From Polynucleobacter sp. (GTDB lineage: Bacteria; Pseudomonadota; Gammaproteobacteria; Burkholderiales; Burkholderiaceae), in NCBI GenBank assembly GCA_023254115.1, contig JALQYK010000038.1, positions 1 to 40,808 on the forward strand: a stretch of 40,808 nt of DNA, read 5' to 3'. The translations under genes and the position numbers were made by a program. The notes under the pieces are model-generated. The model was not told where the DNA came from, did not search any database, and worked only from the letters and a program-made list of their open reading frames with translations. Positions 1 to 40,808 of the stretch are shown here, piece by piece (the stretch's first letter is position 1; each line of letters opens with the position of its first letter).

Positions 1-2354
1 CATACGTTTTACCCTTTGAGGAGTTGCGCATGTCTGACGTTGAGTCAGTCGGCGGTAAAAATGCCTCATTAGGTGAGATGATTTCACAGTTAAATGCTTC
101 GGGTGTGCGAGTTCCAACTGGTTTTGCAACAACCGCATTGGCGTTCCGCGATTTTTTGGTGCACAACAAATTAACAGAACGTATTAATGATCGTTTAGAT
201 AAGCTGAATGTTGACGATGTCAAAGCTTTGGCTGAAGCTGGCGCAGAAATACGTCGCTGGGTTGAGGAGGCGCCATTTCAAGAACGTTTAGAAAAAGAGA
301 TACGTGAGGCATTCAAAGTTTTGGATGCAGATGGCAAGGGTTCATTTGCGGTTCGTTCTTCGGCAACAGCTGAAGACTTGCCGGATGCTTCTTTTGCGGG
401 GCAGCAAGAATCATTCTTAAACGTTGTTGGTATAGATGACATTTTGCATCGTATTCGTGAAGTATTTGCCTCCTTATATAACGATCGTGCAATTTCATAC
501 CGCGTGCATAAGGGTTTTGCTCACGCTGAGGTAGCCTTGTCAGCTGGTATTCAGCGCATGGTGCGCTCTGATAAGGCGGCTTCTGGTGTGATGTTTACAC
601 TCGATACAGAGTCTGGCTTCCAGGATGCTGTTTTTATTACATCAAGTTATGGTTTAGGTGAAACCGTGGTGCAGGGCGCTGTGAATCCTGATGAGTTTTA
701 CGTATTCAAACCAATCTTAGCTGCGGGTAAATATCCAATCATTCGTAGAAGTTTGGGTTCTAAGTTGATTCAGATGCAATTTACCGCGCCTGGTGAGACT
801 GGTCGCGTTAAAACGGTTGACGTCCCCTTGGAACAACGCAATCGTTATTCTATTTCTGATGAAGACGTTTCAGAATTGGCTAAATATGCCATGATCATTG
901 AAAAACACTATCAACGTCCGATGGATATTGAATGGGGTAAAGATGGTATCGATGGCAAGATTTACATTCTTCAGGCACGCCCAGAAACTGTAAAGAGTCA
1001 AGCGCATGGCAAGGTAGAGATGCGTTACAAGCTCAAGGGTAATTCAACAGTTTTAACAACTGGTCGTGCGATTGGTCAAAAGATTGGTACCGGAACAGTT
1101 CGTGTTGTCAAGGATGCGAGCGAAATGGATCGTGTGCAACCTGGTGATGTATTGGTAGCAGATATGACGGATCCTAATTGGGAGCCAGTCATGAAACGTG
1201 CTGCAGCGATTGTGACAAATCGTGGTGGACGTACATGTCATGCGGCGATTATTGCTCGTGAGTTAGGTGTTCCTGCGGTGGTGGGTTGTGGTGATGCGAC
1301 TCATGCTCTGAAAGATGGTGCAGTTGTTACAGTATCTTGCGCAGAAGGTGATGAGGGTCGTATTTATGACGGTCCTATTGAAACTGAAGTGACTGAAGTC
1401 ACTCGCGGTGTCTTACCTGAAATTCCAGTGAAGATCATGATGAACGTGGGTAATCCACAGTTGGCTTTTGATTTTTGCCAAATCCCTAACGGTGGTGTAG
1501 GTCTTGCCCGTTTGGAATTCATCATCAATAACAATATTGGCGTTCATCCAAAAGCAATTTTGGAATATCCAAACATTGATTTGGATTTAAAGAAGGCGGT
1601 TGAGAGTGTGGCTCGCGGTCATGCAAGTCCGAGAGCTTTCTACGTGGATAAATTGGCTGAAGGTATTGCCACAATTGCCGCAGCTTTCTATCCAAAGCCA
1701 GTGATTGTGCGTTTATCAGATTTCAAATCTAACGAATACAAGAAGCTAATTGGCGGTTCGAGATATGAGCCTGATGAAGAAAATCCAATGTTAGGTTTCC
1801 GTGGCGCATCTCGTTACATTTCTGATGATTTCGCAGAAGCTTTTGCTATGGAATGCGAAGCAATGAAGCGTGTACGCAATGACATGGGTTTGACCAACGT
1901 TGAAATCATGATTCCATTTGTAAGAACTGTGAGCCAAGCAGAAAGAGTGATTGGTTTGTTGGGTAAGCATGGTTTGAAGCGCGGAGAAAATGGTTTGCGG
2001 GTCATCATGATGTGCGAAATTCCATCGAATGCTATCTTGGCTGAGCAGTTCTTAGAGCACTTTGATGGCTTCTCTATTGGTTCCAATGACCTAACTCAGC
2101 TAACGCTTGGTTTGGATCGAGACTCAGGAATGGAGTTATTGGCTATCGACTTTGATGAACGTGATCCAGCGGTTGAGTTCTTAGTTGCAAGAGCTATTGA
2201 GACATGCCGTGCCAAAGGTAAGTACATTGGTATTTGCGGTCAAGGACCTTCAGACCATCCTGACTTTGCTGAATGGTTAATGGATAAGGGCATTACCTCT
2301 ATTTCATTAAACCCAGATAGCGTTGTGGATACTTGGACTTTACTGGCTAAGTAA
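1..2354 (+). CDS. ppsA: Phosphoenolpyruvate synthase, 5' end cut by window
   Basis: Pyruvate, water dikinase: makes PEP from pyruvate and ATP in gluconeogenesis, in the cytoplasm. The frame is open from base 3 (reading [20 protein letters not shown]), so the gene starts upstream; the internal TTG at 24 and ATG at 30 are not its start. Seen in order: the PPDK-type ATP-grasp N-terminal domain ([30 protein letters not shown]), the swivelling phosphohistidine domain ([20 protein letters not shown], His codon at 1239-1241), and the C-terminal PEP-binding barrel ([56 protein letters not shown]). The visible 776 residues fit a family of about 790-800, so only roughly 20 residues are missing. It converges on smpB. 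Identification is firm. Confidence 0.96.
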
Positions 2355-2369
2355 TAAAACAGCAGCAAT

Positions 2370-2395
2370 AAAAAAGCGGACTAGATTAGTCCGCT
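2370..2395 (-). terminator. Intrinsic terminator of smpB
   Basis: Perfect 9-bp stem AGCGGACTA (2375-2383) / TAGTCCGCT (2387-2395) with a 3-nt loop. On the minus strand it is followed by TTTTTAT. The smpB stop codon (2386-2388) lies at the loop, so the last codons of smpB form one arm. Confidence 0.8.
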
Positions 2396-2844
2396 ATCTT
2401 AGAGCCCGAACGCATAATTCGGGCTTTTTCTATTTGCCAGTCTCTATCTTTCGAGGCTTCGCGTTTATCGTGTTGCTTCTTACCGCGACCCAAACCAATC
2501 TCGCATTTCACACGGCCTTTGCTGAAGTGAAGGTTGAGTGGCACTAATGTGTAGCCGCGCTGTTCAACTTTACCAATCAGTTTTTTAATCTCAATGGCGT
2601 TAAGCAGAAGTTTTCTGGTTCTGCCTGGGTCAGCCAAAACATGAGTGGATGCTGAGATGAGAGGGCTGATATGGCAACCAATTAAATAAATCTCTGCATC
2701 ACGTATAACCACATAAGCCTCTTTGATTTGGACGCGACCCTCCCGGATGGCTTTAACTTCCCATCCTTGTAAGACCATGCCTGCCTCAAATCGCTCTTCG
2801 ATGAAGTAGTCGAAAAAGGCTTTTTTGTTATCAATGATGCTCAT
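2386..2844 (-). CDS. smpB: SsrA-binding protein SmpB
   Basis: Binds tmRNA and delivers it to stalled ribosomes for trans-translation. The 152 residues show the family hallmarks: N-terminal [20 protein letters not shown] and [19 protein letters not shown], a central LIGCHISPL segment, [14 protein letters not shown] and [11 protein letters not shown], then the basic tail [20 protein letters not shown] that is disordered until it enters the ribosome. Length is normal (about 150-160). It is divergent from ratA with 27 bp between start codons. Its 3' end carries two oppositely directed terminators. Very sure. Confidence 0.97.
2403..2429 (+). terminator. Intrinsic terminator of ppsA, inside smpB
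   Basis: Perfect 8-bp stem AGCCCGAA (2403-2410) / TTCGGGCT (2418-2425), 7-nt loop, then a run of five T (2425-2429) on the plus strand. It lies within the antisense of the smpB C-terminal codons, about 50 nt after the ppsA stop, and is the only good plus-strand terminator after ppsA. Confidence 0.7.
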
Positions 2845-2871
2845 ATATTTATATCGTTAGAATACGAGATT

Positions 2872-3306
2872 ATGGCAGACGTATTTAAGACAGTTCTCAT
2901 TGGACATTCTGCAGAGAGAATGTATAACTTAGTCATTGATGTGGCTAAGTATCAAGATTTCCTACCTTGGTGCGGTGGCGTGGAGATCTATGAGCAAACT
3001 GAAGAGATTCTGGATGCCAAAATCCACATCAAATTTAAGGGATTAGAACAGTTCTTTCATACCCGGAACATAAATACTCGTCCTACATCCATTGATATGA
3101 GCTTTGTAGATGGACCATTTAAGAAATTTCATGGCAACTGGCGTTTTATGCCTTTACGAGAGGACGCCTGCAAAATTGAATTTCAGTTGCATTATGAATT
3201 TGAGAGTGTTTTATTAGAAAAGATCATTGGCCCGGTATTTGGCATGATTGCCAGTACCTTTGTAGATGGTTTTGTTAAGAGAGCTGATCAAGTGTATGGG
3301 GCATAA
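2872..3306 (+). CDS. ratA: RatA-type START/Coq10-like protein
   Basis: 144-residue polyketide-cyclase/START-like protein of the RatA/Coq10 family. The E. coli member was described as a toxin blocking 70S assembly, while related proteins bind ubiquinone; which role applies here cannot be read from sequence. Visible family features are the AERMYNLVIDVAKYQDFLPWC opening (split: AERMYNLV and YQDFLPWC), the strands SIDMSFVDGPFKKFHGNW and FQLHYEFES, and a long C-terminal helix FGMIASTFVDGFVKRADQVY. The smpB/ratA/rnfH neighbourhood is the same as in enterobacteria, which supports the call. It overlaps rnfH by 11 nt, implying translational coupling. Confidence 0.92.
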   Translation: MADVFKTVLIGHSAERMYNLVIDVAKYQDFLPWCGGVEIYEQTEEILDAKIHIKFKGLEQFFHTRNINTRPTSIDMSFVDGPFKKFHGNWRFMPLREDACKIEFQLHYEFESVLLEKIIGPVFGMIASTFVDGFVKRADQVYGA

Positions 3307-3655
3307 GTTGAACATCTTGCTCTGTGATTGCCGCCAAGGCGACCCTGTCATGACTCCTGTTGAGCTGAGTTTTGCCGAGAATGATCCTGTGACCGTAGGT
3401 CAGGCGCTGATTCAGTTAAATATTGCCAGCTCTGCAAAAGATCCAAATATCGCTAGAAAAGGCTGTTTTGGGGTCTTTGGCAAGCGTAAGGACTGGGATA
3501 GCCCTATTTATGATGAGGATAGGTTGGAGCTGTATAGCGAGCTGTTAATTGATCCAATGGAAGCTCGTCGCAAAAAGGCTAATAAGAACCTAGATAACCG
3601 CTTGCAGGCTAAAGCAGCGGGTAGAAAAGGGCGTTTTTTGAGCAAACAGTCATAA
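3296..3655 (+). CDS. rnfH: RnfH family ubiquitin-fold protein
   Basis: Small beta-grasp protein of the RnfH (UPF0125) family, function not established. The ATG at 3296 (MGHKLNILLCDC) is chosen because it puts the first beta strand at the N-terminus; the upstream ATG at 3266 lies well inside ratA. The conserved core is visible as GKRKDWDSPIYDEDRLELYS followed by LLIDPMEARRKKANKNL, typical of the family end. The basic tail NRLQAKAAGRKGRFLSKQS is somewhat longer than in E. coli RnfH. It overlaps the ratA stop and is probably in one transcript with it. Confidence 0.9.
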   Translation: MGHKLNILLCDCRQGDPVMTPVELSFAENDPVTVGQALIQLNIASSAKDPNIARKGCFGVFGKRKDWDSPIYDEDRLELYSELLIDPMEARRKKANKNLDNRLQAKAAGRKGRFLSKQS

Positions 3656-3667
3656 AACCTCTATAAT
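3638..3667 (+). promoter_or_regulatory. Sigma-70 type promoter of guaB
   Basis: TTGAGC (3638-3643), 18-nt spacer, TATAAT (3662-3667, perfect -10). Transcription would start near 3674, leaving a leader of about 20 nt with an AGGGG Shine-Dalgarno before the guaB ATG at 3693. The -35 box lies within the last codons of rnfH. Confidence 0.65.
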
Positions 3668-3692
3668 TCGCTTTTGCGCATAGGGGTTTTGC

Positions 3693-5156
3693 ATGAGACT
3701 CATACAAAAAGCACTCACATTTGACGATGTGCTTCTCGTTCCCGCTTATTCAGCGGTTCTACCACGTGATACTCAGTTGGGTACTCAACTGACTCGTGAC
3801 ATTTCAATCAATATTCCACTAGTGTCTGCTGCGATGGACACAGTCACAGAAGGTCGCTTGGCGATTGTGATGGCTCAAGAGGGTGGTGTGGGTATTATTC
3901 ACAAGAACTTAACGCCTGCTGAGCAAGCTCGCGAAGTGGCTAAGGTGAAGCGTTACGAATCTGGTGTGTTGCGTGATCCAATCACGATTTCACCGGATAT
4001 GACAGTTCGCGATGTGATCAACCTATCCAGAGAACATGGTTTTTCAGGTTTTCCAGTGCTTCAGGGTAAAACGGTGGTGGGTATTATTACCAACCGCGAT
4101 CTACGCTTTGAAGAAGATTTGGATGCCAAGGTTCGTGACAAGATGACACCTAAAGATCGTCTTGTGACCATCAAGGAAGGTTCATCACCTGAAGAAGCAA
4201 AGCGCTTGATGAACAAGCATCGTCTTGAACGCGTATTGGTGGTTAATGACAATTTTGAATTGCGTGGCTTGATCACTGTAAAAGATATTCTGAAAGCCAA
4301 AGAGCATCCTTTAGCAAGTAAAGATAGTCGTGGTCAATTGATCGCTGGTGCAGCGGTTGGCGTTGGTCCAGACAATGATGAACGTATTGAGCTATTGGCT
4401 AAGGCTGGCGTTGACGTGATTGTGGTCGATACAGCCCATGGCCATAGTCAAGGCGTATTAGATCGTGTGAAATGGGTTAAAAAGAACTATCCACAGATTC
4501 AAGTGATTGGCGGCAATATTGCAACCGGTGAGGCAGCTAAAGCTTTAGTTGCTCATGGTGCTGATGGCGTGAAGGTGGGTATTGGACCAGGCTCTATTTG
4601 TACAACTCGTATCGTTGCTGGTGTGGGTGTTCCGCAAATCACGGCAGTTGTGAATGTTTCTGAAGCACTAAAAGGTACGGGTGTGCCTTTGATTGCGGAC
4701 GGTGGCATTCGTTACTCTGGCGATATTTCTAAAGCCCTGGCAGCAGGTGCCCATTGCGTGATGATGGGCGGCATGTTTGCCGGTACTGAGGAAGCTCCAG
4801 GTGAAGTGTTCTTGTACCAGGGTCGTTCATACAAGAGCTATCGTGGTATGGGGTCAGTAGGTGCCATGAAAGATGGTGCCGCAGATCGTTACTTCCAAGA
4901 AGATAACAGTGCTAACGTCGATAAATTAGTGCCAGAAGGTATTGAGGGTCGTGTTCCTTACAAAGGTAGCGTCTTAGCGATCGTTCATCAACTGACTGGT
5001 GGTATTCGTTCTTCAATGGGTTACTGCGGATGCAAAACAATTTCTGAATTGCATGAAAAAGCAGGTTTTGTTGAGATTACTTCTGCGGGTATGCGCGAAT
5101 CACATGTTCATGACGTGCAAATTACTAAAGAAGCACCTAACTACCATATCGATTAA
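3693..5156 (+). CDS. guaB: Inosine-5'-monophosphate dehydrogenase
   Basis: Oxidises IMP to XMP with NAD+, the committed step to guanine nucleotides. The 487 residues start with [17 protein letters not shown], have two CBS domains inserted at about residues 95-205 ([32 protein letters not shown]), then the catalytic barrel: [10 protein letters not shown] at 246-255, [10 protein letters not shown], and the active-site loop [13 protein letters not shown] with Cys303. The C-terminal IMP-site segment [10 protein letters not shown] is present. Normal full length. It is followed after 32 bp by guaA, the usual guaBA operon. No defect seen. Confidence 0.98.
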
Positions 5157-5188
5157 TTCGACTAATTAGTCACATATTTAGGATTACT

Positions 5189-6796
5189 GTGCACGACAAG
5201 ATTTTGATTTTGGACTTTGGGTCACAAGTGACCCAATTAATTGCTAGGCGCGTACGTGAAGCACGCGTTTATTCAGAAATTCATCCCTATGATGTAGATC
5301 CAAGCTTTATTGAAAAGTTTGTCAAAGAGCAGGGTTGTAAAGGCATTATCTTGTCAGGTGGTCCAAGCTCTGTGACAGAGGGTGATACGCCTCGTGCACC
5401 AGAAATCGTATTTAATTTGGGCGTACCTGTTTTAGGCATTTGTTATGGGATGCAAACAATGGCTGCACAGTTGGGTGGTCAGGTTGCAACTGCTGAATCT
5501 TTAGGTAAATCAAGAGAATTTGGTTACGCTGAGGTTCGTGCAAGAGGCCATACAAAGCTATTAGAAAATATTCAGGACTTCACAACGCCTGAAGGCCATG
5601 GCATTTTGAAGGTATGGATGAGTCATGGTGACTCAGTGACTGAACTCCCTTCAGGCTTTAAGTTGATGGCATCGACCGACTCATGCCCGATTGCGGGTAT
5701 GGCTGATGAAGATCGTCGTTTTTATGCTGTTCAATTCCACCCTGAAGTAACCCACACTGTTTTAGGTAAAGCGATTCTAGAGCGTTTTGTTCATCAAATT
5801 TGTGCCTGTGGCACAGATTGGGTAATGGGTGATTACATTGCTGAAGCAGTTGCATCTATTCGCAAACAAGTTGGTACAGATGAAGTTATTTTAGGTTTGT
5901 CTGGCGGTGTTGATTCAAGTGTTGCTGCAGCTTTGATCCATCGTGCGATTGGCGCTCAGTTAACTTGCGTGTTCGTGGACCATGGTTTGCTTCGCTTAAA
6001 CGAAGGCAAGATGGTGATGGACATGTTTGCCAAGAACTTGGGCGTTAAGGTGATTCATGTTGATGCTACCAATCAGTTTATGGGTGAATTAGCGGGTGTT
6101 TCGGATCCAGAAGCAAAGCGCAAAATCATTGGTAAGGAATTTGTTGAAGTATTCCAAGTTGAATCTGGAAAAATTAAGAATGCTAAGTGGCTCGCACAAG
6201 GCACTATTTATCCAGACGTGATTGAGTCTGCCGGTAAAGGCAAAAAGGGCGCTCACACTATCAAGAGTCATCACAACGTCGGTGGCTTACCTGAGGATAT
6301 GAAACTCCAGTTGTTGGAGCCACTACGTGAGCTGTTTAAAGATGAGGTACGTGAGCTAGGCGTTGCATTGGGCTTACCTCACGAGATGGTTTACCGCCAT
6401 CCATTCCCTGGCCCAGGTTTGGGCGTGCGCATCTTGGGTGAAGTGAAAAAAGATTTCGCTGATTTATTACGCCGTGCCGATGCTATTTTTATTGAAGAGC
6501 TTCGTTCCACTATCGATGAAAACAGTGGTAAATCTTGGTATGACTTAACCAGTCAGGCATTCGCTGTATTTTTGCCAGTTAAATCAGTGGGTGTGATGGG
6601 TGATGGTAGAACTTATGAGTATGTTGTTGCTTTGCGCGCTGTGCAAACACAAGATTTCATGACAGCTCATTGGGCGCACTTGCCTCATGATTTATTGGGT
6701 CGAGTATCTAATCGAATCATTAATGAAGTCCGTGGCATTAACCGAGTTGTCTACGATATTAGCGGTAAGCCACCAGCCACGATCGAGTGGGAGTGA
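5189..6796 (+). CDS. guaA: GMP synthase (glutamine-hydrolysing)
   Basis: Aminates XMP to GMP with ATP and glutamine. GTG start at 5189 with an AGGA site upstream; no ATG fits the conserved N-terminus ([20 protein letters not shown]). Class I amidotransferase domain: Cys85 in GICYGMQ, His184/Glu186 in [11 protein letters not shown] pyrophosphatase domain: P-loop SGGVDSS at 238-244. C-terminal dimerisation domain ends with [18 protein letters not shown]. Full length at 535 residues. The last codons ATC GAG TGG GAG TGA are not the original host ones: an integrative element enters here and replaced GAA TAA by synonymous GAG TGA (see the element). The protein is unchanged. Confidence 0.98.
6782..6792 (+). 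repeat. Left attachment core (attL)
   Basis: ATCGAGTGGGA, inside the last guaA codons. The similarity to the right copy extends to 20 bp (6779-6798 against 11755-11774) with four mismatches, all transitions and all synonymous when read as the end of GuaA (Thr-Ile-Glu-Trp-Glu-stop). Confidence 0.85.
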
Positions 6797-7013
6797 CCTA
6801 ATATCGTTTTGCATCGTTCAAGAACGTACCGCAAAATTGAAATAGTCCAGCTACCGCAATGAGTTACGTGTCCTAATCATTCAAGCTCGTTCATTAGGTA
6901 GATTATTTGGCTAACGGTATTTCAGTCGGTAAATTTTCGGTGTCTCGAGTCTTACCCGAGTGATGCCGTCAGATGGTCTGACGGTATCAAGGTGGACATA
7001 AAAGGATGCCTAA
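6797..7013 (+). promoter_or_regulatory. Left-end noncoding region, integrase leader
   Basis: 217 bp without a gene between guaA and the integrase. It holds TACCGCAA twice (6827-6834, 6852-6859), a CTAACGGTAT site (6911-6920), and a perfect hairpin CCGTCAGA-TGG-TCTGACGG (6966-6984) that runs into TGACGGTAT (6979-6987), the same word found at the right end of the element. These are candidate recombinase arm sites or regulator sites. An AAGGA ribosome site precedes the integrase ATG. I could not pick a convincing promoter. Confidence 0.45.
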
Positions 7014-8369
7014 ATGCTGACGGATACTCAACTTAAAACTCTTAAACCCGCAGAAAAAATTTACAAAGTTACAGACTCTCAAGGGCTGTATATAGCCGTT
7101 TCCCCGGCGGGTGGGAAGTCCTTTCGATTTGACTATAGAGTCGATGGGAAGCGTGAAACACTTACGATTGGCAGATATGAAGATGGCACGCCAAGTCGGT
7201 CACAAAATGAGTTGATTGATCTCGATTTTGGTCGAGTGATATCTCTGGCTGATGCTAGAGCCTTGCATGATAGGGCTAGGCGTATGGTTCAGGCTGGGAA
7301 GTCGCCTTCAAGGGTCAAGGCAGAAAAGCGTATACAGAAGGATCAGGCCGATACTTTTGGGGCCTGGGTTAACAAGTATTTCGAATTTAAATCTGATCCG
7401 AAGAGTGGTGATGAGACATTGGCCGACTCCACCCTTGAACTTCGAAAATCAATCTACCGCCGCATTCTTGAGCCTCAATTAGCTTGCTTGCGGCTGGAAG
7501 AGATTAGGCCTCTGAAGTTGGCAGAGTTGTTCAGAAAAACAAAGGATGAGAGAGGGCCTGGCCCCGCTGTTCATGCGCGTGAACTTGTTCTTTTGGTGTT
7601 TCGCTACGCCATAGGGCAAGGAGTAGATGTTGTGAATCCGGTGGAATCGATCCAACGAAAAACGATTGCAACCTTTAAGGCTCGAGAGAGAAATTTGACT
7701 CGATATGAGATTAAGGAGTTTTTCGAGGCACTCCAAGAGACCGCAACTTCACCAACATTACGTTTGGCTGTGAAATTTGTACTGCTGACAGGTGTGCGTA
7801 AATCGGAATTTATTGGTGCAACTTGGAGAGAGGTTAACTGGGAGCGCTCTGTATGGACGATTCCCGCTTCTCGCATGAAGGCAGGCAGAGAACACAAAGT
7901 GTATCTTTCAGAGCAGGCTTTGGATATTTTGACCACTTTGAAGGCTTGCTTCCCATCGGCGGCATACTTTCATCCAGGGCGATACGAATTCGATGAGTCG
8001 ATTAGCAATGCAACATTAAATCGGACTATTGATGCAGCAGTAAAGGTGATAAACGAAAAGCGACCTCCCGAAAGTGATGATTTCGAGACGTTCTCGGTGC
8101 ATGACTTACGCCGTACATTTTCTACACGGTTGAATGAAGCATTGTTCCCTGAAGCGCTAATCGAAGCTAGCCTGGCTCACGTTAAGAAAGATCAAGTGGC
8201 AGCAGCTTATAACCATGCCAAGCTTCCTGGCCCTAGAAAAGCTCTTATGCAAGGATGGGCTGACATGATCGATGCTTGGTGCAGAGGGGAAAGTGCAAGA
8301 GAGATAGTTGCTTTGACCAAGGGAAAAATTGATAACGCTGCTCACGATGATGATGGGATAGATCTATGA
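7014..8369 (+). CDS. Tyrosine recombinase (island integrase)
   Basis: Site-specific recombinase that presumably integrates and excises the element at the guaA end. N-terminal arm-binding domain of the DUF4102 type (residues about 1-95: LTDTQLKTLKPAEKIYKVTD, GKRETLTIGRY, SLADARALHDRARR), a SAM-like core-binding domain (about 110-215), and a C-terminal catalytic domain. Catalytic residues are all visible: Arg262 in LTGVRKSE, Lys289 in SRMKAGREHKVYLS, His363 and Arg366 in HDLRRTF, His389 in SLAHV, and the nucleophile Tyr399 in AAAYNHA. At 451 residues it is full length. It sits next to attL, reads away from guaA, and its stop overlaps the next start (ATGA), so the next gene is coupled. Confidence 0.95.
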   Translation: MLTDTQLKTLKPAEKIYKVTDSQGLYIAVSPAGGKSFRFDYRVDGKRETLTIGRYEDGTPSRSQNELIDLDFGRVISLADARALHDRARRMVQAGKSPSRVKAEKRIQKDQADTFGAWVNKYFEFKSDPKSGDETLADSTLELRKSIYRRILEPQLACLRLEEIRPLKLAELFRKTKDERGPGPAVHARELVLLVFRYAIGQGVDVVNPVESIQRKTIATFKARERNLTRYEIKEFFEALQETATSPTLRLAVKFVLLTGVRKSEFIGATWREVNWERSVWTIPASRMKAGREHKVYLSEQALDILTTLKACFPSAAYFHPGRYEFDESISNATLNRTIDAAVKVINEKRPPESDDFETFSVHDLRRTFSTRLNEALFPEALIEASLAHVKKDQVAAAYNHAKLPGPRKALMQGWADMIDAWCRGESAREIVALTKGKIDNAAHDDDGIDL

Positions 8370-8842
8370 AAGACACTCTGCTGACCTCACCCCTAACAAG
8401 CGACCAAAAAGCCTTTAGGCAAAGGCTGGATAAGCAGGTGAGCAAGGCAGAGACTGTGGCATTGGGAATATGGCTCCTTGAGTACCAGGTTGGTGGCGTT
8501 AGCCTTGAAAGAATGTCTCGAGAGGTTAAGGATGCATTGATCAAAATTGGAGTTTCAGAACGCGTACGCCAAAGGGTTCTTGGTCAAATGCTGGATGAGG
8601 TGACATCTGTACCCCAACCTAAACGAGGCAAGGGAAGGAAGGGTTATCCAATTGCTTTAAAGAAGACTGCAGCCATCATTGTGGAAATGGTTGCAAAAGC
8701 AGAGCGACTACCAAAAACACGTAGTGAAACAAAAAAGAAAATTTCTGCTTTTGAGCGAACAAGTCAAATTTTGGCCGAGTGTGGATTTGATGTGAAGCCA
8801 GAGACACTCATAGATTGGCACTCTGACTGGCGATCCAATTAA
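8366..8842 (+). CDS. Unknown protein coupled to the integrase
   Basis: Not recognised. 158 residues starting at ATG 8366, whose first bases overlap the integrase stop codon (ATGA), so translation is probably coupled. The N-terminal half looks helical and charged (QKAFRQRLDKQVSKAETVAL); the middle is rich in Lys/Gly/Pro (PQPKRGKGRKGYP); the C-terminal part is again helical and basic (KTRSETKKKISAFERTSQIL) and ends DWHSDWRSN. No membrane segment or signal peptide. The net positive charge and position suggest a DNA-associated accessory or regulatory protein of the recombinase, but that is inference from context only. Confidence 0.7.
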   Translation: MKDTLLTSPLTSDQKAFRQRLDKQVSKAETVALGIWLLEYQVGGVSLERMSREVKDALIKIGVSERVRQRVLGQMLDEVTSVPQPKRGKGRKGYPIALKKTAAIIVEMVAKAERLPKTRSETKKKISAFERTSQILAECGFDVKPETLIDWHSDWRSN

Positions 8843-8845
8843 GTG

Positions 8846-8865
8846 GGCGATATTCAAATATCACC
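8846..8865. promoter_or_regulatory. Dyad upstream of the AlpA-like gene
   Basis: In the 90-bp gap before the AlpA-like gene: GATATT (8849-8854), CA, AATATC (8857-8862), extended by an outer GG/CC pair with one mismatch. It is a candidate operator for autoregulation or for the XRE protein; no binding specificity is known. Confidence 0.35.
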
Positions 8866-8932
8866 AAATATCTAGAAATGGGTTAGTTATCTAGTATCGA
8901 TCTCATTCATTAGCCATCAACGGAGATCGAAA

Positions 8933-9253
8933 ATGCAAGTAACCCAACCCCGTCGCACGATTCGTCGAGCTGCAGTTCTCTCAAAAACAGGTCTATGCCG
9001 AACCAGCCTGTACCACCTTGAAAAAAAGGGTGAGTTTCCAGCTCATTTCTTGTTGACTCCTCGCTGTGCAGTCTGGTTTGAAGATGAGATTGACTCTTGG
9101 TTGGAAGCTCGCCGAAACGCTGTGATTAAAGCAGCGCAATGGCCAAATGTATCTTTGAGAAAAACTGCTCGTGGACGGCCCGCCAATGGCGTGGCTGCAG
9201 TGCAGTACTACTCCCAAGCATCACACTCCAAAAAACCTGTCTCACGTCGCTGA
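8933..9253 (+). CDS. AlpA-like HTH regulator / excisionase
   Basis: 106-residue MerR-fold AlpA-type DNA-binding protein. The core is visible as IRRAAVLSKTGLCRTSLYHL (recognition helix SRSTLY-like CRTSLYHL), EKKGEFPAHF, and VWFEDEIDSWLEARR, which match the AlpA pattern of 'strategy for a site-specific word, then W-x-x-x-E-I-x-x-W'. AlpA proteins activate integrase or excision genes in satellites of the P4 type and in integrative islands. The start has a GGAGATCG ribosome site. The tail after residue 65 (basic, RKTARGRPANG) is longer than in the shortest AlpA proteins. It lies between the integrase block and the replication-like gene, the usual order in such islands. Confidence 0.85.
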   Translation: MQVTQPRRTIRRAAVLSKTGLCRTSLYHLEKKGEFPAHFLLTPRCAVWFEDEIDSWLEARRNAVIKAAQWPNVSLRKTARGRPANGVAAVQYYSQASHSKKPVSRR

Positions 9254-9273
9254 ATGGCAGAAAGCGTTTCAGT

Positions 9274-9858
9274 ATGAGCAGGAGTAAAAAGGTTCCAGAA
9301 ACCATTAGTGGCCAGATTCTTGCAATTCCACGCAACGTAAAACGGTCGGAAGCCTTCAAGGCTTGTTCTCCGCTAGCCAGAGCTTTGCTTATCGAGCTGG
9401 CTGACCAACATAATGGTGCAAATAATGGTCGATTGCATTTGTCATATGTGTATTTACGAGAACAAGGTTTTCGATCAAAAGATCAAATCGCCAAGGGGCG
9501 TGACGAGTTAATAGCTCGCAATTTAATCATCCTCACTAGACAAGGTGGGTTACCAATTCGAAATGAGGGCAGAACAACCTTTGGGGGAGCGTCGTGGTTT
9601 GCGTTGACATGGCATCGCATATCAAATTTTGTCGGACTCGACATTAGTTCCAGCCAATATCATCCCGGAGCTTGGGCTAGACCTTGCCAATTGACTAATA
9701 GACCCCAGCCCGAAGCTTTAAAGGCGGCTCAAATAAAACGCAGATTGCAGCCTGCGGTACAGGCTAGTTCCGACCCGTATTGCGGGGCAAAACAGAACGG
9801 CAATGACCCGTATCACGGGTCGATAGCCCCTAAATCTAGGCACCTGACTGTCCCGTGA
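9274..9858 (+). CDS. Replication-initiator-like winged-helix protein
   Basis: Probably 194 residues from ATG 9274 (MSRSKKVPETISGQILAIPR); the reading frame is open further upstream (ATG 9139) but that part lies on top of the AlpA-like gene and reads as nonsense. The region EAFKACSPLARALLIELADQ, then NNGRLHLSYVYLREQGF and KGRDELIARNLIILTRQGG, looks like a winged-helix DNA-binding fold of the kind found in replication proteins of islands and phages, with ASWFALTWHRIS following. The C-terminal quarter is low complexity and holds repeats (SDPYCG, NDPYHG) encoded by DNA dyads. Function is inferred from position after AlpA and general appearance; I cannot name a family with certainty. Confidence 0.6.
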   Translation: MSRSKKVPETISGQILAIPRNVKRSEAFKACSPLARALLIELADQHNGANNGRLHLSYVYLREQGFRSKDQIAKGRDELIARNLIILTRQGGLPIRNEGRTTFGGASWFALTWHRISNFVGLDISSSQYHPGAWARPCQLTNRPQPEALKAAQIKRRLQPAVQASSDPYCGAKQNGNDPYHGSIAPKSRHLTVP

Positions 9859-9864
9859 TGCGGG
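9774..9864 (+). repeat. Three 13-bp dyad repeats at the end of the Rep-like gene
   Basis: CCCGTATTGCGGG (9774-9786), CCCGTATCACGGG (9807-9819) and CCCGTGATGCGGG (9852-9864). Each is a CCCG...CGGG dyad. Spacings are 33 and 45 nt, both multiples of three, so copies 1 and 2 encode DPYCG and DPYHG in frame, and copy 3 contains the stop codon. A further dyad of different sequence, GCCTG-CGGTA-CAGGC, lies just upstream near 9750. They may be binding sites for the encoded protein (iteron-like) or sites on single strands. Confidence 0.6.
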
Positions 9865-10200
9865 AACAATGTAATACGCCATTCAATGCTTATATCCATG
9901 AGCATATGAAATCATTTGAGGGCGAGCACATCATTCGTATCCGATCGTGAATGACTGACTTAAGTCATTGTGGGAAATAAGAAAAAATCAGGTTCAAGCC
10001 AGAATTACCGTCATTTTTACTGGCGAAGATAGGCTTTTTGTTCGGGCCATTTATCCACAACCTGCAACATCTGGGTGCTTAATTCGTCGTTATAAATGGT
10101 TTGTGAAGACTTTTTATGCGAATCTACTGGGCACTTTACAGCACGCATCGCGTGCGCGCGCGAGGCTGCATTGTTGAATTTCAGCCTATGAACGTATTCT
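9859..10200. other. 342-bp noncoding region, possible origin
   Basis: No convincing gene. It holds the third dyad repeat (to 9864), a 12-bp perfect palindrome TGACTTAAGTCA (9956-9967), a perfect DnaA box (10051-10059), and a GC-rich hairpin GCACGC-ATC-GCGTGC (10141-10155) followed by alternating CG. Lying directly after the replication-like gene, this combination would suit an origin of replication for the excised circle, but no AT-rich unwinding element is obvious. A weak minus-strand frame (10017-10238) crosses it. Confidence 0.4.
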
Positions 10201-10238
10201 TTAAGGCCGCCTGCCGGAATGCTCTCGAATTCGTTCAA
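10017..10238 (-). CDS. Doubtful small ORF behind the XRE gene
   Basis: 73-residue frame starting at ATG 10238 and overlapping the end of the XRE gene by 38 nt on the same strand. The end (STQMLQVVDKWPEQKAYLRQ) has a plausible amino-acid mix, while the middle (NNAASRAHAMRAVKC) is encoded by the CG-rich hairpin and looks unnatural. No family recognised and no clear ribosome site. It could be a small partner of the repressor or only an open frame. Confidence 0.25.
   Translation of the reverse strand: MNEFESIPAGGLKEYVHRLKFNNAASRAHAMRAVKCPVDSHKKSSQTIYNDELSTQMLQVVDKWPEQKAYLRQ
10051..10059 (+). promoter_or_regulatory. DnaA box, perfect consensus
   Basis: TTATCCACA, identical to the strict DnaA-box consensus. 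A single 9-mer can occur by chance, but it lies in the noncoding region behind the replication-like gene of the element. Confidence 0.45.
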
Positions 10239-10440
10239 ACAGTTCGAAGACAGTTATCCCTAATGAGTTGCTGATTACCTCGATAGCGTTGAGAGAAGGA
10301 TTTGCCTGACCAGTTTCAATGCGGCTTAAGTAGGTTTGATAAAAACCACATCGCTCCGCAAACACGACCTGCGACATCCCCATCTCGTTCCGGAGAGCCC
10401 TAACAACTATTCCAAAGCGATGTGAGAGGTTATGTTGCAC
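10201..10440 (-). CDS. XRE-family HTH repressor
   Basis: 79-residue single-domain Cro/C1-type DNA-binding protein. The helix-turn-helix is clear: VVRALRNEMGMSQVVFAERC, GFYQTYLSRIETGQANPSLN, AIEVISNSLGITVFELFERI. It resembles small C-type controller proteins. The start is GTG at 10440 (MQHNLSHRFG); no ATG is suitably placed. It is divergent from the small membrane protein gene, and the 62-bp space contains dyads and a promoter, so it most likely represses itself and the rightward small-gene operon of the element. Confidence 0.88.
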   Translation of the reverse strand: MQHNLSHRFGIVVRALRNEMGMSQVVFAERCGFYQTYLSRIETGQANPSLNAIEVISNSLGITVFELFERIREHSGRRP

Positions 10441-10463
10441 ATAGCAACTATCTACGTTATGCT
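10434..10463 (+). promoter_or_regulatory. Rightward promoter with dyads, likely XRE operator
   Basis: TTGCAC (10435-10440), 17-nt spacer, TATGCT (10458-10463) faces the small-gene operon. Two dyads overlap it: GTTGC-ACATA-GCAAC (10434-10448) and AGCAAC...GTTATGCT (10444-10463). The GTG start of the repressor sits inside the -35 box, so binding here could control both directions. Confidence 0.5.
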
Positions 10464-10502
10464 CTAAATCACATACACACTAATTCATATAACAAAGACG
10501 CT

Positions 10503-10730
10503 ATGTCTGATGAGAGAGTTTCCTTTTCCGAAGAGCAATTGTCTGAACTATTGAAAAGACAGAGGCACAAGGGTGCAGAGAGAACATTTGGTTATGTCTT
10601 TGCATCAAGCATATTGGCGGCAATAGTTGTTGGCTTGGCGTATAGCTATCTTGATGCAGGCCAATCAATGCTTATGACTGCAACAATTTTGATCAGTGCG
10701 GCGGCTTTTGCAATGGTTACATCAAACTGA
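10503..10730 (+). CDS. Small membrane protein, two TM helices
   Basis: 75 residues from ATG 10503 (MSDERVSFSEEQLSELLKRQ); the frame is open upstream to 10422 but that extension overlaps the repressor start and reads as nonsense. A charged N-terminal helix of about 27 residues is followed by two hydrophobic segments, TFGYVFASSILAAIVVGLAY and MLMTATILISAAAFAMV, joined by a short loop. Unknown family. First gene of the rightward operon facing the XRE repressor; the arrangement of repressor plus small inner-membrane protein recalls toxin or exclusion genes, but nothing in the sequence proves that. Confidence 0.6.
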   Translation: MSDERVSFSEEQLSELLKRQRHKGAERTFGYVFASSILAAIVVGLAYSYLDAGQSMLMTATILISAAAFAMVTSN

Positions 10731-10741
10731 TTGGGCCAAAA

Positions 10742-10975
10742 GTGAAACAAGCGCAATCAGAGGCAAATTCATTTTTAGATTTGCCAGATGACCTTTTCAT
10801 GCTTGCCATGTGCATTAGGAAGGAAAACTTAAAGGATCCAGCTAAATGGTGCACTGAAATGCGAGCGCTGGCACGAGCAAGAAAGATTGGGCCTAAAACC
10901 TCCAAAGAGGCAGAGGAATTGCTCGAATGGGCCAACCGCCTGTCGTTAGAAGCGCGTGGAGAAATCAACAACTAG
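10742..10975 (+). CDS. Hypothetical 77-residue protein
   Basis: Starts at GTG 10742, 11 nt after the membrane protein stop. The sequence (SFLDLPDDLFMLAMCIRKEN, CTEMRALARARKIGPKTSKE, ELLEWANRLSLEARGEINN) looks like a small soluble helical protein. No family recognised, no signal or membrane segment. Part of the same short operon. Confidence 0.55.
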   Translation: MKQAQSEANSFLDLPDDLFMLAMCIRKENLKDPAKWCTEMRALARARKIGPKTSKEAEELLEWANRLSLEARGEINN

Positions 10976-10999
10976 TTAATCGCTGTCAGGAGAAAATTG

Positions 11000-11278
11000 A
11001 TGCCATCACAACTCGAGTTACTACAGGAAAGCTTGGCACGCCTGGAACCGGAGTATGGGCCGGAGAATCCGTTTGTGAAGGGTTTGAAAACGCAGATAGC
11101 TGGGCTAGAGAATCAACAGTACAGGGCGCAGGAAAGGGAGCGGTTCAACCTGGCCGTGACCTCCTCGTCCAATCAGGGGTCAGAGCCGGAGCCGGAAGAT
11201 ATAGCTGCATTTAACCTATACGAGAAGAGAGTTGCAGAAATCTCAAAGGGTGAAAATGGCAAGGGAGAGTTGGAATGA
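11000..11278 (+). CDS. Hypothetical 92-residue coiled-coil-like protein
   Basis: Starts at ATG 11000 behind a strong AGGAGA site; an in-frame TTG one codon earlier (10997) is less likely. The N-terminal half is helical and rich in Leu/Glu/Gln (MPSQLELLQESLARLEPEYG, LKTQIAGLENQQYRAQERER) and could form a coiled coil; a Ser/Asn/Pro linker (TSSSNQGSEPEPED) leads to an acidic-basic tail. No family recognised. The stop overlaps the next start by 4 nt (ATGA), so it is translationally coupled to the lipoprotein gene. Confidence 0.6.
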   Translation: MPSQLELLQESLARLEPEYGPENPFVKGLKTQIAGLENQQYRAQERERFNLAVTSSSNQGSEPEPEDIAAFNLYEKRVAEISKGENGKGELE

Positions 11279-11502
11279 AGGCAATTCTCGCTATGTTGGG
11301 GGCAGCTTTGCTGGTAGCCTGCGCTGGAACGCCTTCCGGTGAACACTCACGTATTGCAGTACTGCAAAATCCGGAGACAAAGCAAACCGTTGAATGTCGA
11401 GCCGACCCCTGGGGTGATATGAACTACAGGCGGCAGATAGATAACTGCATTAAAGCTTATAAAGGTGCTGGGTACGTGATTCGGTCTGATGTTGGACCAT
11501 AG
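11275..11502 (+). CDS. Small lipoprotein of the element
   Basis: 75 residues with a type II signal peptide MKAILAMLGAALLVAC and lipobox LVAC (Cys16), so the mature protein is a lipid-anchored domain of about 60 residues. The mature part has two further cysteines (VECRADPWGD, IDNCIKAYKGAGYV) that could form a disulfide in the periplasm. I do not recognise a named family. Last gene before the right end of the element and coupled to the preceding gene; an envelope lipoprotein as cargo suggests surface modification or exclusion, which is speculative. Confidence 0.7.
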   Translation: MKAILAMLGAALLVACAGTPSGEHSRIAVLQNPETKQTVECRADPWGDMNYRRQIDNCIKAYKGAGYVIRSDVGP

Positions 11503-11525
11503 TCATTTTGCGAGCATCTTTTTAA

Positions 11526-11697
11526 ATACCGTCAAAGCTCTGAACATACCGTCAAGATACAGTCCAAAACCACCAAAATTTACCGCCATCAAATCATAAG
11601 TAGTCCAATGTGAAGCTAATCCGTTGAGGTTCAATCAACACTGTTTCTGCGGGTTTAACTCGACTGCAAGAAGGGAAGACGGTAACATTGACGGTAT
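11526..11697. repeat. ATACCGTCAA repeats at the right end
   Basis: ATACCGTCAA occurs at 11526-11535 and 11546-11555 (20 bp apart, same orientation) and inverted at 11688-11697. A near copy lies at the left end (TGACGGTAT, 6979-6987). Their position inside both ends of the element suits arm-type recombinase sites or excisionase sites. The rest of 11503-11757 contains no gene that I can see. A TTGACA abuts the right core (11752-11757), but no matching -10 box is present. Confidence 0.5.
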
Positions 11698-11757
11698 TAG
11701 ATTTCTTGGACATCCCTTATGCCTTTTGTTACGCCTGCCTTCGCTACCCTATTGACA

Positions 11758-11768
11758 ATCGAGTGGGA
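11758..11768 (+). repeat. Right attachment core (attR) with displaced guaA end
   Basis: ATCGAGTGGGA, followed by ATAA, so the host DNA resumes as ATC GAG TGG GAA TAA (11758-11772): Ile-Glu-Trp-Glu-stop, the original end of guaA. queE starts 9 nt further on. Confidence 0.88.
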
Positions 11769-11781
11769 ATAATCAAGTCTG

Positions 11782-12435
11782 ATGACTTATAGCGTCAAAG
11801 AACTTTTTCTGACTATTCAGGGCGAGGGTGCTCAAACTGGCCGTGCTGCAGTTTTTTGTCGCTTTAGTGGCTGCAACCTTTGGACTGGTCGTGAAGAGGA
11901 TCGTTCTTCTGCAATCTGTCAATTTTGCGACACAGATTTTGTTGGCACAGATGGTGATGGTGGCGGTAAGTTTGAGATGGCCGCGCAATTAGCTACAAGG
12001 ATTAACGATACTTGGGGTGATGGTGATCCACATCACAAGTATGTGGTGTTCACCGGTGGTGAACCACTTTTGCAGTTAGATAAAGCTCTCATTGATGAGT
12101 TACATCAATTAGGATTCAAAATTGCTATAGAAACGAACGGTACGATGCGTGCACCTGCCGGAATTGATTGGATTTGCGTGAGTCCTAAGTATGGTTCAGA
12201 CCTAATTCAGGTTCAAGGCGATGAGTTAAAGCTTGTGATTCCTCAGTTTGGACATGAGGGTAAATTGCCGCAATTACTCGCGCGCTTTGAAAAAATGTCG
12301 TTTAAACATCATTTTCTTCAACCGTTAGATGGACCGAATAAGGCAGCTAATACTGAATTAGCCATTAAAATCTGCCAATCTCGTCCTTTGTGGCGTTTGA
12401 GTACCCAAACTCATAAAATTTTGGGTATCCGTTAA
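11782..12435 (+). CDS. queE: 7-carboxy-7-deazaguanine synthase
   Basis: Radical SAM enzyme making 7-carboxy-7-deazaguanine from the QueD product, for queuosine. The cluster motif is of the longer CX14CX2C type (Cys31, Cys46, Cys49 in the stretch from SGCNLWTG to CQFCDTDF) instead of CX3CX2C, as is usual in many proteobacterial QueE proteins. The N-terminus LFLTIQGEGAQTGRAAVFCR and YVVFTGGEPLLQLD are typical. 217 residues, normal. Start ATG 11782. queE was 9 nt behind guaA before the element entered, so it has lost its upstream operon partner and may need a new promoter. Confidence 0.95.
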   Translation: MTYSVKELFLTIQGEGAQTGRAAVFCRFSGCNLWTGREEDRSSAICQFCDTDFVGTDGDGGGKFEMAAQLATRINDTWGDGDPHHKYVVFTGGEPLLQLDKALIDELHQLGFKIAIETNGTMRAPAGIDWICVSPKYGSDLIQVQGDELKLVIPQFGHEGKLPQLLARFEKMSFKHHFLQPLDGPNKAANTELAIKICQSRPLWRLSTQTHKILGIR

Positions 12436-12445
12436 GCAGAAGAAT

Positions 12446-12898
12446 ATGAATAAAAAAATTGAAATTACCCGTCGCTTAGAGTTTGATGCTGGTCATCGAA
12501 TTCCTCATCATGACGGACATTGCAAGCATGTGCATGGCCATCGTTATGTTATCGAGGTAACTTTAATGGGTAATGTGTTGAGTCATCAGGGTCATGGTGA
12601 TGATGGCATGGTATTGGATTTTGGCGATATTAAAAAAATTACAAATGAAGAAATCGTTCAAAAATGGGATCATGCTTTTTTAGTCGCTAAAGAAGATCAT
12701 GTGTTGGTTAACTTTTTGGCAAGTATCCCCAATCACAAAACAGTGGTGATAGATTCGATTCCGACTGTTGAAAATCTTGCTCAAACTGCATTTTCAACTT
12801 TGGAACCTATCTTTAAAGAGCGTTTTGGTGGTCGTTTAAATTTAAGCCGTTTACGTTTATACGAAACACCTAACTGTTGGGCAGATGTTCATGCCTAA
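12446..12898 (+). CDS. queD: 6-carboxytetrahydropterin synthase
   Basis: Converts dihydroneopterin triphosphate to 6-carboxytetrahydropterin, the substrate of QueE. Zinc ligands His17 (FDAGHRIPHH), His30 and His32 (CKHVHGHRY), and catalytic Cys26 are in place; a second active-site region is MVLDFGDIKK, WDHAFLV, and the conserved TVENLA and RLYETPNCWADV near the C-terminus. 150 residues. Located 10 nt after queE with an AGAAGA site; overlaps the start of tadA by 14 nt. Confidence 0.95.
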   Translation: MNKKIEITRRLEFDAGHRIPHHDGHCKHVHGHRYVIEVTLMGNVLSHQGHGDDGMVLDFGDIKKITNEEIVQKWDHAFLVAKEDHVLVNFLASIPNHKTVVIDSIPTVENLAQTAFSTLEPIFKERFGGRLNLSRLRLYETPNCWADVHA

Positions 12899-13358
12899 TG
12901 AGCAAGATCTAGAGTTTATGCAGTTGGCTCTAGTGGAGGCTCAAAAAGCTCGCGCCTTAGGCGAAGTACCTGTTGGCGCTGTCTTGGTATCTGATAATCA
13001 GGTGATAGCCACGGGTCATAATCAACCGATTAATAACAACGATCCAAGCGCACATGCGGAAGTTGTTACTTTAAGGGTGGCTGGTCAAAATCTATCCAAC
13101 TACCGATTACCTAATACAACCTTGTACGTTACTTTAGAGCCTTGCATGATGTGTTGTGGGGCTATCATGCATGCTAGGATATCTAGGGTGGTTTATGGTG
13201 CTGCAGATGCTAAAACTGGTTGTGTACACAGTGTTCTGAATCTGTTTGACAATCCACAGTTAAATCACCATACAATGGTTGAAGGTGGCGTTCTGGCAGA
13301 AGAGTGCGCCCAAGTATTAAAAGACTTTTTTAAAGAACGTAGAGCCCAAGCTTCATGA
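12885..13358 (+). CDS. tadA: tRNA-specific adenosine deaminase
   Basis: Deaminates A34 to inosine in tRNA-Arg(ACG). Zinc-dependent cytidine-deaminase fold: His57 and Glu59 in the HAE motif (PSAHAEVVTL), Cys87 and Cys90 in TLEPCMMCCGAI. The C-terminal GVLAEECAQVLKDFFKERR is typical. Two starts are possible, ATG 12885 and ATG 12891 (MPNEQDLEFMQLAL); both overlap queD and no ribosome site decides. Overlaps ldcA by 4 nt. Confidence 0.95.
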   Translation: MFMPNEQDLEFMQLALVEAQKARALGEVPVGAVLVSDNQVIATGHNQPINNNDPSAHAEVVTLRVAGQNLSNYRLPNTTLYVTLEPCMMCCGAIMHARISRVVYGAADAKTGCVHSVLNLFDNPQLNHHTMVEGGVLAEECAQVLKDFFKERRAQAS

Positions 13359-14269
13359 ATTTGCACCTCATTGCTCCTTCAGGATCATTGCCCGACGCCA
13401 GTGTTTTGGTGAATGGCGAAGCTTGGTTTAAGCAAAAAAATATCAAAGTAGCTAATCTTGATTGTGGTCGTAGGCAATTTCAACGATTTGCTGGCACAGA
13501 TCATGAGCGTCTAAAAGAGATCAACGAACTAGCAGTTATCTCTCCTGATCAAGTGGTGATGGCCTTGCGTGGTGGTTATGGCTTAAGTCGCTTATTGGAC
13601 CAAGTGAACTGGGCTGGCATTGCTAAGCAGGTCAGTCAAGGTTTAAGGATAGTTGGTCACAGTGATTTCACAGCCTTTGGATTGGCACTTTTTGCCAAAA
13701 CAGGTGCGCCAAGCTTTGCTGGACCTATGTTTAGTTATGATTTTTGTGGCGATGTTTCTGAATTTACTTGGAAGCATTTTCATGATGCCATGTCAGAGAA
13801 AGTCATCGAAGTGGAAGTAATTGCGCCACAAGTGATGGCAAAGCCTTTGGGTGTGACTGATGCGGTTTTATGGGGTGGTAACTTGACCATGCTCACATCA
13901 CTTTTGGGTACTGAGTATTTACCATCTTTAGATCAGGTAAGAGGCGGCATTTTATTTGTCGAGGATGTTAATGAGCATCCATATCGCATTGAACGCATGT
14001 TGCAACAATTAATGGATGCGGGTTACTTGAGTCAGCAAAAAGCGGTGATTTTGGGTGATATCTCATCCTATCGTCTGAGTGAGGTTGATCGTGGATACGA
14101 TTTGAATGCGGCACTTCACGCAATTCGTCAGCGCTTGGGAGATTCTGTACCGGTTCTAACTGGGTTACCTTTTGGACACTGCCCAGACAAATTGACCTTG
14201 CCAATAGGACGCACTGCTAGTTTGTCCGCAAGTTCATCGGGCTATATTCTCAAGGCTAACTGCGCCTAA
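13355..14269 (+). CDS. ldcA: LD-carboxypeptidase (peptidase family S66)
   Basis: Cytoplasmic enzyme that removes the terminal D-Ala from recycled murein tetrapeptides. The nucleophile is Ser103 in RIVGHSDFTAF; the catalytic Glu is in FVEDVNEHPYRIERML and the His in GLPFGHCPDKLTLPIG. MALRGGYGLSRLL and LWGGNLTMLTSLLGT are family signatures. 304 residues, no signal peptide, full length. Last gene of the queE-queD-tadA-ldcA run; ATGA overlap with tadA indicates coupling. Confidence 0.93.
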   Translation: MNLHLIAPSGSLPDASVLVNGEAWFKQKNIKVANLDCGRRQFQRFAGTDHERLKEINELAVISPDQVVMALRGGYGLSRLLDQVNWAGIAKQVSQGLRIVGHSDFTAFGLALFAKTGAPSFAGPMFSYDFCGDVSEFTWKHFHDAMSEKVIEVEVIAPQVMAKPLGVTDAVLWGGNLTMLTSLLGTEYLPSLDQVRGGILFVEDVNEHPYRIERMLQQLMDAGYLSQQKAVILGDISSYRLSEVDRGYDLNAALHAIRQRLGDSVPVLTGLPFGHCPDKLTLPIGRTASLSASSSGYILKANCA

Positions 14270-14348
14270 TACAGATTCTCTCTACTGATGCGGTGGATTG
14301 GTTAAAATAGATAGCTTTGGTTGTCTCACACTTTTACGGGCAAATAAC

Positions 14349-15956
14349 GTGCTTTCAGCAGCAAATATCACCATGCAATTCGGGGCGAAGCCCTTATTCG
14401 AAAATATTTCTGTCAAATTTGGCGGTGGTAACCGCTATGGTTTGATTGGTGCCAATGGATGTGGCAAATCAACATTCATGAAAATTTTAGGTTCAGATCT
14501 TGAGCCATCAGCAGGTAATGTATCGCTTGAGCCAAATATTCGTTTAGGTAAATTGCGTCAGGATCAATTTGCTTATGAAGATAAGCGAGTGCTTGATGTG
14601 GTAATGATGGGGCACGAGGATATGTGGAACGCTGCAGCAGAGCGTGATGCACTTTACGCAAATCCAGAAGCGACTGACGAAGATTACATGCGTGCTGCTG
14701 AGTTAGAAACCAAGTTTGCGGAATATGGTGGCTACACAGCAGAGGCAAGAGCAGGTGAATTACTTTTAGGTATTGGTATTCCTATTGAGCAGCACAATGG
14801 TCCTATGAGTGAAGTGGCACCTGGTTGGAAACTACGTGTTTTACTAGCTCAGGCACTTTTCTCAGATCCAGACGTATTGTTGTTAGATGAGCCAACTAAC
14901 AACTTAGATATTCATTCGATCCATTGGTTAGAAGATATTTTGAATGCTAGAAATAGCACTATGATCATCATTTCGCATGATCGTCACTTTTTAAATGCGG
15001 TGTGTACGCATATGGCCGACATGGACTACGGTACTTTGACGGTTTATCCAGGTAACTACGATTCATACATGTTGGCTTCAATGCAAGCGCGTAGTCAACA
15101 ATTGGCAAATAATGCCAAAGCCAAGGAAAAGATTGAGGAGTTGCAGGCTTTCGTACGTCGATTCTCGGCAAATGCTTCTAAAGCCCGTCAGGCCACTTCA
15201 AGACAGCGTCAGTTGGAGAAAATTGAAGTTACTGAAATCAAGCCTTCATCACGTCAGAACCCATTCATACGTTTTGAATACGATAAGAAATTGCACAACA
15301 TTGTTGTTGAATGCGAGTCTTTGGCAAAAACGTATGAAAGAGATATTTTTAAGAATTTCAAAATCATCATTAGACCGGGTGAAAAAGTTGCCATCATTGG
15401 TGAAAACGGTGCTGGTAAGACAACGCTATTAAAGTCAATTTTGAGTGAGCGTTTTGGCGGTATTGCTGCTGATAATGGCACTGTCAAATGGTCAGAGAAT
15501 GCTGATGTAGGCTATATGCCACAAGACACTAGCGAATGTTTTCCTAACGACATGACCTTATTGGACTGGATGGGCCAGTGGGCTAAGCCTGGTGATGATG
15601 ATCAAATCATCCGTGGCACTTTAGGTCGTTTACTTTTCTCAGGTAATGAAATCGGTAAATCTGTCAGAGTTATTTCTGGTGGTGAAAAAGGCCGCATGAT
15701 TTGGGGTAAGTTGATGTTACAAAGACACAACATCCTAGCCATGGACGAGCCAACTAACCACATGGATATGGAATCTATTGAGAGTTTGCAAACATCATTA
15801 GAGAAATATGATGGCACGGTTATCTTTGTTTCTCATGACCGTGAGTTCATCACAGGTTTGGCAACACGTATTCTAGAAATTCGTCACGATGGCAGTGTGA
15901 CTGATTTTGAGGGAACTTACGAAGAGTACTTGGCTAGTCAATCAATCGAGGGTTAA
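14349..15956 (+). CDS. ybiT: ABC-F ATPase, YbiT type
   Basis: Cytoplasmic ribosome-associated ABC-F protein with two nucleotide-binding domains and no membrane part. The GTG at 14349 ([20 protein letters not shown]) is chosen because it aligns with the YbiT N-terminus; the frame extends upstream to 14298 without homology. Domain 1: Walker [10 protein letters not shown], Walker [14 protein letters not shown]. Linker helices with [20 protein letters not shown] and [19 protein letters not shown]. Domain 2: Walker [10 protein letters not shown], signature SGGEKGRM, Walker [15 protein letters not shown]. 535 residues, close to E. coli YbiT. Convergent with the DUF1289 gene, overlapping 4 bp. Confidence 0.93.
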
Positions 15957-16192
15957 TCTTTTCTAGTAAAGCGCATAGCAGTGCCTTCTGAGGTGATGCG
16001 AGTCCAAATGGCTTGCTTCTCCTCAGGAGTCATAAATACCCAGTTACAAACTTCGATCGCTGTTCTGCCGCAACCTTGGCAAATATCATCAAATAATGTT
16101 GAGCAAATACCGATACATGGTGAGTCGGAGTTTTCATCGTTGACTGATAAGGATGAGTTAGAAGTTGCGTCAGGGTTGTTAGAGTTTGTCAT
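15953..16192 (-). CDS. DUF1289 family cysteine-rich protein
   Basis: 79 residues from ATG 16192, overlapping the upstream lipoprotein stop by 4 nt (ATGA). The DUF1289 core is clear: [20 protein letters not shown], then [20 protein letters not shown]. The CxxxC...CxxC cysteines suggest a metal site. Family function is unknown. A disordered Asn/Ser N-terminus precedes the domain. A TTG at 16204 would extend it by four codons, less likely. Confidence 0.9.
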
Positions 16193-16500
16193 AGGGATAC
16201 GCAACTAAGTGTTTCGGCACCTTTTTTCCAGGTGCCTGTTTTTGAGATGAAGCTAATAGCTGATTGATCAGCATGGCCAGAGCAGTTTAGATCAAAATAG
16301 CTGGTGGGACCTAAACTGCCACAGTAGTTGTAAGTTTGTTGAGAAACCTTCATGGTGGAGCCCTCAAGGATCATAGTGAGAGGTTTTTCATCCGAATTGG
16401 TGGCATCCACTTTGCAATGCCAAGTAACATAATCATTTCTATCGCAAGCTGTTATGGCAAGCGATAAAAGTAAATAAATAGGTAATTTTTTTAACAACAT
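16189..16500 (-). CDS. Small hypothetical lipoprotein
   Basis: 103 residues from ATG 16500 with signal peptide MLLKKLPIYLLLSLAITAC and lipobox ITAC (Cys19). The mature part ([50 protein letters not shown]) has four cysteines besides the lipidated one, probably two disulfides in the periplasm. No family recognised. Its start codon overlaps that of the divergent SprT-like gene by 2 nt (CATG at 16498-16501). Translationally coupled to the DUF1289 gene downstream. Confidence 0.75.
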   Translation of the reverse strand: MLLKKLPIYLLLSLAITACDRNDYVTWHCKVDATNSDEKPLTMILEGSTMKVSQQTYNYCGSLGPTSYFDLNCSGHADQSAISFISKTGTWKKGAETLSCVSL

Positions 16501-17159
16501 GACCACAAATATAGCGCAATCACACACAACCCGTGAATCTTGGCTTCAAGCTGCGGTGCATGCCCTTGAGCCGACTTTTTCAAAAGCAGGTTTTGCCATT
16601 CCCCCAGTGAAGGTGTCTTGTGGGTGGCCGGCATCCAGCAGTCCCAGAACAACTTTGGGCCAATGTTGGCCTAAAGAGCGTTCTGGGGATATGGTGAATG
16701 AGATATTTGTCTCCACCAAGATTGAAGATCCTGTTGATGTTTTGGATACATTGGTGCATGAGTTATGTCATGCAATTGATGATTGTCATAGTGGACATGG
16801 TCAAGACTTTAAGGAGATTGCTCAGTGCGTTGGTCTAGAGGGTCCTGCTAGAAGTGCGCATGCTAGCGAAGAATTAAAATCGTTTAATGATGGTGGCAGA
16901 GCGTTTGGGTCAGTATCCGCATAAGGCGATTGTTTTTCCGCCGCCACGTGCTAATAACACTCAACGAGCCAAGGCCAAATGTTCTCAGTGTGGTTATGAG
17001 GTCAGCTTACTAAAAAAATGGGCAACGATGGGAGCCCCCATTTGCCCTAAGGACAATATCCGTATGGAAGAGGTGGTAACGGACTTATTACAAGAAACTG
17101 CTGAAGAAGAAAAAGCCAGAAAAGATAAGGAAAAAGAAATAAAAAGGGCTGTTTCATAA
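16499..17159 (+). pseudogene. SprT-like zinc metallopeptidase, +1 frameshift
   Basis: Two frames (16499-16924 and 16887-17159) together make one SprT-like protein. First part: VKVSCGWPAS, GQCW, and the zinc motif HELCH in VDTLVHELCHAIDDC-like context (VLDTLVHELCHAIDDCHSGH), with GHGQDFKEIAQCVGL. Second part: AERLGQYPHKA, then a zinc ribbon CSQCGYEVSLLKKW...APICPKDNIRM. Removing one A from the AAAA at 16876-16879 joins them as EELNRLMMVAERLGQYPH, a continuous 219-residue protein that matches the family layout. Either a recent frameshift, a homopolymer reading error, or slippage. As it stands the first product lacks the ribbon. Confidence 0.8.
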
Positions 17160-17167
17160 AACAGCCC
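17141..17167 (-). terminator. Terminator of the mfd-serB-gloA transcript
   Basis: Perfect 9-bp stem GGGCTGTTT (17146-17154) / AAACAGCCC (17159-17167), 4-nt loop, followed on the minus strand by TTTTTATTT. The stop codon of the SprT-like gene is inside the hairpin. Confidence 0.75.
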
Positions 17168-17198
17168 CTAGAAATAGTAATTTCTTGCTAGTTATTTT

Positions 17199-17585
17199 TT
17201 ATTTCTGAATCAATTCAATTTTGTAACCATCGGGATCTTGTACAAAAGCAATCAGAGTATTGCCTCCCTGAACAGGGCCCGGTTCACGCGTGATTGTTCC
17301 GCCAGCAACTCTAATATCTTCACAAGTTTTGTAAAGGTCTTTAACACCCAAAGCTATATGGCCATATGCTGTGCCTAATTCGTAGGCATCAACGCCGTGG
17401 TTATAAGTTAGTTCGATTTCAGCTTGGTTAGAGATATTGCCTTGTTCATAGCCAACAAATGCCAAAGAGTATTTTTGTTCTCGGCGTTCAGTTCGTCTGA
17501 GTAGATTCATCCCCATTACCTTGGTATAAAACTCAATAGATCGATCTAAATTACCAACTCTTAGCATCGTGTGAAGTAATTGCAT
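17199..17585 (-). CDS. gloA: Lactoylglutathione lyase (glyoxalase I)
   Basis: Isomerises the methylglyoxal-glutathione hemithioacetal to S-lactoylglutathione. Start ATG 17585 behind GAGGGAT; the TTG at 17597 overlaps that site. 128 residues: [20 protein letters not shown] (metal His5), [20 protein letters not shown] (metal Glu), [11 protein letters not shown] (metal His), and the C-terminal [14 protein letters not shown] (metal Glu). All four metal ligands are present. Follows serB on the minus strand with a 16-bp gap. Confidence 0.95.
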
Positions 17586-17601
17586 CTTATCCCTCAATTT
17601 T

Positions 17602-18450
17602 TTATAAAAGATCTAACCAGGCATCTAAGCCTACATGGTCAAAAGCCATATCAGCTTTCTCTTTGACGATTGGCTTAGCTCTGTAACCAATCGATAGGCC
17701 GGCGCCATGCATCATCGGCAAATCATTTGAGCCGTCACCCATGGTGACTGCAGCATGTTTATTGGTATTCAAAGCTAGGCAGCGAGCCTCGACATAGGCT
17801 GCTTTAGCAGCGCCATCTACGATGTTGCCAAGTACTTTGCCTGTTAGTTGACCATTAATGATTTCTAGTTGGTTGGCATGTGTTTCAGATAAACCAAGTT
17901 CAGCTTGAAGTTTCTGTGTGAAGAATGTGAAGCCGCCTGATACCAATAGGGTATGAATTCCCTTTTGATGAGCGCCTGCAATCAATTCTCTTGCCCCCAA
18001 GTTAAGGCGCAAACGTTCTTTAAATACACCTTCTAAAGCATCTGCAGGGACGCCCTCTAGTAAAGCAACACGGCGGCGTAGACTTTCACTAAAGTCTTTA
18101 ATTTCTCCACGCATCGCTGCCTCTGTTATTTCTGAAACTTCTCTCTTTTTACCAACGGCATCGGCAATTTCATCAATACACTCAATATTAATGAGTGTTG
18201 AATCCATATCCATGGCTAATACTCTGATATTGCCGGGAATAAAATGCTTAGGCAAGAAACCAATATCTGTCTGATGTAGTACCCCCAGATTTCTTAGGTG
18301 GCTTCTTTGTTCAAGATTAAGTATTTCATGTAGTTCTAAAACAATCGTTTTATTTGTTTTAATCGATTGAGACTTAACAGGATGAGATTTTTCAATCTCT
18401 TTAATAACTTGTTCTTGAATAGACGTTGTGTGAAATAGTGCAATATGCAT
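17602..18450 (-). CDS. serB: Phosphoserine phosphatase
   Basis: Last step of serine synthesis, HAD superfamily. Start ATG 18450, 2 nt after the mfd stop. Nucleophile Asp81 and acid Asp83 in [19 protein letters not shown]; motif [14 protein letters not shown]; Lys in the KAAYVEARC region; motif [16 protein letters not shown]. The N-terminal 75 residues form the divergent regulatory part seen in SerB. 282 residues. The tight spacing with mfd indicates one transcript. Confidence 0.96.
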
Positions 18451-18452
18451 AA

Positions 18453-21400
18453 TCAAGTTCTCGAAGTTTCTTCTTTAACGACAGTATCGCCTAAATGCTT
18501 CATGAGTTGTCTAATTGCTTCTAGGCGTTGAGCCAACGTCATAAATGCTTCTTTATCAGCGGGCAATATTTTTAATTTATCTTGACCATTAAGTTGAATA
18601 CGCTTGTTGGTCTGAACTAATTGAATAATCTTGATTGGATCAATCGGTGGATTAGGGATAAATTGAATTGTAATTTGTACTGGATTGGCATCAATCTTTT
18701 TAATACCCAAGCGAGACATGTTCAAACGCAAGCGATGTGTTTCAAAAAGCGATTGAGCTTGCTCTGGAAGTTCTCCAAACCGGTCAACCAATTCTTCTCG
18801 AATTTCTATTAATTTTTCATGTGTCTCAACGCTGGATAGGCGCTTGTATAGTGATAGGCGCTCATGTACATCCGGACAGTAGTCATTGGTTAATAAGGCA
18901 GGAACGCCTAAGCTAATATCTGTGATGATTTCCATTGGCGCCATTAAGTCTGGTTCTTTGCCACTCTTGAGAGATTTAACTGCTTTATTGAGCATCTCTG
19001 TGTAGAGTTGGAAACCAATTTCAGAAATATCGCCAGATTGCTTGTCACCCAGAACTTCGCCAGCACCGCGTATCTCAAGGTCGTGCATAGCTAAATAGAA
19101 TCCTGAGCCTAATTCTTCCATTGCTTGGATGGCATCTAACCGTAGCTTGGCTTGTTTAGTAAGAGCTTCTGGATCGGGCACAGTCAGATAAGCATAGGCT
19201 TGGTGGTGTGAACGTCCTACGCGACCACGTAATTGATGTAACTGAGCCAAGCCAAACTTATCCGCTCTGTGCATGATGATGGTGTTGGCCGTTGGAACGT
19301 CAATACCAGTTTCAATAATTGTGGTGCACAGCAATATGTTGGCGCGTTGTGTGACAAAGTCACGCATCACTCGTTCAAGATCGCGCTCATGCATTTGGCC
19401 ATGAGCCACCACGATGCGTGCCTCAGGAAGTAGTTTTTCTAGGGATTGTTTGCGATTCTCAATCGTATCGACTTCATTGTGTAAGAAATACACCTGCCCA
19501 CCACGTTTGATTTCGCGTAAAACTGCCTCACGAATAATTCCGTCACTTTCTCGGCGTACAAACGTTTTAATCGCTAGTCGTTTTTGTGGGGCAGTGGCAA
19601 TTACTGAGAAGTCTCTCAATCCCTCCAATGCCATCCCCAGGGTTCTAGGGATGGGGGTGGCGGTGAGGGTCAGAACATCTACTTCAGCTCTCAGCGACTT
19701 CAGGGCTTCTTTTTGACGCACCCCAAAGCGATGCTCCTCGTCAATGATGACCAAGCCTAAGCGGGGGAACTTCACATCAGCTGAGAATAATTTATGCGTG
19801 CCAATCACAATGTCTGCTTCACCCTTTGCCATAGCGTCAAGGGCAGCATTGATTTCTTTGGTGGTTTTGAAGCGTGATAACTCAACAATTTTCACTGGCC
19901 AATCTGCAAAGCGATCTTTCCACGTTTCAGCGTGCTGCTCGGCGAGTAGTGTGGTTGGTGCCATGATGGCTACTTGTTTGCCACCCATTACTGCTAAAAA
20001 GCTAGCACGTAGTGCAACCTCTGTTTTGCCAAAGCCAACATCACCGCACACCAAACGATCCATTGGTTTACCGCTGGTCATGTCTTGTATTACTGCAGCA
20101 ATCGCAGCAGCTTGGTCGGCTGTTTCTTCGAAACCAAAACTTTCAGCAAAGGCCTCATAGTCGTGAGCAGAAAATTCAAAGGCGTGGCCTTTGCGCAGAG
20201 CTCTAGCAGCGTATAAGTTAAGTAGCTCTGCAGCTGTATCGCGTATTTGTTGAGCCGCTTTGCGTTTAGCTTTTTCCCATTGACCAGAGCCAAGTTGATG
20301 AAGTGGCGCTGTCTCTGGGTCTGCTCCAGCGTAGCGAGAAATTAATTGCAGTTGTTGAACTGGTACATACAAAGTTGCTGCGTTGGCATAGAGTAGGTGT
20401 AAGAACTCTTCTTCGCCATTACCAACATCCAATAGGATCAAGCCCTGATAGCGACCAATACCATGTTCTGCATGGACAACAGGATCACCGACTTTTAGTT
20501 CTGATAAATCTTTGACTAGCGTGTCAACGTTACTAGCTTCTTTGTCTTTGCCTTTGCGACGTGTTCTAGCGCTGGCAGCAAAGAGTTCTGATTCAGTAAT
20601 AACAATTAATTTGGCATGCTGTGAAACAAAACCATCGTGAATATCACTGTGAGTGATGCCTAGTTTTGCATCTCCGACTAAAAACTCGATCAAGCTATCA
20701 GTTTGGTGCGCTTTAAGTTGGTTTTCTTCTAGAAGTTGACGAATGGTCTCGCGGCGTCCTGCGCTGTCGGCGCTAATGATGATGCGCGAATTGGTGTTGT
20801 TAACGAGGTATTTGAGCTTGCTAATTGGATCAGCATCTTTGCGGTTAACTGAGACATCCGGTAACTGAAAAAATGTTGGTTCGTCATTAGTGCTATTTTT
20901 ATCTAGAACAAGACGTGGATGATTTTTAAGAAGTGCAAATAACTCATCATTCTGTAGATAAAGTTGCTTCGGATCTAAAACTGGCCTAGATGAGTCATGG
21001 CTTAAAAAGTTATAGCGTTGTTGTGTATCTTGCCAAAAGCCTTTGATATTTGCTTCAAGCTCACCATGAATGCCTAACCAAACTGGACCTTTTGCCATCG
21101 GCAAATAATCAAAAAAAGTAGCACTCGTCTCAAAGAAAAGCGGAAGGTAAGATTCAATGCCAGCGCTTGGAATGCCAAGACCAATATCTTTATAGATACT
21201 GCAGCGACTTGGGTCACCATCGAAGACCTCCCGCCATCGTCCACGAAATGCCGTGCGTGATTCCTCATCCATGGGAAACTCGTGGCCAGGTAATAGTCGT
21301 ACTTCTTTGACTGGGAACAAGCTTCTTTGACTATCTGGATCGAATGATCTAATTTGATCAATCTCATCGCCAAATAAATCTATGCGATAAGGTAGCGCGG

Positions 21401-21977
21401 AGCCCATCGGGAATAAATCAATCAGACCGCCTCGCAAACTGTATTCGCCTGGACGAACAACGGCGCTAACTGGGTCATAGCCTGCTTGTTGGAGTTGCAG
21501 GCGCAATGCCATCTCATCTAGCTTGTCACCTTTTTTGAAGAAAAAAGTATGTGCCGCTAAAAAACTAGGTGGGCCTAATTTTTGTAATGCTGTGGTCACT
21601 GGCATCAAGACAATATCGCAAGAACCAGTAAGTAATTCATGCAAGGTTGCTAGACGCTCGGATACTAAATCTTGATGAGGTGAAAAGGCGTCATACGGCA
21701 GTATTTCCCAATCTGGCAGCAAACGGACGGATAGTTGTGGTGCAAATACGGGAATTTCTTCTTGTAACCTGGCAGCATCTAGTGCGTTGGCGCAAATGAT
21801 GACCATCACAGAGAAAGATTGACGGTGCTCTAAAGCTTGTTGAGCAATCACCGCTGCATCTGCAGAGCCAATTAAATTATTGATGGTAAAGCGCTGCCCG
21901 TCCCGCGGTCCGGGTAGGGGGGGTGACCAAGTCACGCAACTGGATTTGGCTAAAGAATCAGCCGATAACTTCTGCAT
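18453..21977 (-). CDS. mfd: Transcription-repair coupling factor
   Basis: Displaces stalled RNA polymerase and recruits UvrA. 1174 residues. N-terminal UvrB-like region (PDWEILPYDAFSPHQDLVSE, RPGEYSLRGGLIDLFP), an RNA-polymerase-interacting domain (VGDPVVHAEHGIGRYQGLIL, YVPVQQLQLISRY), helicase domain with Walker A GDVGFGKTEVALR at about 643-655, the DEEH box IIDEEHRFGVRQ at about 744, LTLTATPIPRTL, and QLRGRVGRS, then the C-terminal TRCF domain with ISLGVPALL. Complete. Divergent from ispD with 25 bp between starts, so the two promoters must overlap. Confidence 0.98.
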   Translation of the reverse strand: MQKLSADSLAKSSCVTWSPPLPGPRDGQRFTINNLIGSADAAVIAQQALEHRQSFSVMVIICANALDAARLQEEIPVFAPQLSVRLLPDWEILPYDAFSPHQDLVSERLATLHELLTGSCDIVLMPVTTALQKLGPPSFLAAHTFFFKKGDKLDEMALRLQLQQAGYDPVSAVVRPGEYSLRGGLIDLFPMGSALPYRIDLFGDEIDQIRSFDPDSQRSLFPVKEVRLLPGHEFPMDEESRTAFRGRWREVFDGDPSRCSIYKDIGLGIPSAGIESYLPLFFETSATFFDYLPMAKGPVWLGIHGELEANIKGFWQDTQQRYNFLSHDSSRPVLDPKQLYLQNDELFALLKNHPRLVLDKNSTNDEPTFFQLPDVSVNRKDADPISKLKYLVNNTNSRIIISADSAGRRETIRQLLEENQLKAHQTDSLIEFLVGDAKLGITHSDIHDGFVSQHAKLIVITESELFAASARTRRKGKDKEASNVDTLVKDLSELKVGDPVVHAEHGIGRYQGLILLDVGNGEEEFLHLLYANAATLYVPVQQLQLISRYAGADPETAPLHQLGSGQWEKAKRKAAQQIRDTAAELLNLYAARALRKGHAFEFSAHDYEAFAESFGFEETADQAAAIAAVIQDMTSGKPMDRLVCGDVGFGKTEVALRASFLAVMGGKQVAIMAPTTLLAEQHAETWKDRFADWPVKIVELSRFKTTKEINAALDAMAKGEADIVIGTHKLFSADVKFPRLGLVIIDEEHRFGVRQKEALKSLRAEVDVLTLTATPIPRTLGMALEGLRDFSVIATAPQKRLAIKTFVRRESDGIIREAVLREIKRGGQVYFLHNEVDTIENRKQSLEKLLPEARIVVAHGQMHERDLERVMRDFVTQRANILLCTTIIETGIDVPTANTIIMHRADKFGLAQLHQLRGRVGRSHHQAYAYLTVPDPEALTKQAKLRLDAIQAMEELGSGFYLAMHDLEIRGAGEVLGDKQSGDISEIGFQLYTEMLNKAVKSLKSGKEPDLMAPMEIITDISLGVPALLTNDYCPDVHERLSLYKRLSSVETHEKLIEIREELVDRFGELPEQAQSLFETHRLRLNMSRLGIKKIDANPVQITIQFIPNPPIDPIKIIQLVQTNKRIQLNGQDKLKILPADKEAFMTLAQRLEAIRQLMKHLGDTVVKEETSRT

Positions 21978-22002
21978 AAGCTAGACATTATAGAATTGGG
22001 GT

Positions 22003-22746
22003 ATGAATTCAGCACAAACCACTCAAAAAAGTACTTCAGTACTGCATGTCTTGATGCCTTGCGCAGGTACTGGAAGCCGGATGGGCTTTCAGTCACCCAA
22101 GCAATTTGAGTCTTTGGCTGGTCGTCCAATGGCTTTGCATGCTCTGAATACTTTTTTATCTATGCCTGAAATCAAGACGATTTGGGTGGGGGTGTCTCCA
22201 GAGGCGCAAGAGTTGCCTACAGATAGTTGGCCCATTGATGCACGCTTTCATTTAAGTCCTACAGGTGGTGCCACACGTCAAGAAACAGTTTTAAACACAT
22301 TGCGTGCCATGTCTTCTGCTGGCGTTGGTGCCGATGATTGGGTGTTGGTGCACGATGCTGCTAGACCTGGTTTAACAGTTGATGCGGTTAAACGTTTGAT
22401 TCAAGCTGTTACTGAGCATGTGTATGTATCAGGGGGTATCTTGGCTATGCCCATGGCTGACACATTAAAAATGATTTCTCCACAAAATCCTGGGTGTATT
22501 GGTAAAACACTGCCACGCGATGGTTTATGGTTAGCGCAGACCCCGCAGATGTTCCGTGTTCAAGCATTGAGCGAAGCCTTAAGCGAGGCTATTCAGAATA
22601 AATTTGATGTGACGGATGAGGCGAGTGCCATGGAGAGAGCTGGTTGCGAACCTCTATTAGTGCCTGGTGAGTGGCGCAATTTAAAAGTGACATATCCGCA
22701 GGATTGGGCTTTAATGGATCAAATACTCAGCATGGGGAATAAGTGA
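22003..22746 (+). CDS. ispD: 2-C-methyl-D-erythritol 4-phosphate cytidylyltransferase
   Basis: Non-mevalonate isoprenoid pathway, makes CDP-ME from MEP and CTP. Nucleotide-binding loop [21 protein letters not shown] near the N-terminus (shown as AGTGSRMG and SPKQF), [38 protein letters not shown]. 247 residues, slightly long because of an N-terminal Ser/Thr extension ([12 protein letters not shown]) and a short insert in the middle ([10 protein letters not shown]). Followed by ispF with 1-nt overlap. Confidence 0.96.
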
Positions 22747-23231
22747 TGACGATAGCATCTTTCCGAATTGGCCAAGGCTACGATTTACATGCGTTAGTTC
22801 CCGGTAGAGATTTGATTTTAGGTGGCGTTAAGATTCCTTGCGATAAAGGTTTGTTGGGTCATTCGGATGCGGATGCCTTGCTTCATGCGATTACAGATGC
22901 CTTATTAGGTGCTGCGGCCTTAGGAGATATTGGTAGGCATTTTCCAGATACCGATGAGCGGTATAAAGGTGTTGATAGTCGTGTTCTTTTAAGGGCTACC
23001 TTGTCGCTGATACAAGCTGCTGGTTATCAGGTGGGTAATGTGGATGCCACGATCATTTGCCAAGCGCCTAAGATGGCTCCTCACATTCCTGAGATGGTGA
23101 ATAACATTGCGCATGATTTAGGCGTTGCCCCTAGTCATGTAAATGTCAAAGCAAAAACGAATGAGGGTTTGGGTCACCTAGGGCGAGGTGAGGGGGTTGC
23201 CGTACAAGCGATCGTACTTTTATCAAAATAA
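22746..23231 (+). CDS. ispF: 2-C-methyl-D-erythritol 2,4-cyclodiphosphate synthase
   Basis: Cyclises CDP-ME-2-phosphate. Start ATG 22746 (TGATG overlap with ispD); a GTG one codon earlier is possible. Metal ligands Asp and His in [13 protein letters not shown], plus [35 protein letters not shown], and [20 protein letters not shown] at the end. 161 residues, standard length. Together with ispD forms the usual pair; ends at a strong bidirectional terminator. Confidence 0.97.
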
Positions 23232-23250
23232 CTTATTGCTGTTAGCATAA

Positions 23251-23276
23251 AAAAACGCCTCAATAGAGGCGTTTTT
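23251..23276. terminator. Bidirectional terminator between ispF and FKBP gene
   Basis: AAAAACGCCTC (23251-23261), loop AATA, GAGGCGTTTTT (23266-23276): a perfect 11-bp stem with A-run on one side and T-run on the other, serving ispF (plus) and the FKBP gene (minus). Confidence 0.88.
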
Positions 23277-23293
23277 GCTATTGGCAGAAAGGT

Positions 23294-23641
23294 TTAAACG
23301 CCCAATAGTTCTACTTCAAATAGCAAAGTAGCATTTGGTGGAATTACGCCACCAGCACCGTAGGCACCATAGCCTAATTCAGCAGGAATCACCAAGCGAC
23401 GTGTGCCACCGATTTTCATACCTTGAACACCTTCGTCCCAACCTTTGATAACCATGCCGCCGCCCAATGGGAATTCAAAAGGGTCATTGCGGTCTTTGCT
23501 TGAGTCAAATTTTTTGCCAGCTTGACCATTTTCATAAAGCCAACCTGTGTAGTGCACAGACACGTATTGGCCTTTTTTAGCTTCTTCGCCGCTACCAACA
23601 ACGGTATCTTCGTATTGCAAACCTGATGGGGTTGTAATCAT
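23294..23641 (-). CDS. FKBP-type peptidyl-prolyl isomerase
   Basis: 115-residue single-domain FKBP with no signal peptide, so cytoplasmic. Canonical segments: [75 protein letters not shown], and [12 protein letters not shown]. All aromatic active-site positions are present. Overlaps the mscL stop by 4 nt, so it is coupled to mscL. Confidence 0.94.
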
Positions 23642-24084
23642 TTCAATTCCTTATTTTTTAAACTATCTCTAATTTCTCTTAACAACTGAATATCTTCAGG
23701 GGTTGGGGGAGGTACGTTGCTCGTTTCTGATTCGTCTTGTAGTTTAATGCGATTGATGATTTTGACCATCTGAAAGATGATGAAAGCCAACAAAACAAAA
23801 TTAAGTGTAATGGTTAAAAAACTACCATAAGCAAATAACGGAACGCCTGCCTTTTTGAGAGCATCTAATGTGAAGGGGACATTATCTGGGGCATGGCCTA
23901 AAACAATAAATAGGTTAGAAAAGTCTAATTTGCCACCAATCAGCCAAGCAATGATGGGCATGATCACGTCGCCCACTAATGAGTCGACGATTTTTGAAAA
24001 AGCGCCGCCGATGATGACGCCCACTGCCAGATCAATCACATTGCCTCTAATTGCAAAAGCACGGAATTCTTGAAGCATTTTCAT
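23638..24084 (-). CDS. mscL: Large-conductance mechanosensitive channel
   Basis: Inner-membrane pentameric channel that opens on hypo-osmotic shock. Start ATG 24084 with AAGGAAAC site. N-terminal helix [20 protein letters not shown] leading into TM1 ([20 protein letters not shown]), a periplasmic loop ([18 protein letters not shown]), TM2 ([20 protein letters not shown]), and a C-terminal cytoplasmic helix rich in Glu/Lys ([19 protein letters not shown]). 148 residues. Confidence 0.96.
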
Positions 24085-24393
24085 GAAAGTTTCCTTAAAG
24101 CTATTTTTCTCGAACCATAGTTTATAGGCATCGTTAGCCCCCCACTGCAGGGCTCTTTATCTTTGGCTAATTTTAAGAAATTGCATTTTTAGACAATTAA
24201 TCGACTTAATAGGGGTTCATGATGAAGACTAAGTCTTTGTTTTCTCGTGCTTTAAGCAGTTTTTGAGGAGCTAAATTACTTGTCATCATGTAGAATAGTG
24301 AGCTTTTGTATTGTTGTACCAAGGGCGGGGATTAGGGGCTTTGATTGAAGTCTTGATTCACCACCATTTTTTTAGCTTAAACGGGATACCAGC
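24085..24393. other. 309-bp intergenic region between mscL and tig
   Basis: Holds the divergent promoters of mscL and tig, but no strong consensus pair stands out. Visible: a small hairpin AGCCC...GGGCT near 24138-24157, a TAGAAT that could be a -10 box near 24292, and purine-rich GGGCGGGGATTAGGGG near 24325. A 15-codon frame starting at ATG 24220-24222 (KTKSLFSRALSSF) is too short to support. The tig ATG has a GGGATACC ribosome site. Confidence 0.3.
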
Positions 24394-25725
24394 ATGTCTG
24401 TAACGATTGAAAACCTCGGCAATTTAGACCGTAAAATTACTCTAAGCTTTCCAAAAGCTGATACTGACAAAGCACGCGCTGCGCGCTTACAAAAATTATC
24501 TAAGACAGTCAAAATGGCTGGCTTCCGTCCAGGTAAGGTTCCCATGAAAATGGTTGAAGCCCAGTACGGTATGCAAGTTGATTTCGAAGTTCAGTTTGAT
24601 CACGCATCTAACTTGTTTTATGAAATCAGCAAAAAAGAATCATTAAAGATTGCTGGTCAACCACGTCTTGAGCCAAAGAGCGATATGACTGCTGATCCAG
24701 TAGTTTATGACGCAACATTTGAAGTTTTCCCAGAAGTGACTATCGGTGACTTATCTAAAGTTGAAATTACTCGCAACACCACAGATGTGAATGATGCGGA
24801 AATTGATAAGACTCTAGAGATTTTGCGTAAACAACGTGTTCACTACCATGTGCGTGGTGAAGAGGGTGCGCATGGCAATGGCGGTGCTAATACGGCTGCT
24901 CAGACTGGTGACCAAGTTACCGTTGATTTTGTAGGCAAGATTGATGGCGTTGAATTTGCGGGTGGTAAGGCAGATAACTTCTCATTCGTATTGGGTGAAG
25001 GTCGCATGTTGCCTGAGTTTGAAGCTGCAGCATTGGGCTTGAAAGCTGGCGAGTCAAAGACTTTCCCATTGGCTTTCCCTGCTGACTATCACGGTAAAGA
25101 TGTGGCTGGTAAAACAGCTGACTTTACGATCACGATGAATAAAGTTGAATGGCCTCATTTACCAGAAGTTAATGATGATTTTGCTAAATCATTGGGTGTT
25201 GCTGAAGGTGTAGCCAAGATGCGTGAAGAGATTCGCACTAATTTGACTCGTGAGGTAACACGTCGCACACAAACATTGCTAAAGAGCCAAGTTATGGAAT
25301 CTTTAACAAAGGTATGTGAAATGGCCGTACCAAAAGGTTTGGTTGCTCAAGAACAAGAGCGCTTGATTGCTAATGCGCGTCAAGACTTGGCTGCTCGCGG
25401 TGTGCCCAATGCCAAAGATGCTCCAATTCCTGCTGAGTTGTTCACTGCTCAAGCTGAGCAACGTGTGAAATTAGGTTTGATTTTGAATGAGTTGGTCAAA
25501 CAACAAAATTTAGAAGCCAAGCCAGAGCAAATCAAGGCGGAGATTGAAGAACAGTCGGCCAGCTACGAAGATCCAAAAGAAGTGATGCGCTGGTATTACA
25601 GCGATCCTAAGCGTTTGGCTGATGTTGAAGCCTTGGTTCTTGAAAATAATGTTGTTGCATATGTGACAGGTCTAGCCAAAGTAACAGAAAAAGCAGTAAG
25701 CTTTGAAGAACTAAGCAAGATGTAA
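24394..25725 (+). CDS. tig: Trigger factor chaperone
   Basis: Ribosome-bound chaperone and prolyl isomerase. N-terminal ribosome-binding domain with the signature [18 protein letters not shown] (residues about 41-58), FKBP-like domain ([40 protein letters not shown]) and a long helical C-terminal domain ([40 protein letters not shown]). 443 residues. A Gly/Asn/Ala-rich insert before the isomerase domain ([14 protein letters not shown]) is longer than in E. coli. Heads the tig-clpP-clpX cluster. Confidence 0.97.
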
Positions 25726-25759
25726 TCAAGCTGACTGATACCCTGGAGACCATAACAAT

Positions 25760-26380
25760 ATGAGCAACATTAATAACAGCGCACTCGAAACCCAAGCCTT
25801 GGGACTCGTTCCAATGGTGGTTGAGACTTCTGGTCGTGGTGAGCGTGCGTATGACATTTACTCTCGCTTATTAAAAGAACGTGTTGTGTTCTTGGTAGGT
25901 GAGGTAAATGACCAAACAGCTAATTTGGTGATTGCTCAATTGCTTTTCTTGGAAAGTGAAAATCCTGAAAAAGACATTTCGTTGTATATCAACTCTCCAG
26001 GTGGCTCGGTATCTGCTGGTTTAGCAATTTATGACACGATGCAATTTATTAAGCCAGATGTGAGTACCTTATGTATGGGTATGGCTGCTAGCATGGGCGC
26101 ATTTTTATTGGCAGCTGGTACAAAGGGTAAGCGTTTTTCTTTACCGAACTCACGCGTGATGATTCATCAACCTTTGGGTGGTGCACGTGGTCAAGCCTCT
26201 GATATTGAAATTCAGGCACGTGAGATTTTGTACTTGCGTGAGCGTTTGAATAAAGTGCTTTCAGACCGCACTGGTCAAACCATTGAAACAATTGCTAAAG
26301 ACACAGATCGCGATAACTTTATGTCTGCAGACCAGGCAAAAGAATATGGCTTGATCGATCAAGTGATTGAAAAGCGCTAG
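25760..26380 (+). CDS. clpP: ATP-dependent Clp protease proteolytic subunit
   Basis: Serine peptidase tetradecamer working with ClpX/ClpA. Catalytic Ser111 ([16 protein letters not shown]), His136 ([10 protein letters not shown]) and Asp185 ([10 protein letters not shown]) are at the same positions as in E. coli. A propeptide of about 14 residues is likely ([19 protein letters not shown]). GGAG ribosome site, 34 bp after tig, so part of the same cluster. Confidence 0.98.
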
Positions 26381-26408
26381 TACTTAACTTTCATCCATAG
26401 ACATAATT

Positions 26409-27698
26409 ATGAGCGATACAACACCTTCAACAGAGAAGCCACTTTATTGCTCTTTTTGTGGCAAAAGCCAACACGAAGTAAAAAAACTGATTGCAGGGCC
26501 TTCGGTATTCATTTGTGATGAGTGTATTGATTTATGTACAGACATCATCACTGAAGAAGTTGGTAAGTTGCCTGAGGCAGACCCGCGTGAAGGTTTGCCA
26601 ACTCCGCATGAGATTCGTTCTAGTTTGGATCAGTATGTGATTGGTCAAGACCATGCTAAGAAGCAGTTGGCTGTAGCGGTTTATAACCACTACAAGCGCT
26701 TAAAGCATATTGAAACTACTGGCGCAGGGAAGAATAAGAAAACTATTCATAACGGCGTTGAGTTAGCTAAGAGCAACATTCTTTTGATCGGCCCAACAGG
26801 TTCAGGAAAAACTTTGTTGGCCCAAACTTTAGCAAGATTATTAGATGTGCCGTTTGTGATTGCAGATGCAACCACTTTGACTGAAGCTGGTTATGTTGGT
26901 GAGGATGTGGAAAACATCATTCAGAAGCTTTTACAAGCTTGTGATTACAACGTTGAAAAAGCTCAGAAGGGTATTGTTTACATTGATGAGATCGATAAGA
27001 TTTCACGTAAATCAGACAATCCATCAATTACACGTGATGTATCAGGTGAGGGTGTTCAGCAAGCTTTATTGAAGTTGGTTGAAGGTACCATGGCCTCAGT
27101 TCCGCCACAGGGTGGTCGCAAGCACCCGAATCAGGACTTCTTGCAAGTTGATACAACAAATATTCTATTCATCTGCGGTGGTGCATTTGATGGATTGGAA
27201 AAAGTTATTCAACAACGCACAGTGACTGCTGGCATTGGTTTTGGTGCTCAAGTACGCGGTAAAGACGATCGCTCTATTTCTGAGTTGTTACAAGAAGTTC
27301 AAACGGAAGACTTGATCAAGTTCGGCTTGATTCCTGAGTTGATTGGTCGTTTGCCTGTTGTGGCTACCTTGGCGCAGCTAGATGAAGCTGCTTTGGTGCA
27401 AATCCTAACAGAACCTAATAATGCTTTGGTGAAGCAATACCAAGCCTTATTGGATATGGAAGGTGTTGAGCTAGAGGTTCGCCCTAATGCTTTAAGTGCA
27501 ATCGCGAAGAAGGCGATTGCTCGTAAGACCGGTGCACGTGGTTTACGTTCCATCATTGAGCATGCCTTGATGGATGTAATGTATGACCTACCTAGTCTGG
27601 AGAACGTGCGGCGTGTGGTGATTGATGAAAGCACCATCAATGGTGATGGCAAGCCACTTATGCTTTACCAAGAGGCGTCAGAGAAGACAGCTTCTTAA
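26409..27698 (+). CDS. clpX: ClpX unfoldase ATPase
   Basis: AAA+ unfoldase feeding ClpP. N-terminal zinc-binding domain with Cys14, Cys17, Cys36, Cys39 ([19 protein letters not shown]), Walker A GPTGSGKT (128-135), Walker [11 protein letters not shown], pore loop GYVGEDVEN, the IGF-type ClpP loop as [10 protein letters not shown], sensor 2 ARGLRSIIE. 429 residues. Its last 4 bp overlap the stop of the convergent antitoxin gene. Confidence 0.98.
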
Positions 27699-27994
27699 GT
27701 TTGTGTAATAGGTCTGAGACTTAGTCTTAAGCCAAGTGCTTTAAATACTTTCAGAACAGTTGAAAATTCAGGATTGCCATTATCAGTGAGGGCTTTGTAT
27801 AAGCCTTCTCGACTAATTCCAGTTTCTTTTGCTAGCTGCGACATGCCTCTTGCTCGGGCTATCACTCCAAGTGCATGAGTGATTAACTGAGGGTCGCCAT
27901 CCTCAAAGCATGCCTCTAGATAATTATTGATATCTAGCTCTGTTTTTAAATATTCTGCGCTATCCCACTTGGTTAGTTTTTCTTTAGTCATCAC
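27695..27994 (-). CDS. Antitoxin, HI1420-type antidote with HTH
   Basis: 99-residue antidote of the HI1420-like addiction-module family. The region [60 protein letters not shown] is a clear helix-turn-helix with the family's typical end [11 protein letters not shown]. It neutralises the toxin and should bind the palindromic operator upstream. Second gene of the pair, 6 nt after the toxin gene. Its stop overlaps the clpX stop, so clpX and the antitoxin transcript converge with no terminator visible between them. Confidence 0.93.
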
Positions 27995-28000
27995 TTTCCC

Positions 28001-28291
28001 CTAAACATTTTTGGATAACGTAATTGCTATTTTGATGTCACCTCTTTGTGAGCTCTTATCACCACCAGCCAAAAGAATCACAATTTGACTACCTTGTTTC
28101 ATGAAATAGATCCTATAGCCTGGGCCATAGTGAATTCGTAATTCAAATATGCCATAACCTACAGATTCACAGTCTCCATAATTTCCTAGTTCAACTCGAT
28201 CAATTCTGGCCTGTATACGTGCTTTTCCTTTTAAGTCCTTTAGGGCAGAAAACCAATCGCTAAATTTAGTTGTTTTAAGTATAGTCACCAT
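28001..28291 (-). CDS. Toxin, RelE/HigB superfamily (HI1419 type)
   Basis: 96-residue small toxin of the HI1419-like group in the RelE/ParE superfamily, expected to cleave mRNA on the ribosome. Features: FSDWFSALKDLKGKARIQAR, IDRVELGNYGDCESVGYGIF, ELRIHYGPGYRIYFMKQG, IVILLAGGDKSSQRGDIKIA. These strands and the GYRIYF/LLAGGDKSSQ pattern are characteristic. Toxin-first order as in higBA. ATG 28291 has TAGGG directly before it. Sits between clpX and lon on the opposite strand. Confidence 0.93.
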   Translation of the reverse strand: MVTILKTTKFSDWFSALKDLKGKARIQARIDRVELGNYGDCESVGYGIFELRIHYGPGYRIYFMKQGSQIVILLAGGDKSSQRGDIKIAITLSKNV

Positions 28292-28296
28292 CCCTA

Positions 28297-28322
28297 TAAA
28301 TGTTAACCATGGTTAACATTTA
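28297..28322. promoter_or_regulatory. 26-bp perfect palindrome, toxin-antitoxin operator
   Basis: Half-site TAAATGTTAACCA (28297-28309) followed by its exact complement TGGTTAACATTTA (28310-28322). It starts 6 nt upstream of the toxin start codon and is the expected autoregulatory site for the HTH antitoxin. The inner GTTAACCATGGTTAAC is unusually symmetric. Confidence 0.85.
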
Positions 28323-28451
28323 AGCAAACTAATTATAAAAAACATAATTATTTTGAGGGATTGATTTATCTATAGATCTGAAAACTCACAATCAGATATG
28401 TAGAACACAACTGAAAAAATGCTTTTTTTCGCAAATTTCTTAGTTTTTACC

Positions 28452-28479
28452 CTTGTTTTTGCATAAAACAGCCCCAAAT
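28452..28479 (+). promoter_or_regulatory. Heat-shock (sigma-32 type) promoter of lon
   Basis: CTTGTTT (28452-28458), 13-nt spacer, CCCCAAAT (28472-28479). Compared with the sigma-32 consensus CTTGAAA-N13-15-CCCCATNT, both boxes fit well. About 50 nt upstream of the lon ATG, which has GGAG. Confidence 0.55.
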
Positions 28480-28536
28480 TCGATGTATTCTTACTGCGTA
28501 GGAAAATACAAATTACACATTTTGGAGATATAAACC

Positions 28537-30963
28537 ATGCCTGGTGACTTGTTACTTCCTTCTGAACCCATCCAGCTGCCTTTGTTGCCGCTAAGAGATG
28601 TGGTGGTGTTCCCACACATGGTGATTCCATTGTTCGTGGGTAGACCAAAATCTATCAAAGCGTTAGAAGCCGCTATGGAAACCGGTAAGAGTGTTTTGCT
28701 TGTTGCGCAAAAAGCAGCTGCAAAAGATGAGCCGGAGGTAGAAGATTTGTATACCGTTGGTTGTATTGCAAAAATTCTACAAATGCTGAAATTGCCTGAT
28801 GGAACCGTTAAGGTCTTGGTTGAGGGTACACAGCGTGCGGATGTTAGCAATGTGGAAGACAGCTTAGAGTATTTCATGTGCGATGCAACACCTCAGGCGA
28901 TTGCAAGTACTGAAGTCCCAGAAATCGAGGCGCTGCGTCGTGCGGTGGTTTCTCAGTTTGATCAATATGTCAAACTTAACAAAAAAATTCCTCAAGAAAT
29001 TTTGGCAACGCTGCAAGGCATCGATGATGCTGGCCGCTTAGCTGACACGATTTGCTCACACTTACCAATCAAGTTGGATCAAAAGCAAAAGTTGCTTGAA
29101 TTACCAACGGTTGTTGAGCGTTTGGAAGCCATTTTGGCTCACCTTGAAAGTGAGATTGATATCTTGCAGGTTGAAAAACGTATTCGTGGACGTGTGAAGC
29201 GTCAGATGGAGAAGAGTCAACGCGAGTATTACTTGAACGAGCAAGTAAAAGCCATTCAGAAAGAATTGGGTGAAGGTGAAGAGGGTGCGGATATCGAAGA
29301 GCTCGAGAAACGCATTAAAGCTGCGAAGATGCCTAAAGAGGCTTTGAAAAAAGCTGAATCAGAAATGAAGAAGTTAAAGTTGATGTCACCGATGTCAGCT
29401 GAAGCTTCTGTGATTCGTAACTACATTGAGACACTGGTGAATTTGCCTTGGAAGAAGAAGAGCAAGGTGAATAATGATTTAACCAATGCAGAAAAAGTGC
29501 TCAATGAAGATCACTATGGCTTGGATAAAGTTAAAGAACGTATTTTGGAATATCTGGCAGTTCAACAGCGTGTTGAAAAGGTCAAAGCGCCAATACTTTG
29601 CTTGGTGGGCCCTCCTGGTGTGGGTAAGACATCTTTGGGTCAATCAATTGCACGAGCAACCAACCGCAAGTTTGTGCGGATGGCTTTAGGCGGTGTGCGT
29701 GATGAGTCTGAGATTCGTGGCCATCGTCGCACCTACATCGGTTCAATGCCAGGCAAAATTTTGACCAGCCTCACGAAGGTGGGTGTACGCAATCCATTAT
29801 TCCTCTTAGATGAAATCGACAAGATGGGTATGGATTTCCGTGGGGACCCAGCTAGTGCGATGCTAGAAGTATTAGATCCTGAGCAAAATCATACCTTCCA
29901 AGATCACTATGTGGAGGTTGATTACGACTTATCCGATGTGATGTTTGTGGCAACGTCTAACTCTTTGAATATTCCGGGTCCGTTGCTAGATCGTATGGAA
30001 GTAATTCGTTTAGCCGGTTACACGGAAGACGAAAAAACCCATATCGCCATGAGCTATCTATTGCCTAAACAAATCAAGGGCAATGGTTTGAAGGCTGGTG
30101 AGATTGCCGTTGATGAGTCAGCTGTTCGCGACATCATTCGTTATTACACACGTGAAGCGGGTGTGCGTGCGTTGGAGCGCGAGATTAGTAAGATTTGCCG
30201 AAAAGTGGTGAAGTTGCTGCTCTTGAAGAAAGAAGCTGCACCTATCAAAGTGGACAGTTCTAATCTAGACAAGTTCTTGTCTGTACGTCGCTATGACTTT
30301 GGTTTGGCAGCGAAGAAAAACCAAGTAGGTCAGGTGACTGGCTTGGCATGGACAGAAGTTGGTGGCGATTTGTTAACCATTGAAGCGGCTGTGATGCCAG
30401 GTAAAGGCAACACCATCAGAACTGGTTCGCTTGGTGATGTGATGAAAGAATCAGTCGAAGCTGCTCGTTCAGTGGTGCGTTCACGTGGTCGTAAATTGGG
30501 TATTGCCGAAGAAGCTTTTGAGAAGAAAGATATTCATATTCACTTCCCAGAGGGCGCAACACCTAAAGATGGTCCATCTGCAGGTATTGCTATTACAACT
30601 GCACTAGTTTCAGTCCTAACTGGTATTCCTGTTAGAGCAGATGTGGCGATGACTGGGGAAATCACTCTACGTGGCGAAGTGTTGCCGATCGGTGGCTTGA
30701 AAGAAAAGCTACTGGCAGCTCACCGTGGTGGAATTAAGTTGGCTTTGATTCCTGAAGAAAATATCAAAGACTTAACTGATATTCCTGATAACGTAAAGAA
30801 CGCGATTGAGATTGTTCCAGTGCGTTGGATTGATAAGGTGTTGGAGTTGGCGCTTGAAAAAATGCCAGAGCCATTGCCTGAGTTAACTCCTGAGGAAATT
30901 GCTAAAGCAGCAGAGGCAAGCAAGACTGCTCAAGCTGCTACTGGCGACGTCTTGAAACACTGA
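28537..30963 (+). CDS. lon: Lon protease
   Basis: ATP-dependent serine protease, degrades misfolded proteins and many antitoxins. N-terminal substrate domain ([20 protein letters not shown]), AAA+ module with Walker [10 protein letters not shown] at 358-366 and [11 protein letters not shown], and the C-terminal proteolytic domain with Ser681 ([14 protein letters not shown]) and Lys724 ([14 protein letters not shown]), the catalytic dyad. 808 residues. The C-terminal tail ([20 protein letters not shown]) is a low-complexity extension. Full length and intact. Confidence 0.98.
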
Positions 30964-31041
30964 TTAACAGTAAGACCCTGACGCAAGTGGTGTAAAAACT
31001 ATTTGTGTCAGGACAAACATTAACTCAAAAGTTGAAAAAAT

Positions 31042-31070
31042 TTGCAGTGAAGATGAAGGTGCTGTATACT
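31042..31070 (+). promoter_or_regulatory. Promoter of tRNA-Val
   Basis: TTGCAG (31042-31047), 17-nt spacer, TATACT (31065-31070), 14 nt before the first tRNA base. No separate terminator follows the tRNA, so the ppiD-like gene may use it too. Confidence 0.65.
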
Positions 31071-31084
31071 CTCGTCTTCTCTGT

Positions 31085-31160
31085 GGGTGCTTAGCTCAGT
31101 TGGTAGAGCGTCGCCCTTACAAGGCGAATGTCGGGAGTTCGACCCTCTCAGCACCCACCA
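31085..31160 (+). tRNA. tRNA-Val (anticodon UAC)
   Basis: 76 nt including encoded CCA (31158-31160). Acceptor GGGTGCT/AGCACCC, D stem GCTC/GAGC, anticodon stem TCGCC/GGCGA with loop CTTACAA (anticodon TAC), T stem GGGAG/CTCTC with loop TTCGACC and one G-U pair. Complete cloverleaf. Confidence 0.97.
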
Positions 31161-31203
31161 CAGATTTCTTCTGACTTTTTCTACGTCAAACCTACCAAAA
31201 TCC

Positions 31204-32652
31204 ATGCTTGAATCGATCCGTAAGTACCAAAAATTACTGATGGGGCTTTTGCTATTGCTCATCCTTCCATCATTTGTCTTTTTAGGCATTGAGAGTTATG
31301 TGCGTGACATGGGCAAAGACAGTGACTTGGTCAAGGTCAACGGCGTTAGCATTACTCGCCAAGAGTTGGATAACGCAGTAAAGGCTAGAGCTGATCGTTT
31401 GCAACAACAGCAAGGGCGCGTTGATTCTGCAATGGTGAATAGTGTGCCATTCAAACAATCAGTATTGGGTGAGATCATTCAGCAACGTTTGTTGGCCTAT
31501 GAGTTGAAATCTCTTAAGCTAGCTGTTAGTCCAGAGGCATTGGCTCGCGATTTGACGCAGATTCCTGAAATTAAAGCTTTGTACAGGGATGGCAAATTTG
31601 ATAATGAGCGTTATGTTCAGTTATTGAAGAGCAATGGCATGACCGTTGATCAATTTGAAGGCACTCGTCGTTATGAGTTAATGACACGCCATGTGTTGAC
31701 ATCTGTGATGGCAACAGGCATTGGCTCTCGTAAGGTTGCTGAAAAAGTATCCCAAGCGCTTGACACTGAGCGTGAAGTTCAAGTGTTACGTTTTGTTCCT
31801 GCTGACTTTTTATCAAAGGTTAATCCGACTCAGCAAGATCTAGAAGCATACTACCAAGCCAATGTAACAGCATATCAAGCACCAGAAACAATTGATGTTG
31901 AGTATGTCGTATTGCAGGCTGACACAAAAGATGCAAAAGCTTATGCTGAAAAAGCTGACCTATTTGCCAATTTGGCTTATGAGCAACCAGATAGTCTGAG
32001 TCCTGTAGCAAATCGTTTGAAGTTATCTGTGCAAACATTCAAAAGTGTGACACGTGGCGGCGCTCAAGCAGGGGGAGCTGATCACCCGTTGAATAACCCT
32101 AAAGTATTGGCAGCAATTTTTAGTGATGACGCAATCAAAAACCGCCGTAATATTGAAGCCATTGAATTGAGTCCTGGTAAGCTCATTTCTGCGCGAGTTA
32201 TCGCTCATAATCCTCAATCCGCTATGCCATTCAATGCTGTAGCCCTGGATGTTAAAAAACAAGTTAGTTTGAAGATGGCGCAGGATTTAGCGATTAAGAC
32301 TGGTCAGGATAAATTACAAGCGTTGCAAAAGAATCCAGCTGATGTGGCTGGTTTTGGTGCTGCTAAGTGGGTATCGCGAAATAAACCAACAGATTTAACT
32401 GGTTCAGCCATAGATGCTGTTACATCAGTGGATCCATCTAAATTGCCTGCTGTGGTCAGTGCAGAAGCTGTTGGTGGTGGTTTAGCAATTTACCGTGTAA
32501 CTAAGATTCAGCAACCTAGCAAAGTCGATCCTAAGTTAAGAGCAAGCCAAGCTCAACAAATTGCTCAGTTGGGTACACAATCAGAGGCAGCCACGTATTT
32601 TGATAGTGTGCGTGAGCGAGCTGGTGTTAAGCAAATTAACCAAGTAAAGTAA
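31204..32652 (+). CDS. ppiD: PpiD-like periplasmic folding factor without visible parvulin domain
   Basis: 482 residues from ATG 31204 (MLESIRKYQKLLMGLLLLLI): N-terminal membrane anchor (LLMGLLLLLILPSFVFLGIE), then a SurA/PpiD N-terminal helical domain (VNGVSITRQELDNAVKARAD, FKQSVLGEIIQQRLLAYELK, YVQLLKSNGMTVDQFEGTRR). Where PpiD normally has a parvulin domain (HILV..., FGYHLIKL) I find none: the sequence runs from PETIDVEYVVLQADTKDAKA directly into the C-terminal helical part (YAEKADLFANLAYEQPDSLS). E. coli PpiD has about 620 residues, so about 140 are missing in frame. The protein could still act as a chaperone. It starts 44 nt after tRNA-Val. Confidence 0.85.
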   Translation: MLESIRKYQKLLMGLLLLLILPSFVFLGIESYVRDMGKDSDLVKVNGVSITRQELDNAVKARADRLQQQQGRVDSAMVNSVPFKQSVLGEIIQQRLLAYELKSLKLAVSPEALARDLTQIPEIKALYRDGKFDNERYVQLLKSNGMTVDQFEGTRRYELMTRHVLTSVMATGIGSRKVAEKVSQALDTEREVQVLRFVPADFLSKVNPTQQDLEAYYQANVTAYQAPETIDVEYVVLQADTKDAKAYAEKADLFANLAYEQPDSLSPVANRLKLSVQTFKSVTRGGAQAGGADHPLNNPKVLAAIFSDDAIKNRRNIEAIELSPGKLISARVIAHNPQSAMPFNAVALDVKKQVSLKMAQDLAIKTGQDKLQALQKNPADVAGFGAAKWVSRNKPTDLTGSAIDAVTSVDPSKLPAVVSAEAVGGGLAIYRVTKIQQPSKVDPKLRASQAQQIAQLGTQSEAATYFDSVRERAGVKQINQVK

Positions 32653-32676
32653 TTCTGATTAAGTAAGGTATTGATT

Positions 32677-32704
32677 AAAAGCCCTGTCTATCAGGGCTTT
32701 TTTT
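32677..32704 (+). terminator. Terminator after the ppiD-like gene
   Basis: GCCCTG (32681-32686), loop TCTAT, CAGGGC (32692-32697), then seven T (32698-32704). Confidence 0.88.
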
Positions 32705-32740
32705 ACGCCACTAATCTAAGTTCATCGATATACTCTGAGT

Positions 32741-34189
32741 ATGTTAAAGCCGTTAATCGCCCTATATTTCTTTGTCTTGGCTGCTATACAGCTAGGCTTA
32801 TTAATCGGCTTATTCCATTACCATCGATCTAGGAACCTGGTGCGACCTAGCCCGTATTGGATGGGTTCGTTAATCGCTAACATTTCAGCCCTGATTGTTT
32901 TTGGCTTTGGGATTATTTTTGTCGATAACGTGGAAAAGCCAGCGTTTAATTTCACTATTGCAAATACACTTTTTTATGTTGCAGCAATTTTTCAATGGTT
33001 ATTTTGTAGATCGTTAAGTCATTCAATTTCACGTCGCTTGGACTTGCTTGCTAAGCTTTCGGTTATCTTATTCTTTGCGGTCTTTGAATTACTACGCCAA
33101 TATGGCGATTTTGAGATTAGAACCATCTACATGGTTAGTTTGGCTTTGTTGTTGTTTGGTTCTCAAATTTATCAATTGCACCAAATTAGAAAAGTTAACG
33201 CATCACCACAGTTAACTTATCTGCAATATGCCACGATGATTGAGTTAGGTTTTGCCATCTGTCGATTGTTGGTGCTAGTTCTTGGGTCTGTATCAATCCA
33301 TCGAGTTGAGCAATTGCCGCAGATTCTGATTTTCTTCACTATTGCTCAGTTTGTTGCTAATACGGTTGCATATATTGCGATTGGTAGTTATTGGACCGAA
33401 AAAATGGCTTTATCGAGCGTTGCTATTTCAGATGAAAATGAAGTCATCAAGAAATTACTATTAGAGCGTGACGAGTTAATTACATCACTATTAAAAGCCA
33501 ATAAAACAGCTGCCACTGGTGCGCTTTCAGCCTCAATTGCTCATGAGCTAAATCAACCCATCACGGCTATTTCTTTAAATACTGAATATTTGAAGTTAAA
33601 GATGGATAGGGGTGTTGATAACCCTTCAGAGATTAAAGACGCAATATTAAATATTGAACAAGACAATCAAAGAATTTCTAGAATTGTTTCTACGCTAAGA
33701 AATATTTTCAAGCAAGATCAGGCAGAACTAATGCCAGTAAATCTTGATGATTTAATTAGAGATTTGATGCCTATTATTTCTCCACAAGCAAAAGCTTGCG
33801 GGATTGAAATTAATCTAAATCTCAATAGTAACCATTTGATTCCTATGAATAGTAATGAGTTCAGTCAGGCAATTCTTAATCTTATGAATAATGCTATTCA
33901 GTCTTTGTCAAATTCACATATCCAGCATAAGAGAATAGATGTATCTACTCAGTTAAAACAAACTGAAGTTCGATTAAGTGTTGCCGATAACGGGTCTGGT
34001 GTCGCTGATGAGTTAAGAGCTAACCTATTTAATCTAATGAGCAGTAATAAGAAAGATGGTATGGGTTTAGGTTTATGGTTATCCAAACATATTATTGATA
34101 GACATCAAGGTAGTATTACCTATCAAGTATCTGAGTACGGTGGTGCTGAGTTTGTAATTACCTTTCCTTTGAAGCCTATTAATGGCTAA
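32741..34189 (+). CDS. Seven-TM sensor histidine kinase, orphan
   Basis: 482 residues. The N-terminal 215 hold about seven hydrophobic helices (e.g. PLIALYFFVLAAIQLGLLIG, IANISALIVFGFGIIFV, QILIFFTIAQFVANTVAYIA), with no periplasmic domain, so the signal is probably sensed in or at the membrane. Then a dimerisation/phosphoacceptor helix with His268 (ALSASIAHELNQPITAISLN) and an ATPase domain: N box LNLMNNAIQS, G1 DNGSGVAD, G2 GMGLGLWLSK. HELNQP is typical of the HPK4 group (NtrB/DctB-like). No response regulator lies next to it, so its partner is unknown. Convergent with tesA, overlapping 11 bp. Confidence 0.88.
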   Translation: MLKPLIALYFFVLAAIQLGLLIGLFHYHRSRNLVRPSPYWMGSLIANISALIVFGFGIIFVDNVEKPAFNFTIANTLFYVAAIFQWLFCRSLSHSISRRLDLLAKLSVILFFAVFELLRQYGDFEIRTIYMVSLALLLFGSQIYQLHQIRKVNASPQLTYLQYATMIELGFAICRLLVLVLGSVSIHRVEQLPQILIFFTIAQFVANTVAYIAIGSYWTEKMALSSVAISDENEVIKKLLLERDELITSLLKANKTAATGALSASIAHELNQPITAISLNTEYLKLKMDRGVDNPSEIKDAILNIEQDNQRISRIVSTLRNIFKQDQAELMPVNLDDLIRDLMPIISPQAKACGIEINLNLNSNHLIPMNSNEFSQAILNLMNNAIQSLSNSHIQHKRIDVSTQLKQTEVRLSVADNGSGVADELRANLFNLMSSNKKDGMGLGLWLSKHIIDRHQGSITYQVSEYGGAEFVITFPLKPING

Positions 34190-34850
34190 GCATTGGCTTT
34201 AATTTAGGCCAAACATTGTTTAACAAGATGCTTTGTGCCTGTGCATTTGGATGAATTTGATCGGTTTGAAATAGTTCAGCTTTATCAGCTACTTTTTCTA
34301 GAAAAAAAGGCAAGTATTCAATCTGTTCAGCGCTCGCCAATTTGCCAAATAAGCGAAAGAATTGGTTGCCGTATTCAGCTCCGTAGTTTGGTGGAATGCG
34401 CATGCCCAGTAGTAATACTTTTGCACCTGTTTGTTTGGATGATTGAATCATCAGCCTTAGATTTTTTTCTGTTGCTTGAAGTTGCAAACCCCGTAATGCA
34501 TCATTTGCCCCTAGTTCAATGATGACAATTTGAGGTTGATGAGTTTTGAGCAGAGTGGCTAGGCGGGTTTGGCCGCCTGCTGTTGTTTCACCGCTGATGC
34601 TAGCGTTAATCACTGTCCAAGAAAGTTGATTAGACTGTAGACGTTTTTCTAGGAGTGCCACCCAGCCAGTGCCACGAGATAAGCCATACTCAGCAGAGAG
34701 GCTATCGCCAATAATTAATAACTTATGGTTATTGGCATAACTATTGGGCATGGCCCAAGCGGATAAGCACAATAAAGCAAAGACCATTACTATGTGTCTT
34801 AAATGAATCCTGTTGATTTGATTTAAAAAATTATTCACTGTGCCTGCCAT
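34179..34850 (-). CDS. tesA: SGNH/GDSL esterase, TesA type
   Basis: Periplasmic arylesterase/lysophospholipase. Block I IIGDSLSAEYGLSRGTGWV (nucleophile Ser), block II ASISGETTAGGQTR, block III GANDALRG, block V DQIHPNAQAQ (Asp, His). The start is uncertain: ATG 34850 gives a signal peptide with basic n-region (INRIHLRH) and core MVFALLCLSAWA, cleaved near SYA; ATG 34787 would lack positive charge; GTG 34838 is another choice. Divergent from ybbA as in E. coli, where tesA and ybbA-ybbP are also back to back. With ATG 34850, the start codons overlap (CATG, 34848-34851). Confidence 0.88.
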   Translation of the reverse strand: MAGTVNNFLNQINRIHLRHIVMVFALLCLSAWAMPNSYANNHKLLIIGDSLSAEYGLSRGTGWVALLEKRLQSNQLSWTVINASISGETTAGGQTRLATLLKTHQPQIVIIELGANDALRGLQLQATEKNLRLMIQSSKQTGAKVLLLGMRIPPNYGAEYGNQFFRLFGKLASAEQIEYLPFFLEKVADKAELFQTDQIHPNAQAQSILLNNVWPKLKPMLSH

Positions 34851-35544
34851 GTCTATGAGCTTATCAAGAAGTGTTTTGAATGTAATGCATTTAGGTAAAA
34901 CCGTCCCAACGGTCGATGGTCCACTAACGATTTTGCATGATATTTGCTTTTCTGTTGATGAGGGCGATAGCTTGGCGATTGTTGGTGCTAGTGGTTCTGG
35001 CAAAAGCACCTTATTGGGATTAATGGCTGGTTTAGACACGCCTACTGTTGGGCAGATCTGGCTGTTGGATAAAGATATTTCAGGAAGTGATGAAAATACT
35101 CGCGCAGCCATCCGAGCACATCACGTCAGTTTTGTATTTCAGTCATTTCAGCTGATAGATCACTTGAATGCTCTGGAAAATGTTCAATTACCTCTTGAAC
35201 TGGTGGGTATGCCAAGAGCCGAAGCTGCTGCTAAGGCGCAGGTATGGTTAGAGAAAGTCGGGTTGAAAGATCGCTTAAAACATCGACCGAAGACTTTGTC
35301 GGGTGGTGAGCAGCAGCGAGTGGCTTTGGCTAGGGCATTTGTGACAGAACCTGATATTTTATTTGCCGATGAGCCAACAGGTAGTTTGGATGAGCAAAAT
35401 GGTCAAAAAATCATCGATTTGCTCTTTCAGTTGAACCAAGATATGGGGTCAACCTTGGTTCTGGTTACTCACGATACAGCCTTAGCCAAGCGATGTAAGC
35501 GCCAGATGGTTTTAAATGCTGGGCAGCTGATTTTGGCGACCTAA
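34849..35544 (+). CDS. ybbA: ABC transporter ATPase, YbbA type
   Basis: ATPase of a FtsX-like MacB/LolD-family exporter. Walker A VGASGSGKSTLLGL, Q loop FVFQSFQLIDHLNALENVQL, signature LSGGEQQRVALARAF, Walker B ILFADEPTGSLDEQ, H loop VLVTHDTAL. 231 residues from ATG 34849; GTG 34840, ATG 34855 and ATG 34885 are alternatives and no ribosome site decides. Adjacent divergent tesA supports YbbA. The permease ybbP, usually downstream, is absent here: the next gene is purL. Confidence 0.88.
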   Translation: MSMSLSRSVLNVMHLGKTVPTVDGPLTILHDICFSVDEGDSLAIVGASGSGKSTLLGLMAGLDTPTVGQIWLLDKDISGSDENTRAAIRAHHVSFVFQSFQLIDHLNALENVQLPLELVGMPRAEAAAKAQVWLEKVGLKDRLKHRPKTLSGGEQQRVALARAFVTEPDILFADEPTGSLDEQNGQKIIDLLFQLNQDMGSTLVLVTHDTALAKRCKRQMVLNAGQLILAT

Positions 35545-35593
35545 ATTCTGCCAAAAATAGCTTTAAAAACAAGAGGTCTTATCCCATTCGTTT

Positions 35594-35599
35594 TATAAT
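35594..35599 (+). promoter_or_regulatory. -10 box of purL (possible leaderless transcript)
   Basis: Perfect TATAAT whose last base is only 6 nt before the purL ATG (35606). Initiation at the usual distance would place +1 at or next to the A of ATG. No Shine-Dalgarno is visible between them and no good -35 box is seen. Confidence 0.5.
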
Positions 35600-35605
35600 C
35601 TTGGG

Positions 35606-38600
35606 ATGCCTGCAAATCGTCGTTTTTTAAGCCTAAACGGGGCTGAAGCCCTTTCTCAATTCCGCCAACAGCGCCTTTTAAGCTCATTATTAGAGCAAGG
35701 TGTTGAGCTCACCCAGATACAAGCGCAATTTGTGCATTTTGTTTGGTCAGATTCTGAATTTTCAGGTGACCAAATGAATGTCTTAAAAGGTTTGTTGAAT
35801 TATGGCGAGCCATTTAGCTTGGAAGAGCCTAAAGGATTGTTTTCTGGCAAGCAAGATCAAGCCGTAGTGGCTCCTCGAATTGGTACGATTTCTCCATGGG
35901 CGAGTAAAGCAACTGATATCGCGCACCATTGCGGATTAAACATTTTAAGAATTGAACGTGGTATTCAATTCTTTTGGACGAGTAAAAAGGCTTTAAGTGA
36001 GCAGCAGCGCCAATTGGTATTGACTGCAATCCATGATCGCATGACGGAAATCACTTTGCCAAATATTGATGCAGCAGCCCAGTTGTATCAAACCTTGGCT
36101 GATAAGCACTTCACCCGCATTGATATTTTGAAGGGTGGTAAGGCAGCCCTAGAAGAAGCTAATACATCAATGGGTTTGGCATTATCTGATGATGAAGTAG
36201 ATTATTTGGTGGATAACTTCAAAAAGCTCAATCGCAATCCTAGCGATGTGGAGCTCATGATGTTTGCACAGGCTAATAGTGAGCATTGCCGTCATAAGAT
36301 TTTTAATGCTACTTGGACGATTGATGGCCTAGAGCAAGATAAGTCCTTGTTTGCCATGATTCGTAATACCCATCAATTGCAACCGAATGGTACGGTTGTG
36401 GCTTACTCGGATAACTCAGCAATTATGGTGGGTTGCGAGGCAGAGGTTTGGGCTCCGAATGAGCAACAAGAGTATGTGAAGAAGACTAGATTGACTCATA
36501 CCTTGATGAAGGTAGAGACTCATAACCACCCAACAGCGATTGCTCCATATCCTGGCGCATCAACTGGTTCTGGTGGTGAGATTCGTGATGAGGGTGCAAC
36601 AGGCGTTGGTGGTAAACCAAAGGCTGGCCTATGTGGCTTTTCTGTATCTAACTTGAACTTGCCTGGTAGTCAGTTGCCGTGGGATCAACAGCCTTACGGA
36701 AAACCTGAACGTATTGCCTCACCATTACAAATCATGATTGAAGGTCCTTTGGGTGGTGCAGCCTTTAATAATGAATTTGGCCGCCCTAATTTAGGTGGTT
36801 ATTTCCGCGTATTTGAACAAACCATTGATGGTGAGCGTCGCGGTTATCACAAGCCCATCATGATTGCTGGTGGTATTGGTGCAATTGATGATGGACATAC
36901 ACACAAGAAAGAAATTAAAGCTGGCTACCTATTGGTTCAATTAGGTGGTCCTGGCATGCGTATTGGTATGGGCGGTGGTGCGGCGAGCTCGATGGCCACA
37001 GGTGCAAATACGGCAGATTTAGATTTTGACTCAGTTCAGCGTGGTAACCCTGAGATTGAGCGTCGCGCTCAAGAAGTCATTAATGCATGTCGTGCATTGG
37101 GTGACAAAAATCCGATTGTTTCAATTCATGATGTAGGGGCGGGTGGCTTATCGAATGCATTCCCAGAGTTAGCCGATGGTGCTGGCTTAGGTGCCATATT
37201 TGATATGCGCAAAGTGCCACTGGAAGAAAGTGGTATGAGTCCTGCTGAAATTTGGTGTAACGAATCTCAAGAGCGTTATGTATTGGCGATTGCTAAAGAA
37301 AGTCTACCGATTTTGCAAGCGATGTGCGAGCGTGAGCGTTGCCCAATCGCTGTGGTTGGTGAGACAACCGCCAAGCGTCAATTACTGCTAGTTGATACCA
37401 AAGAATCTGAAGGTAAAGATGAGCGCTTACCGATTGATATGCCTATGGAAGTACTCTTAGGTAAGCCTCCTCGCATGCATCGGGATGTCAAACGTGTTGA
37501 TAAGCAGTTGCCAGAAATTGATTTAACTGATGTTCAGTTAGATATCGCAGCAAGCTTGGTCTTGCAACATCCAACAGTAGCGAGCAAATCATTCTTAATC
37601 ACCATTGGTGACAGAACAGTGGGTGGTTTAAATGCTCGCGATCAGTTTGTAGGTCCTTGGCAAGTGCCTGTGGCAGATGCTGCAGTGACTTTGATGGATT
37701 ACAAAGGGTATCGTGGTGAAGCGATGTCCATGGGTGAGAGAACTCCATTGGCGGTCATGAATGCGCCAGCTGCCGCCAGAATGGCTGTTGCTGAATCAAT
37801 CACTAATATTCTTTCTGCCGATATCGACAAGATTGAAGATATCAAGTTATCGGCTAACTGGATGGCTGCCTGTGGCAATCCTGGTGAAGATGCCAAGTTG
37901 TTTGATTCGGTTAAAGCAGTCGGCATGGAGTTGTGTCCAGCATTGGGCATCTCGATTCCTGTGGGTAAAGATTCTTTGTCGATGCGCACACAGTGGGCTG
38001 ATGAAACTACCCAAGAGAGGAAAGCGGTGACATCGCCGGTTTCTTTGATTATTTCTGCGTTTGCTCCTGTTGTTGATACACGCAAAACATCAACTCCATT
38101 GTTGCAGCTGAAAGATACGCAAGGTCAAACTCTTGATACAGAAATCGTTCTGATTGATTTAGGAAGATCAAAGAGCCGCATGGCGGGCAGCATCTTGGCT
38201 CAAGTGATAGACCAAGCAGGTCAAACCACTCCAGATTTAGATGACCCTCAAGATCTTAAAAACTTGGCTGCGGTAATCATCAAGATGCGTCGAGAAGGAC
38301 TACTGCTTGCGTATCACGATCGTTCGGATGGCGGTTTATTTGCAGCCGCTACTGAGATGGCGTTTGCTGCACACGTTGGTGTGTCCTTGAATGTTGATAT
38401 GTTGGTCTTGGATAAAGACCATGAGTCTGACTTTGGTGATGCCAAGAACTGGGCACAGCAAGTCTCTGGTCGAAGAAACGATTTAACCCTAAGAGCTCTC
38501 TTTAACGAAGAGTTGGGTGCATTGATTCAGGTGAAGCGTTCTGACAGAGATGCCGTATTTGCTATTTTGAAAGAGCACAATTTGTACGCTTGTAGCCATG

Positions 38601-39640
38601 TAGTGGCTAAGCCGAATACAACAGGTCAAATTGAAATCTGGCGTGATGCAAAGAAGATTTTGGATGTGCCACGTCACGTGCTACAAAAGTTATGGCAAAG
38701 CACTAGTTGGCAGATTGCGCGTTTGCGTGACAATCCAGCATGTGCTGATAGCGAAAATGATCTCGTTGATAACTTGGCGGATCAGGGTATGCAACCCAAG
38801 TTGACCTTTAATCCTAGTGAAGATGTGGCAGCACCTTATATTGCCAAAGGGCTTAAGCCTAAGGTGGCTATTCTCAGAGAGCAAGGTGTTAACTCTCACT
38901 TAGAGATGGCTTATGCGATGGATTGGGCTGGTTTCTCAAGCTATGACGTACACATGAGCGATCTTATTGCGGGCAGAGTAAACCTCAAGGACTTCCAAGG
39001 TTTAGTGGCTTGCGGAGGTTTTAGTTATGGCGACGTTTTAGGCGCTGGTGAAGGTTGGGCAAAGTCTATTTTGTTCAACGCATCTATCAAAGACCAGTTC
39101 CAGACTTACTTTAATCGCACGGATACATTCGGTTTAGGTATTTGTAATGGTTGCCAAATGATGTCGAACTTGGCCAGCATTATTCCTGGTGCAGAGACTT
39201 GGTCTAAGTTCACGCGTAATAAGTCTGAGCAATACGAGGCACGCTTGGTGATGGTTGAAGTGACTGAGTCACCATCGATATTCTTGCAAGGCATGGCAGG
39301 TAGCCAATTACCAATTGCAGTTGCGCATGGTGAAGGTTTTGCGAACTTTAGTCAGCAAGGCAACCAAGCAGAAACTCAAGCGAAAGGTTTGGTGGCACTA
39401 CGATTTGTTGATAACCAAGGTTTACCGACCGAAACATATCCATTGAACCCGAACGGTTCACCAGAGGGTATTACTGGTCTAACCACGCCGGATGGACGCT
39501 TCACCGTTTTGATGCCACATCCTGAGCGCGTCTTTAGAACTGCACAAATGAGTTGGGCTCCACAGTCATGGAGTGACATCGCTGATGGTGCTAGCCCATG
39601 GATGCGCATGTTCCGTAACGCCAGGGCTTGGACCAAGTAA
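35606..39640 (+). CDS. purL: Phosphoribosylformylglycinamidine synthase
   Basis: Single-chain FGAM synthase of de novo purine synthesis, 1344 residues, as in proteobacteria. N-terminal PurS-like part, then two AIRS-type halves ([60 protein letters not shown], and [53 protein letters not shown]), and a C-terminal glutaminase with Cys1180 ([13 protein letters not shown]) and His1305/Glu1307 (MPHPERVF). The start [20 protein letters not shown] aligns with the family, so the very short upstream leader is real. Complete. Confidence 0.98.
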
Positions 39641-39671
39641 GCCCACCGAATCAATTCATGCCGAAAACCAT

Positions 39672-39704
39672 GAACCAGGCTCAAGCGTTGAGTCTGGTTC
39701 TTTT
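39672..39704 (+). terminator. Terminator after purL
   Basis: 13-bp stem GAACCAGGCTCAA (39672-39684) / TTGAGTCTGGTTC (39688-39700) with one G-U pair and loop GCG, followed by TTTT. It overlaps an upstream extension of the next reading frame, which is another reason to start that gene at 39718. Confidence 0.8.
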
Positions 39705-39717
39705 ACATGAGGCTGCT

Positions 39718-40578
39718 ATGGCAAATGCAAAAAACAAAAGTAATCAAAAGCAAGCTAAGACATCCAAAAAACCTAAAGTGAACAATAAGCCTGAGTTTGC
39801 ACCTGTAACTTTCTCTGAAGAGAAGGGTGTTCGCTTCTTGCATTTTGGCACTTGGTGGGTTCAGGGTGCCATGCGTATCGATGATCCAGATTACATAGAG
39901 CTTGAGTATGCCCAGCAAATGATGGCGGGGCTCTTGTTCTTAGATCCGAATGACAAGCGACTCAATCAAAACAAGAAGACACCATTTCATATGGTTCAGT
40001 TGGGCTTGGGAACTGGCGCATTAACTAAGTTTGCCCATAAGCATTTTCCTAAAGTAAAAGTGACGGCAGTGGACTTGAACCCTGCGGTGATTGTTGCGGC
40101 TAGGGTTATGTTTAATCTGCCAGCACCAAATAAGAATCTGGAGGTCTTGCAAGGTGATGCACTCAAATATGTGACTTATAAAAAACATCAAGAAACGGTC
40201 GATTTACTGCAGGTTGATTTATATGACGCCACAGCCAGAGGTCCCGTATTAAGTTCTGCAGAGTTTTATCAAGGTTGCTATGACACCCTTAAGTCACCAG
40301 GTGTTATGACAGTTAACTTGTTTGGTAATCACAAGAGTTTTAAAACCAATATTAAGAATATTTGTGATGCCTTTAATAATAGGGTTTTGGTTTTCCATCA
40401 AGTGCATGACTGTAATGTGGTTGTATTGGCATTCAAGGGACCTGACTTGGAAGTTGATTGGAAAATGGTGCAGAGCAGGGCTGGCTTCCTGGAGAAAGCC
40501 TATGGTTTACCAACTAAGTCGTGGATACCTGGGCTTAGATCTGAGAATGCCCGCCAAGAGAATTACTTATCTATTTAA
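39718..40578 (+). CDS. Spermidine-synthase-like methyltransferase-fold protein
   Basis: 286 residues from ATG 39718 behind GAGG (the open frame reaches 39628 but crosses the purL terminator). A lysine-rich N-terminus (NAKNKSNQKQAKTSKKPKVN) precedes a SAM-binding Rossmann core: HMVQLGLGTGALTKFAHKHF, VKVTAVDLNPAVIVAARVMF, LEVLQGDALKYV, VDLLQVDLYDATARGPVLSS. This is the polyamine-synthase-like fold, but the aminopropyl-acceptor residues are not clearly conserved, so the substrate is open. Convergent with the following gene, overlapping 8 bp. Confidence 0.8.
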   Translation: MANAKNKSNQKQAKTSKKPKVNNKPEFAPVTFSEEKGVRFLHFGTWWVQGAMRIDDPDYIELEYAQQMMAGLLFLDPNDKRLNQNKKTPFHMVQLGLGTGALTKFAHKHFPKVKVTAVDLNPAVIVAARVMFNLPAPNKNLEVLQGDALKYVTYKKHQETVDLLQVDLYDATARGPVLSSAEFYQGCYDTLKSPGVMTVNLFGNHKSFKTNIKNICDAFNNRVLVFHQVHDCNVVVLAFKGPDLEVDWKMVQSRAGFLEKAYGLPTKSWIPGLRSENARQENYLSI

Positions 40579-40808
40579 ATTTCAACTCTAATTCTTGCCT
40601 GATTTTATAGGCATGTGTGCTGGTATCAACGGCCACATCATCCCAGCACAGTGATTGACCTTTTTGAACGGGTCGAATCACCTTAATGTCATGAGCCAAA
40701 CCTAAGGGTAGGCCACCCATGGCGAGAGATTTTTGTGCTGGTAAGAGTTTGCCCCAGACGGTATAACCACCTTCACCATCAAGTATTTCTCCTGGTTTGA
40801 GATCTCGC
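40571..40808 (-). CDS. SAF-domain oxidoreductase C-terminus, partial
   Basis: Last 78 codons of a minus-strand gene running out of the window; stop TAG at 40571-40573. Reads RDLKPGEILDGEGGYTVWGK, LLPAQKSLAMGGLPLGLAHD, IKVIRPVQKGQSLCWDDVAV, ending ELELKFK. The pattern 'DLKPGEILDGEGGYTV.GKL.PA..S...GGLPLGLAH...' is the C-terminal SAF domain of homoserine-dehydrogenase-like NAD(P) oxidoreductases. Substrate unknown; only the tail is seen. Confidence 0.75.
   Translation of the reverse strand, partial: RDLKPGEILDGEGGYTVWGKLLPAQKSLAMGGLPLGLAHDIKVIRPVQKGQSLCWDDVAVDTSTHAYKIRQELELKFK

Follow-up and report, generated by a model that had tools for sequence, protein, structure and literature searches.

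Genomic islands linked to guaA often carry P4 integrases, AlpA and the sequence GAGTGGGA, according to the summary of Song et al. (2012) given within PMC7775301. Integrase-mediated excision and integration at the guaA 3′ end, at GAGTGGGA, have been described for GIsul2, and pAB3 of A. baumannii ATCC 17978 is named as one of its carriers (in the relevant part of PMC9376610). ICERspD18B of Rheinheimera sp. D18 is likewise located at the guaA 3′ end and has a P4 integrase and AlpA; it is a 28.5-kb conjugative element with a T4SS and a relaxase, and its 20-bp direct repeat is ACAATNGAGTGGGAATNNTT (element description in PMC7775301). The guaA gene is also listed among the integration sites of mobilizable elements, where decayed units keep their att sites (a section of PMC5704250). 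Among the papers listed for Polynucleobacter, genomic islands and integrases, none is on the guaA site, judged by title.

The window, that is, the whole stretch of 40,808 nucleotides of Polynucleobacter sp. DNA that was analysed, contains between guaA and queE an interval (Table 1) that is almost certainly a small guaA-associated integrative genomic island, in which a P4-type integrase most likely joined attP to an attB at the end of guaA within GAGTGGGA and displaced the guaA end to a position before queE. The element is a new example of an insertion type already known at guaA, and it shows each mark of guaA islands that could be tested: it sits at the 3′ end of guaA between direct repeats that include GAGTGGGA, its tyrosine integrase is of P4 type and belongs to the guaA-linked group, an AlpA gene (PF05930, E 2.8e-12) lies near the integrase, and relatives have an empty site. 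With the islands of Song et al. (2012), as PMC7775301 summarises them, it shares the P4-type integrase beside the guaA 3′ end, AlpA nearby and the repeats containing GAGTGGGA, but it differs from them in its size of about 5 kb, in the lack of recognised cargo and in its remaining genes, for which, unlike the integrase and AlpA, few relatives or none were found. Its insertion at the guaA 3′ end at GAGTGGGA is that of GIsul2 as outlined in PMC9376610, whereas GIsul2 carries RepA, RepC and sul2 and the window element encodes a Rep-like protein and no recognised resistance gene. Neither the T4SS nor the relaxase reported for ICERspD18B was recognised in it.

The insertion site at the end of guaA

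When the whole window was searched, the 11-bp core ATCGAGTGGGA was found in two exact copies only, one at each end of the element, and it was absent from 100 dinucleotide-preserving shuffles. This duplicated core directly supports an insertion, whose length from core start to core start is 4,976 bp and which is present as a single copy in its genome (G000). The guaA tail at 6779–6796 reads ACG ATC GAG TGG GAG TGA, and the sequence at 11755–11772, upstream of queE, reads ACA ATC GAG TGG GAA TAA; the 20-bp flank pair ACGATCGAGTGGGAGTGACC and ACAATCGAGTGGGAATAATC has four differences, all of them transitions. The preliminary description had pointed to the core at both ends, to the 20-bp similarity with four transitions and to a queE start 9 nt beyond the old guaA stop, and the sequence bears out all three. 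The repeat by itself is weak evidence for an element, since other imperfect two-copy repeats of 14–16 nt are present in the same region, but it gains weight from its position at both gene borders, from the empty site in a relative and from the adjoining guaA-linked integrase.

The empty site was sought in a same-genus set of 186 genomes, G000 included. In G124, the closest of them by queE among the matches listed (98.9% amino-acid identity to the window in guaA, 93.1% in queE), the guaA tail is ACG ATC GAG TGG GAA TAA and queE lies 10 nt further on, with no element between them. The bases before the core of G124 resemble the left end of the window and those after it the right end, which is the pattern expected if all that lies between the two cores is inserted. 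G066 has a similar arrangement, with the guaA tail ACC ATT GAG TGG GAA TAA and queE after 18 nt. An element-free genome with guaA ending in GAA TAA a few nucleotides before queE had been anticipated in the preliminary description, and its presence in a relative is a second direct support for the insertion. Element DNA had no match in any of nine chosen relatives (0/9), G124 and G066 among them, while the same method recovered it in G000, and none of the nine thus yielded a close copy of the whole element. The G000 assembly consists of 118 contigs, so the insertion could still be the product of a misassembly.

Compared with G124, the net change in guaA of the window amounts to two bases, GAA to GAG and TAA to TGA, and the Thr-Ile part of the tail is host sequence. 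The earlier view that the element synonymously swapped the end of guaA, with an attP mimicking its last six codons, holds for the synonymous replacement and needs correction for its extent, which is limited to the third base of the Glu codon and to the stop. In the mechanism that we propose, the P4-type tyrosine integrase would recombine the attP of the element with a chromosomal attB made up of the final guaA codons, the exchange most likely falling within GAGTGGGA. The attP would carry a guaA-end copy, ACA ATC GAG TGG GAG TGA, and integration would replace the last codon base and the stop, leave the GuaA protein unchanged and move the original guaA end about 5 kb downstream, before queE. The junction of the excised circle is predicted to be ACAATCGAGTGGGAGTGA, and the restored empty site would read ACGATCGAGTGGGAATAA.

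Table 1. Features of the guaA–queE interval in the window
Feature	Position	Strand	Basis
guaA (GMP synthase), host gene; last codon base and stop element-derived (GAG TGA)	5189..6796	+	NF000848 E 6.6e-241; tail vs G124
attL, left core ATCGAGTGGGA, contains literature cutting site GAGTGGGA	6782..6792	+	exact-match search; literature
Left attachment arm (candidate), four TACCGY repeats (6827, 6852, 6914, 6981)	6793..7013	.	motif count
P4-type tyrosine integrase, 451 aa, Arm-DNA-bind_3 and Phage_integrase	7014..8369	+	domain matches; 14-sequence alignment
158-aa protein, function not assigned; overlaps integrase stop	8366..8842	+	no family above cut-off
AlpA-like regulator	8933..9253	+	PF05930 E 2.8e-12; phrog_2790 E 1.7e-10
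Rep-like protein	9274..9858	+	phrog_270 replication initiation E 1.1e-6
XRE/Cro-C1-type regulator, 79 aa; opposite orientation to other listed genes	10201..10440	-	PF01381 E 5e-12
Small putative membrane protein, in-frame ATG inside ORF 10422–10730	10503..10730	+	ORF; start and membrane reading by eye
77-aa ORF	10742..10975	+	ORF; no Pfam match
93-aa ORF	10997..11278	+	ORF; sub-threshold matches only
75-aa putative lipoprotein, lipobox-like LLVACAG by eye	11275..11502	+	ORF; phrog_3641 E 0.006
Right attachment arm (candidate), five TACCGY repeats (11527, 11547, 11581, 11679, 11691)	11503..11757	.	motif count
attR, right core ATCGAGTGGGA	11758..11768	+	exact-match search
Displaced original guaA end (A TAA) and 9-nt spacer to queE	11769..11781	+	compared with G124 empty site
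queE (7-carboxy-7-deazaguanine synthase), displaced downstream gene	11782..12435	+	TIGR04508 E 5.6e-100, above cut-off; 93.1% aa to G124's adjacent queE

The integrase, its relatives and the point of exchange

The family of the integrase and its linkage to guaA also support the island directly. Its 451-aa reading frame is uninterrupted and includes arm-binding and catalytic domains, and R262, H363, R366, H389 and Y399, which we take to be the catalytic residues, are invariant in an alignment of 14 sequences; further matches are PRK09692, below the cut-off, and phrog_1. The label P4-type is our own reading of the domain pattern. In a family-level set of 398 genomes, drawn from a larger group, 30 genomes (the window's included) match the integrase at the threshold of E up to 1e-60. 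Loci were assigned to 29 of the 34 non-self places, and the guaA C-terminus lies upstream of the integrase in 27 of the 29 (L095: about 1.4 kb away). In a scan of genome contigs, in which the best 80 of 574 confirmed candidates were used, guaA lies upstream in 73 loci, at 204–335 bp from the integrase match, and was not found upstream in seven. L126, at a contig edge, has the guaA-like last residues alone; in L127, L138, L141 and L168 the core pattern lies outside guaA; and no core is present within 1,200 nt in L177 and L178. The two scans overlap, and L076 and L138 are apparently one contig. Among the best 80 of 574 is also a contig titled Rheinheimera sp. D18 (L183). On plasmid records, the integrase has matches of 42.4% identity, including one in A. 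baumannii ATCC 17978, the latter presumably corresponding to the GIsul2 carrier pAB3. Neither AlpA nor the integrase had relatives in scans of viral contigs. Within the genus, nine of the 186 genomes (the window's included) match the integrase at E up to 1e-30, and because the best other match reaches 36% identity, the origin of the window integrase probably lies outside the sampled genus.

These related loci were also used to locate the switch from host to element sequence. Of 110 loci examined, 99 were kept (L076, L078, L095, L126, L127, L138, L141, L168, L175, L177 and L178 being left out), 98 of them distinct, and in 87 the locus nearest by integrase is not the one nearest by guaA. Before the core, five offsets from −10 to −1 are variable; at four of them, −8, −7, −4 and −1, agreement is higher with the host neighbour, by 0.07–0.10 (0.63 vs 0.54 at −1), with a near tie at −10 (host 0.59, integrase 0.60), so that the bias on this side is modest. 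After it, the integrase neighbour agrees better at all variable offsets from +8 to +30, often by 0.2–0.4 (0.89 vs 0.72 at +10 and 0.89 vs 0.47 at +25). Moreover, among ten loci whose 40 nt behind the core are identical, the host hexamer in front of it takes six different forms. These biases, together with the six hexamers on one element side, place the switch within or next to GAGTGGGA, where the exact crossover would also be expected. The TIEWE-stop end is encoded in all 98 loci, a result that is partly circular, since the search pattern forces EWE and TRR; in a freer check, the match reaches the last guaA residue and then a stop in 72 of the 73 guaA hits of the scan (best 80 of 574), L175 being the exception.

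Gene content and the state of the element

Among the nine element ORFs scanned, no relaxase, conjugation or type IV secretion, or resistance family was found above the cut-off, and the relaxase and/or type IV secretion genes by which an ICE or IME is recognised were accordingly not seen in this set; a relaxase of unfamiliar type or an oriT may nevertheless be present. The AlpA-like protein is the probable excision partner of the integrase. The Rep-like protein has one weak match on a Cupriavidus plasmid (39% over 59%) and one weak match in a phage (35% over 62%), and CCCG-N5-CGGG palindromes at 9774, 9807 and 9852 lie within the 3′ end of its gene, the last of them spanning its stop. The 158-aa ORF had no match in plasmid records. 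In the integrase loci, many of which have short flanks, the only other element proteins encountered were AlpA and weak XRE matches. The XRE protein gave sub-threshold matches to the TrbA and MobT models, which were read as HTH matches. Defence cargo was considered and rejected, as the PADLOC matches all fell on the XRE regulator and were read as generic HTH. No Rfam families were found at 6500–12000, the right end of the element has no unusual fold (z −0.11), and the GC content of the element differs little from that of the flanks. The two terminal stretches together contain nine copies of the motif TACCGY; the mean in shuffled sequence is 0.36, and 0 of 2000 shuffles reach nine; this motif was picked post hoc from the sequence, and the shuffle figure is therefore descriptive. 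The repeats may be arm sites of the integrase.

It is a real, if not the favoured, possibility that the element entered in the same way and is now an immobile, decayed remnant, perhaps left over from a larger island after deletions that spared the integrase and the att sites. Its mere 5 kb with no transfer or cargo family matched, the stretch at 9859–10200 with short ORFs only, and five related loci with larger ORFs downstream of the integrase, in which the island ends were not located, are in line with such decay, but the integrase is open with its invariant residues, AlpA is open, both cores are intact and arm-like repeats are present at both ends.

Gene order behind guaA

The integrative island separates genes that are adjacent in the relative G124, where guaB-guaA-queE-queD-tadA-ldcA are contiguous on one contig; in the window, guaB, queE, queD and tadA pass the NCBIfam cut-offs, and ldcA (muramoyltetrapeptide carboxypeptidase) is a strong match below its cut-off. 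The preliminary description had taken these genes for a probable single run before the insertion, which G124 supports, but the adjacency on which it depends proved uncommon in the genus. Distances between guaA and queE were taken from 142 queE and 138 guaA entries among the matches listed; both genes lie on one contig and strand in 120 genomes (G000 included) and on different contigs or strands in 17. Among these listed matches, and leaving G000 aside, 119 genomes have the two genes placed together in this way; queE is within 20 nt of guaA in 2 of them, and the other 117 have at least 467 nt between them, most commonly near 4.2 kb. The seven loci with a larger interval that were fetched contain other genes between guaA and queE. 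In G069, G107, G011 and G023, a radical-SAM/B12-type ORF of 631–643 aa is found there (its identity tested on the G069 copy), and this gene, present in G069, had no match in G000, G124, G066 and G053 (G000 and G124 being 93% and 86% complete, respectively). Since the adjacency is rare in the genus and the intervening gene is unmatched in these four genomes, guaA-queE adjacency in the lineage of the window looks derived, or may have arisen more than once.

Where the two genes were adjacent, they may have shared a transcript, and it is conceivable, though rather doubtful, that the insertion exerts a polar effect on queE and the genes that follow. The run is broken, promoter-like sites are not in excess (4 found in 6700–11850 vs 7.0 expected), and the promoter-like site at the right end (11769–11798) is on the minus strand. 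Terminator-like sites, however, are not in excess either (5 found vs 5.4 expected), all listed element genes except XRE are codirectional with guaA, so that read-through is possible, and a 17-codon frame at 11719–11772, which may be a chance occurrence, terminates at the former guaA stop and might pass translating ribosomes on to queE. A reading of the repeat as an artefact of chance or duplication, and of the interval as ordinary intergenic DNA, could draw on the imperfect 14–16-nt repeats of the region and on a GC content close to that of the flanks. It is extremely improbable, being refuted by the G124 empty site (unless G124 is misassembled) and opposed by the guaA-linked integrase and by two cores lying exactly at gene borders.

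The integrative island of the window is not the only sign of insertion at this position. The ATHGAGTGGGARTRR pattern has matches in 176 of the 186 same-genus genomes, and at least 17 genomes, G000 included, hold more than one copy on a single contig and strand, 0.4–18 kb apart. In the fetched multi-copy loci, six have another tyrosine integrase and seven units have none seen. This suggests that gene order after guaA in the genus has been shaped by repeated insertion. We propose, very tentatively, that the last codons of guaA could serve in the genus as a shared docking site for distinct tyrosine-integrase lineages, each with its own synonymous guaA tail, and that integrase-less units with the same core and partly the same arm motif might accrete there and move in trans; the window element would then be the P4-type occupant.

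Summarizing, the locus illustrates cleanly, and with an empty site for comparison, how an element can take over the last bases of a core metabolic gene and keep that gene intact. Given the signs of repeated insertion behind guaA in the genus, claims of operon structure at this position need to be accompanied by an empty-site comparison.

Other units located at the guaA tail

Behind guaA in the same genus, elements with a different tyrosine integrase, 419-429 aa long, were observed at six loci among the matches listed. These elements are flanked by copies of ATHGAGTGGGARTRR spaced 6.3-14.4 kb apart. A Phage_integrase match was found in all six of the integrases and lay above the cut-off in four, the scores of those from genomes G044 and G083 being slightly under it. 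A further integrase, of 442 aa, was observed at the guaA site in G047.

Seven units of 0.4-6.5 kb, each flanked by two copies of the guaA tail, were also observed in the genus among the matches listed, and no integrase was seen in their listed ORFs of at least 100 aa. Among other genes, these units contain AzlC/AzlD genes (G017), ORFs resembling these (G014) and a PIN-domain gene (G021). Judged by eye, the right-hand copy in the G021 and G017 units is guaA-like over at least some 40 bases, extending beyond the short core repeat, which suggests that the guaA end carried or displaced by these units is a longer one. The arm motif AAGY-NN-TTGAT is common to three of the units without a visible integrase (G014, G030 and G089) and is present in five of the six elements with the 419-429-aa integrase.

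Short sequence features of the window element

Three CCCG-N5-CGGG palindromes cluster where the Rep-like gene ends, in a stretch of 91 bp, and the rest of the window contains one. The clustered palindromes are possible iterons. A 17-codon frame that starts inside the element terminates at the stop codon of the displaced guaA end, 9 nt upstream of queE. This arrangement could provide translational coupling into queE, or it could be due to chance.

Features in the window and loci at guaA in other genomes of the genus
Feature	Window position	Locus (genome)
Three clustered palindromes	9774-9864	
Single palindrome	21902	
17-codon frame	11719-11772	
Elements with 419-429-aa integrase		L102 (G023), L203 (G038), L205 (G043), L206 (G044), L209 (G065), L210 (G083)
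Units without visible integrase		L200 (G014), L201 (G017), L202 (G021), L208 (G059), L211 (G089), L212 (G099), L219 (G030)
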